Positions 1 to 64,000 of a DNA stretch of 64,000 bases are shown piece after piece. The number at the start of each line of letters is the position of its first letter. The first letter of the stretch is position 1. A program made the position numbers and the translations under genes. The stretch covers positions 186,001 to 250,000 of the forward strand of contig NZ_AP019781.1 in NCBI RefSeq assembly GCF_019669965.1, read 5' to 3'. The stretch is from Methanoculleus chikugoensis. GTDB lineage: Archaea; Halobacteriota; Methanomicrobia; Methanomicrobiales; Methanoculleaceae. Under the pieces are notes generated by a model. The model worked only from the letters and a program-made list of their open reading frames with translations, did no database searches and was not told the origin of the DNA.

Positions 1-276
1 AACTACGCGAACGCCGCGTATCTCGCCCTCTGGGGCTACCCGGCCCCAGAAGATGTGCAGGGGTCGGATTTCTCCCGGTTCTGGGAACGCCCCGACGAGA
101 TCGGGGAGATCGTCCGGACGGTCCTCGACGGCGGATCCTGGCACGGCGAACAGACCGGCCTCCTGAACGGCGGCGAGAAGTTCCAGGCGGATCTCCTCGG
201 GACGCCGATCGTGGCCGAAGGCGGCAGGGTGATCGGGATGATGGCGGCAGTTATCGGCCGAAAGGCAGTAACTTGA
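1..276 (+). CDS. PAS-domain protein, C-terminal fragment
   Basis: The reading frame is open from the first base and ends at the TGA at 274-276, so the N-terminus lies outside the window. About 91 residues are visible. They look like a PAS sensor fold: an N-terminal NYANAAYLALWGY stretch typical of PAS/PAC modules, then a WHGEQTGLLNGGEKF segment and a hydrophobic closing strand. The fragment ends just after the PAS core, so the domain is C-terminal in this protein, as in many methanogen sensory proteins where signalling partners sit upstream. The ligand and the output domain cannot be judged from this piece. Confidence 0.75.
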   Translation, partial: NYANAAYLALWGYPAPEDVQGSDFSRFWERPDEIGEIVRTVLDGGSWHGEQTGLLNGGEKFQADLLGTPIVAEGGRVIGMMAAVIGRKAVT

Positions 277-422
277 GCGCCACAGGGTGACCCCCGCCAA
301 CCCCAAAGGATATAAAATCCTATGCCCGGCAGTACCGATCTGCAGTACCGCCCGGCAATTCCGGTTCGTAAAGGCTTATTGTTCCCCGGAGACACCCCGC
401 ATCTACCCAAGGGGGTGAAGAG

Positions 423-923
423 ATGCAGAAGACTATCGAGAGGAGAGAGGCACAGGAGGAGGGCAACGCGGAGACCCGGGAGCTGATGTACGCCATGCTC
501 AACGGCGATACCTACACCAGCTTGCAGGCCATCGGTGCCCTCGGGGCCATGGGGGCTCCGGCGGTCGGGCCGCTGGTGCGGGCGCTGCTTGCCGTCGACA
601 GCGATGCACGCTGGGTCGTGGCGATGGCGCTCGCCCGTGCCGGAACAGAAGCCGTGGAACCGCTCATCGGGGTTGTGCTCGTCGCGGACGACGGGATCAA
701 GAACCCGGCGATCTGGGCGCTTGCCGAGATCGGCGACCAGAGAGCGGTCGACCCACTGGTCGGCGCCCTCCGGACCAGCCGGTCCGAGTGCTGCCGCGCC
801 CTGACCGCCGCGGCCCTGCTGAAACTCGGCGACCCCGCGGGGATCGCCGAGGTGGAGAAGGAGTTCGAGCGGTCGGGCGCGGGGTTCCGGGGCCTTGCCA
901 TGGAGGCCTTCGAGGGGACGTGA
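423..923 (+). CDS. HEAT-repeat (PBS-lyase-like) protein
   Basis: A 166-residue protein. After a charged N-terminus of about 30 residues it has four or five helical HEAT/PBS-lyase repeats, each with the A-[MV]-x-L-[AV]-x-[AIL]-G periodicity (for example IGALGAMGAPAVGPL and WALAEIGDQRAVDPL). Such repeats usually act as a protein-binding scaffold; no catalytic residues are visible. The start follows a good ribosome binding site (GGGGTGAAG just before 423), and a T-run terminator lies about 20 bases after the stop. The partner is unknown. Confidence 0.85.
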   Translation: MQKTIERREAQEEGNAETRELMYAMLNGDTYTSLQAIGALGAMGAPAVGPLVRALLAVDSDARWVVAMALARAGTEAVEPLIGVVLVADDGIKNPAIWALAEIGDQRAVDPLVGALRTSRSECCRALTAAALLKLGDPAGIAEVEKEFERSGAGFRGLAMEAFEGT

Positions 924-939
924 GGCTCACCTCGGGGTA

Positions 940-947
940 TTTTTTTT
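940..947 (+). terminator. T-run terminator after the HEAT-repeat gene
   Basis: A run of eight T follows the stop of the HEAT-repeat gene. Oligo-T on the coding strand is the usual intrinsic termination signal in archaea. The next gene starts 60 bases further on. Confidence 0.55.
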
Positions 948-1009
948 GCCGTCTTTCGGAGCGGCATTGATGGGTAACTTCTAATAGAGCCCGCAAACAA
1001 GAGATCAGT

Positions 1010-1648
1010 ATGCAGGGGCGCCAAATCCTCGTCCTGATCCTCCTTGCAGCAGCCGTCATAGCCGGGGGCTGCACGGCCGAAGAGGATACCGCAGATGCGC
1101 AACCGGTCTCCCGGACACCCGCGCCGACGGAGGTGCAGGCGGTGGGAGCGAGCCAGCCGGCCCCAACGCCGCACGTGCCGCCCCGCGGGAAGGATCAGCC
1201 GCAGAGCGTGGGGTTCGTCGACCCCGCGACCTACCACATCCCGACCCCGACGCCCACGACGACGATGATGAAACCGCCACAAGATGTTCGGATCTCCGGG
1301 AAGCTGGTAGACTACGCAGAGGTGACCTGCGAGTACCCTCCCCGCGTTCTCGCCACCGAGGTCTACCACATCCCCTTCCCCTACTGGGCCGTCAACGTGA
1401 GCGCAACGCCGATGAACGAATACCCGTGGCTCGCGGTGGAGATCCGCGATCCCGACGACCCGAACCGGATCGTCGAGGAAATCAGGTACTCCCGGAACGA
1501 TATCCTTGTTCCTGGAAAGGATTCGGACGGAAAAGAAGAGCAATTTATCATCCAGGAGGGGTACGACGACTACTACTTCTCGATCCGCTCGGAGTCGTTG
1601 AAGTCGCTCACCATCACCATCAGGGTTCCGGAGAAGTACCTCGTCTAG
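1010..1648 (+). CDS. Predicted lipoprotein of unknown function
   Basis: A 212-residue protein with a type II signal peptide: basic start (MQGRQ), a hydrophobic stretch at residues 6-19 and a lipobox ending AGGC near residue 21, followed by a Thr/Pro-rich linker to about residue 90. The C-terminal 120 residues form a folded, mostly beta-looking domain that I do not recognise. It is probably anchored on the outer face of the membrane. No strong Shine-Dalgarno is seen, and an AT-rich patch at about 980 could allow a near-leaderless transcript. The stop overlaps the stop of the convergent gene by three bases. Confidence 0.8.
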   Translation: MQGRQILVLILLAAAVIAGGCTAEEDTADAQPVSRTPAPTEVQAVGASQPAPTPHVPPRGKDQPQSVGFVDPATYHIPTPTPTTTMMKPPQDVRISGKLVDYAEVTCEYPPRVLATEVYHIPFPYWAVNVSATPMNEYPWLAVEIRDPDDPNRIVEEIRYSRNDILVPGKDSDGKEEQFIIQEGYDDYYFSIRSESLKSLTITIRVPEKYLV

Positions 1649-2265
1649 GCGGGAGGAACTTCCGCCCCCTCTTCTGCAGCACGGAGTTCGCGGCCGTAAT
1701 CGGCGATCGCGGCAGCGTACTCCCGCCACGCACTATCTGCCTCGGCGATGTTGCGGTCTGCCGCGTTGTAATCCCGCACCTCATAGGCACCCGCGGCCGA
1801 CGACCAGAGCGTGAACGCACGGTTCAGGTTGTCGAGCGCCCGGACGTATGCCGACTGCGCTCCGGCGTAGGCTTCCGGGACGGCGTCGGCCGCGACGATC
1901 TGGCGGTGGTAGGCCGTAACATCTCTGCCGTACCTCGCGATTGCCGCAAGTTCCCGGGCATGGGCGTCGCATTCGGCAACCGAGAGGTCGTTTGTGGGGG
2001 TGCGCATATGCGCGGAGATCTTATCGTAAACCAGGAAGAGATCAGCCTCCGACGCCGCGACGTGGCTTTCGAATGCCGAAACCTGCTGGCCTTCGGTGTA
2101 ACTCATAGCGAGCACCCCCCCGATCAGAAGAACCGCTATCGCGGCAACCGCCACCCCGGCGGCGGTAAGAGCCTTCCTCCGGTCGACGGCCAGTTTCGGG
2201 ATTTTCAGGTCCGGGAGCTTGGGGATCTTCAGGCCGCCGGATGGTTCGGGGCTATCGGGATCCAT
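1645..2265 (-). CDS. Membrane-anchored helical protein, unknown
   Basis: A 206-residue protein with a cytoplasmic Pro/Lys-rich N-terminus (KIPKLPDLKIPKL), one transmembrane helix at about residues 35-57 and a long Ala/Glu-rich, mostly alpha-helical external part. It starts 5 bases after the stop of the transglutaminase-like gene and so is almost certainly co-transcribed with it. The frame stays open upstream, but the ATG at 2265 directly behind the upstream stop is the natural start. No family is recognised; the pairing suggests an envelope role. Confidence 0.75.
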   Translation of the reverse strand: MDPDSPEPSGGLKIPKLPDLKIPKLAVDRRKALTAAGVAVAAIAVLLIGGVLAMSYTEGQQVSAFESHVAASEADLFLVYDKISAHMRTPTNDLSVAECDAHARELAAIARYGRDVTAYHRQIVAADAVPEAYAGAQSAYVRALDNLNRAFTLWSSAAGAYEVRDYNAADRNIAEADSAWREYAAAIADYGRELRAAEEGAEVPPA

Positions 2266-2270
2266 GCCCG

Positions 2271-3230
2271 TCACGCTCCCCCCGCGGGCAGACGGGCCGG
2301 GAAGATGCGGTATTCTCCCGGCGCGGGGATGTAGCGGAGCGGGACGATCTCTGGGGTCTCGGACTGCACGCTCGGGAGACCCGTCCCGATGGCGTCCCCG
2401 ATGGCCCGCGGGGTTCCCCAGATCGCCGTGGAACCGGCCGAGACGTTCCACCACTCAAAATCCGTCCCCTCGACGTAGTAGTAATGCTGCCCCCCATACG
2501 TGAAGTACCTCGGCGTGTATTTCGCATAATATGGGTTGAACTCGTTCATCCGGATGCCGAGGGCCATATGATCCGAGTATCGGAGCAGCACCGTGTCGTA
2601 GCCGAGGGCGTCGAGGAGCCCCGCCATCAGGATGGCCGCGTCCTCGCAGTCCCCCCTTCCGTCGACGAGCATCTCGACGGGGTATTTCGGATATTCGACG
2701 CCGTCCTCCCAGTACATGGCATGGCGGGGGAGGACGCCCTCGGTATAGGAGGTCGTGTTGTCGTCCCTATCGTAGGGGATCTGCTGGACGAAGAAGACGA
2801 GGTTCATCAACCGGAAGTAATCCTCGTCCGGATTGGCTGCCGGGGGCGCGATCCGGCGGGCGAGATCCTCAAGGGCCGGCCGGTCGACATCCGCGAGCGC
2901 ATACCTCCCCCAGGAGGCAGACTTGCTGAACCGCGGCGTCTCCCGGTGCTCACGGAAGAGCGCCTCCGGAACCGTGACCTGTGTCGTCTGGACGCCGCCG
3001 TCGATAGCCGTCCACCGGAAATTCCGGGCGGAGACCTCACCGTCCTCCGGGAACGGCGTCGGCGCCGGTACCGGCGCGGGCGGGATGTATACGGGCGGGT
3101 CGCCGACCGGCACAGTACCGCGAGAGCCAAAGCCGATCGGCTCCCCGAGGAGAGCGGGTTTCACTACGAGGGCGACGACCAGGATCACGACCGCACCCGC
3201 GATGACCGGGATGACGTCCTTCCACTCCAT
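2271..3230 (-). CDS. Membrane-anchored transglutaminase-like protein
   Basis: A 319-residue protein with one N-terminal transmembrane helix (about residues 7-24), a Pro-rich linker and a transglutaminase-like/papain-fold domain. The catalytic Cys lies in the motif GRGDCEDAA (Cys195), the His in SDHMALG (His221), and an acidic residue in the EGTDFEWW segment (about 254-258), giving the usual Cys-His-Asp/Glu arrangement. Methanogens commonly carry such predicted extracytoplasmic proteases or transpeptidases; the substrate is unknown. It is the first gene of a two-gene operon with the adjoining membrane protein. An AT-rich TTTAAAAACG stretch just upstream is a plausible TATA region. Confidence 0.85.
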   Translation of the reverse strand: MEWKDVIPVIAGAVVILVVALVVKPALLGEPIGFGSRGTVPVGDPPVYIPPAPVPAPTPFPEDGEVSARNFRWTAIDGGVQTTQVTVPEALFREHRETPRFSKSASWGRYALADVDRPALEDLARRIAPPAANPDEDYFRLMNLVFFVQQIPYDRDDNTTSYTEGVLPRHAMYWEDGVEYPKYPVEMLVDGRGDCEDAAILMAGLLDALGYDTVLLRYSDHMALGIRMNEFNPYYAKYTPRYFTYGGQHYYYVEGTDFEWWNVSAGSTAIWGTPRAIGDAIGTGLPSVQSETPEIVPLRYIPAPGEYRIFPARLPAGGA

Positions 3231-3418
3231 AGCAGAATCCCGAACAACGGCCTCCGGTAGAGATGTTTGCTATCTACCGTTTAAAAACGTTAACTGTTCT
3301 GCTCAGGGTGAGGTTTGTTCCGAAATGAGTTAATAGAGGATACAAGAGATGCGAGGGCGAACGGCCTCCGGGCGCCATCCTGCCGGAACCGGCCGGCGGA
3401 AGAGGCGCCAGTTCCGGA

Positions 3419-5632
3419 TCATCTCATCCTAGGCGCGGGCTCCGGAGGGCAGATCCCCTCGAGTCCGGCCAGCTGCTCCCCCGGTTCGGCCGCATACCCG
3501 CAGACCGAAGGATAGTACCGGGTGACGTACTCCTTGAGCATCCGGAGAGAGCAGTACTGCGGGGCGACGCTCTTTATCGACTCTTTCATCATCCGGACCC
3601 ACTTGTGCGGGACGTCGTTCATCGTCCGCGAATAGTAGAGCGGCGCAACCTCGTTCTCGATGAGATCGTAGATCGTCTCCGCATCGGCCCGGTTATCCCC
3701 CGGGGCGGTCGCGTGGCCCTCGAAACCCCATCCGTTCCTGCCGTTGTAGCCCTCGACCCACCAGCCGTCCAGAACCGAGAGGTTCAGCACCCCGTTCATC
3801 CCCGCCTTCATCCCGCTCGTGCCGCTCGCCTCCATCAGCGGGACCGGGGTGTTCATCCAGACATCGACGCCGTGAACCATGTAGCGCGCAAGCTGCTCGT
3901 TGTAGTCTTCGACAAACGCTATCCGGCCGCCGAACCGTGGGTCCTGCGAGTACTGATAGATCGTTTGCAGGATCCGTTTGCCCTGCTCGTCGGCCGGGTG
4001 GGCCTTCCCGGCGAAGACGAACTGCACCGGCCTCCAGCGGTTGTTCACGATTCGATCGAGCCGATCCAGGTCCTCGAAGATGAGATCCGCTCGCTTATAC
4101 TCGGCAAATCGGCGGGCGAACCCGATCGTCAGCGCCGGGGTGTCGAGCATGAGCCCCTCGGCTGCGAGGTTTGCAGGCTCATTCCGGTGCCTCGCCCATT
4201 TGCGGCGTTTCCGATCCCGGATCCGGGCAAAGAGTTTCATCTTCAGCCACTGGTGCTCGCGCCAGAGTTCTTCGTCCGGGATCTCATCGACAACCTCCCA
4301 GATGATCGGGTTGTCGTAATCCTCCCGCCAGTTCGGGTAGATCGGATCCATGTACCGGTCGATGAGCGCCTCGATCCGATGGTTCAGCCACGTCGGCACG
4401 TGAACGCCGTTCGTGATGGCGTCGATCGGCACCTTCTCAGGAGGGAGGTCGGGCCAGAGGGGCTGCCACATCTCCCGGGCGACCTCGCCGTGCTTTTTGG
4501 AGACACCGTTGTGGAACCGGGTCATCCGGAGCGCAAAAGCGGTCATGTTGAACCCGGCGCCCGGGTTATGCGGGTCGTCGCCGAGCGCCATGAACCCGTC
4601 CCAGGAGAGATCCAGCGACGAGGAGTAACTCCGGAAGTACTTCGCCATCAGGTCCTCGGGGAAGACGTCGTGGGCGGCCGCCACAGGGGTGTGGGTGGTG
4701 AAGACCGAGGTGCCCCTGACCTGTTCGCGCGCCTCATCGGGGGACATCCCGGCAACGAGCCGCTCGCGGAGCCGCTCGAGGAGGGCAAACGCCGAATGCC
4801 CTTCGTTCAGGTGCATCGCCGAGTACTCCACGCCGAGGGTATGGAGAACCTTCCTCCCGCCGATGCCGAGCACCAGCTCCTGCCGGAGCCGGCACTCGAG
4901 CTCTTTTAAGTAAAGGCGATGAGAGATGTTCCGGTTCTCGGGATGGTTCTCATCGATATGGGTGTCAAGGAGATAGAGGGGGACCCGTCCCACCTGGACC
5001 TTCCAGACCGCGACGTAGATCGGCGGGTCGATCAGGGGCACCTGCACCACGAGCTGCTTTCCGTCGTCGCCGAGCACCCGGAGAACCGGGGCGGCGTCAC
5101 GATCCAGGATCTCCGCGACGTTCTTCTGCCACCCGTCCGCCTCGATGTGCTGGTGGAGATAGCCTTCGGCGTACATGAACCCGACGGCGACCGTCGGCAC
5201 GCCGAGATCGCTCGACGCCTTGACGTGGTCGCCCGCGAGGATCCCGAGCCCTCCCGCGTAGAACGGGAGCGAGTGGTGCAGCCCGAACTCGCTCGAGAGG
5301 TAGGCGATCGTCAGCGGGGTCCGCCCGGGGTAGTGTTGTGCAAACCAGCTCGTCCCCGGCGTCATGTACTCGTGAAACCGGTGCATGATGATGTCGTAGC
5401 GGCGGAGGTACTCCGGGTTCGCCGCCGCCCGCTCGAAGAATCGCGGCGGGGTGTCGAGAAGCATCCTGACCGGGTTGTGGCGGCTCATCTTCCATTCCGC
5501 CCGGTTCAGCATCTTGAAGAGCACGCTCGCCGAGGAGTGCCAGCTCCACCAGAGGTTGTACGCGAGGTCGACCAGCCCGAAGATCCGTTCCGGAACGTGG
5601 GCAAACCGGTCATAAGGTATCTCCGTCTTCAT
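3419..5632 (-). CDS. glgP: Alpha-glucan (glycogen) phosphorylase
   Basis: A 737-residue GT35 phosphorylase that releases glucose 1-phosphate from alpha-1,4-glucan. The N-terminus matches the short archaeal/bacterial type (NLWWSWH near residue 27). The pyridoxal-phosphate lysine lies in the signature EASGTSGMKAGMNG at about residue 605. The C-terminus ends soon after the catalytic domain; the whole is somewhat shorter than the 800-850 residues common in the family, but all core blocks are present. It is monocistronic here. With gapdh elsewhere in the window it fits storage-glycogen turnover and gluconeogenesis. Confidence 0.95.
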   Translation of the reverse strand: MKTEIPYDRFAHVPERIFGLVDLAYNLWWSWHSSASVLFKMLNRAEWKMSRHNPVRMLLDTPPRFFERAAANPEYLRRYDIIMHRFHEYMTPGTSWFAQHYPGRTPLTIAYLSSEFGLHHSLPFYAGGLGILAGDHVKASSDLGVPTVAVGFMYAEGYLHQHIEADGWQKNVAEILDRDAAPVLRVLGDDGKQLVVQVPLIDPPIYVAVWKVQVGRVPLYLLDTHIDENHPENRNISHRLYLKELECRLRQELVLGIGGRKVLHTLGVEYSAMHLNEGHSAFALLERLRERLVAGMSPDEAREQVRGTSVFTTHTPVAAAHDVFPEDLMAKYFRSYSSSLDLSWDGFMALGDDPHNPGAGFNMTAFALRMTRFHNGVSKKHGEVAREMWQPLWPDLPPEKVPIDAITNGVHVPTWLNHRIEALIDRYMDPIYPNWREDYDNPIIWEVVDEIPDEELWREHQWLKMKLFARIRDRKRRKWARHRNEPANLAAEGLMLDTPALTIGFARRFAEYKRADLIFEDLDRLDRIVNNRWRPVQFVFAGKAHPADEQGKRILQTIYQYSQDPRFGGRIAFVEDYNEQLARYMVHGVDVWMNTPVPLMEASGTSGMKAGMNGVLNLSVLDGWWVEGYNGRNGWGFEGHATAPGDNRADAETIYDLIENEVAPLYYSRTMNDVPHKWVRMMKESIKSVAPQYCSLRMLKEYVTRYYPSVCGYAAEPGEQLAGLEGICPPEPAPRMR

Positions 5633-5968
5633 CCGACCCGCATTACCTGTAGCACCTGATAAGTGCTTCTGTCACGAGTGACGGGCGGGCAGGAACCGGC
5701 TCACCGCCGCTCTTCGCGCTCCATGAACTCCCGGATCTCCTCGATTCGCCTCCTCGCACGTGCATACCGTTCCTGCTCGTCCATGGGATTCCGGTAACGG
5801 ATCGGGATACGTATACCTATCCTTACACCACCGCGGCAGGGAGCGGGAGGTGTCCGGCGGGAGGCAGGCCGCCTCTTGCGGTCTTTGGGGGCGATAGCAG
5901 AAGGACGGCGCGGATGGGATACCAGTTTTTGCGGATACGGTCTCACGATGGAAAACGGACATTGAAAG

Positions 5969-5977
5969 GTATTATAT
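5969..5977 (+). promoter_or_regulatory. TATA box of the ABC exporter operon
   Basis: The sequence GTATTATAT lies in a locally AT-rich patch. A transcript starting about 25 bases downstream would include the GGAGGGG ribosome binding site at 6014-6020 of the ABC ATPase gene. Confidence 0.45.
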
Positions 5978-6027
5978 GCGCCGTTTACCGATCTTCCTTC
6001 AAGAAGACCCGAAGGAGGGGGACTCGC

Positions 6028-6753
6028 GTGCGGCAGATGATCGAGGCAACCGAACTCACGAAGAACTACGGCAACGTCACCGCCGTGAACAGGGTATCGT
6101 TCTCTGTCGCGGAGGGGGAGCTCTTCGGCCTGCTCGGGCCGAACGGTTCGGGGAAGACGACGATGATCCGGATGCTGACCGGGCAGATTCCGCCGACGGC
6201 AGGATCGGCCCGGGTGATGGGGCTCGATCCGGCGAACGACCCCATCGGGGTCCGGGGGCTCGTCGGGATCATTCCCGAGCAGGAGACGCCGCCGAGTTTC
6301 CTCACCGCGGAGGAGTACCTCCGCTTCGTGGCCGGCATCCGCAACCTCGACTCCGTCGACGAACGGTGCGACCGCTGGTTCGACCTGCTGGAGTTCCAGG
6401 ACAAGCGGGATGTCCTCTGCAAGGATCTCTCGCGGGGCACCCGGCAGAAACTGATGTTTGCGCAGGCGTTCCTCCACGAACCCCGTCTCGCCCTCATCGA
6501 CGAGCCGCTGATCAACCTGGACCCCATCATGCAGCGGACGGTCAAAGACTTCCTCACCAGTTACGTCCAGGGCGGCGGGACCGTCTTCATCTCCACCCAC
6601 ATCCTCGAGATCGCCGAGGAGATCTGCGACCGTATCGGGATCATCCACAACGGCAGGCTCCTCCACTCCGGCCCGGTCGAAGACCTCGTCGCGACGGGCA
6701 GGCACCTCGAGTCCTTCTTCCTCGACCTGGTGCGGGGCGATGCCGGTGCCTGA
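6028..6753 (+). CDS. ABC transporter ATP-binding protein
   Basis: A 241-residue nucleotide-binding subunit of the ABC-2 (drug/Na+/polymer export) type. Walker A GPNGSGKTT is at about residue 37, a divergent signature LSRGTRQK at about 134, Walker B LALIDEP at about 155 and the switch His in STHILE at about 191. The start is GTG at 6028, seven bases after the strong GGAGGGG; the ATG at 6037 is too far from it. It overlaps the permease gene by 14 bases, so the two form one exporter. The substrate is not evident. Confidence 0.88.
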   Translation: MRQMIEATELTKNYGNVTAVNRVSFSVAEGELFGLLGPNGSGKTTMIRMLTGQIPPTAGSARVMGLDPANDPIGVRGLVGIIPEQETPPSFLTAEEYLRFVAGIRNLDSVDERCDRWFDLLEFQDKRDVLCKDLSRGTRQKLMFAQAFLHEPRLALIDEPLINLDPIMQRTVKDFLTSYVQGGGTVFISTHILEIAEEICDRIGIIHNGRLLHSGPVEDLVATGRHLESFFLDLVRGDAGA

Positions 6754-8152
6754 CCTCTTTTACGCGATGATGAAGGAAGAGTGGCGGATGCACTCGACGA
6801 TCTTCGGGAGCCTCGGGTTCGCGCTCTTCCCGGCGGTCATCGCGGTCTTCGCCTTTCTCGGGTCGCTCACCCTCCCGATCTTTGCAGACGTCTTCCCGTA
6901 CGACGTGGTCGCGCTCCTCATACACGCGCTCTTTCTGCTCATGGGCGTGATGGTGGGATCGTTCGGCCTCATGGGCCGGGAGTTCATGAACCGGCGGTTC
7001 GGGCAGGCAAGCCTCATCGCCTACGCTTCCCGGAGCCTCCCGGTCTCGGAACGGCGGATCTTCGCCGCGTTCCTCATAAAGGATACCGTCTACTACATCC
7101 TGCTCTACGTCCTTCCCTTTGCCGCCGGGTTCACCGCGGCGACGCCGTTCACCGGCCTCGACCCGGCTCTGGGGCTCCTCGCGTTCGTCTCCCTCGCGCT
7201 CGCCTTTCTCCTCGGGCTCTCCGCCGTCTGCTTCCTCTCGACCCTCTACGCACGCTCCGTCGCGCTCCTCGCCGGAACGGCGGCGGTGCTTGCGGTTGCG
7301 GCGCTTGCGGCGTTCCGCCTCGGGGCGATGACCATCTCCACCGTCCTTCCCCCCTATGCCTTCTTCCTCGACCCCGCCCTGGAACCGCTCGCGCTCTCGC
7401 TCCTCCTCATCCTGGTGCCGGCGGCCGCATCCGTTATCTTCGTCACCGTCGATTACCCGGACCGGACGAAGCGGTTTACCAACCGCCTCGATCCTCTCGC
7501 GGGGAGACTCGGCGGTCTCGGGAGCGCGCACTTCATCGCGAAGGACGCCCTCGACCTCCTCCGGAGCGAAGGCGGTGCCGGGAAGGTGATCTTCTCGTTC
7601 CTCCTCCCCCTCGGGCTCGTCTGGGTCTGCCTTCAGGTCCTGATCCGGTTCATCCCGGGGATCGATCCCCTCGTGGTCTTTGCGGTTCTGCTCGGGGTGA
7701 TATCGGCCACGATCTACAACTGGCTGACCGAGTTCGACTCCTTCACCTCCTACGCCTTCCTGCCGGTGGAGGTCTCGGAGGTGATCGACGCGAAACTGAA
7801 GAGCTACGCGCTTGCAAACCTCCTCCCGGCGACAGTGCTCGTGCTCGCGGCGGCGACCTCCGGCGGGGCGGGGACGTTCCTCCCGGCCCTTGCCGCGTTC
7901 GCCTCGGTCTCGGCCTACACCCTCGCGGTGACGGTCTACCTGACCGGGCTCCACCCGAACGTGATGCTCTATCACGCCTGGGTCTTTCTGCGCTACCTCC
8001 TCGCGATAAGCCCGGCGCTCCTGCTCCTCATCTTCGCCTCGATCGTCGACCCCGCGTACGCGGCCCTGAGCCTCCTCCTCCTCGCGCCCGCGGCGTTCCT
8101 CCTCGCCCGCGCCCGGACGAGGTGGCAGGCGTGGGAGATGCCGACGTACTGA
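6740..8152 (+). CDS. ABC-2 type permease
   Basis: A 470-residue, very hydrophobic membrane protein with about twelve predicted transmembrane helices and short loops. It is the permease partner of the preceding ATPase and overlaps it. Its size, roughly twice a minimal six-helix ABC-2 permease, suggests that two half-permeases are fused. No signature identifies the exported substrate. Confidence 0.8.
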   Translation: MPVPDLFYAMMKEEWRMHSTIFGSLGFALFPAVIAVFAFLGSLTLPIFADVFPYDVVALLIHALFLLMGVMVGSFGLMGREFMNRRFGQASLIAYASRSLPVSERRIFAAFLIKDTVYYILLYVLPFAAGFTAATPFTGLDPALGLLAFVSLALAFLLGLSAVCFLSTLYARSVALLAGTAAVLAVAALAAFRLGAMTISTVLPPYAFFLDPALEPLALSLLLILVPAAASVIFVTVDYPDRTKRFTNRLDPLAGRLGGLGSAHFIAKDALDLLRSEGGAGKVIFSFLLPLGLVWVCLQVLIRFIPGIDPLVVFAVLLGVISATIYNWLTEFDSFTSYAFLPVEVSEVIDAKLKSYALANLLPATVLVLAAATSGGAGTFLPALAAFASVSAYTLAVTVYLTGLHPNVMLYHAWVFLRYLLAISPALLLLIFASIVDPAYAALSLLLLAPAAFLLARARTRWQAWEMPTY

Positions 8153-8182
8153 ACCTCTCACTTTCACCCCCCGCGCGGCGCG

Positions 8183-8190
8183 GTTTTTAA
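8183..8190 (+). promoter_or_regulatory. TATA-like element upstream of 8215
   Basis: GTTTTTAA lies in an otherwise GC-rich gap, with its centre about 28 bases before the ATG at 8215. The spacing would give a leaderless or near-leaderless mRNA. Confidence 0.4.
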
Positions 8191-8214
8191 CCCCCGGCAG
8201 GCGACCCCGGGAGT

Positions 8215-8607
8215 ATGCTAGAGAGAGCAGGCTACCTCCAGAACAGCAGGTGCGCCGCGGCCGACGAGTGGGGGAGACCCTGCCGGATCGTCGAGATCGC
8301 CCTCGACGGCAGGCGGTTCGGGGCCAGGGTCGGCGAACTCCAGCAGGCGCTCGGCGGCCGGCGCCCGGCCCGGGTCAGGCTCCTTCACGACGACTGGGGC
8401 CCGGTTCTCGGGGATACGGTCGGCCGCGCGGAGCGGTCGCGGACGGGGAAGGCGGTCGTCTTCGAGCTCGTCACCGGCGAGCGCTACACGGTGCCGGCCG
8501 CGGCGCTCCGGGCCGTCCTTGCCCGGGAGGCCGCCTTTGCTCCCGTCTCGGCAATCCTCCCCGCGGGCATCCCGGCCGTCCGACAGCAGGTTCTCGTCAC
8601 CGGGTAA
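8215..8607 (+). CDS. Hypothetical protein
   Basis: A 130-residue protein with the codon use of its neighbours. It is mixed alpha/beta, rich in Arg and Ala, with no transmembrane segment and no recognised motif. The sequence begins MLERAGYLQNSRCAAADEWG. It converges on the IMPACT-family gene, and the two 3' ends overlap by 11 bases. A TATA-like stretch at the right distance supports the start. I do not recognise a family. Confidence 0.65.
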   Translation: MLERAGYLQNSRCAAADEWGRPCRIVEIALDGRRFGARVGELQQALGGRRPARVRLLHDDWGPVLGDTVGRAERSRTGKAVVFELVTGERYTVPAAALRAVLAREAAFAPVSAILPAGIPAVRQQVLVTG

Positions 8608-8965
8608 CCCCCGCCTCGCGGAGCGCCGCCTCCCCTGCATCGCGGAACGCCCGCCCGACGTTGCCCGGGCCGAGGAGAACGCCCCCGAAGATCCGCGAGA
8701 CCACCAGCGCGTGGCTCCCGAGGCTGTGCCTGCGGAGCAGGTCGAGGAGGATCCTCCCCGGCCGGCCGACCTCGCCGTCGTTCTTGAACTCCTCGAGTGA
8801 ACCGCACCGGAGGGCGGCGCAGTGGTGAGCGGCCTTCCGGTAGGCCTCCCGGTGGCCGGCGAGAACCGCCGCGACGTCCTGTGGTCTCTCGATCCGGTAG
8901 AGGTGCGCGTAGAACCGCGACCGCCGGACCTCGGTCGCGGCGGCGCCGAGGGGCTCCGCGGTCAC
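8597..8965 (-). CDS. IMPACT/YigZ N-terminal domain protein
   Basis: A 122-residue protein corresponding to the N-terminal UPF0029 domain of IMPACT/YigZ. The diagnostic blocks are AAHHCAALR, EEFKNDGEVGRPG, and SRIFGGVLLGPGNVGRAFRDA. YigZ proteins are about 200 residues with a second ferredoxin-like domain, which is absent here. The start is GTG at 8965, overlapping the phosphatase stop as GTGA, so translation is probably coupled. In eukaryotes IMPACT modulates the translational kinase Gcn2; the archaeal role is not established. Confidence 0.85.
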   Translation of the reverse strand: MTAEPLGAAATEVRRSRFYAHLYRIERPQDVAAVLAGHREAYRKAAHHCAALRCGSLEEFKNDGEVGRPGRILLDLLRRHSLGSHALVVSRIFGGVLLGPGNVGRAFRDAGEAALREAGVTR

Positions 8966-9471
8966 GCCGCCACCCGCCTCCGCGCGTACTCGTCCCAGTG
9001 CGCCATGAGAAAACCCCGGATCCCCCGGCCGGGTTTGTAGGGCGGGTATATCGTGCGGTAGGCCTCTTCGGCGTCGGCAAACCTCTCCGTCGGCAGGACG
9101 TCGGTGTAGGCCGCGAGGTAGAGGAGCCCGATCGCCGCCGACCGGGAGACGCCGAACCCGCAGTGGACCAGCACCGGTCGGCCCGCCCCGAGGCAACGGT
9201 GGATGAAGGCGAGGGCCGCATCGATCGCCTCCTTCGGGATGTCGTCGGGGTCCCGCGTATCGACCAGGTTGAGCATCAGCCGGTTCCCCCGCCGGGCGAC
9301 CAGGTGCTCGGGGTGATCCGGCGGCACCGTCTCAAGGGGCGAGTAGGTGACCGCAAGGCAGTGGTAGGGGCTCCGGCAGGCGTGCACCACGCACCAGGTC
9401 TCGTGCGCCTCCACCGCGACCTCGTAGTCCTCCTGCGTCCCGACGTAGAGGTTCGGATAGATCTCGATCAT
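8962..9471 (-). CDS. Dual-specificity protein phosphatase
   Basis: A 169-residue protein with the cysteine-phosphatase loop HCGFGVSRSA (Cys104, Arg110) and Asp residues in the NLVDTRDPDD segment (about 70-76) that could supply the general acid. The N-terminus IYPNLYVGTQEDYEVA resembles dual-specificity phosphatases that start with a short strand before the fold. It overlaps the upstream ROK gene and the downstream IMPACT gene by four bases each, so the three are one operon. The substrate may be a phosphoprotein or phosphosugar; the ROK neighbour makes the latter possible. Confidence 0.88.
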   Translation of the reverse strand: MIEIYPNLYVGTQEDYEVAVEAHETWCVVHACRSPYHCLAVTYSPLETVPPDHPEHLVARRGNRLMLNLVDTRDPDDIPKEAIDAALAFIHRCLGAGRPVLVHCGFGVSRSAAIGLLYLAAYTDVLPTERFADAEEAYRTIYPPYKPGRGIRGFLMAHWDEYARRRVAA

Positions 9472-10406
9472 CGTCCCGCCCCCGTCGCCTCCAGCGCGTA
9501 CGCCGCCGCGCCGAGGAGCGGCGCCCGCCCTGCAAGTTCGGAGACGACGAGCCGGGGAAGGGCGAGGTAGCGGTCGATGAACGGTTCCATATGCCGGATC
9601 ACGATATCTCCATAGTAGCGGGCGAGCGGCCCGTCGAAGACGATCACCTCGGGGTTGTAGGCGACGATCGCCGCCGAGACCCCGCGGGCGTTCACTTCCC
9701 CGAGCGCCTCCATGAAGGCGAGGGCGACCGGGTCCTCCGCCCGGGCCGCATCGAAGATCGCCCGGGTGGAGGAGTGGTCGAAGGCTACCTGCCGGACGCC
9801 GGACGCCTCCCGCCACGCCGCAAAGAACCCGGGGATGTTCTTTGCTGAGGCGTAGGCCTCCCAGTGGCCGGCAAACCCGCACCCGCAGACGAGATTGTAG
9901 CAGGTATCGACGGGGATATGCCCGATCTCCCCCGCGTTCCCGTTCATACCGAGGAGAAGGCGGCCGTTCACCACCGCGCCGCCGCCGATGCCGGTCGAGA
10001 GGGTGATGTAGACGACGTTATCGGAGCCGCGGGCTGTGCCTGCCCACCGTTCGCCGAGGACGCCGGCCCGGGCGTCGTTGATGAGCGTGACCGGCAGCCC
10101 GAACCGCTCCCGGAGCGGCTCGACGATCTCCACGACCGGGAACGCGATGTTCGGTGAGTCGAGGACCCACCCGCGGCCGGGGTCCAGCGGACCGGCCGAT
10201 GCGACGCTGATGGCCGCGGCCCCACTCCCCTCCGGCGACGCGAGGAGTGCCTCCACCCGGGCGGCGATCGCGGCGGTGATCACCTCCCCTGACGGCCCGG
10301 TAGTCGGCGTCGGGACGGCGCCGTAGGCGAGTATGGTCGCGTCGGAGCCGACCAGGGCGGCGCGGAGGTTGGTCCCGCCGAGGTCAACGGTAATCACGGT
10401 CGTCAT
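9468..10406 (-). CDS. ROK-family sugar kinase (glucokinase-like)
   Basis: A 312-residue ROK protein. The phosphate-binding motif VDLGGTNLRAA is near residue 7, the GIGGGAVVNG block lies mid-protein, and the ROK zinc region reads VCGCGFAGHWEAYASA. The last cysteine of the usual CxCGxxGC motif is His here, so zinc ligation may be altered. No DNA-binding domain is present, so this is an enzyme rather than an NagC-type repressor. The start is ATG at 10406, eight bases behind GAGGAG; the upstream GTG directly abuts that site. It is the first gene of the operon with the phosphatase and the IMPACT protein. Confidence 0.88.
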   Translation of the reverse strand: MTTVITVDLGGTNLRAALVGSDATILAYGAVPTPTTGPSGEVITAAIAARVEALLASPEGSGAAAISVASAGPLDPGRGWVLDSPNIAFPVVEIVEPLRERFGLPVTLINDARAGVLGERWAGTARGSDNVVYITLSTGIGGGAVVNGRLLLGMNGNAGEIGHIPVDTCYNLVCGCGFAGHWEAYASAKNIPGFFAAWREASGVRQVAFDHSSTRAIFDAARAEDPVALAFMEALGEVNARGVSAAIVAYNPEVIVFDGPLARYYGDIVIRHMEPFIDRYLALPRLVVSELAGRAPLLGAAAYALEATGAGR

Positions 10407-10430
10407 AGAGGTCACTCCTCAGGGCAGCAG

Positions 10431-10643
10431 ATGCTCTCCTTCTCGGATTACGCGAACTACCGGGATAAACCTTGCTTTCTCCGGGACGGCGGATCCGGGA
10501 GGAGGCCCACGGCCACGAACGACGCACCCGGCACCCGCTCTCTCACCCCGATAAATCCGGCCGAGGAGATCGCCGCGGGCCTGATCCGGAACCGGGAAGA
10601 CCCGGACGACCGGCGGTGCCTCGCGGCGTTCGAGGAGATCTGA
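10431..10643 (+). CDS. Small hypothetical protein
   Basis: A 70-residue open frame beginning MLSFSDYANYRDKPCFLRDGG. Third positions are strongly G/C as in its neighbours, and the C-terminal half (PAEEIAAGLIRNREDPDDRR) reads like a real acidic helix. It starts 24 bases from the ROK gene on the other strand and has no convincing ribosome binding site. No family is recognised. Confidence 0.45.
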   Translation: MLSFSDYANYRDKPCFLRDGGSGRRPTATNDAPGTRSLTPINPAEEIAAGLIRNREDPDDRRCLAAFEEI

Positions 10644-10670
10644 AGAGACAAACGGTGAGGGCGGTTTGCG

Positions 10671-10910
10671 TCAGATCTCCTCCCCCACCATCATGCAGGG
10701 AAACTTCTCCCGCGGGTACCTGCCCTCGATGGACTCGCGAACGAACCGCTCCCTCGACGGGGCCGCGAGGAGGGCGTCGTAGACCTCTTTTGGAACGCCG
10801 GCGTAGCGATAGGCATCGGCGCTCTCGCAGATGACGAGGAGCGCCTTCGTCGTCGGGTCGTAACCGACCGACCGTACGGCGCCGGAACGTCCGGCTGACT
10901 GTCGGGACAT
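10671..10910 (-). CDS. KTSC-domain protein (divergent copy)
   Basis: A 79-residue protein with a KTSC-like domain: RSVGYDPTTKALLV, YRYAGVPKEVYDALLAAPS and RYPREKF follow the family pattern. It lies just downstream of, and is paralogous to, the more canonical KTSC gene at 10957-11169. It has lost the family Lys before Ser and the usual small FxxGxxY core (CESADAYRY instead of FHSGGVYHY). KTSC domains are small DNA/RNA-associated modules of uncertain function. Confidence 0.75.
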   Translation of the reverse strand: MSRQSAGRSGAVRSVGYDPTTKALLVICESADAYRYAGVPKEVYDALLAAPSRERFVRESIEGRYPREKFPCMMVGEEI

Positions 10911-10956
10911 ACGGGCAGGTTGTGGCGGGCGAAGATGATAGCGGTTGCGGCGGGTC

Positions 10957-11169
10957 TCACCGGACCTTCTCATAGGGGTAGCGCAGCCGGATGAAGTCGC
11001 CGAAATACCGGCCCTTCGACCGCGCCGCGAGCATTCCTTCGTAGACGTCGGGCGGCACCCCGACGTAGTGGTAGACCCCGCCGCTGTGGAACTCGACCTC
11101 CAGAACCTCGTCTTCCGGGTCGTAGCCGACCGATTTTATGTTGGTGGACTCGACGGTCTGGCGCTGCAT
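10957..11169 (-). CDS. KTSC-domain protein
   Basis: A 70-residue protein that is almost entirely a KTSC domain: IKSVGYDPEDEVLEVEF, GGVYHYVGVPPDVYEGMLAA, SKGRYF and the terminal IRLRYPYEKV. The start is the ATG at 11169, which opens MQRQTVESTNIKSVGY. It sits 46 bases upstream of its divergent paralogue in the same orientation, which indicates tandem duplication. The function of the family is not settled; it is common on phages and in small accessory loci. Confidence 0.85.
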   Translation of the reverse strand: MQRQTVESTNIKSVGYDPEDEVLEVEFHSGGVYHYVGVPPDVYEGMLAARSKGRYFGDFIRLRYPYEKVR

Positions 11170-11402
11170 GGCGGAGGTAACGGGTGGTGTGGGGATAAGA
11201 GTTGCGGGGCATCCGCCGCGCGGTGATGGGGTGAGCAACGCGAGCACCCCGGCCGTCCAGGCGACCATGAAGAGAACAACCGGGGCGAAACATGGTTCTC
11301 CGCAGGTATCGTGCTCGCCGGGGCGAGAAGGAGGCTTCGACCCGTCCGTCTCACGCCACCGTCAGGCTCATAACCTCGAAGACCCACCTCCCCGTGACCC
11401 AC

Positions 11403-11687
11403 ATGGCACGAAGAGACGTAACCGCGGATGAAGCCAGGGCGATGGGCGCGCACCTCGGCATCACCTGGGAGGAGTTCGACGTCGAACAGTTCCGGCGGGG
11501 CATGGTCGTGGAACTCGAACACGGCCTCCGCGACCCGGCGACGAACGTCACCGACGACGACCTCTTCCTGACGGCAAAGATAGCGCTTGCGCACTTAAAC
11601 GAGTTTCCGGACTACTACGACCGGCTCGAGGAGATGGAGGAGGAAGCGGAGGCTTACTGGGCGGAACAGAAGGCGCAGGCGCCTTAG
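11403..11687 (+). CDS. DUF5661-like small protein
   Basis: A 94-residue acidic protein. The blocks EARAMGAHLGITWEEFD, FRRGMVVELEHG, TNVTDDDLFLTAKIALAHL and FPDYYDRLEEMEEEAE match the family I know as DUF5661, which is widespread in bacteria and archaea and often phage-associated. It is probably all-helical. The start ATG at 11403 is chosen because the family begins with a short basic stretch there. No function is known. Confidence 0.8.
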   Translation: MARRDVTADEARAMGAHLGITWEEFDVEQFRRGMVVELEHGLRDPATNVTDDDLFLTAKIALAHLNEFPDYYDRLEEMEEEAEAYWAEQKAQAP

Positions 11688-11754
11688 AGTCCGGCGATCG
11701 CTCCCGGCGGAGCGATGCACAACAACTATCGCCCGTCCGCTGCAACGATAAACT

Positions 11755-11964
11755 ATGGATCGGAGGTCAGGGGCCGATTGGATCGGGATACGGCAGCGAC
11801 GGGTCATCGACGGAAGAGAGTACTACGCCGACCGGCTCTACGAGACCCAGCAGACCGCAAAGACCTACGCCCAGCAACTGGAGCGCCGGGAGAAGGACGT
11901 CCACGTCCTCAGAACCGCCACCGAAGGAGGGCGCCGGGGCTACGCCGTCTTTTTCGAGAGATAA
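11755..11964 (+). CDS. Small hypothetical protein
   Basis: A 69-residue basic protein (DWIGIRQRRVIDGREYYADRL and onward) with consistent G/C third positions. Residues 25-50 are probably helical (YETQQTAKTYAQQLERREKD), and the end YAVFFER looks like a closing beta strand. No family is recognised. It lies just before the insertion sequence. Confidence 0.65.
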   Translation: MDRRSGADWIGIRQRRVIDGREYYADRLYETQQTAKTYAQQLERREKDVHVLRTATEGGRRGYAVFFER

Positions 11965-12208
11965 GAGTCCAGAAAATCCTTCAAACAGGCGGGCAGCCTT
12001 CGGCGGGGGCGACAACAGAGTGGGGGGCGAACCCCGCCCACATTCCCCATTACACCATCGCACCGGGGTTTAACTTTCGGGGGTGAAGGGGGCGGAGCGG
12101 GAAGTCACCGGTCTTCAGGCCGGGGATGAAAGCGGGGCCCCCTTCCCAATTCACTTTCACCCCGCATGGATAACGTCTATCTCGTCCTCCAACGTATTTA
12201 CAGCGTCG

Positions 12209-13396
12209 ATGCTCCTCTCCTACAAGTACCGGGCGTATCCCGGCGCAACCACCGAGACACGGCTGAACAGTGCGCTCGATACCTGTAGGTGGCTCTACAA
12301 CACACTTCTCGAAGAATGTACTACCACGCGGGAGCACGGGATCACTCCGACGATGCGAGGAACACAGGCGCGGATCGTCACGCTGAAAGATGAGAATCCA
12401 TTTCTGAAGGGCGTGTACTCCAAAGTGCTCCAGATGGTGAACTATACCCTCTGGAGTAACATCGCTGCTCTCTCCCAGACAAAGAAGAGAGGATGGAAGA
12501 TTGGCAAACTCCGGTTCAAGAGTGCATTCCGGTATCGGACGCTCAACTACAACCAGTCTGGGTTCAAGATCGACCGGGAACACGGCACGATCACGTTCTC
12601 GAAGATCGGAGCGATTCCGTTCACAATGCACCGCCCGTACGCTGGCACGGTGAAGGGCGTCTTGATCACCCGTCGCGGGGATCGATGGTATGTGATCGTT
12701 CAGGCAGAGCAAGAGGTCTCCGAACCGAAGAGAGAGGGACGATCGGTCGGGATCGATCTCGGTCTGACCTCGTTTGCAGCCGATAGTGACGGTGCAATGA
12801 TCGAGAATCCCCGGTTCTATGAGTACTCGCTGAAGAAAATCAAGAAGATCCAGCAGAGCATTGCTCGAAAAAAACGGTTCTCAAAGAACTGGACGAAGGC
12901 AAAAAGCAAACTGGAGAAGGTTTATGATCGTATCACGAACCAGAAGGGAGATTTCCTGCACAAACTCTCCCGCCGGTACGTTGACACTTATGCGACGATC
13001 TGCGTCGAAGACCTGGATATCAAAGGTCTGAAGGAGAAAGGTAACTCTCCGGGACTACACAGGAGTATCCATGATGCTTCATGGGGACGATTCTATTCTT
13101 ACCTCGCGTGCAAGGCTGAAAGTGCTGGTACGAACCTTGTCAAAGTCGATCCCCGGAATACATCACAGATATGCTCGAACTGCGGAAGCATTGTGAAAAA
13201 AACGCTCTCTGAGAGAGTTCATGAATGCCCATACTGTGGGTTTGTTGCTGATCGAGATCACAATGCTGCGGTGAATATTCACCGCGTGGGGATGGAACAG
13301 CCCTTCGAGCCTGTGGAGACGATACCGCTACATCACATCTCTGTGATGCAAGTGTTGTCCATGAAGCAGGAAGCCCCGCCCTTCAGGGCGGGGTAG
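12209..13396 (+). CDS. tnpB: TnpB RNA-guided nuclease (IS605 OrfB family)
   Basis: A 395-residue TnpB, the compact RNA-guided DNA endonuclease related to Cas12. The N-terminus begins MLLSYKYRAYP. The RuvC-like triad is visible: Asp in GIDLGL (about residue 183), Glu in CVEDLDIKG (about 268) and Asp in DRDHNAAVNI (about 350). The zinc knuckle has CSNCG and CPYCG. It ends EAPPFRAG, where the codons double as the terminal hairpin. All catalytic residues are present, so it is probably active. No ribosome binding site of note. Codon use is less GC-biased than in neighbouring genes. Confidence 0.92.
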   Translation: MLLSYKYRAYPGATTETRLNSALDTCRWLYNTLLEECTTTREHGITPTMRGTQARIVTLKDENPFLKGVYSKVLQMVNYTLWSNIAALSQTKKRGWKIGKLRFKSAFRYRTLNYNQSGFKIDREHGTITFSKIGAIPFTMHRPYAGTVKGVLITRRGDRWYVIVQAEQEVSEPKREGRSVGIDLGLTSFAADSDGAMIENPRFYEYSLKKIKKIQQSIARKKRFSKNWTKAKSKLEKVYDRITNQKGDFLHKLSRRYVDTYATICVEDLDIKGLKEKGNSPGLHRSIHDASWGRFYSYLACKAESAGTNLVKVDPRNTSQICSNCGSIVKKTLSERVHECPYCGFVADRDHNAAVNIHRVGMEQPFEPVETIPLHHISVMQVLSMKQEAPPFRAG

Positions 13397-13401
13397 TTCA
13401 C
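13290..13401 (+). ncRNA. Putative omega (re) RNA scaffold at the right end of the IS
   Basis: In IS200/IS605 elements the guide RNA of TnpB is made from the 3' end of tnpB and the right end of the element, and continues into the flank as guide. Here an 8-bp stem with a TTCA loop (13374-13393) lies inside the last codons, followed by TAGTTCAC. The 5' limit given is arbitrary. The guide would be the bases after 13401. The role is inferred from the family. Confidence 0.45.
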
Positions 13402-13431
13402 TATATTTCCCGTACGGCGGAAGTTCGAAGG

Positions 13432-13449
13432 TTGAACCCGCGGGTTCAA
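13432..13449. repeat. Perfect 18-bp palindrome
   Basis: TTGAACCCG followed by its exact reverse complement CGGGTTCAA. It overlaps the stop codon of the GNAT gene at 13446 and lies about 30 bases outside the insertion sequence end. It may fold as a 3'-end hairpin of the GNAT transcript, or be a protein-binding site. Confidence 0.6.
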
Positions 13450-14033
13450 TGCTCCCGGCACTCCCGGATCGCCGGGGCCGTGCACCGCTCCCGCCAATCG
13501 CCGCTGAGAATTCCCCAGACCTCGACGTCCTCAAAGACCCCCCATTTCCTCGCGTGCTCCCGGAGATGCGCCTCGTGCGCCATCCCGCACTTCGCCATCA
13601 CCCGGCCCGAGGCCGGGTTGCGGGAGAAGTGCGTGGCGTAGACCCGGTGCAGCCCGAGGACCGAGAACCCGTACTCGATCACCGCACGGGCTGCCTCGGT
13701 GGCATACCCTTTGCCCCAGCAGGATTTCGCAATCCAGAACCCGAGCTCCGCCCGCCCGTGACTGTGGTCGATCCCTACGAACCCGACCGCGCCCACGAGA
13801 CCCGGATCGCCGCGGCGGGTGACGGCGTAGACGATCTGAACCCCCTGCCCGAACCCGGGCCCGAGGGTGGCGATCCAGGTCTCCGCCACTCCGTCGAGGT
13901 AAGGGTAGGGTATATCGAGGGTGCGGGACGCGATATCGTAGTCGCCGGCAATCCGCTGCACCTCCGGGGCATCCGCGAGGGTGAACGGCCGCAGGAGCAG
14001 GCGGTCGGTCGCGAGGGCGGGCTGTCCGGTCAT
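13446..14033 (-). CDS. GNAT acetyltransferase, RimJ/RimL type
   Basis: A 195-residue N-acetyltransferase of the GNAT fold: LATDRLLLRPFTLADA at the start, ELGFWIAKSCWGKGYATEA as the acetyl-CoA binding region (the RxxGxG equivalent is CWGKGYA), then VIEYGFSVLGLHRVYA and SRNPASGRVMAKCGM. RimJ/RimL-like enzymes acetylate N-termini or small amines; the substrate is not evident. It overlaps the upstream paralogue as ATGA at 14030-14033. The 3' half is nearly identical in DNA to that paralogue. Confidence 0.88.
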   Translation of the reverse strand: MTGQPALATDRLLLRPFTLADAPEVQRIAGDYDIASRTLDIPYPYLDGVAETWIATLGPGFGQGVQIVYAVTRRGDPGLVGAVGFVGIDHSHGRAELGFWIAKSCWGKGYATEAARAVIEYGFSVLGLHRVYATHFSRNPASGRVMAKCGMAHEAHLREHARKWGVFEDVEVWGILSGDWRERCTAPAIRECREH

Positions 14034-14614
14034 ACGGGCACCCCTGACAGCACCGGAGAAGTATGTGTTCCGGTAAGATCGACCTGCGCGCTGAGAATCC
14101 CCCAGACATCGACGTCCTCATATATGCCCCATTTTAGTATGTGCCCGCGGAACCGGCCTTCGTGCACCATCCCGCACTTCGCCATCACCCGGCCCGATGC
14201 GGGGTTGCGGGAGAAGTGCATGGCATGGATCCGGTGCAGCCCGAGGGCCGAGAACCCGTACTCGATCACCGCACGGACGGCCTCGGTGGCGTAGCCCCGG
14301 CCCCAGCAGTATTTCGCAATCCAGAACCCGAGCTCGCCGCGGGCGTGATCGGTCTCGATCCGGAGACGGGTACCGCCGATGAGTGTCCCGTCCCGGGCAA
14401 GGGTGACGGCGAACGCCGCGGCCTCGCCGCGTTCGGCGCCTTCACTGAGCGAGGCGATCCAGACCTCGGCGAGGCCGTCCGGATAGGGGTGGGGGAGAAG
14501 GGTCGCCGCGGAGACGGCGTAGTCTCCGCAAAGCCGCTGCACCGCACGGGCATCTGCCATGGTATACGGCCGCAGGAGCAGGCGGTCGGTTGCAAGGACG
14601 GGCTGCTGAACCAT
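14030..14614 (-). CDS. GNAT acetyltransferase, tandem paralogue
   Basis: A 194-residue GNAT protein with the same plan as its neighbour: LATDRLLLRPYTMADA, GELGFWIAKYCWGRGYATEA, VIEYGFSALGLHRIHA and SRNPASGRVMAKCGM. The start is ATG at 14614, six bases behind GGAGGT; the ATG at 14620 abuts that site. The middle (residues about 35-90) is clearly divergent from the second copy while the C-terminal half is almost the same, which fits duplication followed by partial gene conversion. The two genes form an operon. Confidence 0.88.
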   Translation of the reverse strand: MVQQPVLATDRLLLRPYTMADARAVQRLCGDYAVSAATLLPHPYPDGLAEVWIASLSEGAERGEAAAFAVTLARDGTLIGGTRLRIETDHARGELGFWIAKYCWGRGYATEAVRAVIEYGFSALGLHRIHAMHFSRNPASGRVMAKCGMVHEGRFRGHILKWGIYEDVDVWGILSAQVDLTGTHTSPVLSGVPV

Positions 14615-14864
14615 GAACATACCTCCATCGCCTCGATCGGATATAAGTCCTGCCGCACCGCGCCCCTGCCCCGGGGGAGGGGGGCGGAGAAGAGAGGCGG
14701 CAGGAACCGTCCTGCCGTTCCCGGGCCCGCGCGAACCCTGCCGTGGTTATATCTTGAGGTTCCGTTCGCTCCTTTTGCGGGGAGTTCAGGGTATTGTCGG
14801 TATCCGGAAGAGCCCGTTTCCGATAAGAGTTTCTAATGATCTTTCTATCTGCGAACCAGCAACC

Positions 14865-14873
14865 TTTATTAAT
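14865..14873 (+). promoter_or_regulatory. TATA box of gapdh
   Basis: TTTATTAAT lies with its centre about 28 bases before the ATG at 14897, and no Shine-Dalgarno precedes that ATG. The arrangement fits a leaderless mRNA. Confidence 0.6.
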
Positions 14874-14896
14874 TTTTGTTCTGTATTCCATCTTGC

Positions 14897-15922
14897 ATGA
14901 TCAAAGTCGCAATCAACGGGTTCGGCACCATCGGCAAACGGGTCGCCGATGCGGTCGCCGCACAGCCCGATATGGAAGTTATCGGGGTCTCTAAGACGAG
15001 CGTCTCTGCTGAGGCGTACATCGCAAAAGAGCGCGGGTACCCCCTCTACATCGCGGACCTTTCAAAGAGGGAGACGTTCGAGAAGGCCGGGATCGAGGTC
15101 GCCGGCGACGTCGAGGCGATGCTCAAGGCCGCCGATATCGTCGTGGACGCCACTCCCGGCGGCGTCGGCGAGAAGAACCGACCGATCTACGAGCGCCTCG
15201 GCAAAAAGGCAATATTTCAGGGCGGAGAGGATCACGAGGTCGCCGGGTTCTCGTTCAACGCCCACGCGAACTATAAAGAGGCCGAAAAGCACCAGTTCGC
15301 CCGGGTCGTCTCGTGCAACTCCACCGGGCTCGTCCGGATCATCCACGCTCTGGACCAGGCCTTCGGCGTCGCGCGGGTCCGGGCGGTGATGGTCCGGCGG
15401 GCGGCGGACCCCGACGACGTGAAGAGAGGCCCGGTGGACGCGATCGTCCTCAACCCGGCGACCATCCCGAGCCACCACGGTCCCGACGTCAACACCGTCC
15501 TCCCGCACATCAACATCGTCACCCTCGCGATGATCGTCCCGACGACCTTCATGCACATGCACAGCATCCAGATGGACTTGAAGAAGGAGACCACCCGCGA
15601 AGAGGTGCTGAAGGTCTTTGAGAACCACAGCAGGATCGGGCTCGTCCGCAAGGCCACCGGGATCAAGAGCAACGCCCAGCTCCGGGAGTACACCCAGGAT
15701 CTCGGCCGGCCGAGGACGGATCTCTGGGAGAACGGGGTCTTCGAGGAGTCGGTCTCGATCCTCGATGGCAAGGAGTTCTACTGCTTCCAGGCGATCCACC
15801 AGGAGGCCGACGTCGTCCCCGAGAACATCGACTGCATCCGCGCCCTGATGGGAACGGTAAAAGATCCACAAGAGTCCATCCGGATGACCAACGAAGCACT
15901 CGGTCTCGTCGCTATCGGGTGA
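14897..15922 (+). CDS. gap: Glyceraldehyde-3-phosphate dehydrogenase (archaeal type II)
   Basis: A 341-residue phosphorylating dehydrogenase of the archaeal class, which interconverts glyceraldehyde 3-phosphate and 1,3-bisphosphoglycerate with NAD(P). The Rossmann motif INGFGTIGKRV is at residues 5-15, the catalytic Cys in VSCNSTGL near residue 140, and the His region in IPSHHGPDVNTV near 193. In a methanogen it works mainly in gluconeogenesis towards glycogen, consistent with the phosphorylase in this window. A probably leaderless transcript starts at the ATG. Confidence 0.97.
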   Translation: MIKVAINGFGTIGKRVADAVAAQPDMEVIGVSKTSVSAEAYIAKERGYPLYIADLSKRETFEKAGIEVAGDVEAMLKAADIVVDATPGGVGEKNRPIYERLGKKAIFQGGEDHEVAGFSFNAHANYKEAEKHQFARVVSCNSTGLVRIIHALDQAFGVARVRAVMVRRAADPDDVKRGPVDAIVLNPATIPSHHGPDVNTVLPHINIVTLAMIVPTTFMHMHSIQMDLKKETTREEVLKVFENHSRIGLVRKATGIKSNAQLREYTQDLGRPRTDLWENGVFEESVSILDGKEFYCFQAIHQEADVVPENIDCIRALMGTVKDPQESIRMTNEALGLVAIG

Positions 15923-15976
15923 ACGGAGAACGGGGGAGGAAGAAGGATTAACTCCCCGGCAGACCCACTATTTTTA

Positions 15977-16924
15977 ATGGATCCGTACGAACTGGCGACC
16001 CGGAATACCGTAGAGGTCGTCACCGACGAGGAACTGCGTGCGCTCATCGACCGTCCGGTCAGGCGGGTCTACACCGGCTACGAGCCGAGCGGAGAGATCC
16101 ACCTCGGCCACATGGTGACGGTGAACAAGCTGATGGACCTGCAGCAGGCGGGGTTCGAGGTGACCGTGCTCATCGCCGACCTCCACGCGTTCTTGAACCG
16201 CAAGGGAACCATGGAAGAGATCCGGGAGACGGCCGAGTACAACCGCCGCTGTTTCGAGGGGCTCGGCCTCCGCGGCGCAAAATACGTCCTCGGCACGGAC
16301 GTGCAGCTCACGCCGGAGTACGAGCTTGCCGTCCTCAAACTCTCCCAGGCGATCACCCTCAACCGGGCGAAGAGGAGCATGGACGAGGTCGGGCGGCAGA
16401 TGGACAACCCGACGGTCTCGCAGATGGTCTATCCCATCATGCAGATGGTCGATATCGCGACACTTGAGGTTGACGCCGCCGTCGGCGGGATCGACCAGCG
16501 AAAGATTCACATGCTTGCGCGGGAACACCTCCCGTCGATCGGGTATCCGGCGCCGGTCTGCATTCATACGCCGATCATCAACGGCCTCGACGGAAAGAAG
16601 ATGTCGTCGTCGGCCGGAAACGTCATATCGGTCGCCGACTCCGAGGAGGATATCAAGAAGAAGATGAAAAAGGCGTTCTGCCCGCCGGAAGTCGAGAACA
16701 ATCCGGTGCTCGAGATCCTGCGCTACCACGTATTCCCCCGGACGGATGCGGTCGCCATCCGCCGGCCCGCGAAGTTCGGCGGCGACCGGGAGTTTGCCGC
16801 CTACGAGGACCTCGAGCGTGCCTACGCCGCGGGCGAGATCCACCCGCTGGACCTGAAGACGGCGGCGGCCGCCCACCTCATCGATATCCTCGCCCCCGTA
16901 CACGATTACGTCTTTAGCAGGTGA
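15977..16924 (+). CDS. tyrS: Tyrosyl-tRNA synthetase
   Basis: A 315-residue class I synthetase of the archaeal/eukaryal type that charges tRNA-Tyr. HLGH, the HIGH-motif variant, is near residue 42 in SGEIHLGHMVTV, and the KMSKS loop reads KKMSSSAGN near residue 207. The size is that of archaeal TyrRS, which lacks the bacterial C-terminal RNA-binding domain. It is followed after 7 bases by rio1, so the two are probably co-transcribed. Confidence 0.96.
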   Translation: MDPYELATRNTVEVVTDEELRALIDRPVRRVYTGYEPSGEIHLGHMVTVNKLMDLQQAGFEVTVLIADLHAFLNRKGTMEEIRETAEYNRRCFEGLGLRGAKYVLGTDVQLTPEYELAVLKLSQAITLNRAKRSMDEVGRQMDNPTVSQMVYPIMQMVDIATLEVDAAVGGIDQRKIHMLAREHLPSIGYPAPVCIHTPIINGLDGKKMSSSAGNVISVADSEEDIKKKMKKAFCPPEVENNPVLEILRYHVFPRTDAVAIRRPAKFGGDREFAAYEDLERAYAAGEIHPLDLKTAAAAHLIDILAPVHDYVFSR

Positions 16925-16931
16925 TCCGGCC

Positions 16932-17708
16932 GTGGGCCGCGGTGAAGAGTACGAGCGGTTCGACCGCGAGATCGAGACGATGGGCGTCAGGATAAAAGAC
17001 GCCGATACCGTGAAGGTACGGGACGATGTCTTCGACGAGGTCACCCTCATCGCCCTCTACAAGCTCGTCCACAAGAAACTGATCTCGGCCATCGGCGGGC
17101 CGATCAGCACCGGAAAAGAGGCGAACGTCTTCTACGGGGAGCGCGACGGGCGGGGGCTTGCCATCAAGATATACCGCATCCAGACCGCGAACTTCAAGGC
17201 GATGACCGAGTACCTGGCGGGAGACCGCCGGTTCTCGAGCGTCCGGGGGACGCGCAAGGGCCTCATCTTTGCCTGGACGAAGAAAGAGTTCAGCAACCTC
17301 GCCCGGGCGCACGAAGCGGGGATCCCGGCCCCCGAACCGCTCGCGTTCGATCGAAACATCCTCTTGATGGAGTTCCTGGGCGAGGACGAGATGCCGTATC
17401 CGCAGCTCCGGAACGCCGAGGTAGAGGATTACGGGGCGGTATACCGCGAGATCCTCGGCTACGTGGAGCGGCTCTACCGGGAGGCGCGCCTGGTTCACGC
17501 CGACCTCTCCGAATACAATATCCTCTACCACGAGAAACCATACCTTATCGATATGGGACAGGCGGTCACCCTGGATCACCCGCGGGCGTCTGCGTTTCTG
17601 GTCCGGGATATCAAGAACCTCAATCGATACTTCTCCCGCTACTGCGACGTAGCCGACGAAGAGGAGATCATCAAAACGCTCGTCGGCACCGGACGCCGGG
17701 AGCCCTGA
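16932..17708 (+). CDS. rio1: RIO1-type serine kinase
   Basis: A 258-residue atypical protein kinase needed in archaea and eukaryotes for late 40S/30S subunit maturation. The nucleotide loop is STGKEANVFYG (about 57-67), the Lys is in LAIKIYRIQT, the catalytic loop is HADLSEYNILYH (about 190-201) and the metal-binding Asp is in LIDMGQAV (about 209). The start is GTG at 16932, seven bases after tyrS. The following gene encodes a Dim2-like KH protein, the usual partner of RIO kinases in rRNA maturation. Confidence 0.95.
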   Translation: MGRGEEYERFDREIETMGVRIKDADTVKVRDDVFDEVTLIALYKLVHKKLISAIGGPISTGKEANVFYGERDGRGLAIKIYRIQTANFKAMTEYLAGDRRFSSVRGTRKGLIFAWTKKEFSNLARAHEAGIPAPEPLAFDRNILLMEFLGEDEMPYPQLRNAEVEDYGAVYREILGYVERLYREARLVHADLSEYNILYHEKPYLIDMGQAVTLDHPRASAFLVRDIKNLNRYFSRYCDVADEEEIIKTLVGTGRREP

Positions 17709-17731
17709 ACACCGGAAGAAGGGATGCAACC

Positions 17732-18274
17732 ATGACCAGACAGGAGATGAAAGTTTCAGCAGCGAGGATCGGTGTACTCATCGGCAAGAGCGGGTCCACA
17801 AAACGCGAGATTGAAGAGAAGACCGGGATAACCCTCCGGATCGACAGCGAGGAGGGGCTTGTGACGCTCGAGGGGGAGGATCCCGTCGGCGTCATGACGG
17901 CGACGAACGTCGTCTCCGCGATCAACCGGGGGTTCTCGCCGGAGCGTGCGCTCCGGCTCCTCGACGACGAGGATATGATGCTCGATATCCTCGACCTTGC
18001 CGACCTCTCGGGGACGACCCGGCAGCTCGAACGGCTCCGGGGCCGGATCATCGGGAAGTCGGGGACGTCCCGCGCCCAGATCGAGGATATGACCACCACG
18101 GAGATCTCGGTCCAGGGTAAGACCGTCGCCATCATCGGTCTCCCTGACCGGGTCGAGACCGCGAGGAAGGCGATCGAGATGCTGATCCAGGGCGTGCCCC
18201 ACGAGAACGTCTACGCCTTCCTCGACCGGAAGAAGAAGGAAGCCAAGCAGGCGATGCTGGAGTACTACTCGTGA
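17732..18274 (+). CDS. Two-KH-domain RNA-binding protein (Dim2/Pno1-like)
   Basis: A 180-residue protein with two KH domains: GxxG loops [13 protein letters not shown] (about residues 13-25) and [14 protein letters not shown] (about 105-118). This is the archaeal homologue of eukaryotic Dim2/Pno1, which helps 3'-end processing and dimethylation of small-subunit rRNA. It follows rio1 by 23 bases in the same direction, as expected for a ribosome-biogenesis operon. Confidence 0.92.
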
Positions 18275-18350
18275 TGCGGCAGGGCCGGACCGACCCTGCC
18301 CATGGCGATACTGGAGATATGCGGTTTGCAGTGGAAATGAAGGGGTACAC

Positions 18351-20489
18351 ATGGAGATAGCCGAACTCCCCATCCCGCCGGATCTCGCGGCCGGCTACGC
18401 TCGCCGCGGGATCACGGAACTCTACCCGCCGCAGGCCGCCTGCGTCGAAGCGGGCCTTTTTTCGGGAAAGAACCTCCTCGTCGCCATCCCCACCGCGAGC
18501 GGCAAGACCCTGGTCGCCGAGATGGCGATGCACCACCAGGTGGGGAGGGGCGGCAAGTGCCTCTACATCGTTCCCCTGCGAGCGCTCGCGAGCGAGAAGT
18601 TCGAGGAGTTCTCGGGGAAGGGTCTCCGCATCGGGATCGCCACCGGCGACTTCGATCGAAGGGACGAGTATCTCGGGAGGAACGACATCATCGTCGCGAC
18701 GAGCGAGAAGGTGGACTCGCTCCTGCGGAACCGGACGCCGTGGCTCGCGGAGATCAGCCTGCTCGTCGTCGACGAGGTCCACCTCATCGACGACCCATCG
18801 CGAGGAGCGACGCTTGAGATGGTGATCGCAAAACTCCGCCACAAGAACCCCGGGATGCAGATCATCGCCCTCTCGGCGACCATCGGGAACCCTGCCGATC
18901 TCGCCGGGTGGCTGGACGCCGAACTCATCGAGAGCGAGTGGCGGCCGGTCGATCTCCGGGAAGGAGTCTTCCTCGAGGACGGCATCCGGTTTGCCGACAG
19001 CATCCGGGAGGTCGAGCGCAAGAGCAAGTACGAGGATTTGGACCTCGTCCTCGACACGGTCGCGGAGGGCGGCCAGTGCCTGGTCTTCGTCAGCTCGAGG
19101 AAGAACGCCGAAGCGTTCGCGAAACGCGCGGCATCCGGCCTGAAACTGGCAAACCCCGTCCTCGCCGGCTACGCCGATAAGATACGGTCGAGCGCCTCGA
19201 CCGACATGGGAAAGACCCTCGCCGCCTGCGTCGCGCAGGGAGCGGCGTTCCACCACGCAGGGCTCTCACGGGAGGAGCGGCGGATCGTCGAACAAGGTTT
19301 CCGTGAGGGGCAGATCAAGGTCATCTCCTCCACCCCGACGCTTGCGGCCGGCCTGAACCTCCCCGCCCGGCGGGTGATCGTCCGCGACTACCTCCGGTTC
19401 AACGCCGGGGAGGGGATGATGCCGATCCCGGTCCGGGAGTACCGGCAGATGGCCGGGCGGGCCGGGCGACCGCGCCTCGACCCCTACGGGGAGGCCGTCC
19501 TGATCGCGAAGTCCGAGGAGATGGTCGACGAGCTCTTCGACTACTACATCGAGGCGATGGCAGAGGACGTCCGGAGCCGGTGCGCGGAAGAGGCGGTCCT
19601 CTGCACCCACGTCCTCTCGCTCATCGCGACCGGGTTCGCCCGCGAGACAGGCGAGGTGCTCGGGTTCATGGACGGGACGTTCTACGCCTACCAGGGCGAG
19701 AGCCCGCGTGCGCTGAAACGGGCGGTCGACCGGGTCCTCGAGTTCCTGCGGGAAGCGGAGATGATCACCGAGGTGGGGGAGTGGCTCGAGACGACCGAGT
19801 ACGGGTCGCTCGTCTCCCGGCTCTACATCGATCCCCGGAGCGCCGAGGTGATCGTGAACGCGATGACGCACCGGAAGGGGTATACCGATATCGGCTTCCT
19901 CCACCTCCTCTGCACGACGCCGGATATGCCGACGCTCTTTGTCCGCAAAAACGACATGTACGCCCTCGACCGGTTCCTCGCCGACCACCGGGACGAACTC
20001 TGGATGGAGATCCCCTGGGACGCGGGCGAGGAGTTCGACCGGAGCCTCAAGACCGCGCTCCTCCTCGCCGACTGGGCGGACGAGGTGGGGGAAGACGTGA
20101 TCTGCGAGCGCTACGGTGTCGGGCCGGGCGACGTCTACGGGATGGTAGAGAGCGTGGCCTGGCTGGTTCACGCGAGCCGCCACCTCGCCGGGCTCTTTTC
20201 CCCGCACCTCGCGGGCCCCATCGAGGAGATGGAGCTCCGGACCAAGCACGGGATCAAGAAGGAACTCCTGCCGCTCATCAAACTCCGCGGGATCGGGCGC
20301 GTCCGGGCCCGCCGGCTCTTCAACAACGGTATCGGCTCGATCGAGGCGCTCCGGGAGGCGGGATCCGAAAAGGTCGGAAAGATCCTCGGGCAGGGGATCG
20401 CCGCCCAGATATTCGATCAGCTCGAGGGAAGACGGGAGGAGATCGCGGAGTCCGGCGAGGAGCAGTCGACCCTCTCCCGGTTCAGGTGA
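18351..20489 (+). CDS. hel308: ATP-dependent DNA helicase Hel308
   Basis: A 712-residue superfamily 2 helicase that unwinds lagging strands at stalled forks in archaea. Motif I PTASGKT is at about residue 47, motif II DEVH at about 141, motif III SAT at about 175 and motif [11 protein letters not shown] at about 366. The winged-helix and ratchet domains follow, and a helix-hairpin-helix ([15 protein letters not shown]) lies near residue 645. Length and order match Hel308. The stop is directly followed by the Cgi121 gene. Confidence 0.96.
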
Positions 20490-20495
20490 ATGAAT

Positions 20496-21017
20496 ATGAC
20501 AGAAAGAGAGTTACCATGCGAGATCTACCGGGCGGTCTTCACGGTCGACGACAACGCCGCCTTTCTCCAGGAGATCCGAACAATCGCCGACGAGTTTGAG
20601 ACCCACATCATCCTCTTCGACGCCGACCGTCTGGCCGGACGGGATCATGTCGAGGCGGCGCTCCGGCACGCCCGGCGGTCCTGGGCCGGCGGCGAGCCGA
20701 TCGCGAACTCGCTTGAGATGGAGGCGCTCCTCTACGCCGCGGGAACCCGGCAGTGCCAGGTGGCCTCGTCGTTCGGGATTCACCCGGGCGAGAACCGCTC
20801 ATACGTCGCCGTCTGCCCGCCGGCGCCCGGCGTCCGGGACCGGCTGGCCGGCCTTGTCCGGTTCGTCGACGATGACTGGGAGGAGATCGATCCCGCGAAG
20901 CGGGCGCTTCTTGCGGAACTCTTCGCGATCACCCCCGAGGAGGTTGCCGTGGTCGGCGAGGAGCGGTTCCGCGAACTCGTTCTCGAACGGGTGGCGCTCC
21001 TCGACGTCTACCGCTGA
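20496..21017 (+). CDS. cgi121: KEOPS complex subunit Cgi121
   Basis: A 173-residue protein matching archaeal Cgi121, which binds the tRNA CCA tail and helps KEOPS make the t6A modification. The conserved block is SLEMEALLYAAGTRQCQVASSFGI split around residues 74-95, and residues 35-65 hold the HIILFDADRLAGRDHVEAAL region. ATG at 20490 directly follows the hel308 stop; ATG at 20496 is preferred because AGGTGA lies six bases before it. The position behind hel308 is common in methanogens. Confidence 0.88.
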   Translation: MTERELPCEIYRAVFTVDDNAAFLQEIRTIADEFETHIILFDADRLAGRDHVEAALRHARRSWAGGEPIANSLEMEALLYAAGTRQCQVASSFGIHPGENRSYVAVCPPAPGVRDRLAGLVRFVDDDWEEIDPAKRALLAELFAITPEEVAVVGEERFRELVLERVALLDVYR

Positions 21018-21033
21018 CTTAGACAAATTTCTT

Positions 21034-21052
21034 TTTCGCGGTTTCGCGTGAG
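21034..21052. repeat. Short copy of the dispersed TTCGCGG palindrome family
   Basis: TTTCGCGGTTTCGCGTGAG lies just after cgi121. It matches one arm of the longer copies at 38464-38535 and 52992-53079. Confidence 0.5.
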
Positions 21053-21087
21053 ACTTTGCCGCTACCCTTCGCAGGTAAAACGGCGCA

Positions 21088-21585
21088 CTACCGCTGACCG
21101 GCCCCGGCGTGGGTCAGGATGTGCCGGATCTCGGGGATGATGATCTCGTTTGCGGCGAGGGTGACCGCCTTCGTCGATCCCGGGATGCAGAAGATCGCAC
21201 GGCCGCCGACGACCCCGGCGATCGCCCGCGAGAGGATCGCGGCCGTCCCGATCTCTTCGTAACTCTTCAGCCGGAAGAGTTCCCCGAATCCATCGATCGT
21301 CTTTTCAAGGAGCGGCGCGACGGCTTCGATGGTCACGTCGTCGGCGGTGAGCCCGGTGCCCCCGGTAACGATGACACAGGTTGCACGCGAAAGCGCCGCG
21401 CGGACCTCGGCGCGGATCCGTTCCCGGTCGTCGGGAACGATCGCGTAGTGAGTCACCTCGATCTCTGCGGCCGCTAGGAGGTCGGTGAGCGCCTTCCCGC
21501 TGGCGTCGGTCTCGGGTTTCCGGGTCGAGGAGACGGTGATGACGGCACCGGTCACGGTGAGCTGTTTATGATGGCTGCTGTCCAT
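21088..21585 (-). CDS. moaB: MoaB/Mog-family molybdopterin adenylyltransferase
   Basis: A 165-residue MoCF-binding protein, which activates molybdopterin with ATP before metal insertion. The signature VIVTGGTGLTADDVT (about residues 71-85), a DGFGELFRLKSYEEIG block and the IFCIPGSTKAV loop are all present. Methanogens need it for the molybdenum or tungsten pterin of formylmethanofuran and formate dehydrogenases. It is transcribed away from the origin region. Confidence 0.92.
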   Translation of the reverse strand: MDSSHHKQLTVTGAVITVSSTRKPETDASGKALTDLLAAAEIEVTHYAIVPDDRERIRAEVRAALSRATCVIVTGGTGLTADDVTIEAVAPLLEKTIDGFGELFRLKSYEEIGTAAILSRAIAGVVGGRAIFCIPGSTKAVTLAANEIIIPEIRHILTHAGAGQR

Positions 21586-21652
21586 AGGATCTTCCAGTAC
21601 CCCTGTATCACGTATTTTACTTCATTCTATCCCCTGTTTTAGGGAGTTCAAT

Positions 21653-21680
21653 CCCCGACCCCTTTGTTTCGTGTGGAGAA
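21653..21680 (-). promoter_or_regulatory. Origin recognition box A (inverted)
   Basis: Read on the minus strand this is CTCCACACGAAACAAAGGGG followed by TCGGGG, the same sequence as box B apart from two bases in the left arm. It resembles the archaeal ORB consensus: a TTCCA dyad, then GAAACxAAGGGG. It faces box B across the AT-rich region next to cdc6. Confidence 0.75.
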
Positions 21681-22120
21681 AGAGAGGGCGCTGCGGGCCG
21701 GGAGACGGAGAGGGTGGAGAGGAGAGGAGCCGGAATACAGGGTTTCCGGAGAAGAAACTCGTCGATCAGGGGGAATTGACGAGATCGCTCTCATGAGGAT
21801 GAGTGGATGGAATGGAGCGGGATAGGTCGGATCAAGGCGAAGATGAGTGGATGGAATGGATCGGGACAGGTCGGATCAAGGCGAAGATGAGTGGATAGAA
21901 TAGAGCGGGATAGGTCGGATCAAGGCGAAGATGAGCGGATAGAATAGAGCGGGATAGGTCGGATCAAGGCGAAGATGAGTGGATTCAGGTCAGGATGGAA
22001 CGTAACAGGACGGGGTTGGAAGGAGATGGGATGAGATGAGGCCGGGAGAGAAGGAATGAAGTTGAGAAGAAGTGGATCGGAACGGTGATCAGGCAGGAGA
22101 TGTGATTGGATCTCTGGCTG
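21671..22120. other. Purine-rich origin segment
   Basis: For about 450 bases the plus strand is mostly G and A, with few pyrimidines. It includes the 44-bp tandem repeat. At about 22110-22140 the bias flips and the plus strand becomes T/C-rich. No plausible gene occupies the segment. Confidence 0.7.
21798..21985. repeat. 44-bp tandem repeat, four copies plus a partial fifth
   Basis: Copies start at 21798, 21842, 21886 and 21930 (period exactly 44), with a partial copy from 21974. Each begins GATGAGTGGAT (GATGAGCGGAT in copy 4) and ends GGATCAAGGCGAA. Copies differ at a few positions, mainly G/A exchanges in the GGAATGG part. It lies between ORB A and the AT-rich region, so it is probably an iteron-like part of the origin. 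Confidence 0.9.
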
Positions 22121-22139
22121 GGTGAACTGTTCCAGGGCT

Positions 22140-22376
22140 ATCTGTTCTCGTTACATCTCTACTGTCTATTTTCCATTAAACTCCTTATTACCGTTTTTTT
22201 TACAAATAAAACTTTCTAATCTCTCCATTATGCTTTTCTGCCACTTTTATCCCTTTATTATCCTTTTAATCTCTTCTTTCCCTCCTATAATCTGTTTTAT
22301 CCCTGATTTTTGCGTTTTCTTTTCTCTGTACTTATACGATAAAACTTTATATCTTGAGTTGCAGAGGTACACATGA
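22140..22376. other. AT-rich candidate duplex unwinding element
   Basis: About 240 bases of markedly AT-rich DNA whose plus strand is T/C-rich, with runs such as TTTTTTTTACAAATAAAAC and TTTATCCCTTTATTATCC. It lies between inverted ORBs A and B and upstream of cdc6, the position expected for the melting region. An open frame through it gives only a low-complexity hydrophobic peptide and is not a gene. Confidence 0.7.
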
Positions 22377-22400
22377 CTATTGTCATCAGTTTTTGAACGA

Positions 22401-22420
22401 ACGATACACCCGTGTATCGT
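22401..22420. repeat. Inverted repeat beside ORB B
   Basis: ACGATACAC and its exact complement GTGTATCGT are separated by CC. The dyad lies 6 bases before ORB B, between it and the AT-rich region. It could be an origin protein site or extrude a cruciform. Confidence 0.65.
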
Positions 22421-22426
22421 CATCAG

Positions 22427-22454
22427 GTTTCCACTCGAAACAAAGGGGTCGGGG
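22427..22454 (+). promoter_or_regulatory. Origin recognition box B
   Basis: TTTCCACTCGAAACAAAGGG followed by GTCGGGG. It is the mirror partner of box A and points towards cdc6. It has the ORB dyad plus G-string layout bound by Orc1/Cdc6 in other euryarchaea. Confidence 0.78.
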
Positions 22455-22531
22455 CGATCCCATCAGTTCCCTTCCCCCTCCCTCTTAACCTGACCGGGTT
22501 GTCGGGATCTCCTGGTGATCCGGTGTCTAGA

Positions 22532-22557
22532 GTTCCACTGGAAACGAAGGGGTTATC
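22532..22557 (+). promoter_or_regulatory. Origin recognition box C
   Basis: GTTCCACTGGAAACGAAGGG followed by GTTATC, the best match to the general archaeal ORB consensus in the window. It lies 75 bases upstream of the cdc6 start and so may also autoregulate cdc6. Confidence 0.8.
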
Positions 22558-22588
22558 AGTCCCTAAAGCGATCATATTAAGAGACCTC

Positions 22589-22607
22589 GACACGAAAATT
22601 TCGTGTC
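22589..22607. promoter_or_regulatory. Perfect inverted repeat upstream of cdc6
   Basis: GACACGAAA-A-TTTCGTGTC, 9-bp arms around one base, ends 23 bases before the cdc6 ATG and just after an AT-rich CATATTAAG stretch that may be its TATA box. It is a candidate operator or leader hairpin. Confidence 0.55.
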
Positions 22608-22630
22608 CTGCTGACCTCCCCGGTGACACC

Positions 22631-23914
22631 ATGTCGGACGATAAAACGAGCCCAATGGGGTTATTCAAAAAATACCTGACCAATAGACGTATATTCAAGA
22701 ATAGGGAAGTGCTCCGTCACAACTATCGTCCCCAGATCCTTCCTCACCGGAAGCCCCAGATCGACGAACTCGCCTCCATTCTCGCACCTGCCCTTACGAA
22801 TGAGACTCCCTCAAACATTCTCATCTACGGCAAGACCGGGACCGGAAAGACCGCATCAGCCCGGTACGTCGGGACGGAACTTGAGAACGCGAGCGTCCTC
22901 GCCGGGACGAAGTGCAGGATCGTCCACCTCAACTGCGAGGTGATCGACACCCAATACCGGGTCCTCGCCCAGATCGCGAACGGTCTCGACGACGCCGACG
23001 ATCACCCGAGCGACACCCCCCGGACAGTCATCCCGATGACCGGGTGGCCGACCGACCAGGTCTACATGGAGCTCAAAAACCAGCTCGAGAGCATCGGCGG
23101 GGTCATGGTCATCATCCTCGACGAGATCGACAAACTCGTGAAGAAGAGCGGCGACGACACCCTCTACAACCTCACCCGGATCAACTCCGACCTCAAGTTT
23201 GCGAAGGTGAGCATCATCGGGATCTCGAACGATCTCCGGTTCACCGATTTCCTGGACCCCCGTGTCCTCTCTTCGCTCTCCGAAGAGGAGATCGTCTTCC
23301 CCCCCTACAACGCCCCGCAGCTCTGCGACATCCTCCAGCAGAGGGCGGATATGGCGTTCGTCGACGGCGCGCTCGACGAGACGGTCATCCCGCTCTGTGC
23401 GGCGCTCGCGGCCCAGGAGCACGGCGACGCACGGCGGGCGCTCGATCTCCTCCGGGTCTCGGGCGAACTCGCGGACCGCGAGAACGCCGCGGGCGTGACC
23501 GAGAAGCACGTCCGGATGGCCCAGGAGAAGATCGAGACCGACAGCATGGTCGAGTGCATCTCCACCCTCCCGACCCAGAGCAAGGCGGTTCTCTACGCGA
23601 TGCTGATCCTGGAGCAGATGGGCAAACGGATCTTCACGAGCGGCGAGGTCACGGTGGTCTACCGCGAGATCGCCCGGATCATCGATCTCGACGTTCTGAC
23701 GCACCGCCGGATCACCGACCTCATCTCCGAACTCAACATGCTCGGCGTCATCAACACCCGGGTCATATCGCGGGGCCGCTACGGCCGGACGAAGGAGATG
23801 TGGTTCGACGCAACGACGAGCAAGATCGAGGAGGTCGTCACGCGCGACCCGAGGCTCGATGACGAAAGGCTCAAGAAACTCGATATCAACCGACTGAGAG
23901 CAATGTTCAGGTGA
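22631..23914 (+). CDS. cdc6: Orc1/Cdc6 replication initiator
   Basis: A 427-residue AAA+ initiator that binds ORBs and loads MCM. Walker A YGKTGTGKTA is near residue 67, Walker B VIILDEIDKL near 161 and sensor 1 ISNDLRF near 199. A C-terminal winged helix starts at about 330. The ATG at 22631 follows GGTGA at a spacing of four and gives the usual N-terminus. The frame is open further upstream, but that part is the ORB-bearing leader. Its place beside the inverted ORBs marks this as the initiator of the local origin. Confidence 0.96.
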   Translation: MSDDKTSPMGLFKKYLTNRRIFKNREVLRHNYRPQILPHRKPQIDELASILAPALTNETPSNILIYGKTGTGKTASARYVGTELENASVLAGTKCRIVHLNCEVIDTQYRVLAQIANGLDDADDHPSDTPRTVIPMTGWPTDQVYMELKNQLESIGGVMVIILDEIDKLVKKSGDDTLYNLTRINSDLKFAKVSIIGISNDLRFTDFLDPRVLSSLSEEEIVFPPYNAPQLCDILQQRADMAFVDGALDETVIPLCAALAAQEHGDARRALDLLRVSGELADRENAAGVTEKHVRMAQEKIETDSMVECISTLPTQSKAVLYAMLILEQMGKRIFTSGEVTVVYREIARIIDLDVLTHRRITDLISELNMLGVINTRVISRGRYGRTKEMWFDATTSKIEEVVTRDPRLDDERLKKLDINRLRAMFR

Positions 23915-23918
23915 AACT

Positions 23919-24410
23919 ATGGACGAGAAGGACCGTATCCTCCTCCACCTCCTGGAGGAGAACTGCCGCACCCCCCTAAGCGAACTTGCGGTGCTGGCCG
24001 AGATGAGCGAAGAGGACGTAAAAGACCGGATCGGCCGGCTGGAAACGGACGGGGTCGTCCGCCGCTACGGGGCGGTCGTCGACTGGGAGCGGGCCGGCGA
24101 CGGAAACGTCGCTGCGGTGATCGAGCTCAAAGTCTCGCCCGAGCGGGACTTCGGCTACGACCGGATTGCCGAGCGGATCGCCCGGTTCCCGCAGGTCCGG
24201 TCGCTCCGCCTGATGACCGGCGCGTACGACCTCCAGCTCCTGGTCACCGGGCCGAGCATGCACGAGATCGCGCGGTTTGTCTCCGAGCAGATCGCCCCGA
24301 TGGACCGGATCCGCGAGACGGCGACGCACATCATCATGAAGACCTACAAGGAGAACGGGACCGCCTTCGCCGGGCGCGAAGAGGTCGAGCGTCTCCCCTA
24401 CTCGTTCTGA
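23919..24410 (+). CDS. Lrp/AsnC-family transcription regulator
   Basis: A 163-residue protein with an N-terminal winged helix (LSELAVLAEMSEEDVKDRIGRLE, about residues 19-41) and a C-terminal RAM ligand-binding domain (VAAVIELKVSP, then RSLRLMTGAYDLQLLVTGPS). It starts 4 bases after cdc6 and ends 10 bases before the aminotransferase, so the three genes can share a transcript. It probably senses an amino acid and may control the adjacent aminotransferase. Confidence 0.92.
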   Translation: MDEKDRILLHLLEENCRTPLSELAVLAEMSEEDVKDRIGRLETDGVVRRYGAVVDWERAGDGNVAAVIELKVSPERDFGYDRIAERIARFPQVRSLRLMTGAYDLQLLVTGPSMHEIARFVSEQIAPMDRIRETATHIIMKTYKENGTAFAGREEVERLPYSF

Positions 24411-24420
24411 GGTGAGGTGC

Positions 24421-25581
24421 ATGAGGGACTTCGTCTCGAAACGGGCCCGCGCCATACCTCCATCGGGTATCCGCAAGTTCTTTGATATCGCCCAGACGAT
24501 GGAAGACGTCATATCCCTGGGCGTCGGCGAACCTGACTTCGTGACCCCCTGGTGCGTCTGCGAGGCGTCCATCTACTCGATCGAGCAGGGATCGACCGCG
24601 TACACCTCGAACAAGGGGACGCCCCAGCTCCGGGACGCTATCAGCCGCTACCTCGATACCCGCTTCTCCACCCGTTACGATCCCGAAGCGGAGATGATCG
24701 TCACCTGCGGCGTCTCGGAAGCGGCCGATATTTCCATCCGGGCCGTCACGGATCCCGGTGACGAGATCCTGGTCGCCGAGCCCTGTTACGTCTCCTACAA
24801 CCCCTGCGTCTCCCTTGCCGGTGGAATCCCGGTGCCCGTCCTCTGCCGGGCGAAAGACGAGTTCCGGCTGACGGCCGACGCGCTCGCGGAGAGCATCACC
24901 CCGAAGACGAAGGCGCTGATTGCAAACTTCCCGAACAACCCCACCGGCGGGGTGATGGAGGAGAGGGACTGGCGCGGCATCGCCGATCTCCTCGTCGACC
25001 ACGACCTCCTCCTCATCAGCGACGAGGTTTACGCCGAGCTCACCTACGACGGCGACCACTTCTCGCCGGCACGGCTCCCGGAACTCCGGGACCGGACGAT
25101 CACCCTGAACGGGTTCTCGAAGGCCTTCGCCATGACCGGGTGGCGGATCGGCTACCTCTGCGCCCCGCCCGAGATCACCGCGGCGGCGTTGAAGATTCAC
25201 CAGTACGTCGCGCTCTGCGCCCCCGTCATGGGCCAGATCGCGGCGTACGAAGCGCTCCGGATCGGGGAGGCCGAGAAGGACGCCATGGTCCGGGAGTACC
25301 GTCTCCGGCGCAATCTCTTCGTCGACGGGCTGAACAACCTCGGCCTTACCTGCCACGTCCCGAAGGGTGCGTTCTACGCTTTCCCATCGGTGGAGAGCAC
25401 CGGCATGACCGATGTCGAGTTTGCGGAGGGGCTTTTACGCGAGCAGCACGTCGCGGTCGTCCCGGGGAGCGCCCTCGGCCCCTCCGGCGCCGGGCACGTG
25501 CGGTGCGCCTACGCCGTCTCGCGGGACGATCTCAAGGAGGCTCTCTCCCGGATGGGAACCTTTTTGGAATCGTTAAAATAA
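24421..25581 (+). CDS. Class I/II PLP aminotransferase
   Basis: A 386-residue fold type I aminotransferase. The pyridoxal-phosphate Lys is in the block [17 protein letters not shown] (about residue 233), with NFPNNPTGG, SDEVYAELTY and the C-terminal HVRCAYA segment with its substrate Arg also present. The substrate is probably aspartate or an aromatic amino acid; the sequence does not decide. ATG at 24421 follows GAGGTGAGGTG. It belongs to the cdc6-Lrp-aminotransferase string. A paralogue lies at 55776-56906. Confidence 0.93.
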   Translation: MRDFVSKRARAIPPSGIRKFFDIAQTMEDVISLGVGEPDFVTPWCVCEASIYSIEQGSTAYTSNKGTPQLRDAISRYLDTRFSTRYDPEAEMIVTCGVSEAADISIRAVTDPGDEILVAEPCYVSYNPCVSLAGGIPVPVLCRAKDEFRLTADALAESITPKTKALIANFPNNPTGGVMEERDWRGIADLLVDHDLLLISDEVYAELTYDGDHFSPARLPELRDRTITLNGFSKAFAMTGWRIGYLCAPPEITAAALKIHQYVALCAPVMGQIAAYEALRIGEAEKDAMVREYRLRRNLFVDGLNNLGLTCHVPKGAFYAFPSVESTGMTDVEFAEGLLREQHVAVVPGSALGPSGAGHVRCAYAVSRDDLKEALSRMGTFLESLK

Positions 25582-25687
25582 AAATACCTCCATAAATATC
25601 TTCAAACGAAAATCAAAACCCTTTTATCCGAGATCGCTGCCCGGGCAACCGACAGCCTGATGTCCGACAGAGGAATGACGGATGGAG

Positions 25688-25710
25688 AACCCCTTTATTT
25701 CCACTGGAGA
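25688..25710 (-). promoter_or_regulatory. Origin recognition box D (inverted)
   Basis: On the minus strand it reads CTCCAGTGGAAATAAAGGGG then TT, matching the ORB consensus at nearly every position. It faces away from ORB E. Confidence 0.65.
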
Positions 25711-25905
25711 TGTGGATTTATTCGGGGATTTTGGCCGGTCGGGATCCCGGTGCGCCTGTACCGGTCATACATGCTCTATCCTCGAAACCCGGGGCAGATC
25801 TTAGGGCTCACAGCCGCGTTCCGGCGAAATGATCTGGGTACATGTCGGCATCCCGCACCGGAGGAAAAACTCGATGCGTCAGCCGGTGATGCTCCCGGGG
25901 CGAAA

Positions 25906-25930
25906 ATTCCACTGGAAATGAAGGGGTCAT
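25906..25930 (+). promoter_or_regulatory. Origin recognition box E
   Basis: ATTCCACTGGAAATGAAGGG followed by GTCAT, an ORB in the orientation of boxes B and C, located 195 bases after box D. Confidence 0.72.
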
Positions 25931-26213
25931 GATCCCGACGGTGATCGTGTCCGGGATGATCCGCACAGGCCAGGGCTGCCATGCAATGACTGTTGCCGCG
26001 GGAGATCCGGGATATACGCGAATATCGCGGTGCGGCGCCGGCGCCCCGCCCGGCCCGGGTCGGTCCCGAGCCTCTTTTCCGGGGCGCGGAACGATGGTGC
26101 GGTGGATGCAGGGGTCGCTGAAATCCGGTTGCCTTTAAACGAGACGACCGTTCTCCCGGTACTGCATTGTAACGTTTATCAGCATGTATCGCTCCATCCT
26201 ACTTGATAGAACA

Positions 26214-27224
26214 ATGAGTTGTACTATTATCGTCGGCGGGTTCTTTGGTGACGAGGGAAAAGGAAAGATCGTAGCCCACATCGCTCACCAGGACAGACCA
26301 TCCATCATCTCCCGGGGCGGGGTCGGCCCGAACGCAGGGCACACCGTCCGCATCGGAGAGAAGGAGTACGGAGTTCGGATGGTTCCCTCGGGGTTCGTCT
26401 ACCCGGAAGCGAGCCTCATGATCGGGAGCGGCGTGCTCGTCGATCCTCGTGTCTTTCTGCGGGAAGTCGACCTGGTCGGCGTCCGGGACAGGATCTTTGT
26501 CGATGGGCGGTGCGGTATCATCGAGGAGGAGCACATCGCGCGGGACAGGGGAAGCGAGCACCTCAGTAAGAAGATCGGGAGCACCGGCACCGGGTGCGGC
26601 CCGGCGAACGCGGACCGCGTTCTCCGGACGTCGCGGCAGGCGAAGGACGTCCCGGAGCTTGCGGGTTTCATCACCGACGTGGCCGAGGACGTCAACCGGG
26701 CCATCGATGACGACGAGGTGGTTCTCCTCGAGGGGACCCAGGGATTCGGGATCTCGCTCTACTTCGGGACCTACCCGTTCGTGACGAGCAAGGACACCTC
26801 CGCGTCGCAGATCGCCGCGGACAACGGCGTCGGCCCGACCCGGATCGACGACGTCATCGTCGTCTTCAAGGCCTATCCGACCCGGGTCGGGGAGGGCCCC
26901 TTCTCCACCGAGATGACGATGGAGCGGTCGCACGAGCTCGGTATCGAGGAGTTCGGCACCGTCACCCATCGCCAGCGCCGCATCGGCACCTGGGACGGGA
27001 AGATGGCGCGGTACTCGGCGATGATCAACGGCTGCACCCAGGCGGCAATCACCGGCATCGACCGGGTCGACCCGGCCTGTTTCGGCGCGACGAAGTACGA
27101 CCAGCTGACGAAGACGGCACGGGACTTCATCGCGCAGGCCGAAAAGGACATCGGCAAACCCGTCACCCTGATCTCGACGGGTCCCGAGATGTCCCAGATC
27201 ATCGATCTCAGGAGCGAACTATGA
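26214..27224 (+). CDS. purA: Adenylosuccinate synthetase
   Basis: A 336-residue GTP-dependent enzyme that joins IMP and aspartate on the way to AMP. The N-terminal loop GGFFGDEGKGKIVA is at about residues 8-21, RGGVGPNAGHT follows with the catalytic His, and STGTGCGPANADR lies mid-protein. It is the shorter archaeal form, about 90 residues less than bacterial PurA. ATG at 26214 gives the family N-terminus. The stop overlaps the start of the Trm112-like gene. Confidence 0.96.
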   Translation: MSCTIIVGGFFGDEGKGKIVAHIAHQDRPSIISRGGVGPNAGHTVRIGEKEYGVRMVPSGFVYPEASLMIGSGVLVDPRVFLREVDLVGVRDRIFVDGRCGIIEEEHIARDRGSEHLSKKIGSTGTGCGPANADRVLRTSRQAKDVPELAGFITDVAEDVNRAIDDDEVVLLEGTQGFGISLYFGTYPFVTSKDTSASQIAADNGVGPTRIDDVIVVFKAYPTRVGEGPFSTEMTMERSHELGIEEFGTVTHRQRRIGTWDGKMARYSAMINGCTQAAITGIDRVDPACFGATKYDQLTKTARDFIAQAEKDIGKPVTLISTGPEMSQIIDLRSEL

Positions 27225-27406
27225 GGAAGAACCTGATGGAGATACTCTGCTGTCCGGTCTGCAAGGGCGAGCTCGACCTGACCGTGACCGAGGAGAGCGG
27301 CGAGGAGGTGCTGGAGGGGACGCTCCGGTGCGCGGCGTGCCGCGTCGACTACCCCATCAGCGAGGGCATCCCGAACCTCCTCCCGGAGACTGTCTGCGAG
27401 GACTGA
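27221..27406 (+). CDS. Trm112-like zinc protein
   Basis: A 61-residue Trm112/YcaR-type protein: LMEILCCPVCKGEL (Cys10, 11, 14), then LRCAACRVDYPISEGIPNLL (Cys37, 40). Archaeal Trm112 activates several RNA and protein methyltransferases by binding them. It overlaps purA by four bases (ATGA) and precedes the membrane protein gene by 8 bases. Confidence 0.9.
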   Translation: MRKNLMEILCCPVCKGELDLTVTEESGEEVLEGTLRCAACRVDYPISEGIPNLLPETVCED

Positions 27407-27414
27407 TTGCGCCG

Positions 27415-27939
27415 ATGACGGAGATCCATCTCAACCGCCGGGGGATTAACTCCATCGAGGTTCCGGACGAGGTCGAGGCAACGCCGGGGAGCGACCTCGT
27501 TCTGTGGATCGTCAACCACGGATCGCCGTTGCACATCACCCTCGCCTCCTCGAACTCTTCGGCCTTCACCGGCTTCTTCCACGAGAACCTCTACGTGAAC
27601 GGGCCCGAGGAGTTCGCCATCCCCATCCGGGAGAACGTCTACCCCGGTACCTTCAATATCGAGGTCATCGCCGGATACGGCGCTAAAAAGGCGGAGTTCC
27701 GGGTCGTCGTCAGGGACCGGGCGGCACCGGAGCCCGAACCCGCCGAGACTCTGGAAACTCCCGCCGTTCCCGCGAGATCGCTACGGTGGCGGTCGTCCGC
27801 CCCGGCCCTTCTCCTCACCGCCGCCGCCCTGGTGCTCTACGGGCTGTGGCTGGTCTACCGGGTTGATCTCTTAAACGCCGCTGCGTTCGCGGCGCTCCTC
27901 CTCGGGGTCATCCTCGCATGGTTGCGGCAGCGGTCGTAG
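27415..27939 (+). CDS. Membrane protein with beta-sandwich N-domain
   Basis: A 174-residue protein. Residues 1-105 look like an Ig- or cupredoxin-like beta domain (VLWIVNHGSPLHITLAS, YPGTFNIEVIAGYGAKKAEFRVVV), then a Pro/Glu linker, then two transmembrane helices (about 125-147 and 150-168). No signal peptide is visible, so the beta domain is probably cytoplasmic. I do not recognise a named family, though similar proteins occur in other methanogens. The 3' end overlaps cbiB by 22 bases. Confidence 0.75.
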   Translation: MTEIHLNRRGINSIEVPDEVEATPGSDLVLWIVNHGSPLHITLASSNSSAFTGFFHENLYVNGPEEFAIPIRENVYPGTFNIEVIAGYGAKKAEFRVVVRDRAAPEPEPAETLETPAVPARSLRWRSSAPALLLTAAALVLYGLWLVYRVDLLNAAAFAALLLGVILAWLRQRS

Positions 27940-28838
27940 TCGCCGCGTCGCTGCTGGTGGACCGGCTGGTCGGCGACCCGCACTCACGTTACCATCCGGT
28001 GGCGCTCCTCGGCCGGTTCATCGGGTGGTGGGGTGTCCCGGCACGGTATCCGGCCCGCATCCAGCGGATTGCCGGGGTCGCGGGGGCCCTCGCGACCGTC
28101 GCGCTCTTCGCCGTACCCTTCGCGCTCGTAGAACTCGCCGCCCCCTGGTACCTCTACCTCCTCCTCGCGCCCTTCCTCCTCAAGGCCTGTCTCGCCTGGC
28201 GGGCGCTCGAGGAGCATGCCGCCGCGGTAGTGCGGGCGCTCGAGAGCGAGAGCATCGATGCGGGCCGCTCGACGGTCGGGATGATGGTGAGCCGGGATAC
28301 GGCGCGCCTTGACGCCGAGCACGTCCTCTCGGCCGCCTACGAGTCGATGACCGAGAACCTGGTCGACAGCATCATCTCCCCGCTCTTCTACTTCGGGCTC
28401 TTCGGGCTCGCCGGGGCCGCAGCCTTCCGGGCGGTCAACACCCTGGACGCGATGCTCGGCTACCGCGACGAGCGGGCCCGGATCGGGTGGTTCTCCGCCC
28501 GCGCCGACGATGTTGCAAACTTCATCCCGGCGCGGGTGACCGGCCTCATCCTCCTCGCCTACTTTGCGGCGAAGGGCCGGTTCGCCCCGGCATATGCGGC
28601 GCTCCGGCGCGATGCGAAGAAGCGGCCGGGATTCAACGGCGGGATCCCGATGGCCGTCATCGCCGGCGGCGTCGGGATCCGGCTCGAGAAGCCCGGTGCC
28701 TACACGATCGGGGATGCGGAGCAGACGCTCGCGGAAGGGGGCGCCGGGATCGTCTCAGCGGTCCGGGCGGCGACGATCATCTTTGTGATCCTGGAGATCG
28801 CCGCACTATTTTTATTGGTGTCCATGAGCTATACATAA
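27918..28838 (+). CDS. cbiB: Adenosylcobinamide-phosphate synthase
   Basis: A 306-residue integral membrane enzyme that attaches the aminopropanol arm in cobamide synthesis. The N-terminus has [21 protein letters not shown], and the family blocks [27 protein letters not shown] and [18 protein letters not shown] follow, with several membrane helices. Cobamides are the cofactor of the methyl transferase Mtr in methanogenesis. It overlaps the gene before it and lies 5 bases before pdxS. Confidence 0.95.
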
Positions 28839-28843
28839 GAATA

Positions 28844-29740
28844 ATGAAACTCGAGGAACTGAGATTTGGCACCGAGCTGATCAAGCGCGGCTTTGCGTCG
28901 ATGCAGAAGGGGGGCGTCATCATGGATGTCGTCAACGCAGAGCAGGCGCAGCTCGCCGAAGAGGCCGGTGCCGTCGCCGTCATGGCGCTTGAGAGAGTCC
29001 CCGCCGATATCAGAGCGGCCGGTGGCGTGGCCCGTATGGCCGACCCGCAGAAGATCGTCGAGATCATCGATGCGGTTTCCATCCCGGTGATGGGGAAGGC
29101 CCGGATCGGCCACTTCGTCGAGGCGCAGATCCTGGAAGCCCTCGGCGTGGATATGGTCGACGAGAGCGAGGTGCTGACCCCGGCCGACGAGCAGTTCCAT
29201 ATCGATAAGACCCGGTTTTCCGTGCCGTTCGTCTGCGGCGCCCGGAATCTCGGGGAGGCGCTGCGCCGTATCGACGAGGGGGCGGCGATGATCCGGACGA
29301 AGGGCGAGGCCGGGACCGGCAACGTCGTGGAGGCCGTCCGCCACATGCGGGCGATCATGGGCGGGATCCGGGCGCTCTCCGGCCTCTCCAGCCAGGAGCT
29401 CGTCGACTGCGCCCGCGATATCGAGGCGCCCGTGGAGCTCGTCATCGAGTGCGCAAAGCGCGGCCGCCTCCCCGTGGTAAACTTCTCCGCGGGCGGGATC
29501 GCGACGCCCGCCGACGCGGCCCTGATGATGCAGCTCGGCGCCGACGGGGTCTTTGTCGGGTCGGGCATCTTCAAGTCCGCGAACCCCGAGGCGACAGCCC
29601 GGGCGATCGTGGAGGCCGTGAACCACTACGACGACGCAAAGGTCATCGCAGAGGTGAGCAAGGGTCTCGGTGAGGCGATGAAGGGCCTCGACGTCCATCT
29701 CCTCCGCGAAGACGAGGTGTTGCAGACCCGTGGGCGTTAA
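28844..29740 (+). CDS. pdxS: Pyridoxal 5'-phosphate synthase subunit PdxS
   Basis: A 298-residue (beta/alpha)8 synthase that makes PLP from ribose 5-phosphate, glyceraldehyde 3-phosphate and ammonia. Asp28 (IMDVVNAEQ), Lys85 (VMGKARIGH) and a second Lys in [10 protein letters not shown] (about 153) are the known catalytic residues. ATG at 28844 gives the family start [15 protein letters not shown]. pdxT overlaps it by 11 bases and supplies ammonia. Several PLP aminotransferases are encoded in the same window. Confidence 0.97.
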
Positions 29741-30308
29741 GGTCGGCGTCCTCGCGCTCCAGGGCGACGTCGCCGAGCATATCGCGGCGTTCCGGGAGGC
29801 CCTCACGGAGAGGCCGGGCTCGTCGGTTGTGACGGTCCGGCACGTGGAGGACCTCGCGGATCTCGACGCGCTCGCGATACCGGGCGGCGAGTCGACGACG
29901 AACTCCCGGCTGATCGAGAAGAACGGGCTTTATGAGCCGCTTGTGGGGTTCGAGGGCGGGATCTTCGCCACCTGTGCGGGAATGGTCCTCTCTGCCGACC
30001 AAGTGGACGACCCGCGGGTGCGGCCCCTCTCCCTCATCCCGATGCACGTCGCGCGCAACGCCTTCGGGCGGCAGGTCGACTCCCGCGAGGCGATGCTCGA
30101 GGTTGCCGGCCTCGCCGAACCCTTCCGGGCGGTCTTCATCCGGGCGCCGGTGGCGACGGACGTCGGCTCCGGCGTCGAGGTGCTCGCCCGGATCCCGGAA
30201 GGGATTGTCGCCGTCCGGCACGGCCGGCACATGGCGTTCGCCTTCCACCCGGAGCTCGGCGGGGACCTCCGGCTGCACCGGATGTTTTTAGAGGGGCTCA
30301 GGGTATAA
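29730..30308 (+). CDS. pdxT: PLP synthase glutaminase subunit PdxT
   Basis: A 192-residue class I glutamine amidotransferase that feeds ammonia to PdxS. The nucleophile is Cys82 (FATCAGMVL), and His173 and Glu175 (FAFHPELGG) complete the triad. The PGGEST block is at about residues 51-56. The start is GTG at 29730 inside the end of pdxS, so translation is coupled. A T-run terminator follows. Confidence 0.96.
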
Positions 30309-30321
30309 GGCCCCGGGATCC

Positions 30322-30328
30322 TTTTTTT
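30322..30328 (+). terminator. T-run terminator of the pdxST transcript
   Basis: Seven T after a CCCCGGGAT stretch, 14 bases behind the pdxT stop. Confidence 0.55.
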
Positions 30329-30495
30329 CGGGAGGGTTTTCTGGCACGGAGAGTCGTCCCTCCGGATCTCGTGCGAGGCCGTGAAGAAGTTAAAAACCCA
30401 CCTGGTATTCTTCGCGCCTCGCACCTCCGGTGCTCCAACTCCGCTCCTAGGGAGCGTCGTTCTTCTCGTGAGTTAATTGATCAGGATAAGTACGG

Positions 30496-30610
30496 CCTCA
30501 CGCAAAAGACGCGAAGCCGCGAACGTGATTAAAATTTCCACCCACCACGCATCGCGCCCATTGCGGTTCGAAGTCTGACGGCTTCTTACGCTCGCACTTT
30601 GCGTGAAGCA
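30496..30610. repeat. Dispersed palindromic element, copy 2
   Basis: Begins CCTCACGCAAAAGACGCG, continues AAGCCGCGAACG, and ends CACTTTGCGTGAAG, so the outer TCACGCAAA and TTTGCGTGA form inverted ends. The left arm is shared with the copies at 38464 and 52992. It fills most of the gap between pdxT and the decayed arsR; the rest (30329-30495) shows no gene. Confidence 0.6.
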
Positions 30611-30615
30611 AACAC

Positions 30616-31161
30616 TCAGTCCTCGGCGTCGCCTGCCACCCGCCGCGCCCACGCCTCACCGTCGGCGGTCAGCCGGTAGATGATCCTGTTTCCCTGTGCT
30701 TCGCCGGTGATCAGGCCCGCCTTCTTCAGGACGCCGAGGTGTAGGAGAGTTTCGAGTCCGCGATCCCGAGCTGCCTTGACGACGCAGACGCAGAGCGGCT
30801 GGACGGCGAGCATCGCCAGGATCTCATCTTCCGGCAACCGTTCTACCAGTCCTGCGATACCGCCGCACCGGCAGAGCGACTCCCCGGCGTTCCGGCGGTT
30901 TTCGCTGTCGCCACCACCCTGTTGGACTCCCCCTGTGCGACCCGGAGCAACCGACTCGCAGGGGCCTGCTTCGCTGCCATCAGGGCTCCCGGTTACCAGG
31001 AGAGGCATCGGGGTCGCAGAGGACCTGTCCCCAGAACCCCGTGCGCGCCTCCTGGTAGCAGGCGGACGTTGATCGCCGAACCCTCTCTTGAACCTCTTCG
31101 CTGGCTGTCAAGACCTCCCGCTCAATTCCACGCAGGTGCAGGCAGGGCGGCCGCAGTTCAT
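30616..31161 (-). pseudogene. Decayed ArsR-type regulator with frameshifts
   Basis: An ATG at 31161 overlaps the ACR3 stop (ATGA) but hits a stop after 17 codons. A long frame from 31008 encodes a winged-helix end: LAMLAVQPLCVCVVK with the metal-type Cys-x-Cys, then LGVLKKAGLITGE and IIYRLT. Between them the reading is not HTH-like. Reading one frame over for about 34 bases (near 30734-30768) restores QLGIADSKLSYHL, the expected recognition helix, so two compensating single-base indels garble it. The usual segment before ILAML is also missing. It is either a pseudogene or carries sequencing errors. Confidence 0.7.
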
Positions 31162-32243
31162 ACGACCCCCTGATCGACGGCGCACTGAGCGGCCGGCTCA
31201 TTTGCATACCACCGCTTCTTGAGCCAGAGCGCGACGTTGACGAGCCCGATCAGGACCGGCACCTCGACGAGGGGGCCGATCACGGTCGCGAACGCGACCT
31301 GCGAGCCGATGCCGAAGACCGCAACAGCGACGGCGATGGCGAGTTCGAAGTTGTTCGACGCTGCTGTGAAGGCCAGGGTCGCCGAACGCGGGTAGTCGAC
31401 GTTGAGCCGGTGGCTCATCCGGAACGCGACGAAGAACATCACGAGGAAGTAGATCAGGAGCGGGATCGCGACCCGGACGACGTCGAACGGGACCTGGATG
31501 ATGTTCGCCCCCTGGGTCGAGAACATCACAATGATCGTGAAGAGCAGGGCGACGAGGGTCAGGGGCGAGATCCGCGGGATGAATCGGGTCTCGTACCACT
31601 CTTTCGATCGTACCCGTAGCAGGATAAAGCGGGTCAGAAACCCGGCGATAAACGGGATGCCGAGGTAGATGAAGACCGAGGTCGCGATCTCGGCGATCGT
31701 GATGCTGATCGCGGTGCCGGTCCCGATCCCGAGGAGCGGCGGCAGAACCGTGATGAAGATGTACGCGTAGATCGAGTAGAAGAAGACCTGGAAGACGGAG
31801 TTTAAGCCCACCACCGCAGCACAGTAGTCGCAGCTCCCGCCGGCGAGGTCGTTCCAGACGATCACCATCGCGATGCACCGGGCGAGGCCCACAAGAATCA
31901 GGCCGTACATCAACTCCGGCCGGTCGGCGAGGAAGAGGACCGCGAGGGCAAACATCAGCACGGGCCCGACAAGCCAGTTCTGGAAGAGCGATAAGCCCAG
32001 CACCTTCCGGTCGCGGAAGACGTTGCCGAGTTCCTCGTACCGGACCTTCGCGAGCGGCGGGTACATCATCACGATCAGGCCGATCGCGATTGGGATCGAG
32101 GTCGTGCCGACCGCGAAGCCGGTGATCGCCTGTGGGACCGAGGGGAAGAAGTACCCAATCCCGATCCCGACCGCCATCGCGAGGAAGATCCAGAGAGTCA
32201 GGTAGCGATCGAGGAATGAGAGCCGTTTCATAGTTTCAGCCAT
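31158..32243 (-). CDS. arsB: ACR3-type arsenite efflux transporter
   Basis: A 361-residue membrane protein with ten predicted helices, of the ACR3 family that exports As(III). The key Cys is Cys123 in [18 protein letters not shown], and the block [17 protein letters not shown] near residue 285 is diagnostic. The start at 32243 follows CGGAG and is translated from inside the end of a 44-residue ORF. It lies in the same direction as the P-type ATPase and arsR upstream. Confidence 0.95.
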
Positions 32244-32362
32244 GGTCGTTCTCCGTGGTGTCCGGGGGTGTGTCGGTCCCCGGTGCCGGTGAGCGTCAGT
32301 CCACCGGTTGGTATGGCCGCAAGCAGGATCAGGCAGCCACCAATCATCGTCTTTTGTTGCAT
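32228..32362 (-). CDS. Small hydrophobic ORF between P-ATPase and ACR3
   Basis: A 44-residue ORF starting at 32362, with a good ribosome binding site (GAGGTGA, four bases before ATG). The N-terminal half [17 protein letters not shown] is hydrophobic with one Cys; the rest is polar. It overlaps the ACR3 start by 16 bases, so its translation would deliver ribosomes to ACR3. It may be a small membrane peptide or only a coupling leader. No family is known to me. Confidence 0.45.
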
Positions 32363-32396
32363 CACGTCACCTCGAACTCGGTCTGTGTAACTGCAA

Positions 32397-35153
32397 TCAG
32401 CGCCGGTCCACAGGGACCGCGGTCACGCCCGCCTTCTTTACCGCCATCACGATGTCGTCGACCGAGACAGCGGCCGGGTCGTAGGTGACCTTCAGCTGGT
32501 TCGTGATCGCATTCAGGGTGAAAGCGGTCACCCCCTTCAGGGCCTTCACCCGTTTCTCGACCATCTGCCCCTCACAGGCGCAACCGAGCCCTTCGAGCCG
32601 GAACGTCGCGGTCGCAGGACCGGACGATCCGGATCCGTTGCCGGGGATGGGGGCTGGAGGCAGCACCTCGTCGGCAGACTCTCCGCAACAACAGCAACCT
32701 TCTGTCTCGACGAGGATTGCGGTCGGCAAATCCCGGTCGAGCGACGTATCACCGCAGGAACATCCGGCCCCCGCGGGGACTGTCGCCGTCGATGCCGCAC
32801 CGACGTCCTCCGCGCCGGAACAGCACGCACCTGTCGCCCCGGCGGCGACGGAGATCTGCGGTTCCCCGCACGAGCAGCCACCGGCTCCCGCCGTTGAAGG
32901 AACGGGTAGCGCACCGCCCGCAGGCGCGGTACAGGAGCAGCAGCCAACAGCCGCCGTCGTCTGCGCTGCAGTCGGAATGGCGGGAGCCCTTATCTGGGCA
33001 GCAGCGGAGATCTCAGGTTCGGCGCCGCTCCGCCACGTCAGCAGACGCAGGGCATTCAAGATCACGAAGATCGCGCTCCCCTCGTTCAGGAGCAGGCCCG
33101 TGACCAGCCCGAGGTAGCCGAGCAGGGCCGCGACGACCATGAACGCGACGTTGATCAACGAGACGGCGATGTTCTGCCGGATCACGGTGACCGTCCGGTG
33201 CGAGAGTTCGCGCACATACGCGAGTTTCCCGAGGTCGTCGGACATCAGCACCACGTCGCCGGTCTCGATCGCGATGTCCGTGCCTGCCGCGCCCATCGCG
33301 ATCCCGACGTCCGCGGCGGCCATGGCAGGTGCGTCGTTGATGCCGTCGCCGACCATGGCCACCGCACCGTACTGCTCTTTTAAATGCCGCACCGCGTCGA
33401 CCTTATCCGTCGGCAGGAGCTGCGCCCGGTATTCATCCACACCGACACGCCGTGCGATGGCCCGGGCACTCCGTTCGTTGTCACCGGTCAGCATCACGGT
33501 CCGGACACCGGCGCGTCTTAACCGCTGCAAGGCCTCGACCGCGCCGGGCCGCACCTCATCGGCGATCGCGATCAGGCCGGCGAGCGTCCCGTCGCGGCTC
33601 ACGAGGACCACGGTCCGGCCTTCACCCTCGATCCGGGCGATCGTCTCCTCTGCGTGACCGATGTCGATACCCTGTTCGAGCATGGCGCGGGAACTGCCGA
33701 TGCGGCATGCCTGGCCATCCACCGTCGCCGCGACCCCGCGCCCGGCCGTCTCCTCGAACTGAACGGCCGGCCGACCCGAGAAGGTCCCGCTCTCGCGAGC
33801 CTTCCGGACGATCGCGGCCGCGAGGGGGTGGCCCGACCGCGACTCGATGCAGCCGGCGAGGTCGAGCAGTTCATCCCCGGTGAGATCGTTGAAGGCCACG
33901 ACCTCCGTGACCACGGGCCGTCCGATGGTCAGGGTCCCGGTCTTGTCGAACGCGATCGCCTTCACCGTGTCGATGGTCTCGAGGTAGGCGCCGCCCTTGA
34001 AGACTGTCCCCTGCTTCGCAGCGTTCGCCATTGCGCCCACCACTGCGACGGGCACGGAGAGCGCAAGGCCGCAGGAGCACGAGACCACGAAGACGACAAG
34101 CCCGCGGTAGATGAACGGATACCACTCGGCGCCGAAGAAGAGCGGCGGCACGGTGGCGACCAGCACGCCGAGGACAAACATGGCCGGCGTGTACCACTTC
34201 CCGAAGGAGTCCGAGAACCGCTGGTATGACGTCCGCTTCGCCTGCGCCTCCTCGACCGAGAGGATGATCCGGGAGAGCATCGTCTCGGACGCCGGTTTCG
34301 TGACCCGGACCTCGAGTGACCCGTTCTGGTTGATCGTCCCGGCGAAAACGTCCTCGCCGGGGCCGCGGTGCACGGGAACCGGTTCTCCCGTGACCGCTGC
34401 CTGGTCGACATACGACGACCCCGCGACGACCGTGCCGTCGACCGGCACCCGCTCGCCCGGTCGGACGATCACGACTTCGCCGACGCCGATCGTCTCGACC
34501 GCACAGATGGTCTCGCGGCCGTTGCGCCTGACCAGCGCTTCCTTCGGCACGAGCGCCATGAGCGACCGGATCGCACCCCGGGCTTTATCCACGGCGTAGG
34601 ACTCGAGGACGTCGCCAAGGGAGTAAACGATGATCAGGACCGCGGCCTCTCCCCAGAGGCCGAGCGCCATCGCGCCGACCGAGCCGATCAGCATGAGCAG
34701 GTGGATCGTCGGCGTCAGGTTCTTGAGCGCGATCAGGGCCTTTCGTGCCGGATAGTAGACGCCGATGAGCACGGCGAGCAGGTAGAGCCCGTTCACGATG
34801 GTGAGCGACGTCCCGAAGTATCCCGCGACGAAGGCGATCACTGCGGTGAGGAAGCTCCCGTAGAGGGCGAGTTGCTGTGGCTCACGCCACCAGGTGCTCT
34901 TCCGCCCCTCGCTCCGCACCTGCGAGGCGGTCATCCCCGTCTCAGCGACGGTGCGGATGATCTCCTGGACCCTGACGATCGTGGGATCGTAGCTGATCCG
35001 GGCCTGACCGGTGACCGGCGTGATCTCGTGGCCCCGGACGCCGGCGAGGGCATCCAGTTTTCGGGCGAGCAGGTCGGCGTTGCAGGTGCAGTCCATCCCC
35101 TGAATCTGCAGGGTAACCGTATCGGTCTCAGATGTTGGTGGAGGAGTGCTCAT
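32397..35153 (-). CDS. P1B-type heavy-metal ATPase with Cys-rich C-terminal tail
   Basis: A 918-residue metal-pumping P-type ATPase. An N-terminal HMA-like domain (residues about 12-76) carries a CxC (Cys22, 24) rather than CxxC. The membrane metal motif is C359-S-C361, not the common CPC. The phosphorylation Asp403 is in DKTGT; SGHPLA, TGDN and GDGINDAP follow. After the core (to about 705) come about 150 residues of low-complexity Ala/Pro/Gly linker with five Cys clusters (738-823, including CCSC and CCCC), then a second HMA-like domain with C858-A-C860. It lies between arsR and ACR3, so a metalloid or soft-metal substrate is likely. Confidence 0.9.
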   Translation of the reverse strand: MSTPPPTSETDTVTLQIQGMDCTCNADLLARKLDALAGVRGHEITPVTGQARISYDPTIVRVQEIIRTVAETGMTASQVRSEGRKSTWWREPQQLALYGSFLTAVIAFVAGYFGTSLTIVNGLYLLAVLIGVYYPARKALIALKNLTPTIHLLMLIGSVGAMALGLWGEAAVLIIVYSLGDVLESYAVDKARGAIRSLMALVPKEALVRRNGRETICAVETIGVGEVVIVRPGERVPVDGTVVAGSSYVDQAAVTGEPVPVHRGPGEDVFAGTINQNGSLEVRVTKPASETMLSRIILSVEEAQAKRTSYQRFSDSFGKWYTPAMFVLGVLVATVPPLFFGAEWYPFIYRGLVVFVVSCSCGLALSVPVAVVGAMANAAKQGTVFKGGAYLETIDTVKAIAFDKTGTLTIGRPVVTEVVAFNDLTGDELLDLAGCIESRSGHPLAAAIVRKARESGTFSGRPAVQFEETAGRGVAATVDGQACRIGSSRAMLEQGIDIGHAEETIARIEGEGRTVVLVSRDGTLAGLIAIADEVRPGAVEALQRLRRAGVRTVMLTGDNERSARAIARRVGVDEYRAQLLPTDKVDAVRHLKEQYGAVAMVGDGINDAPAMAAADVGIAMGAAGTDIAIETGDVVLMSDDLGKLAYVRELSHRTVTVIRQNIAVSLINVAFMVVAALLGYLGLVTGLLLNEGSAIFVILNALRLLTWRSGAEPEISAAAQIRAPAIPTAAQTTAAVGCCSCTAPAGGALPVPSTAGAGGCSCGEPQISVAAGATGACCSGAEDVGAASTATVPAGAGCSCGDTSLDRDLPTAILVETEGCCCCGESADEVLPPAPIPGNGSGSSGPATATFRLEGLGCACEGQMVEKRVKALKGVTAFTLNAITNQLKVTYDPAAVSVDDIVMAVKKAGVTAVPVDRR

Positions 35154-35216
35154 TTCGCTCCCATCTCCCGGCGCGCAAACCCCGAACAGGAGATCGCTTC
35201 TTTGAATGCTATCACG

Positions 35217-35522
35217 CTATCGTTCGTCATGGTCACCCCCGCTACAGGAAATGGGTATTTCAATACTCTGAATGTCGAGGATCTTCAGGATCTGAACCGC
35301 CTGATCCGATCGGATCCTGTACCAGATGTTTACGCCGTCCCTCCGCGACTCCAGGACCCCGGCCTCCTCCAGGATCCTGAGGTGCTGCGAGACTGTCGGT
35401 TGTGCCTTTCCAACGGCCGGCACGAGGGTACACGCGCATCGCTCGCCATCCATCAGGCATTGGACGATCTTTACTCGTGTCTCATCGGCGAGAGCTTTCA
35501 GCAGTTTTATCTTCCCTTGCAC
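35217..35522 (-). CDS. arsR: ArsR-family metalloregulator
   Basis: A 101-residue winged-helix repressor. The metal site is ERCACTL (Cys29, Cys31), the classic ArsR As(III)-type Cys-x-Cys in helix 3. The DNA-binding helix is AQPTVSQHLRIL (about residues 40-51), and the wing is SRRDGVNIWYRI. An extra Cys (ISCSGG) is near the C-terminus. The start is GTG at 35522, without a clear ribosome binding site. A dyad overlapping an AT-rich promoter lies 14 bases upstream. It leads the P-ATPase/ACR3 operon. Confidence 0.92.
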   Translation of the reverse strand: MQGKIKLLKALADETRVKIVQCLMDGERCACTLVPAVGKAQPTVSQHLRILEEAGVLESRRDGVNIWYRIRSDQAVQILKILDIQSIEIPISCSGGDHDER

Positions 35523-35536
35523 ACCCGGATATTGGT

Positions 35537-35556
35537 ATATTCAAATATATGAATAT
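35537..35556. promoter_or_regulatory. Probable ArsR operator
   Basis: ATATTCA and TGAATAT, exact complements seven bases long, are separated by AATATA. The dyad overlaps the AT-rich promoter of arsR, 14 bases from its start. ArsR proteins bind such AT-rich imperfect dyads. Confidence 0.65.
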
Positions 35557-35692
35557 GATCGCGCTGATCGGGATCCGGCGTCTCCTGAGTCGGGCCCGGC
35601 CGGAGACGGGTGTGGGCCGCCGGTACTGAGGAAAACGTCTGTAGAGGTAATCAGACGCGGTGCTGAACGTCACCCTCCGGTTTCGGGACCGG

Positions 35693-35734
35693 TGGTACGG
35701 CGGGGAGGCGACAGTGACTTGTCCCGCTACCACC
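35693..35734 (+). promoter_or_regulatory. Stem-loop in the leader of the DUF2703 gene
   Basis: GTGGTA at 35693-35698 pairs with TACCAC at 35729-35734, and an inner GCGGG (from 35700) pairs with CCCGC at 35724-35728, with a two-base bulge. The hairpin ends four bases before the strong GGAGGAGG ribosome binding site (35739-35746), so it could affect translation or stabilise the transcript. Confidence 0.5.
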
Positions 35735-35751
35735 AACGGAGGAGGTACACC

Positions 35752-36144
35752 ATGAAGAAGGAACTCGTCATCGAATGGAAACACATCGGAAACGAGATCG
35801 AGAAGACCGCCGAAGAGTTTGAGGAGACCGGAATGACGCTTTCGGCCGTTCTCGCGGAGATCCGGATGCTCCTCGAGATGGAGGGGGTCAGCGTCCGGGT
35901 GGACGAGACCGTCCTCCCCGATGATGCCCCCGCAGGATCGGAGCGCCTCCTCTTCAACGGCATCCCGGTCGAGGAACTCCTGGAGGGGGTCGAGGTGACG
36001 ACCACGTCCTGCTCCTGCGCATCCTGCGACTCCTGCGGGGGAAACGCGGAGTGCCGGACGCTCCGCTACAACGGCGAGGAGTACGAGGCAATCCCGCCGG
36101 AACTGATCGGGCGGGCGGCCGCAAAAGCGCTCGAAATGGAGTGA
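35752..36144 (+). CDS. DUF2703-like Cys-rich protein
   Basis: A 130-residue acidic protein of the DUF2703 type, often found next to arsenic or mercury resistance genes. The fold looks thioredoxin-like (KKELVIEWKHIG, then a long helix). The Cys cluster at residues 87-101 is CSC, then single Cys at 92, 95 and 101. Start ATG at 35752 with a strong ribosome binding site. It is transcribed away from arsR, so the ArsR operator region may serve both directions. A role in binding or reducing a metalloid is inferred. Confidence 0.8.
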   Translation: MKKELVIEWKHIGNEIEKTAEEFEETGMTLSAVLAEIRMLLEMEGVSVRVDETVLPDDAPAGSERLLFNGIPVEELLEGVEVTTTSCSCASCDSCGGNAECRTLRYNGEEYEAIPPELIGRAAAKALEME

Positions 36145-36148
36145 GGCC

Positions 36149-36496
36149 GTGACGGAACCCGTCACCCTCGTCACCTGTTCAGGCCTCTCGAACACCGGGA
36201 AGCTGACCGGCCGGGTGGGGATGGTGGTCCTGCAGCGGTATCCGGGCGCAATAGAGACCTCGATCCCGGCGAACCGCCTGCCTGCGTCGCTTTCCGGCCG
36301 AATCCTCGCGCTGGACGGCTGCGAGGACGCCTGTGCGCTCAAAAAACTCCGGGAGAACAGGGTCGAGCCGGACCTGCATGTCGTCGCGACCGAATGCGGG
36401 GTCGTCGAAAACGGTATGGCGGAGCCCCGGTTCGACGAGATCGAGCGGCTCGCGGGCGCGGTAATCGAGGCGATCCGGAGCGGGCAGCAGCCCTGA
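36149..36496 (+). CDS. DGC-domain (putative zinc-binding) protein
   Basis: A 115-residue protein of the DGC family: VTCSGLSNTGKLTGRVG (Cys10), ILALDGCEDACALKKL (Cys58, Cys62; the DGC signature), and VVATECGVVE (Cys83). The four cysteines are thought to bind zinc or another soft metal. Start GTG at 36149, four bases after the DUF2703 stop, so the two are co-transcribed. The function of the family is unproven; the arsenic context is suggestive. Confidence 0.85.
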   Translation: MTEPVTLVTCSGLSNTGKLTGRVGMVVLQRYPGAIETSIPANRLPASLSGRILALDGCEDACALKKLRENRVEPDLHVVATECGVVENGMAEPRFDEIERLAGAVIEAIRSGQQP

Positions 36497-36501
36497 GTGC
36501 A

Positions 36502-37194
36502 TCACCCTTCCGGGCCGTAGCGCCGCCGGAGGATTGCCGGGGCACTCGGGGAACCCCCGGCGACCGCCTCGGCGAAGAGGGGAGCATCGTTGGCAATGCG
36601 ATCCCCCGGAACCGGAGGCGCCGGAACCGGGGAGAACGTCTGCGCCTCCCGCCACTCCCAGACGGCATCCATCACGGCGTCCGCCGTCGCCATAACGCTC
36701 GCGGCCCCGACGTCCACCACGACGGGGTTCGTGATATTCCACCGCTCGACGACGGTATCGAGGAGCCGGCGCCGGACCGTCCAGACCATCGGCGGGTGCG
36801 GGTGCGCGGTCAATCGGTCGAGTTGCTCCGCCCAGACCACGCCCTGGAGCTCGAACCTCCCCACCTCGTCGATGACCATCAGATCGGTCTCCCGCGGGTC
36901 GGGCGGCGCGAGCGCCCGGCGGCCGAACGCGAGTCCTTCGGGGCGGAAGTAGAACCGGCCGTGGGCCTCGCACCGGGGATCGGGGTCGATCGAACAGAGT
37001 TCCTCGTGCTCGCCGGTGGCAAGGTCGACCAGGGTGAACCCCGACCGCCGCCCGTCCCGCACGTGTCCGGGGGCGATGACCCCGCGGGCACGCACGTTCA
37101 GCCCGACGATGAGCCCGAGAACCAGGTGCAGGAACGTCGTCTTGCACTGGCCCTGCCCGCCGGTGATGATGAAGACCGGCGCCCGGCGGTTCAT
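36502..37194 (-). CDS. P-loop NTPase (THEP1-like) with altered Walker A
   Basis: A 230-residue protein similar to archaeal nucleoside-triphosphatases. The Walker A region FIITGGQGQCKTTFL (residues 8-22) has Cys18 in the place of the last invariant Gly of GxxxxGKT. Walker B is TDLMVIDEVGRFEL (about residue 105), a strong match to THEP1. The start ATG at 37194 is eight bases behind GGAGGG. It converges on the DGC gene. Confidence 0.75.
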   Translation of the reverse strand: MNRRAPVFIITGGQGQCKTTFLHLVLGLIVGLNVRARGVIAPGHVRDGRRSGFTLVDLATGEHEELCSIDPDPRCEAHGRFYFRPEGLAFGRRALAPPDPRETDLMVIDEVGRFELQGVVWAEQLDRLTAHPHPPMVWTVRRRLLDTVVERWNITNPVVVDVGAASVMATADAVMDAVWEWREAQTFSPVPAPPVPGDRIANDAPLFAEAVAGGSPSAPAILRRRYGPEG

Positions 37195-37383
37195 TCGGGG
37201 AGCCCTCCGCTGCCAGAGATCGGATGGGGAATGGTGGATATATCCCGGCCGGGGAGAATGTTCGCTCCGGAGTACATACATATATTTCCGGGCTGCTCAT
37301 ATAAATCACTTTTACTCGCGAGGTTTGTTTATTTGATCTTGTTGACCTGGTGGGCCAGGCCTCCCGGGATGCCGCCCTCCATC

Positions 37384-37392
37384 AGTATAAGT
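37384..37392 (+). promoter_or_regulatory. TATA box of the cyclophilin gene
   Basis: AGTATAAGT, about 42 bases before the start at 37430, leaves room for a short leader with GGAG at 37417-37420. Confidence 0.55.
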
Positions 37393-37429
37393 AGAAAAAC
37401 GGGACAATACCATAACGGAGTTAATGACT

Positions 37430-37915
37430 ATGGCTGAGAAGAACGTCGTGCTCCACACGACCATGGGAGATATCACGATCCGCCTCTACGACGACATGCC
37501 GGTGACCGCGGGAAACTTTGAGAAACTCGCAAAATCCGGGTTCTACGACGGCACGATCTTTCACCGCGTGATCGCGAACTTCATGATCCAGGGCGGCGAT
37601 CCCACCGGCACCGGGACGGGCGGCCCGGGCTACACCATCACCGACGAGTTCGTGAAGGGCCACTCAAATGTCCGGGGGACGATCGCGATGGCGAACACCG
37701 GACGCCCGAACACCGGCGGCAGCCAGTTCTTCATCAACCTGGTGGACAACACCTACCTCGACTGGGACAACCCCCAGACGCCGAGCGCCCACCCGGTCTT
37801 TGGGGAGGTCGTCGGCGGGATGGACATCGTCGACAGGATCGGGAAGGTGAAGACGGGCTCCGCCGATAAGCCGAAGGTCCCCGTCCGGATCGAGAAGGCG
37901 GAAGTCCTGGAGTAA
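37430..37915 (+). CDS. Cyclophilin-type peptidyl-prolyl isomerase
   Basis: A 161-residue cyclophilin, a cytoplasmic proline isomerase that assists folding. FHRVIANFMIQGGDPTGTGTGG contains the catalytic Arg (about residue 44, block split here), MANTGRPNTGGSQFFI (about 89-104) and HPVFGEVVGGMD (about 125-136) follow. The start at 37430 has the better GGAG spacing (nine) than the ATG at 37424 (three). The next gene begins 9 bases after. Confidence 0.95.
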   Translation: MAEKNVVLHTTMGDITIRLYDDMPVTAGNFEKLAKSGFYDGTIFHRVIANFMIQGGDPTGTGTGGPGYTITDEFVKGHSNVRGTIAMANTGRPNTGGSQFFINLVDNTYLDWDNPQTPSAHPVFGEVVGGMDIVDRIGKVKTGSADKPKVPVRIEKAEVLE

Positions 37916-37924
37916 TCTCTTTTT

Positions 37925-38395
37925 ATGCGCCAGAGTGACGCCGGCCGCAGGGACCCGGGCGTGATCGAGGAGCGGATCGGCTATGCCTTTCGTGACCGCG
38001 CACTTCTCACGCGGGCGCTCACCCGCCTCGCCTACACCCTGGAGGCCGGCCTCCCTGCCGATGCTCACATGGACGCTCTCGCCACTCTCGGCGATGCGGT
38101 CATCAACGTGGCCGTCGTGGAGGCGGTGATCGCGAAGGGAGCGCACGACAAAGGCGCGATCACGAACCGCAAGATGAACCTGGTGAATATGACCCGGCTC
38201 CGCGCTCTCGCCGAAGACCTCGCTCTCGCGGACTACGTCCGCTGGGGGAAGGGCGAGGCCGCGCAGAAGGTCTGGACCTCCGGCCGGGTCCTCGCCGAGT
38301 GCCTGGAGGCGCTTGTCGGCGCCGTCTACCTTGACGGCGGGATGGAGGCGGCCGCGGGAGTGCTCCGGCGGCTCGGCCTCACGGAGAGCGTGTAA
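37925..38395 (+). CDS. RNase III-like domain protein
   Basis: A 156-residue single RNase III domain with no dsRNA-binding domain. DALATLGDAVINVAVVEA (about 50-67) is the signature helix, and AECLEALVGAVYLDGG (about 124-139) the second active-site helix. Compared with E. coli RNase III, Asp45 and Glu117 are kept (Asp57, Glu128), Asp114 is Glu125, but Glu41 is Ala53 and Glu38 is Asp50. So metal binding may be weak and the function partly structural. It probably forms a transcript with the cyclophilin gene. Confidence 0.8.
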   Translation: MRQSDAGRRDPGVIEERIGYAFRDRALLTRALTRLAYTLEAGLPADAHMDALATLGDAVINVAVVEAVIAKGAHDKGAITNRKMNLVNMTRLRALAEDLALADYVRWGKGEAAQKVWTSGRVLAECLEALVGAVYLDGGMEAAAGVLRRLGLTESV

Positions 38396-38463
38396 CCGTT
38401 CTCTCCGTCGAACGCTTCACACAACCCCCGGGGAAACCCGTTCGTCGATAGAAGGCAGTATAG

Positions 38464-38535
38464 CCTCACGCGAAGAGCGCGAAGCCGCGAAGGGGAGTTG
38501 CTCTCGGATAACCGTCCTTCGCGGCTTCGCGTGAG
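38464..38535. repeat. Dispersed palindromic element, copy 3
   Basis: Left arm CCTCACGCGAAG-AGCGCG-AAGCCGCGAAGG; right arm CCTTCGCGGCTTCGCGTGAG is complementary to it except for a nine-base insert in the left arm. The loop carries GGGGAGTTGCTCTC, which recurs (inverted) in copy 4 at 53082-53100. It lies between the RNase III-like gene and the transporter. Confidence 0.7.
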
Positions 38536-38591
38536 TCAATGATTTAGGATAATTTGAAGGAACTCATCCTTAGCGGAGCGATTCCTCTAAG

Positions 38592-39893
38592 TCAATTACC
38601 CTGTTCTTCCACCGCCGATCCCGGCAGGGGCTCTCTCGCCGGGGCAACGGCCGGCGGCCGCATCAGGAGCCAGGCGACGGCGAACCCCACCGCCGCGAGG
38701 GCCGCGACCCACGGGAAGACCCCGAGATACGTCCCGGTCGCCGTCCGGATGAACCCCGCGAGCTGCGGCCCGGCGATGGCGCCTGCGCCGTAGGCGAGGA
38801 AGACGACCCCATAGCAGCGCGGGTAGTCGCACGTCCCGAAGTAGGACGCCGTTGCCGTCGGCGCGATCGCAAGCCAGCCCCCGAGGCATCCCCAGAGGAC
38901 GGCGAACGAGACGACGTAGGCGGGCACGCCGGGCACGAGCCACATCAGGACGGACGCCGCCGCGATCAACGCAAACGTCAGCATCGCCGTCTTCTGCGGG
39001 GATATCCGGTCGGTGAGGTTCCCGAACGCCGGCCGGCCCAGCCCGTTGAAGACGGCGAAGAACCCGACGAGGAGCGTCGCGAGCCCCGCGTCGACCCCGG
39101 CGAGTTCGGTCCCGACCGGTTTTGCGATCGAGATCGCCATGAGCCCCGCGAGGCAGCCGACGAAGTAGCAGGCGAAGAGCCCGTAGAACGTTCCCGTCCG
39201 GAGCATCCCTCTCCGGTCGCACTCGCAGACCGGCGTCGTTCCGACCCCGGGCGCGGGTGCCGACCATCCCGCCGGCCGCCAGCCCTCCGGCGGGAACCGG
39301 AGCGGCAGGGCCGAGAGGACCAGCACGGCGATGAGCGCGGCCCCGAATATCCTGAACGTCGCCATCACCCCGTATGCGGCGATAAGGGCTCCGGCGGCGT
39401 TCGCGGTGACGAAGGCCGAGAACCCGAACCCGAGGAGGGCAAGCCCGACCGCGAGCCCCCGCCGGTCCGGGAACCACCGGGTAGCAACGGCGACCGGCGC
39501 CCCGTAGGCGATCCCGACCCCGAGACCGCCGATAACGCCGTAGACGATGTAGAGGGCCTCGACCGACGTCGCCGTCGAGGCGAGGAGCCACCCGAGGCCG
39601 GTGAGGAGCCCGCCGACGATCGTCACCCTCCGCGGGCCGTAGCGCTCGATGTACTTCCCGGCGAGCGGCATCGCTATCGCGAAGAAGGCGAGGAAGACCG
39701 AGAACGGGAGGAGAACCTCCGCCGCCGTCACCTCCCGGCCGAGCGTCGCGGTGAAGTGCGCCGCGAGCGGCGCCACAAATACGCTCCAGGAGTAGATGCT
39801 CCCGAGGCAGAGGTTGGCGACGAGGCCGAGGGCGACGAGCCCCCATCGCCCCTTCTCCGCAGGCAGCCCGAAGATCGTTGGTGTGTCCGTCAT
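38592..39893 (-). CDS. OFA-type major facilitator transporter
   Basis: A 433-residue protein with twelve predicted membrane helices, of the oxalate/formate antiporter (OFA) branch of the MFS. The start NLCLGSIYSWSVFVAPL and GLGVGIAYGAPVAVATRWFPDRRGLA (split) are typical. A Cys-containing cytoplasmic loop (PVCECDRRG) is at about residue 222. The gene begins 6 bases after acs, so the transporter is probably for acetate or a related monocarboxylate used by Acs. Confidence 0.9.
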   Translation of the reverse strand: MTDTPTIFGLPAEKGRWGLVALGLVANLCLGSIYSWSVFVAPLAAHFTATLGREVTAAEVLLPFSVFLAFFAIAMPLAGKYIERYGPRRVTIVGGLLTGLGWLLASTATSVEALYIVYGVIGGLGVGIAYGAPVAVATRWFPDRRGLAVGLALLGFGFSAFVTANAAGALIAAYGVMATFRIFGAALIAVLVLSALPLRFPPEGWRPAGWSAPAPGVGTTPVCECDRRGMLRTGTFYGLFACYFVGCLAGLMAISIAKPVGTELAGVDAGLATLLVGFFAVFNGLGRPAFGNLTDRISPQKTAMLTFALIAAASVLMWLVPGVPAYVVSFAVLWGCLGGWLAIAPTATASYFGTCDYPRCYGVVFLAYGAGAIAGPQLAGFIRTATGTYLGVFPWVAALAAVGFAVAWLLMRPPAVAPAREPLPGSAVEEQGN

Positions 39894-39899
39894 GACCGT

Positions 39900-41789
39900 C
39901 TACTCCTCGAGCGTTGAGATGTCGCCCGGATCCATGCCGAGCTCGCGGGCTTTCAGGACCCGGCGCATGATCTTGCCGCTCCGGGTCTTCGGGAGCCTGT
40001 CCATGAACTCGATCTCGGCCGGAACCGCGACGGGCCCGAGGCTCTTCCTGACGTGCCGGGCGAGGTCGTCGGTGAGGCCGTCGCCGGGGCTCACTCCCAC
40101 GCGGAGGGTGACGAACGCCTTGATGACGTGCCCTTTCAGGGGGTCGGGTTTCCCGATCACCGCGGCCTCCGCCACCGCGTCGTGGGAGACGAGCGCGCTC
40201 TCGACCTCGGCCGTCCCGATGTTGTGCCCGGCGACGACGATCAGGTCGTCCGCCCGGCCGAGGACCATGATGTAGCCGTCCTCGTCCTTCACCGCGAGGT
40301 CGCCTGCGGTGTAGCACCCCGGGATGGTCTTCCAGTAGGCGCGGTAACGCTCGTCGTTGCCGTGAACCGTCCGGAGCATGGCGGGCCAGGGCTCCCGGAT
40401 CACCAGGAACCCGCCGGTGCCGGGCGGGACCGGGAACCCCCTCCTGTCGACGACGTCCATGACAGCGCCCGGAATGGGTTTGCCGGCAAACCCCGGCTTC
40501 ATCGGTTCGCCGACCATCGTGGTGATCATGTGCATCCCGGTCTCGGTCTGCCACCAGGTGTCCACGATCGGGCACCGCCCGCCGCCGATGGTGCGGTAGT
40601 ACCACTCGAACGCCTCCGGGTTGAGCGGTTCGCCGACCGACCCGAGGATGCGGAGCGTCGAAAGGTCGTACTTCGCCGGCCACTCGTCACCGTAGCGCAT
40701 GAACATCCGGATGGCCGTCGGTGCGGTGTAGAAGATCGTCACCCCCAGATCCTGAACCAGCCGCCAGTAGGCGCCCGGATCCGGGTAGTCGGGCGTCCCT
40801 TCGGCGATGACGACGGTCGTCCCGACCGCAAGCGGGCCGTAGACGATGTAGCTGTGGCCGGTGATCCACCCGGGGTCGGCGGTGCACCAGAGGATATCGG
40901 TCTCCTTGATGTCGAAGTCGTGGCGGGCGGTGTAGTAGGTCCCGACCATGTAACCGCCGCAGGTGTGGACGATCCCCTTCGGTGCGCCGGTCGAACCGCT
41001 CGTATACAGGATGAAGAGCGGGTCCTCCGAGTCCATCACCTCCGCCGGGCAGTCGGGTGCGGCGCGGGCCACCAGATCGGCGTAGTCGACCTCCGTCCCG
41101 GGGTCGAGTTCGACAGCCGGGGTCTCCCTCCGGAGGACGACGACCCGCTCGACGGACGGTGTGTGGGCGAGCGCCTCACTCGCGAGTTCACGGAGCGGAA
41201 CGGTCTTTCCCCGACGGTAACCGACGTCCGCGATGACGAGGACCTTTGCCTCCGCGTCGTTGATCCGCATCGCGAGCGCGTCGGGCCCGAATCCGCCGAA
41301 GACCACCGAGTGGACGGCACCGATCCGGGCGCAGGCGAGCATCGCGACGATCTGCTCGGGGACGAGCGGCATGTAGATGCAGACCCGGTCGCCTTTCCCG
41401 ACGCCGAGGGACTTCAGGCCGTTTGCAAACCGCATCACCTCGTGGTGGAGGCCGTCGTAGGTGATGACCCGCTCCGCCCCGTCCTCACCGCGCCAGACGA
41501 TCGCCGGCTTATCCTTCCGGCTACCGGCGGCGTGGCGGTCCAGGCAGTTTGCGGTGATGTTTAACTTCGCGTTGACAAACCATCGCGCATACGGGGGGTT
41601 CCACTCCCTGACCCGGTCCCAGGACTCGAACCAGGAGAGTTCACGGGCGATCCGGTCCCAGAAAGCCTCCGGGTCACGCATGAACTCCTGGTATGCCCGG
41701 GTGTAGTCCGGTGTCCAGGCGGTTGCCTTGCACCGGGGGTCGGGGAGGTAGCGTTTCTCTTCCAGTTTCACGGTGAATGTCTGCTCCAT
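39900..41789 (-). CDS. acs: Acetyl-CoA synthetase (AMP-forming)
   Basis: A 629-residue enzyme making acetyl-CoA from acetate, ATP and CoA. The adenylate motif YTSGSTGAPKG is at about 265, DTWWQTETGMH at about 414, and the C-terminal catalytic Lys is in KTRSGKIMRR (about 608). Hydrogenotrophic Methanomicrobiales often need acetate as a carbon source, which this enzyme would activate. It has a good ribosome binding site (GAGGAAGT). The upstream gap carries repeats that may bind a regulator. It is transcribed with the OFA transporter. Confidence 0.96.
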   Translation of the reverse strand: MEQTFTVKLEEKRYLPDPRCKATAWTPDYTRAYQEFMRDPEAFWDRIARELSWFESWDRVREWNPPYARWFVNAKLNITANCLDRHAAGSRKDKPAIVWRGEDGAERVITYDGLHHEVMRFANGLKSLGVGKGDRVCIYMPLVPEQIVAMLACARIGAVHSVVFGGFGPDALAMRINDAEAKVLVIADVGYRRGKTVPLRELASEALAHTPSVERVVVLRRETPAVELDPGTEVDYADLVARAAPDCPAEVMDSEDPLFILYTSGSTGAPKGIVHTCGGYMVGTYYTARHDFDIKETDILWCTADPGWITGHSYIVYGPLAVGTTVVIAEGTPDYPDPGAYWRLVQDLGVTIFYTAPTAIRMFMRYGDEWPAKYDLSTLRILGSVGEPLNPEAFEWYYRTIGGGRCPIVDTWWQTETGMHMITTMVGEPMKPGFAGKPIPGAVMDVVDRRGFPVPPGTGGFLVIREPWPAMLRTVHGNDERYRAYWKTIPGCYTAGDLAVKDEDGYIMVLGRADDLIVVAGHNIGTAEVESALVSHDAVAEAAVIGKPDPLKGHVIKAFVTLRVGVSPGDGLTDDLARHVRKSLGPVAVPAEIEFMDRLPKTRSGKIMRRVLKARELGMDPGDISTLEE

Positions 41790-42139
41790 ACTTCCTCAAT
41801 TTACACGATTCATCATACCCGATTGCCGCGGCCGGTCCCCGAATGGGCCACCGTACCGTGCAAAAGTGGCTGATCCTCCGACCGACAACCTTTCCGGCCG
41901 CTCGGTCCGTGGTTGTGCTGCCGTACATGCGGTCGCCGGCAACCGGTGCCGGCTCCGCCGGGAGCGTAATCTTCCCGGGCGCCTCCTCCCGCGCGGCGCC
42001 GCTATCTTACATGATCTATCATGAAGAATTTATCACGATCTATAATGTAAAATCTAAAAAATAAATGTTGCGGTCGGCCAGGTGGGGCTTCCGGGCCCGG
42101 GCAAGGGGCCGGTTTCCCCTGTTTCTGGCCAGAAAGGCA
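41790..42139. other. acs upstream region
   Basis: A gap of 350 bases with no convincing gene. The part near 42000-42065 is AT-rich and holds two similar 14-base motifs. It probably contains the acs promoter, in which case acs has a leader of about 200 bases. The part near 42066-42139 is the 3' side of corA. Confidence 0.5.
42010..42047 (-). promoter_or_regulatory. Paired repeat elements upstream of acs
   Basis: On the minus strand CATTATAGATCGTG (42047-42034) and CATGATAGATCATG (42023-42010) are direct repeats that match at 12 of 14 bases and are 24 bases apart. The second is also a dyad (CATGAT and ATCATG around two bases). They lie in the AT-rich promoter-like part upstream of acs. Confidence 0.5.
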
Positions 42140-43081
42140 CTACAACCAGCCCTTCCGGTTAATGGCCACCGCGATGAGCGAGGAGACGATCAGGGAGAGA
42201 ACGATGATGATGAGGAACCCGTAGGGGTGGTCCTCGAGGGGGACCGGGACGTTCATACCGAGGAAACTCGCGATCATTGTGGGGATCGCGAGGATGATGG
42301 TGATCGATGTGAGGAGTTTCAAGATGTTGTTGAAGTTGTTCGATATGATCGAGGCGAAGGCATCCATCGTCTCGGTGAGGATCGTCGAGTACGTGCTTGC
42401 CATCTCGATCGCCTGCTTGTTCTCGACGATGACGTCTTCGAGGAGGTCGGTGTCGTCCTCGTACATCCGGAGCGGCTGGAACGTCAGGGTCTTGTCGAGG
42501 ACGCTCTGGTTGCTCCGGAGCGACGTCGAGAAGTAAACCAGGCTCTTTTTGAGGTTCATCAACTGGATCAGTTCCTTATTTCGCATCGACTGGTTCAGTT
42601 CGGCCCCAATCCGGTCGGATAATCGCTCGATCTGGCGCAGGTACTGGAGGAAGTAGGACGCGTTCCGGAAGAGGATCTGCAGTACGAACCGGGTCTTCTT
42701 GAAGGTGTAGAAGAGCTTCACCCGGCCGTTCGCAAAGTCCTGGATGATCGCGTTCTCGCGGAGGCAGACCGTGACGATGGTGTCGGGCGTGACGATGATC
42801 CCGAGCGGCATCGTCGTGTAGAGGATCGTCTGTTCCGGGTAGGGCACCGGGATATCGATGACGATCAGGGTGATGCCGTCCTCGTTCTCGGTCCGCGGCC
42901 GCTCCTCCTCATCGAGCGCCGCCCGGAGGTAGTCGCCCGGAATGGAGAGCCTTGCCGAGACCTCCTCGATCTCTTCCCGCAGCGGATTGATCATCGAAAC
43001 CCAGGAACCGGGCTCGAACGTGCCGGTCTCCTCCGTCCGTGGCACCGGGGCCGCTTCAACTGTGCGATAGATGTGGAACAT
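42140..43081 (-). CDS. corA: CorA-type divalent cation transporter
   Basis: A 313-residue transporter of Mg2+ or Co2+/Ni2+. The long N-terminal cytoplasmic domain is followed by two C-terminal helices, with the pore signature GMNVP (about residues 275-279) after the first one. The C-terminus RKGWL is basic. The start ATG is at 43081. Confidence 0.92.
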   Translation of the reverse strand: MFHIYRTVEAAPVPRTEETGTFEPGSWVSMINPLREEIEEVSARLSIPGDYLRAALDEEERPRTENEDGITLIVIDIPVPYPEQTILYTTMPLGIIVTPDTIVTVCLRENAIIQDFANGRVKLFYTFKKTRFVLQILFRNASYFLQYLRQIERLSDRIGAELNQSMRNKELIQLMNLKKSLVYFSTSLRSNQSVLDKTLTFQPLRMYEDDTDLLEDVIVENKQAIEMASTYSTILTETMDAFASIISNNFNNILKLLTSITIILAIPTMIASFLGMNVPVPLEDHPYGFLIIIVLSLIVSSLIAVAINRKGWL

Positions 43082-43181
43082 GGTCTCTCACCCCGCCCGC
43101 GGGAGAGTTCACATTCTACTGTTGTCGGCGGGCGGGATGAAGGTATGGACGCCTGGAAGAGACCGGGCCTGACCGGGCCTG

Positions 43182-43189
43182 AAAAAAAA
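43182..43189 (-). terminator. Terminator of the pyrophosphatase gene
   Basis: Eight A on the plus strand, i.e. eight T on the minus strand, two bases after the hppA stop. A direct repeat GACCGGGCCT lies next to it. Confidence 0.6.
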
Positions 43190-43191
43190 GG

Positions 43192-45216
<2,025 letters not shown>

Positions 45217-45304
45217 CTCTCTGCATTCCTCCGATTGTGTAACATATACAATGGGATTCAACAGTTTTAAACATGCGGAAAGTATTCAGGAAAAAGAACG
45301 GGTG

Positions 45305-46708
45305 TCAGCTGAAATCCATCACTTCCGGCTGGAGTGTCTGGAGATCGATGACAAACGCTCGCGCAGGTGTTGGATTGATGTTCATCTGCTTCTGAAACGC
45401 CGTCTGGGCCTGCCAGGTGCCGGCGTTCACCCCGAGAACGCCCCGGTAGCGGGTGATGCCGCAGATATGGACGTGCCCCGTGAGAAGGATCTCGGGAAGG
45501 GGATCGATGACGAGCCGGTCGGTCTTCATCGCGGCGATCGGCGTCCGCATCCCGTAGGGGACGGCGAGCAGCCGGCGTTTGAGCATCTCATCCATGATCT
45601 CCCCGGGCCGCTCGTAACTTGCGCCCGGGATGAGCCCGATCATGTCGTCGATCGACCGGCCGTGGTACATCAGGACCCGGACACCCTGGAGGTTTAAGAG
45701 GCACGGGTTCTCGACAAGGGTGCAGTTTGACGGGAACTTCGCAGTGAACTCCGGCGGGAGAGCCGGTTGCGGCTCGGCCATCCTGACGACGTCGTGGTTC
45801 CCCGGCGCGGCGACGATCCGGATCCGCGAGGGCAGGTCGCGGAGCATCTCCGCAAAGACGTCGTACTGCTCGTAGATGTTCTTGATCGTCAGCTCGTTCT
45901 CCTGTCCGGGGTAGATCCCGATACCGTCGACGAGGTCGCCCGCGATCAGGAGGTATGCGGCATCGGAGTCCTGGAGCCAGTCGGCGAACCGGTTCCACGC
46001 CTCATCGAGGAAGGTGTCGCTTCCTACATGGACGTCGGAGATGAGAATCGCTTTGCCCGGGCGGTCGCTCTTGAACGGGGCGTTGTTGATGGGGACGTCC
46101 GGGCGAAAGAGCTGCTCGGCGAAGAAGAGGCCGCCGTCGCTCGAGAGTTTTCCCTTGACCCCGAGCACCTCATCGGGGAGGATCCGTTCCGCCTCCGCGA
46201 ACGAATCGTCCCGCCCTTTGTTGAAGAGCACCCGGATCGCCCCGGTCGGATCCTCCATCTCGATGAGACGGTGCCCTTTGGCGGTCGTCCGGGCGTCGGC
46301 CACCATCCCGATGATGCTGCACTCCTCGTCCCGGTAGCGGTGGGGAGACTTCACCAGTGCCTCGACCGGCATCGTGGTCATCCGGCTCCGGATCATCGAG
46401 GAGAGGCAGTTGTAGCGGTTTCGGAAGTAGTGGACGGCGTCCTCGTGGCCGGTGATACTGCCCGTGGTTCCGGCGCTCCCCATGATCACCTCGAGCTCGG
46501 GGTCGACGAGGAACCGCGTCCCGTCCCGGACTTTCCTGAGGGCCGGGATATGCTCTGAGGAGACGACCAGAGTGCCGTCGGGGACCCCCGCCGCAATCCG
46601 GTCGATGAGCGCGGGATCGTTCTGCTCACGGATGTAACTCACCACGTCGGGATGGACCTGATGTTTCAACTCGAGGAACCGGCGTACTATCTCGGCGTTG
46701 GCGAGCAT
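45305..46708 (-). CDS. polB: DNA polymerase D small subunit DP1 (exonuclease)
   Basis: About 467 residues. The central OB fold is followed by a calcineurin-like phosphoesterase domain: DVHVGS (about 225), GDLVDG (about 262), GNHD (about 305) and GHVH (about 412), the metal-binding motifs of the active 3'-5' exonuclease in PolD. The start is uncertain: ATG 46708 is given; a TTG nine bases upstream (46717) has a better GGGGGAGA spacing. It is divergent from the signal peptidase gene. Confidence 0.94.
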   Translation of the reverse strand: MLANAEIVRRFLELKHQVHPDVVSYIREQNDPALIDRIAAGVPDGTLVVSSEHIPALRKVRDGTRFLVDPELEVIMGSAGTTGSITGHEDAVHYFRNRYNCLSSMIRSRMTTMPVEALVKSPHRYRDEECSIIGMVADARTTAKGHRLIEMEDPTGAIRVLFNKGRDDSFAEAERILPDEVLGVKGKLSSDGGLFFAEQLFRPDVPINNAPFKSDRPGKAILISDVHVGSDTFLDEAWNRFADWLQDSDAAYLLIAGDLVDGIGIYPGQENELTIKNIYEQYDVFAEMLRDLPSRIRIVAAPGNHDVVRMAEPQPALPPEFTAKFPSNCTLVENPCLLNLQGVRVLMYHGRSIDDMIGLIPGASYERPGEIMDEMLKRRLLAVPYGMRTPIAAMKTDRLVIDPLPEILLTGHVHICGITRYRGVLGVNAGTWQAQTAFQKQMNINPTPARAFVIDLQTLQPEVMDFS

Positions 46709-46944
46709 GGACTCCAAGATATTCTCCCCCCGGCAATATGGGTTTATCTTTTTCGCGTTCCGGAGAAATACTTCATACACCCCCAAGCAACGAGATCTCC
46801 CGGAGGTTCCCCTGTTGTCGATGAAAATGGTAGTGGTATGGCCTCAGAGGGGGATATTCTACAGAGCCTTTTTTCGCGTTTTGTCCCCGGTCTGGACATC
46901 CGGGGAACTTATGTATATGAAGGGTAGCAATCTCTTTAGAACAG

Positions 46945-47613
46945 ATGTCGGATACCACCTGGCTGCAGCGTGCAGCATCGGCCCTTACGGCGTTCCGGGA
47001 GAGCGACCACCCGGTCGTCTCGCTCTCCCGCGACCTCCTCTGGGTCGTCGCGGTCGTGGGGGGTATCGCCCTCGTCCTCTTCCTCTTCTCCGGGACCTGG
47101 CCGGCGGTGGTCACGATCGAGTCGGAGAGCATGGTCCCGAACATGAACGTCGGCGACCTGGTGCTCGTCGTCGACGAGGACCGGTTCGGCCCCCTGACGA
47201 CCTGGGACGACGGGCGGTGGACGGGGCATACGTCCTTCGGGAACTACGGCGACGTGATCGTCTACCGGCCGAACGGTGCCGACTCCGTCAACCCGATCAT
47301 CCATCGCGCGATGACCTACGTCGATACCGCCGCCGTAGTTGAGTCGGGGCTCGGGGCCTACTACGACGACCCGCACGGCGGCTACATCACCAAAGGCGAC
47401 AACAACCCCTACACCGACCAGCCGAACCTCCGGATCGCGGGCGTCGGGGTGATCGAGCCGGTGAAGAAAGAGTGGATTGTGGGGAAAGCCCTCGTTGCGG
47501 TGCCGCTCGTCGGCTACCTTCCCCTGCACCTCGCGGAGTTTGCCGTCGTCATCATCATCGTCATCCTCATCCACGACTTCGTCCTTGCGCGCCGAAAAGA
47601 GAAAGAAAAATAG
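46945..47613 (+). CDS. Signal peptidase I (S26, archaeal type)
   Basis: A 222-residue membrane protease that removes signal peptides. The catalytic Ser62 lies in ESESMVPNM, His120 in NPIIHRAM (archaeal Ser-His form instead of the bacterial Ser-Lys) and Asp152 in ITKGDNN. One helix precedes the catalytic part (about 31-49), and one follows near the C-terminus. No ribosome binding site is obvious. Confidence 0.92.
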   Translation: MSDTTWLQRAASALTAFRESDHPVVSLSRDLLWVVAVVGGIALVLFLFSGTWPAVVTIESESMVPNMNVGDLVLVVDEDRFGPLTTWDDGRWTGHTSFGNYGDVIVYRPNGADSVNPIIHRAMTYVDTAAVVESGLGAYYDDPHGGYITKGDNNPYTDQPNLRIAGVGVIEPVKKEWIVGKALVAVPLVGYLPLHLAEFAVVIIIVILIHDFVLARRKEKEK

Positions 47614-47642
47614 ATCCGGGAACTACAGGAGAGCTGTTTACG

Positions 47643-48737
47643 ATGCCCAACTCGCTGCATACCCTGCTTGACGATACACTTGCCGGCCACCGGCTCACGG
47701 AGGAGGAGGCCGTCCGCCTCCTCTCGACGCGCGGCCGGGAAGTCTGGGCGATTGCCGCCGCCGCAGACGAGCTCCGCGCACGAAGAGTCGGTGATACCGT
47801 CACCTACGTCCGGAACCAGAACATCAACGTCACCAACCTCTGCGTGAACGCCTGCGGGTTCTGCGGTTTCTCCCGGAAATCGGGCGACGCCGATGCCTTC
47901 TTTTACGGCGAGGCCGAGGTGCGGGAGAAGGCGCGGGCGGCGCGCGAGCGCGGCGTCACCGAGGTCTGCACGGTGAGCGGGCTTCACCCGGAGTTCGACG
48001 CCCAATCCTATGCCGATATCTACTCCTGGATACGGGACGAGGCTCCCGGCGTACACATCCACGCGAGCAACCCGATGGAGGTGGCGTATGCCGCGAGAAA
48101 GAGCGGCATCTCCACCGGGGAAGTCCTGGAGATGATGAGGGACGCGGGTCTCGCCACCCTCTGCGGGACCGCGGCCGAGATCCTGGTGGACAGCATCCGT
48201 GCTGTGATCTGCCCCGACAAGATCGACACGGCGACCTGGACCCGGATCATCAAGGAGGCGCACCGTCTCGGCATCCGGTCGACGGCGACGATCATGTACG
48301 GCTCCTGCGAGAGCGCAGGCGATCGCGCCCGGCACCTTGCAATCCTCCGCGAGATCCAGGACGAAACCCGCGGGTTCACGGAGTTCGTGCCCCTCTCGTT
48401 CATCCACAAAAACACCCCCCTCTACCGGGCGGGGCAAGCCTCGCCCGGGGCGACCGGCAGAGAAGACCTCCTGCTCGTTGCGGTTGCCCGGCTCTTCCTC
48501 GACAACTTCGACCACATCCAGGCCTCCTGGGTGAAGGTCGGGACGAAGATGGCGCAGCTCGGGCTTCTTGCGGGCGCAGACGACCTCGGCGGGACGCTCT
48601 TTGAGGAGAGCATATCCCGGGAGGCGGGCGCCCGGGATACCGATTACCTGGATCCGGCGGAGATGCAGCGGATAGCAGGGGATCTCGGCCGGGTGCTCCG
48701 GCGGCGGACGACGATCTACGATCTCCTTCCGGGCTGA
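47643..48737 (+). CDS. cofH: FO synthase subunit CofH
   Basis: A 364-residue radical-SAM enzyme; with CofG it makes FO, the chromophore of coenzyme F420. The iron-sulfur cluster motif is NLCVNACGFCGF (Cys67, Cys71, Cys74; CxxxCxxC). The block EVCTVSGLHPEFDAQSY and the C-terminal SWVKVGTKMAQLGL also match. F420 is the main hydride carrier in methanogens. cofG is not in this window. The start ATG at 47643 is 29 bases after the signal peptidase gene. Confidence 0.93.
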   Translation: MPNSLHTLLDDTLAGHRLTEEEAVRLLSTRGREVWAIAAAADELRARRVGDTVTYVRNQNINVTNLCVNACGFCGFSRKSGDADAFFYGEAEVREKARAARERGVTEVCTVSGLHPEFDAQSYADIYSWIRDEAPGVHIHASNPMEVAYAARKSGISTGEVLEMMRDAGLATLCGTAAEILVDSIRAVICPDKIDTATWTRIIKEAHRLGIRSTATIMYGSCESAGDRARHLAILREIQDETRGFTEFVPLSFIHKNTPLYRAGQASPGATGREDLLLVAVARLFLDNFDHIQASWVKVGTKMAQLGLLAGADDLGGTLFEESISREAGARDTDYLDPAEMQRIAGDLGRVLRRRTTIYDLLPG

Positions 48738-48789
48738 CCTCCGGGAGAGACCGGACCGGTTCACCGGGATTTTCAAAACCATATCTGGA

Positions 48790-48800
48790 AAATTATAAAT
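48790..48800 (+). promoter_or_regulatory. TATA box of the DUF1328 gene
   Basis: AAATTATAAAT lies in the gap behind cofH. A transcript starting near 48822 would carry the GGAGGA ribosome binding site at 48851-48856. Confidence 0.6.
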
Positions 48801-48863
48801 ATCCTAGAATAGAGTGTCGCTCCTCAACGCCGGCCGGGTGCTGGCGATTGGGAGGAGAACGAT

Positions 48864-49025
48864 ATGTTAGGTGGTGGCCTTGTAGGGCTTGCAATCCTCT
48901 TCTTTGTACTGGCACTTATCTTCGCCATACTCGGGGCACGAGGTATTGCAGGAATGACAATGTCGGTCGCGAAGTGGCTGGTTATCATCTTCATTGTCCT
49001 CGCGGTCATATCGCTGCTGCTCTGA
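48864..49025 (+). CDS. DUF1328-type small membrane protein
   Basis: A 53-residue protein with two helices: [17 protein letters not shown], a loop [13 protein letters not shown], then [15 protein letters not shown]. That is the pattern of UPF0391/DUF1328 proteins, small stress-linked membrane peptides in bacteria and methanogens. The start is preceded by GGAGGAG at a spacing of seven. It is probably monocistronic. Confidence 0.85.
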
Positions 49026-49168
49026 CTGCAGCCGGGCAGGGGAGATGGCGGGCAGCCGGCTGGAGAACACACCGCCCTCCCTGAGACACCCTGCTCGCGA
49101 GGACTGAGGGTCAGGAGCGCGGCTCTGAGAGGAGACCGGCCGCTGGAAAGGCGCGGGGGTTCCGGTTC

Positions 49169-49720
49169 TCAGTCCTCGGGCTGGAGGTACCTGACGATTG
49201 TGTCCGCGACCGCCCTGGCCTTCTTCATCGCCTGTTCGTCTTTGCGGATATCCCCCGGCGCGTAGCCCTTCCCGCAGACGTAGCCGAGGTACGAGAACTC
49301 GTGGGTGTTCAGGAACCCCTCCATGGTCTCGAGGGCGCGCTCGCACCCGCGGTCGGCGCAGACGGCGACGGCGACGGCTCTCCTCCCCGACAGCCTCCGG
49401 TCGTGGTAGAGGGAGTAGGTCCGGTCGATCAGGTTCTTCGTCTGGCCGTTGATGTCGTAGTAGTAGGTCGGGGCGCCGAGGACGAGCACCTCGCAGTCGA
49501 TCATCTTCTCTGCAACGAGGCCCCAGTCGTCGTCCTCCGTCACGCACCACTTCGCGTCCTTACAGGCTTCGCACCCGGTGCAGGGTCGGATGTCCATACC
49601 GGCGAGTGAGAGAAACTCGGTCTCGATGCCCGCCTCCCGCACCCGATCAAGGATGGTGGTGACGAGAGCCGCGGTGTTGCCGTTTTTGCGCATGCTTCCG
49701 GAGATACCGAGAACGTTCAT
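49169..49720 (-). CDS. Iron-sulfur flavoprotein (Isf-like, flavodoxin fold)
   Basis: A 183-residue FMN-binding protein. The phosphate loop GISGSMRKNGNTAALV is at residues 5-20, and a compact Cys motif CTGCEACKDAKWC (Cys47, 50, 53, 59) follows the second strand, matching the 4Fe-4S site of the methanogen Isf family. PTYYYDINGQTKNLIDRT is the FMN-loop region. Proposed roles in methanogens include O2 and H2O2 detoxification. It overlaps the downstream stop of the DUF123 gene (ATGA), as first to be followed on the minus strand. Confidence 0.9.
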   Translation of the reverse strand: MNVLGISGSMRKNGNTAALVTTILDRVREAGIETEFLSLAGMDIRPCTGCEACKDAKWCVTEDDDWGLVAEKMIDCEVLVLGAPTYYYDINGQTKNLIDRTYSLYHDRRLSGRRAVAVAVCADRGCERALETMEGFLNTHEFSYLGYVCGKGYAPGDIRKDEQAMKKARAVADTIVRYLQPED

Positions 49721-50172
49721 ACCCTATGCTCGTTCCTCTCGTTCTTGATTCTTGTGATCCGGGCATCGAGACCAAGATCCCGGAGTGCCGCGGCGACCTC
49801 GGGGACCGGGTCGCCGGGACGGTAAAAGAGGTGGGAAGGGCAGGCGCAGTCGCTGCACCCGAATCCCGGGACGGAGGACCCGGCGACGGCGCGGGCAAGA
49901 TCGCACTCGCAGTCCCGGTCGGTGGCGGCGGTGATGACGGCGGCGGGGAAGAAGTGCGGGTCGAGGAGGAGGTAGTCGATGTGCCACCGGGGCGGGCGGT
50001 CCCGGCGGAGGGCGAGCCGCAGGTGCCGGTCTGCCCGGGCAAGGCCGCCGCTCCCCCGGGCGGAACCCACGTAGACGTGACTGCCGGCGGAGAACTCCCT
50101 CTCCCCGAGGGCGCCGATCCGGACGACGCAGCCGGTGTTCTCGAGGACGAGGGCGTAGACCCCCCTATCCAT
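49717..50172 (-). CDS. DUF123 protein (GIY-YIG-like)
   Basis: A 151-residue DUF123 protein; the fold is GIY-YIG-like, GVYALVL at residues 4-10 and YVGSARG at about 34-40. Conserved HLRLALRRDRPPRWHIDYLL (about 51-70) and a Cys set CECDLA, then GCSDCACPSHLF (about 114-125) follow. Close relatives are sometimes fused to endonuclease III, so a nucleic-acid role is likely but unproven. It overlaps the MBL gene upstream by eight bases and the flavoprotein downstream by four. Confidence 0.88.
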   Translation of the reverse strand: MDRGVYALVLENTGCVVRIGALGEREFSAGSHVYVGSARGSGGLARADRHLRLALRRDRPPRWHIDYLLLDPHFFPAAVITAATDRDCECDLARAVAGSSVPGFGCSDCACPSHLFYRPGDPVPEVAAALRDLGLDARITRIKNERNEHRV

Positions 50173-50767
50173 AGAACCGGAGCGCCTCCCGGGCGGCCGC
50201 GATATGCCTCCCGCCGCCGCGGAGGGCGGGCTCGCCGTGGCCGGGGTAGAGTCCCTCGATGTCGAGGGCGCTGAGGCGTTCGATGGATGCCGCGAGCGCC
50301 GTCCGGTCGCCGCCGGGGAAGTCGTAGCGCCCGAAGGATCCGCCGGTAAAGACGGTGTCCCCGGAGAAGAGGATCTTCGCCGCTTCGGCGTAGAGGCAGA
50401 TCCCGCCCGGCGTATGCCCGGGGGTGTGGATGACGCGGAGGTTCCCTATCCGGTCGCCGTCGGCAAGAACGGTGTCGGGGACGATCCCGGGCGAGCGGCC
50501 CCCGAAGACCATCGAGAGGCTCCGGGCGTCGTCGGTGAGGCCGGGCGCGTCCGCCTGGTGGATGCAGACGGCCGCATCGCCGCAGAGCCGCGCGATCTCC
50601 TTCACGTGGGCGATATGGTCGTAGTGGGCGTGGGTGATGACGATCGTATCGATCGCGGCGGCATAGGGCTCCACCATCATCGGGAGAACGCCCGCGTCGA
50701 TAAGGATGTTTTCGTAAACGAACGAATTGGCGTAGGTCGCATTGCTCGCGATCCACCGGACTGGCAT
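50165..50767 (-). CDS. Metallo-beta-lactamase fold hydrolase
   Basis: A 200-residue glyoxalase II-like hydrolase. Metal ligands are THAHYDHIAH (about 45-54), HTPGHTPGG (about 114-122), SGDTVF (Asp137) and the last His in LYPGHGEP. The start is ATG at 50767, 34 bases from the divergent thiC start. With DUF123 and the flavoprotein it forms a three-gene operon with overlapping ends. Confidence 0.9.
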   Translation of the reverse strand: MPVRWIASNATYANSFVYENILIDAGVLPMMVEPYAAAIDTIVITHAHYDHIAHVKEIARLCGDAAVCIHQADAPGLTDDARSLSMVFGGRSPGIVPDTVLADGDRIGNLRVIHTPGHTPGGICLYAEAAKILFSGDTVFTGGSFGRYDFPGGDRTALAASIERLSALDIEGLYPGHGEPALRGGGRHIAAAREALRFYG

Positions 50768-50801
50768 GCAGACTAATATGGCTTCCGGGCAAATGGTTCT
50801 T

Positions 50802-52082
50802 ATGCATACCCTGATCTCCGCGTGCCTGAGCGGGGTCCCCCCCGAGGTGGAGGCGATTGCCCGGGAAGAGGATCTCGTCCCGCACCGTGTCGCCCGGGCG
50901 ATCGCCCGCGGCCGGATCGTCATTCCGGCAAACCCCACGAGACCGCACCGGCTCTGCGCCATCGGGGAGGGCTGCAGGGTGCGGGTCAACGTGAACGTCG
51001 GAACGTCGGGAACCCGGTGCGACGAGGATCTCGAGGTCGAGAAGGCGAAGGCGGCACTCCGGGAGGGTGCGGACGCGCTGATGGACCTCTCGACCGGCGG
51101 CGATCTCGTCCGCATCCGGCGCCGAATCCTCGAACTCGATGCGCCGGTCGGCACTGTCCCCGTCTACGAGGCGGTCCGGCGGGCGGGGAGTGCGGCGGAC
51201 GTCGACGGTGATCTGCTCTTTAAGGTGATCCGGGAGCACTGTAAGCAGGGCGTGGACTTCCTGACCCTGCACTGCGGCGTGAACCGCGACGCCCTCGCGT
51301 CGCTCCGGGCCGACCCCCGGACGATGGGCGTTGTCAGCAGGGGCGGGGCGTTCCACGTGGCGATGATGGCCGCGACCGGTGAGGAGAACCCCCTCTATGC
51401 CGAGTACGACTACCTGCTCGAGATTCTCGCCGAACACGACGTCGTCGTGAGCCTCGGCGACGGGATGCGGCCGGGCGCGCTCGTGGACGCCGGCCATCTC
51501 GCGAAGTCGACCGAGTACCTGACGCTCGGCCATCTCGCAAAGCGGGCGCTCGCCGCCGGGGTGCAGCGGATGATCGAGGGGCCGGGGCATATCCCGGCCG
51601 ACCAGATCGGCTACAACGTCCGGATGATCAAGGAACTGACCGACGGCGCTCCGCTCTACCTGCTCGGCCCGCTCGTGACCGACGTGGCGCCGGGCTACGA
51701 CCACGTCGTGGGGGCGATCGGCGGCGCGATCGCCTGCATGAACGGCGCCGACTTCCTCTGCATGGTCTCGCCGAGCGAGCACCTGGCGCTGCCGGACGTC
51801 CGCGACATCGTGGAAGGAACGCGGGTGGCGAAGATCGCGGCGCATGTCGGGAGCCTCTCCCGTGCCGCCGCACACACGAAGAACCGCGAGATCCGGATGG
51901 CGGAGGCGCGCCGGGCGCTCGACTGGGAGAAGCAGTTCGAGGCGGCGCTCGCTCCCGACGAGGCCCGGCGGATCCACGAGCGCGACGGCGATCTCGAGAC
52001 GTGCTCGATGTGCGGCGACCTCTGCGCCGTGAAGATGGTTCGGGATATCCTCCCGGCCCCGGACGAACGGATGGAGCGGTAG
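50802..52082 (+). CDS. thiC: Phosphomethylpyrimidine synthase ThiC
   Basis: About 426 residues. This radical-SAM enzyme turns aminoimidazole ribotide into the thiamin pyrimidine. The C-terminal iron-sulfur motif is CSMCGDLCAVK (Cys401, 404, 409; CxxCxxxxC), typical of ThiC. GRIVIPANPTRPHR near residue 49 and MIEGPGHIPADQIGYN near residue 258 are conserved blocks. Four possible ATG starts lie between 50766 and 50802; the last is chosen because it gives the length of archaeal homologues. No THI-box riboswitch was recognised in front. Confidence 0.94.
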   Translation: MHTLISACLSGVPPEVEAIAREEDLVPHRVARAIARGRIVIPANPTRPHRLCAIGEGCRVRVNVNVGTSGTRCDEDLEVEKAKAALREGADALMDLSTGGDLVRIRRRILELDAPVGTVPVYEAVRRAGSAADVDGDLLFKVIREHCKQGVDFLTLHCGVNRDALASLRADPRTMGVVSRGGAFHVAMMAATGEENPLYAEYDYLLEILAEHDVVVSLGDGMRPGALVDAGHLAKSTEYLTLGHLAKRALAAGVQRMIEGPGHIPADQIGYNVRMIKELTDGAPLYLLGPLVTDVAPGYDHVVGAIGGAIACMNGADFLCMVSPSEHLALPDVRDIVEGTRVAKIAAHVGSLSRAAAHTKNREIRMAEARRALDWEKQFEAALAPDEARRIHERDGDLETCSMCGDLCAVKMVRDILPAPDERMER

Positions 52083-52471
52083 AAGGGGTGACCCTTCAGA
52101 ACTTCTCTCTCTGATTCTTGTGCATAGAGCCCCAAAACCCCCTATCCTTAATATTGTGGAATATCCATGCAATTTACGAGCAAACCAGCTCTGTATTCTA
52201 CACCTGCAGTAGAACAACTCAGACTATTACAGATACCCGTCGTTCACGGCTTTCCATGGATATCGCATTTTGGGGTGGCGGCTCGCGGGGAGGGGGGATG
52301 CTCCCCCCTATGGCGATACCCCCACGGTCCACCGCACCGGGCTTTTCGTTCGTCTAAGTTGTTCGGTGGTCGAACCTGAGGATCTCCAGCCATCCCACCT
52401 CCGACCAGCCATTGCGCGCAGAACCGCACCGCAGTCCGAGCCCCTTGAATGTTGGATGGGCCCCGCTCACT
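52083..52471. other. Intergenic region, no gene seen
   Basis: A gap of 389 bases with lower GC at its start, a hairpin AGGGGG-GATG-CTCCCCCCT (about 52290-52311) and a short dyad GTTCGGTGGTCGAAC (about 52360-52374). Open frames have poor codon use. It may hold remains of a mobile element, but nothing is recognisable. Confidence 0.45.
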
Positions 52472-52873
52472 TCACTCGAACCGCCCGTCGATCCAGGCGG
52501 CTATCGCGTCGCGGCTCCGCCGGTAGGCCGCAAGCACCTTATCCGGGGTTCCCGTGGCCCGGCCCGGGTCCGGGAAGTCGACGTGGAGCGTCTCCTTCGT
52601 CCAGGGAAACATCGGGCAGACGCCTCCGGCACAGAGTACAACCGCGTAGTCCATCTCCTTCCCGTCGAAGAGGGTGAGATCCTTTGCCCGCTGCCCGGCG
52701 ATATCGACCCCGATCTCGTCCATGACCTTTGCGGCGAGGGGATCGAGGGCGGTCGGGGCGATCCCGGCGGAGCAGGCCTCGTAACGGTCGCCGTGGCGGG
52801 CGCGGAGGTAACCCTCCGCCATCTGGGTCCGGGCGGCGTTGTTCGTGCCGATGAAGAGCACTCTCTGCTTCAT
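52472..52873 (-). CDS. ArsC-like (LMW phosphatase fold) protein lacking the nucleophilic Cys
   Basis: A 133-residue protein of the thioredoxin-linked arsenate reductase / low-molecular-weight phosphatase family. In active members the loop reads CTxNSARSQMAEG; here it is GTNNAARTQMAEG, with Gly9 (codon GGC) instead of the Cys. The two later cysteines are present (Cys81 and Cys86 in VVLCAGGVCPMF), as is the Asp in FPDP (about 102). So arsenate reduction by the known mechanism is not possible. The start ATG at 52873 follows GGAGGGG. It is not linked to the arsenic island. Confidence 0.85.
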   Translation of the reverse strand: MKQRVLFIGTNNAARTQMAEGYLRARHGDRYEACSAGIAPTALDPLAAKVMDEIGVDIAGQRAKDLTLFDGKEMDYAVVLCAGGVCPMFPWTKETLHVDFPDPGRATGTPDKVLAAYRRSRDAIAAWIDGRFE

Positions 52874-52991
52874 GCCCCTCCCTGCACGGCCGGGTGCAAA
52901 AAGGTTGCCCGACACCCTCGAAGTGCGACCGGCGCGCGCCCCGGGGACGATCATTGCTCCACGCGGTGTCTGGTAGATGGGTGTGGAACTC

Positions 52992-53079
52992 CCCTTCGCG
53001 GCTTCGCGCTCTTCGCGTGCGGCCGTATCATCGCCTATAAACTGTCAGCTCACGCGAAGCCGCGAAGAACGCGAAGAAC
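52992..53079. repeat. Dispersed palindromic element, copy 4
   Basis: Begins CCCTTCGCGGCTTCGCG or similar and continues CTCTTCGCGTGCGG; after a short AT-rich loop it reads CTCACGCGAAGCCGCGAAG and AACGCGAAGAACGG. The two halves are inverted. The flank GAGAGCAACTCCCC after it matches, inverted, the loop of copy 3. Confidence 0.7.
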
Positions 53080-53195
53080 GGTTTGTCTGAGAGCAACTCC
53101 CCCTCCCAACTTCGCCCCTTCCCGCCTTCGACAATCCACGCGGCGCTCCAGGCGTGTGGGGCCGGCACCCCCAGCCCGGCAGGAGAGAGGATGTC

Positions 53196-53588
53196 TCAGG
53201 CGCGTCCTGCGTTGAGGATTCTGACCGCGAGCAGGGCGGCGTTCACGCCGTTGTCCACCCCGACGCAGGCCACCGGCACACCCTTCGGCATCTGGACGAT
53301 CGAGAGGAGGGCGTCGAGGCCCATCAGCGTCCCGCTCACTGGAACGCCGATCACCGGGCGCTTCGTCTTCGAGGCAATCACTCCCGGGAGGGCCGCCGAG
53401 AGTCCGGCTATCGCGATGAAGACCCGTGCATCGCTCGCCTTCACGTACTCGTCCAGCCGCTCGGGGTCGCGGTGTGCCGAGATCACGGCGTAGTCGTAGG
53501 ACACGCCGTGCTCTTTTAAGGTCTCGAAGACTTTCTCCGCAACGGCGCCGTCCGAGGCGGAACCGCAGATAACCGTGACGTCTGCCAT
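53196..53588 (-). CDS. purE: PurE, 5-(carboxyamino)imidazole ribonucleotide mutase or AIR carboxylase
   Basis: A 130-residue purine-synthesis enzyme. The substrate loop [13 protein letters not shown] is near residue 8, [12 protein letters not shown] near 42, and [24 protein letters not shown] (split) near 60. It is somewhat shorter than bacterial PurE (about 160). No partner PurK is seen in the window; archaeal PurE may use CO2 directly. It is divergent from the aminotransferase. Confidence 0.93.
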
Positions 53589-53669
53589 ATCCAGATTCAG
53601 TTGTGCCCCGCTACTTTTTCACCCTGCCGATATTGCACGGTGGTGAGGTTGATATGACACTACATCCAA

Positions 53670-53684
53670 GTTCCTTGCAGGAAC
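53670..53684. promoter_or_regulatory. Short dyad between purE and the aminotransferase
   Basis: GTTCCT-TGC-AGGAAC lies 39 bases before the aminotransferase start, in the divergent gap with purE. It is a candidate regulator site. Confidence 0.35.
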
Positions 53685-53723
53685 AGCGTCTGTCCTCGAC
53701 GAAACGATACGGACTGATATCTC

Positions 53724-55312
<1,589 letters not shown>

Positions 55313-55371
55313 CGCAAAAAAGTGAGGATTATCAACAACCGGTGCGAGTAGTACCACAGGAAGGATTACAA

Positions 55372-55779
55372 ATGACGATAAACCTTGGATTCGTCGTCGC
55401 GGAGTTCAACCGCGACATCACCTACATGATGGAGATCGAGGCCCGGGAGCACGCCCGCTTCCTCGACGCGGAGGTCGCCGATACGATCTACGTCCCCGGC
55501 GCCTACGACATGCCGCTTGCGATCAAGAAGATGCTCACTGAGGGGAAGGTCGACGCGGTCGTCACCATCGGCTGCGTGATCGAGGGCGCGACCCAGCACG
55601 ACGAGATCGTCGTCCAGCACGCGGCGCGTAAGATCATCGACCTCTCCCTTGAGTTCGGCAAGCCCGTTGCCCTCGGGATCTCGGGGCCGGGGATGACCCG
55701 GATGGAAGCGACCGAGCGGATCGACTACGCGAAGCGCGCCGTCGAGTCGGCCGTGAAGATGGTTCAGCGGTTGGAATGA
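55372..55779 (+). CDS. ribH: Lumazine synthase RibH
   Basis: A 135-residue 6,7-dimethyl-8-ribityllumazine synthase, the step before Rib[18 protein letters not shown] (N-terminal), [15 protein letters not shown] and [19 protein letters not shown] (catalytic His) are present. The gene starts with GGAAGG at a good distance and is followed, with ATGA overlap, by an aminotransferase gene. ribC, ribH and the two aminotransferases form one operon. Confidence 0.94.
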
Positions 55780-56906
55780 GGGGCCTCTCGGAGAAGGTTG
55801 CGGCCATCGCTCCTTCCGCGACGATCGAGATCTCGAACGCCGCAAAGCGGATGGCGCAGGAGGGTGTCGACGTCATCAGCCTCTCCATCGGGGAGCCGGA
55901 CTTCGACACCCCGGAGCACATCAAGGATGCCTGCATCGACGCCCTCCACCGGGGCGAGACGCATTACGCCCCGAGTGCCGGGATACCCGCGCTGACGTCT
56001 GCGATCGCGGAGAAGATCGCCCGCGAGAACGGCGTCCCCGCAAAGTCCGACGAGGTGATCGTCACCTGCGGGGCGAAAGACGCCATCTACGAGGCAATGG
56101 AGGCCGTCCTGAACCCGGGCGACGAGGTGCTCATCCTCGATCCGGCGTGGGTGTCGTACGAGCCCTGCGTTCAACTTGCGGGCGCCGTCGCCCGGCATCA
56201 CGCACTCTCGCTCAAGACCTTCCAGGTCGACGACACTCTTCTTGAGGCCGTCGGCCCCCGGACGAAGATGATCGTGGTCAACTCCCCCTCGAACCCCTCC
56301 GGCGCGGTGCTGGATGGCGACTCGCTCGGGCTCATCGCCGATATCTGCCGCGACCACGACCTCTACGCGCTCTCCGACGAGATCTACGAGAAACTGGTCT
56401 ACGGGAAGGAGCACGTCTCCCTCGCCTCCCTCCCGGAGATGGCCGAGCGGACGATCACGATCAACGGGTTCTCGAAGGCCTATGCGATGACCGGGTGGCG
56501 GATCGGCTACGCGGTTGCTCCGCGGCCGATCCTCCGGCAGATGGAGAAGGTGCAGCAGCACACCATATCGCACCCGACGACGTTTGCGATGTTCGGCGCC
56601 CTCGCCGCGATCGAGGGTCCCCAGGACTGCGTGGAGACGATGCGCCGCGAGTTCGAGCGCCGCCGCGACTACCTCATCCCGGCGCTCCGCGACCTCGGCT
56701 ACGCCACCGCACCGGCCGACGGCGCTTTCTACGCCTACGTGCAGGTCGACGGCGACGACATGGCGGTTGCCCGGTCGTGGCTCCGGGACATCCACGTGGC
56801 GGTCACCCCGGGAACCGCGTTTCACACCCCCGGCTGGCTCCGCCTCTCCTACGCGACCTCGATGGAGAACCTCGAGGAAGCGGTCGGGCGGATCGCGCGG
56901 GTCTAA
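55776..56906 (+). CDS. Aspartate-type aminotransferase (class I/II)
   Basis: A 376-residue PLP enzyme. The Lys is in [17 protein letters not shown] (about residue 234), and [25 protein letters not shown] and [11 protein letters not shown] are as in aspartate or broad-range aminotransferases. It resembles the protein at 24421-25581 and is a paralogue. It is the last gene of the ribC operon, and its stop overlaps the end of the convergent TPR gene. Confidence 0.93.
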
Positions 56907-58597
56907 GACCCTATCCTTTTTCCCCGACTTCGTTCTCCCTTCCGCTTCCGCTCCGGCAGCCGTTGCAGCCTCTCGTAGTATTTGACCGCATCGGCGGGGC
57001 GGTCGAGGTGGATCAGGGCCACCGCCTTTCCGTTGAGGGCTTCGTCGTCGTCGGGGTTGAGGGCGAGAACCCGGTCGTAGCAGTCGAGCGCCTCCTCGCA
57101 GCGATCCAGGAGCACGAGCGCGTTCCCCTTCGTCGTCCAGGCCTCAACCCTCGCGGGATCGATCTCGAGCGCGTGCGTATAACAGGTGACGGCCTCGCCG
57201 TACCGTCCGAGGACGAAGAGCGCGAGCCCTTTATTGTACCAGGCGTCCGCGTTCTCCGGGTGCATCCGGAGTTCCCGGTCGTAGCAGACGAGCGCCTTGT
57301 CGTAGTGCGACAGAACGGAGAGGACGCTTGCTTTGTTGTTCCAGACCCGCTGGTTCTCCGGGTCGATCTCGAGCGCCCGCTCGTAGCAGACGAGCGCCTC
57401 CTCGTAGCGCTCGAGCTGGTAGAGTGCGTTGCCGTAGTTGTTCCAGGCGATGGCGTTCTCGGGGTGCGCCCTGACCACGGCCCGGTAGCATTCGATTGCA
57501 GCCTCGCAGTCCCCGAGGGCGTAATGACACTCGCCCCGGTAGTACTCCGCGTCGGTATGGCCGGGCTGGAGTTTGAGCGCCTGGCCCAGGCACTCTATCG
57601 CCTCCCCGTACCGCTTCAGGGCGAAGTAGAGCAGGCCTTTCTGGTACCAGATCTCCGCGTCGACGGCGTTCACCCGGAGCGCGCGGTCGAAGCAGGCGAG
57701 CGCGAGGTCGTACCGCTTCAGTTTCTTCAGCGCCGTGGCCTTCAGATACCAGATCCCGGGGTAATCGGGGTTGAGCCGGAACGCCCGCTCGTAGCAGTCG
57801 AGCGCCTCTTCGTAGCGCTCCAGGTTCTGCAGTGCCCGGCCCCGGTTGTACCAGGCCTCGATGTCGTCGGGACGGAGGGCGAGCGCGCGGTCGAAGCAGG
57901 CGATTGACTCGTCGTAGCGCTGGAGCGCCGAGAGCGTGCACCCTTTGGTGTACCAGGTATCGGTGTGGTTCGGGTCGATGGCGACGGCGCGGTCGTAGGA
58001 GGCGAGTGCGTCCTCGAAGCGGGCGAGGAGGGTCTCGATGGTCCCTCTGGCATACCAGGCGTTTGCGTTCCCCGGATCGAGCGCGACCACCCGGTCATAG
58101 CACTCGATCGCCGCCTCGTACCGGCGCTCGCCGGCAAGCGCCGTGCCGCGGGCGAGCCAGGCGTCGATCCGGTCCGGTTCGAGCACGACCACCCGGTCGT
58201 AACACGCGATTGCCTCGGGAGTGAGCCCGATCTTCCGGAGGGCGTGGCCCCGGATGAGCCAGGCGTTCGCGGAGTCCGGTGCGAGTTTCACCGCCTGGCC
58301 GGAGGATCCGGCCGCCTCCCGGTACTCCCTGATCTCGTACATCGCCTGCCCCCGGGCCTGCCAGAACCGGGCACAGGTCGGGTCGATCCTGATCGCCTGG
58401 TCGAAGCATTCGATCGCTCCCCGGTGGTCCCGGGCGCCGGTGAGGGCGAGCCCCTTATGGTACCAGGCGGCGCCGGTGCCGGGGCTCTGCAGAATCGCCC
58501 GGTCGTAGCACTCGACGGCCCGGTCGTACTGCCCTTGCTCGGCGTATGCCCGTCCCTTCCTGCACAAGGCGTCGGCGCTCTTCCAGGGGAGTTCCAT
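56903..58597 (-). CDS. TPR-repeat protein (about 16 repeats)
   Basis: A 564-residue protein consisting almost wholly of 34-residue TPR units, about 16, each like AWYNKGLALFVLGRYGEAVTCY with LEIDPA at the end. The rest is a short basic C-terminus (about 20 residues: RKRKGERSRGKR). It has no signal or membrane helix, so it is a cytoplasmic scaffold. The start ATG at 58597 has no clear ribosome binding site; the frame is open further upstream. Confidence 0.85.
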   Translation of the reverse strand: MELPWKSADALCRKGRAYAEQGQYDRAVECYDRAILQSPGTGAAWYHKGLALTGARDHRGAIECFDQAIRIDPTCARFWQARGQAMYEIREYREAAGSSGQAVKLAPDSANAWLIRGHALRKIGLTPEAIACYDRVVVLEPDRIDAWLARGTALAGERRYEAAIECYDRVVALDPGNANAWYARGTIETLLARFEDALASYDRAVAIDPNHTDTWYTKGCTLSALQRYDESIACFDRALALRPDDIEAWYNRGRALQNLERYEEALDCYERAFRLNPDYPGIWYLKATALKKLKRYDLALACFDRALRVNAVDAEIWYQKGLLYFALKRYGEAIECLGQALKLQPGHTDAEYYRGECHYALGDCEAAIECYRAVVRAHPENAIAWNNYGNALYQLERYEEALVCYERALEIDPENQRVWNNKASVLSVLSHYDKALVCYDRELRMHPENADAWYNKGLALFVLGRYGEAVTCYTHALEIDPARVEAWTTKGNALVLLDRCEEALDCYDRVLALNPDDDEALNGKAVALIHLDRPADAVKYYERLQRLPERKRKGERSRGKRIGS

Positions 58598-58795
58598 TTC
58601 GTGAAAGATAGCCACCGGATTAAAAAAGGATTTCGATAACGTTCTCAAGGAATCCGCCAACGCGGAAAAATTATTTCGTTTCGTTCTTGTTCTCTCCGGA
58701 TTCGGGTCCGCCCGGTGCGCCGGATCGATTGGCAACGTATACATGCTCCGGGATCTAAACCGGGGATCGAGGTAACCCGATCGGACCGGACGAGC

Positions 58796-59464
58796 ATGAG
58801 AAAGATGCGTGATACCCCGAACCGCGATCGCCCGCGCGAAAAACTGGCAGCACGGGGACCCCGGGCGCTCACCGATGCCGAACTGATCGCCCTTCTCATC
58901 GGGCGCGGCACGGCGGGGCGGGACGTTCGAGAGGTCGCGGGCGACGTCGAACGCTGCCTGAAGCATGCGAAAGGCTGCCCCTCCTATGACGATCTCCTCG
59001 AAATAGATGGTATCGGTTCGGCAAAAGCCTGCGAGATCATGGCCTGCTTCGAACTCGGGCGGCGGTATCTCGGGGGCGACGGGGTCTCCGGGCACCGGAT
59101 CGCCTCTCCCGTCGATGTGCTCCCGCTGGTTGCCGAGTGGCGGGACAAAAAGCAGGAGTACTTCCTGTGCGTCACCTTAAACGGTGCCGGCGAGGTGATC
59201 GAGCGCCGGGTGGTCACCGTCGGGACCCTGAACCAGAGCCTCGTCCACCCCCGGGAGGTCTTCTCCGAGGCGATCACCGACCGTGCGGCATCGGTCATCC
59301 TTATCCACAACCATCCCTCGGGCACTCTTGAGCCGTCCACCCAGGATCTCGGCATCACCCGGCAGCTCGTCGAGGCCGGATCGATCCTCGGCATCCGGGT
59401 GCTCGACCACATCATCGTCACGAAGAAAGGCTACGCGAGCTTAAAGGAGCTCGGGCACCTGTAA
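58796..59464 (+). CDS. radC: RadC-family JAB-domain protein
   Basis: A 222-residue protein. The N-terminal RPREKLAARGPRALTDAELIALLIG (split) and a helix-hairpin-helix (LLEIDGIGSAKACEIMACFELG, split) come first; the JAB/MPN metal motif follows: ILIHNHPSG (about 169-177) and the later Asp in TRQLVEAGSILGIRVLDH. The name RadC is historical and a repair role is doubtful; the domain suggests a metal-dependent hydrolase. Starts at 58796 and 58805 are possible. Confidence 0.93.
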   Translation: MRKMRDTPNRDRPREKLAARGPRALTDAELIALLIGRGTAGRDVREVAGDVERCLKHAKGCPSYDDLLEIDGIGSAKACEIMACFELGRRYLGGDGVSGHRIASPVDVLPLVAEWRDKKQEYFLCVTLNGAGEVIERRVVTVGTLNQSLVHPREVFSEAITDRAASVILIHNHPSGTLEPSTQDLGITRQLVEAGSILGIRVLDHIIVTKKGYASLKELGHL

Positions 59465-59636
59465 CAGCGGGGACAAACCGCCCTAACACCCCGGTAATAC
59501 CGCTCTCGTCCCCCGGTTTGAGCCGAACGCCGTCGGTGGATCTCTGAAATCCGGTGAATACCTCCGCATTCGGCATCACGACCCTGAAAAAATTTATCCC
59601 CTCTCGTAGGCCAAGAGTATACGAGGCGTACTCACC

Positions 59637-60293
59637 ATGGACACTGGATTTCTCCGGGTGTTGCTCGATCCCGGACGATTTTTTGAAGCGCGTATGCAGG
59701 AAAAACCGAGCCTGAAGATACCGGCGCTGATTGCGCTCGTCATCGGGCTGATCGGTGCGGTATCGACCATACCGATGACGGATATCACCATGGCCATGCT
59801 TCCCGCGGATATGCAGGGCCTCGGGGTGATCATGATGGTCATCTCCGCCGGCGTTGCCTTCATCGGCGGGTTTCTCGCGTGGATCATTTACGGTTTCGTC
59901 TTCCACATTGTCTCGATGATCTTCAAGGGCCAGGGCGACCTCGAGCGGACGATGGAGTTCACCGGCTACGGGCTCCTTCCCCAGGTCTTCGGGGGCATCA
60001 TCGGGACATACTTCTCCTACCAGCTTCTCTCGGGCCTGAACATCCCGCCCATGACGAACCCCGAGCAGATGGTGGAGTTCTCCGAGAACCTGATGACGAT
60101 TCTCACGACCGATCCCCTGGCGCGGATTGCCGGGATCGTGGGCATTCTCTTCATGATATGGAGCGCCAATATCTGGATCTTCGGTATGAAGTACGCGCGG
60201 AACCTCTCCACGCGGGACGCGGTTCTCACCGTCGGAATACCCGTGGGGCTCTACATCCTCTATATGCTCATCACACTTGCCGGATGGCTGTAA
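59637..60293 (+). CDS. Yip1-family membrane protein
   Basis: A 218-residue protein with five or six transmembrane helices. The RVLLDPGRFFEARMQEKPS start and the mid-part FHIVSMIFKGQGDLERTMEFTGYGLLPQV (split) are typical of prokaryotic Yip1-like proteins. A TATA-like TTTATCC at about 59594 gives a near-normal leader. The gene is followed one base later by the CARDB-like gene, so it belongs with the exporter operon. The function is not known. Confidence 0.88.
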   Translation: MDTGFLRVLLDPGRFFEARMQEKPSLKIPALIALVIGLIGAVSTIPMTDITMAMLPADMQGLGVIMMVISAGVAFIGGFLAWIIYGFVFHIVSMIFKGQGDLERTMEFTGYGLLPQVFGGIIGTYFSYQLLSGLNIPPMTNPEQMVEFSENLMTILTTDPLARIAGIVGILFMIWSANIWIFGMKYARNLSTRDAVLTVGIPVGLYILYMLITLAGWL

Positions 60294-60294
60294 C

Positions 60295-61437
60295 ATGAAA
60301 TCACTCAATGTTTTGATCATATCACTCCTCTGTGCCGCGATAGCGTTCACCGCACCGGCCAGCGCCGGTCCTGCGGACATCACCGTGGTCTCCTCGTCGC
60401 TCGACCCCTCGGTCCTGATGAAGGGGGACACCGGGACGCTGACGGTGGTCGTCCAGAACACCGGTGCCGAGACCGTGGCCATCCGGAGCGCCCGGCTCTA
60501 CGGCAGCGGGGTCGTTCCCCTGAGCGAGCCCTATCCCTCGGTCGGGGAGCTCGGCGCCGGGAACAGCAAGACGTTCACCTTCACCGTCCGGGCGGACGGG
60601 GGGGAAGGAACGTTCTACCCGACGTTCGTGCTCGACTTCCGTGACGGTGCCGGCAACCTGCGCTACCCGGTTCCGGTCCAGGTCGAGAACACGCCGCTCA
60701 GCGCGTCGGTGATCCAAAAGCCGGACGCTTTCGCCGAGTCGCGAACGGCCGATATCACCGTCCGGGTGGGCAACCCGCGGCCGAACGCCGCCTCGGGCGT
60801 CCAGGTGATCCCGCAGGGGAGCGGCTTTACCGTCACGCCGACCGGCGGGTTCATCGGCAGCCTCGCCCCCGACGCGTCCGGGACGGTCACCTTCAACCTG
60901 ACCCCGACCGCGGAGACGGACGTCACGTTCCAGGTGGTCTGGCGCAACGGGATCAACACCCACACCACCGACCTCGTCCTGCCGGTCGCGTTCGGCGAGG
61001 ACAAGAAGCAGGCCGACCCCGTCATCACCAACGTCGAGGTCACGCCGATCGCCGGGGGCTACCGGATCGTGGGCGACGTCATGAACGCCGGTCTCGAGTC
61101 CGCCCGGTCGGTCGTCATCAGCCCCGGGTCGCCCGCGACGCCCATCGACCCGTTCCGGGTCTACGTCGTCGGAACGCTCGATCCCGACGACATCTCGTCG
61201 TTCGAGGTGACGTTTAAGGTCGACGGGACCGTGGCGGAGATCCCGGTCGTCGTCGAGTACCGGGACGACGACGGCAACCGCTACACGGCGACGCGGCTGA
61301 TCGATCTCGGCGGCACGACGGCCGCCCCGCTCAAAGAGCAGGAGGACGGCGGGTTCCCGATAGCCGGGATCCTCGTCGTGGCGCTCGTCGCGCTCGGGGT
61401 TGCCGGAGCGATCTACTACTCGTGGAAGCGGACGTAA
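60295..61437 (+). CDS. Exported CARDB-like protein with C-terminal membrane anchor
   Basis: A 380-residue protein. A signal peptide (residues 1-24, ending ASA) is followed by two or three beta-sandwich domains of the CARDB/NPCBM-like type (LTVVVQNTGAETVAIRSARL, and similar blocks near 170 and 270), then a linker and one C-terminal helix (about 355-376). This is the layout of extracytoplasmic components in MacB-like exporter operons of methanogens. The start follows the Yip1 stop at once. The substrate is unknown. Confidence 0.88.
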   Translation: MKSLNVLIISLLCAAIAFTAPASAGPADITVVSSSLDPSVLMKGDTGTLTVVVQNTGAETVAIRSARLYGSGVVPLSEPYPSVGELGAGNSKTFTFTVRADGGEGTFYPTFVLDFRDGAGNLRYPVPVQVENTPLSASVIQKPDAFAESRTADITVRVGNPRPNAASGVQVIPQGSGFTVTPTGGFIGSLAPDASGTVTFNLTPTAETDVTFQVVWRNGINTHTTDLVLPVAFGEDKKQADPVITNVEVTPIAGGYRIVGDVMNAGLESARSVVISPGSPATPIDPFRVYVVGTLDPDDISSFEVTFKVDGTVAEIPVVVEYRDDDGNRYTATRLIDLGGTTAAPLKEQEDGGFPIAGILVVALVALGVAGAIYYSWKRT

Positions 61438-61442
61438 CGACG

Positions 61443-62114
61443 ATGCCGGTCATCTCTTTCGAGAACGTGAGGAAGGTCTACCCCCTCCCGGCGGGCGACG
61501 TCGTGGCGCTCGCCGGCGTCGATATCGCCATCGAGGAGGGAGAGTTCGTCCTGATCATGGGCCCCTCGGGGTCGGGGAAGTCGACGCTCCTGAATATCAT
61601 GGGGTCGCTCGACGTCCCGACCTCGGGCGAGGTCACCATCGCCGGCAACAGGATCGGCGGGATGGACGACGACGACCTGACCCTTCTGCGGCGCGACCAT
61701 ATCGGGTTCGTCTTCCAGCAGTTCAACCTGATCCCGCTCCTCTCGATCGTCGAGAACGTCGAGTATCCCCTGATCCTGAAGGGTCGGCAGAACGGCACCC
61801 GGGAACGGGCGGAGGAAGTCCTCAGGGCGGTCGGGATCGAGAAGACCCATTTCACCCATAAGCCGGGCGAACTCTCCGGCGGGCAGCAGCAGCGGGTCGC
61901 GATCGCCCGGGCGCTCGTCAACGATCCCGATTTCCTCCTCTGCGACGAGCCGACCGGGAACCTGGACTCGAAGACCGGCACCGCCATCATGACCCTCCTC
62001 GACCGGATGAACCGCGAGGAGGGCAAGACCGTCGTCATGGTCACCCACGACCCCCGCATGACCGAATACGCCGACCGGACGATCCGGCTCGTCGACGGGA
62101 GGGTGGAAGAATGA
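61443..62114 (+). CDS. ABC transporter ATPase, MacB/LolD type
   Basis: A 223-residue ATPase. Walker A GPSGSGKSTLL is near residue 38, the Q-loop QQFNLIP near 96, the signature LSGGQQQR near 143 and Walker B FLLCDEPTGN near 163. The family works with FtsX-like permeases to move lipoproteins or peptides. ATG at 61443 lies 5 bases after the CARDB-like gene; an earlier GTG at 61422 is possible. The stop overlaps the permease start by four bases. Confidence 0.93.
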   Translation: MPVISFENVRKVYPLPAGDVVALAGVDIAIEEGEFVLIMGPSGSGKSTLLNIMGSLDVPTSGEVTIAGNRIGGMDDDDLTLLRRDHIGFVFQQFNLIPLLSIVENVEYPLILKGRQNGTRERAEEVLRAVGIEKTHFTHKPGELSGGQQQRVAIARALVNDPDFLLCDEPTGNLDSKTGTAIMTLLDRMNREEGKTVVMVTHDPRMTEYADRTIRLVDGRVEE

Positions 62115-63256
62115 CGTTCTTCGACCTCGCCCGCCGGAACGTCGTCCGCCACTGGCTCCGGTCGTCCCTTGCGGTCATCGGGATCGTCATCGGCGTCATC
62201 GCGATCGCCTCCCTCGGGATCATGGGCAACAGCATCGGCCTGATGTTCAACGACATGGTCAGCGACGTCGGCGACACCGTCATCGTCTCCCCGGCGATGG
62301 GCGTGGGCGGCGGCAAACTCACCGAGCGGCAGGTCTCCGATATCGCCCGGGCGGTCGGCTCGAACGACGTCATACCGTTCTCGAGCACCGCTGACAGGTT
62401 ATCCGTGGGCGATAAGGAGAGCGCCGCGATGATCTACGCGATCCCCGCCGAGGATATCCCCGCTCTGCTCGAAGTGGAGTCGGGGGCCTACCCGAGGGAT
62501 ACGGGCGGCGGGTGCCTGATCGGGAGCGAGCTTGCCGCGAACAGCAGGGAGAACGGCCTGAAACTCGGTGCCCGGGTCAGGATCGGCGACGAGACCCTCC
62601 GTGTCGTGGGCGTGCTCAAGGAGCGGGGAATGGGGTTCGACATCAACCCCGATTACGCCATCGTCGTCCCTTACACCTGGTATTCGAGTCACTACGACGA
62701 AGAAGATTACGACCAGGCGATCGTGAAGGTCAGGGACGTCAACGATATCGACGCGGTCAAGGAGTCGATCGAGCAGCGGATGAACCGCCGGGAGGATACC
62801 GTCAACGTCATGGATACGAGAGGGATCCTCGAGAGCGTCTTTGCGGCCACCGAGTCGATCACGGTGTTTCTCGCGGGAATCGGCGCGATATCGCTCCTTG
62901 TTGCCGGGGTCTCGATCCTGAACGTGATGCTGATGTCGGTGACCGAGCGGATCAAGGAGATCGGCGTTCTCCGGAGTATCGGCACCCGGCGGGGCGAGGT
63001 GATGCGGATGTTCATCTACGAGGCACTCCTCCTCGGCATTGCGGGCGCTCTCATCGGGGGCGTGCTCAGTTTCTGCACCGGGTATCTGGTGACCGTGGTC
63101 TTCGCCGGAAACGCGGACTATCTCTTCGACCCGGCGAGCCTCCTCTACATCGTCTTCGGGATGGCCTTCGGCGTCATCACGAGCGTGGCATCCGGCCTCT
63201 ACCCGGCCTGGAAGGCGGCGCACCTGAACCCGATCCAGGCGCTGCGCCACGAGTGA
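62111..63256 (+). CDS. ABC permease, MacB/FtsX type
   Basis: A 381-residue permease. One helix near the N-terminus (about 20-42), a large extracytoplasmic domain, then three helices at the end (about 255-280, 305-335, 340-370). The cytoplasmic coupling block VTERIKEIGVLRSIGTRRGEV is the FtsX hallmark. With the ATPase and the CARDB-like protein it forms a complete exporter, probably acting mechanically on an external or membrane substrate. Confidence 0.93.
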   Translation: MTFFDLARRNVVRHWLRSSLAVIGIVIGVIAIASLGIMGNSIGLMFNDMVSDVGDTVIVSPAMGVGGGKLTERQVSDIARAVGSNDVIPFSSTADRLSVGDKESAAMIYAIPAEDIPALLEVESGAYPRDTGGGCLIGSELAANSRENGLKLGARVRIGDETLRVVGVLKERGMGFDINPDYAIVVPYTWYSSHYDEEDYDQAIVKVRDVNDIDAVKESIEQRMNRREDTVNVMDTRGILESVFAATESITVFLAGIGAISLLVAGVSILNVMLMSVTERIKEIGVLRSIGTRRGEVMRMFIYEALLLGIAGALIGGVLSFCTGYLVTVVFAGNADYLFDPASLLYIVFGMAFGVITSVASGLYPAWKAAHLNPIQALRHE

Positions 63257-63260
63257 CGGC

Positions 63261-63524
63261 CTAACCCGCACATTTCTCTTTTTCCCGCTCGATATCGCCA
63301 CGGAGCGTCTCGAAGAGATCGTCGATCGTTTCAGGCGCACCGGGAAGGAGGGCAAGATACTCACGTTCCCCCTCGACGACGAGGAGCGCAACCGGGGTCA
63401 GGCTGATTGCGGCCGCTTCCCCCATGCAGAGCGTGAACGTCCTGATGATGGGGATGATGTACCGGCCGCCTGCCGTACGGCCGCCGCCGACGACGAGATC
63501 GGTTGCTTTAGGCACCCGCCGCAC
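63261..63524 (-). CDS. GerW/YtfJ-like protein
   Basis: An 87-residue protein. VVGGGRTAGGRYIIPIIRTFTL, then AAAISLTPVALLVVEGEREYL (both split across strands) match the core of the GerW/YtfJ family known from Bacillus sporulation; the Gly-rich centre is shorter. The start is GTG at 63524, within the end of the DUF2953 gene. In Firmicutes YtfJ (GerW) and the DUF2953 protein YtfI are also neighbours, so the pair is conserved across domains. It is not a sporulation gene here. Confidence 0.8.
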   Translation of the reverse strand: MRRVPKATDLVVGGGRTAGGRYIIPIIRTFTLCMGEAAAISLTPVALLVVEGEREYLALLPGAPETIDDLFETLRGDIEREKEKCAG

Positions 63525-64000
63525 CTCTTCCCGATACCCGGCGGAGCCGCTCTCTCACCGGTCTGTCCAGAAGAGCCCTTGCGACCGCGATGAGGATCAG
63601 GAGCGGCCGGCGGATCTGCATCCGGAGCGAAAACGTGCCTTCGAAGACCTCGCGGTCGAAGACCGGGGTCACCACGAAGTCGATCGCCTCCGCCGGCCGG
63701 AGTGCGTAACGGATGGCGGTGCAGTAACCGTACACGACGCCGGTGTCGGCGGGGCTCGCGAGGCCGAGGGTGATATCCCCCCGGAGCGATTCAAGGTAGA
63801 GGGACCGGTAGACGGTCTTGAGGATCGTCCGGATATGCGGCCAGAGGTCGCCGGCGGCGTCGAGGTATTCCCGCACCGGCCGGGCCGGCCGCTTCTCCTC
63901 GATCTTCTCCTCTTTCTCCTCCGGTTTTCCCGCCGCCATCTCCCCGAGATCCCGGGCCATGATCCGACGGCCGGCGAGGAGGATCTCGAGCACCTGCACC
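63508..64000 (-). CDS. DUF2953 protein, partial at window end
   Basis: The last 163 residues of a DUF2953 protein. The visible part has a charged linker (KPEEKEEKIEEKRP) and the DUF2953 core: ESLRGDITLGLASPADTGVVYGYCTAIRYAL (split), then PVFDREVFEGTFSLRMQIRRP and a membrane-like helix LLILIAVARALL. The start lies beyond 64000; a Met at 63999 is present but the family is longer. It overlaps the GerW-like gene by 17 bases. Confidence 0.8.
   Translation of the reverse strand, partial: VQVLEILLAGRRIMARDLGEMAAGKPEEKEEKIEEKRPARPVREYLDAAGDLWPHIRTILKTVYRSLYLESLRGDITLGLASPADTGVVYGYCTAIRYALRPAEAIDFVVTPVFDREVFEGTFSLRMQIRRPLLILIAVARALLDRPVRERLRRVSGRGAAGA

Follow-up and report, generated by a model that had tools for sequence, protein, structure and literature searches.

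A 44-bp tandem array between the initiator sites of a predicted Methanoculleus replication origin is probably a young, species-specific satellite

Within a predicted chromosomal replication origin of Methanoculleus we found a 44-bp tandem array that, on comparison across the genus, appears to be a recently grown, species-specific satellite and not a conserved protein-binding array. The array is restricted to one species, unrelated arrays recur in the same spacer of other genomes, and most spacers in the genus share a strand polarity in which purines give way to pyrimidines.

Results

Origin locus and its parts

The host genome is a Methanoculleus assembled as a single contig of 2,622,259 bp, and the window is the whole stretch of it that was analysed (64,000 nucleotides). 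Along the plus strand the locus runs from an inverted ORB A through a purine arm with the array, a pyrimidine and AT-rich arm, a TATA-like element, a palindrome block, ORB B and ORB C to cdc6, with ORBs scored against the Methanomicrobia ORB motif from PMC4164010:

21088-21585, minus strand: moaB/mogA-like gene (ORF list; name read from the translation), the divergent left neighbour of the origin
21658-21677, minus strand: ORB A (TCCACACGAAACAAAGGGGT), inverted relative to ORB B and ORB C, with two mismatches to the motif
21679-22110, plus strand: purine-rich left arm of the origin spacer, purine fraction (R) about 0.74 (composition)
21798-21984, plus strand: 44-bp tandem array of 4.2 copies, species-specific (TRF, repeat search, genus comparison)
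22111-22328, plus strand: pyrimidine-rich right arm, R about 0.27, AT-rich and overlapping the DUE (composition, stability profile)
22253-22352, no strand: likely DUE core; a nearest-neighbour profile gives these 100 bp the lowest stability in the 64-kb window
22346-22352, plus strand: TTTATAT, a TATA-box-like element of cdc6 kept in most relatives (sequence comparison)
22366-22423, no strand: conserved block with two small palindromes (ATGACTATTGTCAT and GATACACCCGTGTATC), between the DUE and ORB B (sequence comparison)
22430-22449, plus strand: ORB B (match to the motif)
22534-22553, plus strand: ORB C (exact match to the motif)
22631-23914, plus strand: orc1/cdc6 initiator gene, predicted start codon (ORF list, homologues)

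The ORB A region and positions 22430-22454 form a 25-bp inverted repeat (96%). As in known archaeal ORB/DUE origins, inverted ORBs flank an AT-rich region directly upstream of orc1/cdc6 and near the GC-skew minimum; unlike those origins, the Methanoculleus spacer measures about 0.4-0.95 kb, has a polarity switch and undergoes array turnover. None of the six genome-wide matches to the ORB pattern is more than 8 kb from the cdc6 origin locus, and cumulative GC skew, on a curve built from a ~30% sample of the genome, has its minimum at or near the window and its maximum near 1.56 Mb, about half of the 2.62-Mb chromosome away. These features give in silico support, short of proof, for an active chromosomal origin. 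Relatives of cdc6 were encoded in 240 candidate stretches, and orthologues were present in 33 of the 35 genus genomes. The palindrome block is preserved in nearly all Methanoculleus while the neighbouring spacer changes, and is a candidate site for a regulator or origin factor.

ORB matches also occur further out. A second inverted pair of perfect matches (25689-25708, minus strand; 25908-25927, plus strand), flanked by an aminotransferase gene and a purA-like gene, lies about 3.06 and 3.28 kb past the cdc6 start and was found with near-equal spacing in almost all Methanoculleus loci scanned; the second member in L026 is about 1.07 kb from the first, compared with the usual distance of about 0.22 kb. 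Judged by sequence, this pair may titrate the initiator or act as a second origin element. On the other side of the origin, an ORB match with one mismatch to the Methanomicrobia motif (18327-18346, plus strand) sits at a gene boundary upstream of a helicase-like gene, and L020 and L022 likewise have ORB matches at -3.7 to -3.8 kb of cdc6.

The 44-bp array

TRF placed the array at 21798-21984 of the window with a period of 44, 4.2 copies, 94% matches, zero indels and a score of 325, and a repeat search gave spacings of 44, 44 and 44 between copies. Four full copies (21798-21841, 21842-21885, 21886-21929 and 21930-21973) are followed by a partial fifth (21974-21984), and relative to copy 1, copies 2, 3 and 4 carry 2, 2 and 3 substitutions, respectively. 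The first-pass annotation had described four copies and a partial one over 21798-21985; the period, copy count and start agree with ours, while the end falls at 21984. It had also set the array between ORB A and the AT-rich region, inside the origin, and considered it unexplained by ORBs, and both points were confirmed, with no ORB-like match inside the array at three or fewer mismatches. Across 1000 first-order Markov resamples of the spacer, in which the dinucleotide frequencies of each arm were kept separately, TRF scores peaked at 88, and 0/1000 were at least 100.

Coding sequence or a small ORF was rejected as an account of the array, whose period is no multiple of 3 and whose overlapping ORFs are all tiny; structured RNA was rejected for want of a credible Rfam match, and a viral source of the unit was rejected on the absence of an exact match in viral contigs. 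The window's only other array scoring above 100 is a 102-bp repeat (57234-57465, score 219) within a 731-aa ORF, which probably encodes a repeat protein.

Restriction to one species

Relatives were compared using collections with one genome per species, many of them metagenome assemblies. An 88-bp query of two units matched only the origin array in the host genome and had no match at E ≤ 0.001 in the other genus genomes, such that the unit was found in 0/34 genus-mates, yet nearly all of these have a cdc6 that is 89-99% identical. The sister species L085 has a 99% identical cdc6 and the same ORBs, and its spacer is about as long, but it has no array. At the position of copy 1 it has the start of one degenerate copy, GATGAGTGGATGG, directly after the conserved CTCATGAG, followed by other sequence plus weak, different repeats. 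Between the window and L085, 148 of 648 aligned spacer sites differ (23%), plus gaps, compared with 15/302 sites in the flank on the cdc6 side (5%) and 17/400 on the moaB side (4%). The first-pass annotation had itself proposed that a neutral satellite would be indicated should close relatives with a normal origin lack the array, and the comparison revealed that they do lack it.

Unrelated arrays in origin spacers

Strong tandem arrays (TRF score at least 150) were present in 12 of the 25 Methanoculleus origin spacers that were bounded by both anchors, one of which (L015) was shortened by a false anchor and is also without an array in its full upstream region. Control intergenic regions drawn from the host genome and genus-mates had arrays in 1/96, 2/142 and 3/190 cases (1-3%) at three coding cut-offs, and the difference from origins gave Fisher p of about 1e-6 to 1e-10, values that make the evidence look stronger than it is, as the species are related and the counts carry no correction for phylogeny. 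Pairwise comparison sorted the arrays into about ten unrelated families; apart from a few weak matches, homology was clear only among members of small groups, which argues that array births were largely separate. Array location is non-random, though array sequence is random.

TRF periods of the purine-rich arrays were 44/88 (L092), 46 (L007), 45 (L024), 41/56 (L011), 74 (L006), 81 and 31 (L090) and 59/84 (L106), while pyrimidine-rich arrays had periods of 42 (L007, L009, L010, L016 and L109), 50 (L012) and 60 (L018). A universal 42-44 bp period was rejected, given origin periods of 41-88 and noncoding arrays elsewhere that also cluster at 45-50.

Beyond the genus, spacer arrays were found in four of seven origins of a sister family (cdc6 identity 78-79%) and in single members of two more families of the order, and the family with the most Methanoregula-like loci had short spacers and almost no arrays. 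L205, from another family of the order, carries a 127-bp array of 5.2 copies (score 1179) at -1494 to -832 of cdc6. Among other cdc6-like genes of the host genome, the stretches of two (L125 and L144) contained no noncoding array.

Purine/pyrimidine polarity of the spacer

In most core Methanoculleus spacers, whether or not they carried an array, purines prevailed in the left part and pyrimidines in the right. When polarity was defined as R > 0.55 in the left half and R < 0.36 in the last 150 bp, 20 of the 25 spacers qualified, the remainder being three near misses with a left R of 0.54 (L017, L108 and G001w), the shortened L015 and the basal, short L022. The switch in the window lies at about 22111-22136, at the edge of the DUE, where R changes from 0.71 to 0.24 (at 22136), and no purine-to-pyrimidine switch across 1.22 Mb of genus DNA is larger, the contrast being 7 standard deviations off the mean. 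To the right of the origin the leading strand of the genome has an excess of G, which runs against the sign of the switch, so that the polarity is not an extension of ordinary replication skew. Basal genus members, most other genera and most Methanoregula-type origins lacked it.

Base identity in the right arm was autocorrelated at about 11, 21, 31, 42, 50 and 63 bp, a signal that was weaker but present when arrays were masked, and the arm had a spectral peak at 9.8-10.4 bp of about twice the height in control intergenic DNA, which was also slightly raised there. As the sequences are related, this phasing at about 10 bp is suggestive only. The right arm of L092, L007, L015 and L109 can be read as a degenerate 21-bp repeat that ends in TGTAC/TGCAC-like steps and extends up to the cdc6 TATA element.

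Strong selection on purine/pyrimidine identity was rejected, as the Ts/Tv ratio in the spacer was only slightly above that of the flanks. A cruciform formed by pairing of the arms was also rejected: in most of 14 origins complementarity was no better than in composition-matched shuffles, only L006 and L106 beating every shuffle and L112 equalling the best one. That polarity is kept through sequence turnover favours the view that either selection or a bias in local duplication maintains it.

Discussion

We consider it likely that a single-copy seed gave rise to the array, as a satellite, through slippage or unequal recombination, and that the spacer in which this took place is not read by sequence. 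The seed would have been a single degenerate copy, which would still be at the same place in the sister species L085, and stepwise tandem duplication, through replication slippage or unequal recombination, would have turned it into the 44-bp array with no sequence-specific protein required. The spacer would be free in sequence and fairly free in length, with strand polarity kept in most Methanoculleus as purines on the ORB A side and pyrimidines through the DUE to the cdc6 promoter. Arrays that grow and decay in either arm would copy local purine- or pyrimidine-rich sequence, by which the bias would be refreshed. We infer both that slippage or recombination was the source of the array and that composition, not sequence, is the property kept in the spacer. 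Some observations run counter to this account: the spacers of L008 and G006w differ at 12% of sites with zero indels, such that the spacer is not always slippage-prone, and pure slippage predicts neither the several periods near 42-46 nor the 9.8-10.4 bp periodicity of the right arm. The weak excess of transitions likewise counts against composition being kept by selection.

Rep proteins bind plasmid iterons and regulate firing, and the first-pass annotation had called the array iteron-like, which would mean that each 44-bp unit is a recognition site for a DNA-binding protein of this species that controls when the origin fires. The position of the array inside the origin, between ORB A and the DUE, and the good conservation of its copies, with 2-3 differences each, agree with such a role, and origin repeats can matter in other archaea, as in Haloarcula hispanica oriC1, where a G-rich inverted repeat inside each ORB acts as an enhancer (reviewed in PMC4010727). 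The iteron label was not supported, however, as the unit is missing from every genus-mate, including the sister species with its nearly identical Cdc6 and normal ORBs, contains nothing resembling an ORB, and has counterparts elsewhere in the genus with other periods and, for the most part, unrelated sequences; we regard functional iterons as improbable. The accompanying argument that proteins bound to successive units would share one face of the helix is weak, since 44 bp corresponds to 4.19 turns at 10.5 bp per turn, a rotation of about 70 degrees per unit, and it is also countered by array periods of 41-88 bp in relatives. Arrays with periods of 45-46 elsewhere in the host genome (L120:2052-2210, L130:7818-8292 and L142:3806-3905) raise the alternative that the origin array is a local copy of dispersed, REP-like palindromic intergenic repeats. 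Those units are palindromic (of the GGTGCTCATGCTCCGTTCCTACGGAACG type) and occur in several places, whereas the origin unit is non-palindromic and occurs in one, and sequence comparison refuted membership in this family, leaving a chance that is close to nil. Short-read assemblies may miscount repeat copies, but the genome is a single contig and many independent assemblies, of isolates and of metagenomes, show unrelated arrays at this site, and an assembly artefact is very improbable.

A reading compatible with satellite origin, so that its probability is not exclusive of that account, is that such an array is one means by which a functional and polar spacer, independent of its sequence, is built, with arrays tolerated or favoured as keepers of composition; we see this as possible but hold it tentatively. 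Archaeal MCM moves 3'-5', and because the top strand has purines on the left and pyrimidines on the right, both MCMs would track the purine-rich strand. Each outgoing MCM would then have a purine-rich tracking strand (the leading-strand template), while the pyrimidine-rich excluded strand would suit melting and primase starts, and phased tracts may add bending. Polarity in most of the spacers despite sequences that are largely unalignable between clades, the strength of the switch and its place at the DUE edge, its sign opposite to the leading-strand G excess, and a right-arm periodicity that survives array masking are all consistent with a polar spacer. On the other side, the basal genus members and most Methanoregula-type origins do without polarity, which is therefore unnecessary for ORB origins generally; Ts/Tv is just slightly above that of the flanks; and MCM tracking and primase preference are properties that we infer for the Methanoculleus origin. 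A more specific version, which we think rather doubtful, is that the DNA between ORB A and the cdc6 promoter carries a polarity code instead of a sequence code, in which a helically phased pyrimidine arm meets a purine arm at the DUE edge and sets the opening site and the MCM exit strands, with array turnover maintaining the code even as the sequence itself is lost.

Among known systems, the satellite reading has its closest parallels in prokaryotic minisatellites and VNTRs, intergenic tandem repeats with units of tens of bp, which are likewise head-to-tail and noncoding, with few substitutions, a period indivisible by 3 and a species-specific unit that the sister species lacks or has as a single copy; a lineage-restricted expansion from a single-copy seed, as seen here, is characteristic of them. 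A purely neutral minisatellite would be expected, though not by strict definition, to have no preference for functional sites, and the Methanoculleus arrays differ in being strongly concentrated in one functional site, the origin spacer, where unrelated ones recur across the genus and in other families. Like plasmid iterons, the array consists of direct repeats inside a (predicted) origin beside the DUE; unlike them, its unit is not conserved together with the initiator in close relatives and has no known binder. The Picrophilus plasmid pPO1 also has tandem repeats and a presumed Orc1/Cdc6 origin, with one listed purine-rich unit of about 41 nt, but it is an AT-rich plasmid whose tabulated description gives neither comparative data nor an ORB-to-ORB placement (PMC3177234). 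The ucm element of Sulfolobales, bound by UBP, resembles the array as a non-ORB element between ORBs in the DUE but is a short motif conserved across species, which the 44-bp unit is not (PMC12141716). Apart from ucm, the inter-ORB DUE of Sulfolobus islandicus oriC1 is largely insensitive to mutation (PMC12141716), which fits a spacer that is free to diverge. The first-pass annotation had judged such arrays not to be standard parts of archaeal origins, and this agrees with reviews whose lists comprise ORBs, an AT-rich unwinding region and haloarchaeal G-rich elements (PMC4010727, PMC3528665). In the literature searched, which lay outside most subscription journals, we came across no description of Methanomicrobiales origins that mentioned either tandem arrays or a purine switch.

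These results caution against taking an iteron-like array in a single genome as evidence that a binding site exists. Noncoding DNA at origins would be expected to rank with the best conserved; in Methanoculleus, the stretch between the ORB initiator sites changes at about five times the rate of its flanks, and unrelated satellites arise there repeatedly while the strand-composition switch persists. This contrast separates what an archaeal origin must keep, namely ORBs, the DUE and perhaps polarity, from what is dispensable, and some 25 to 30 origins form a natural series on which that distinction can be tested.
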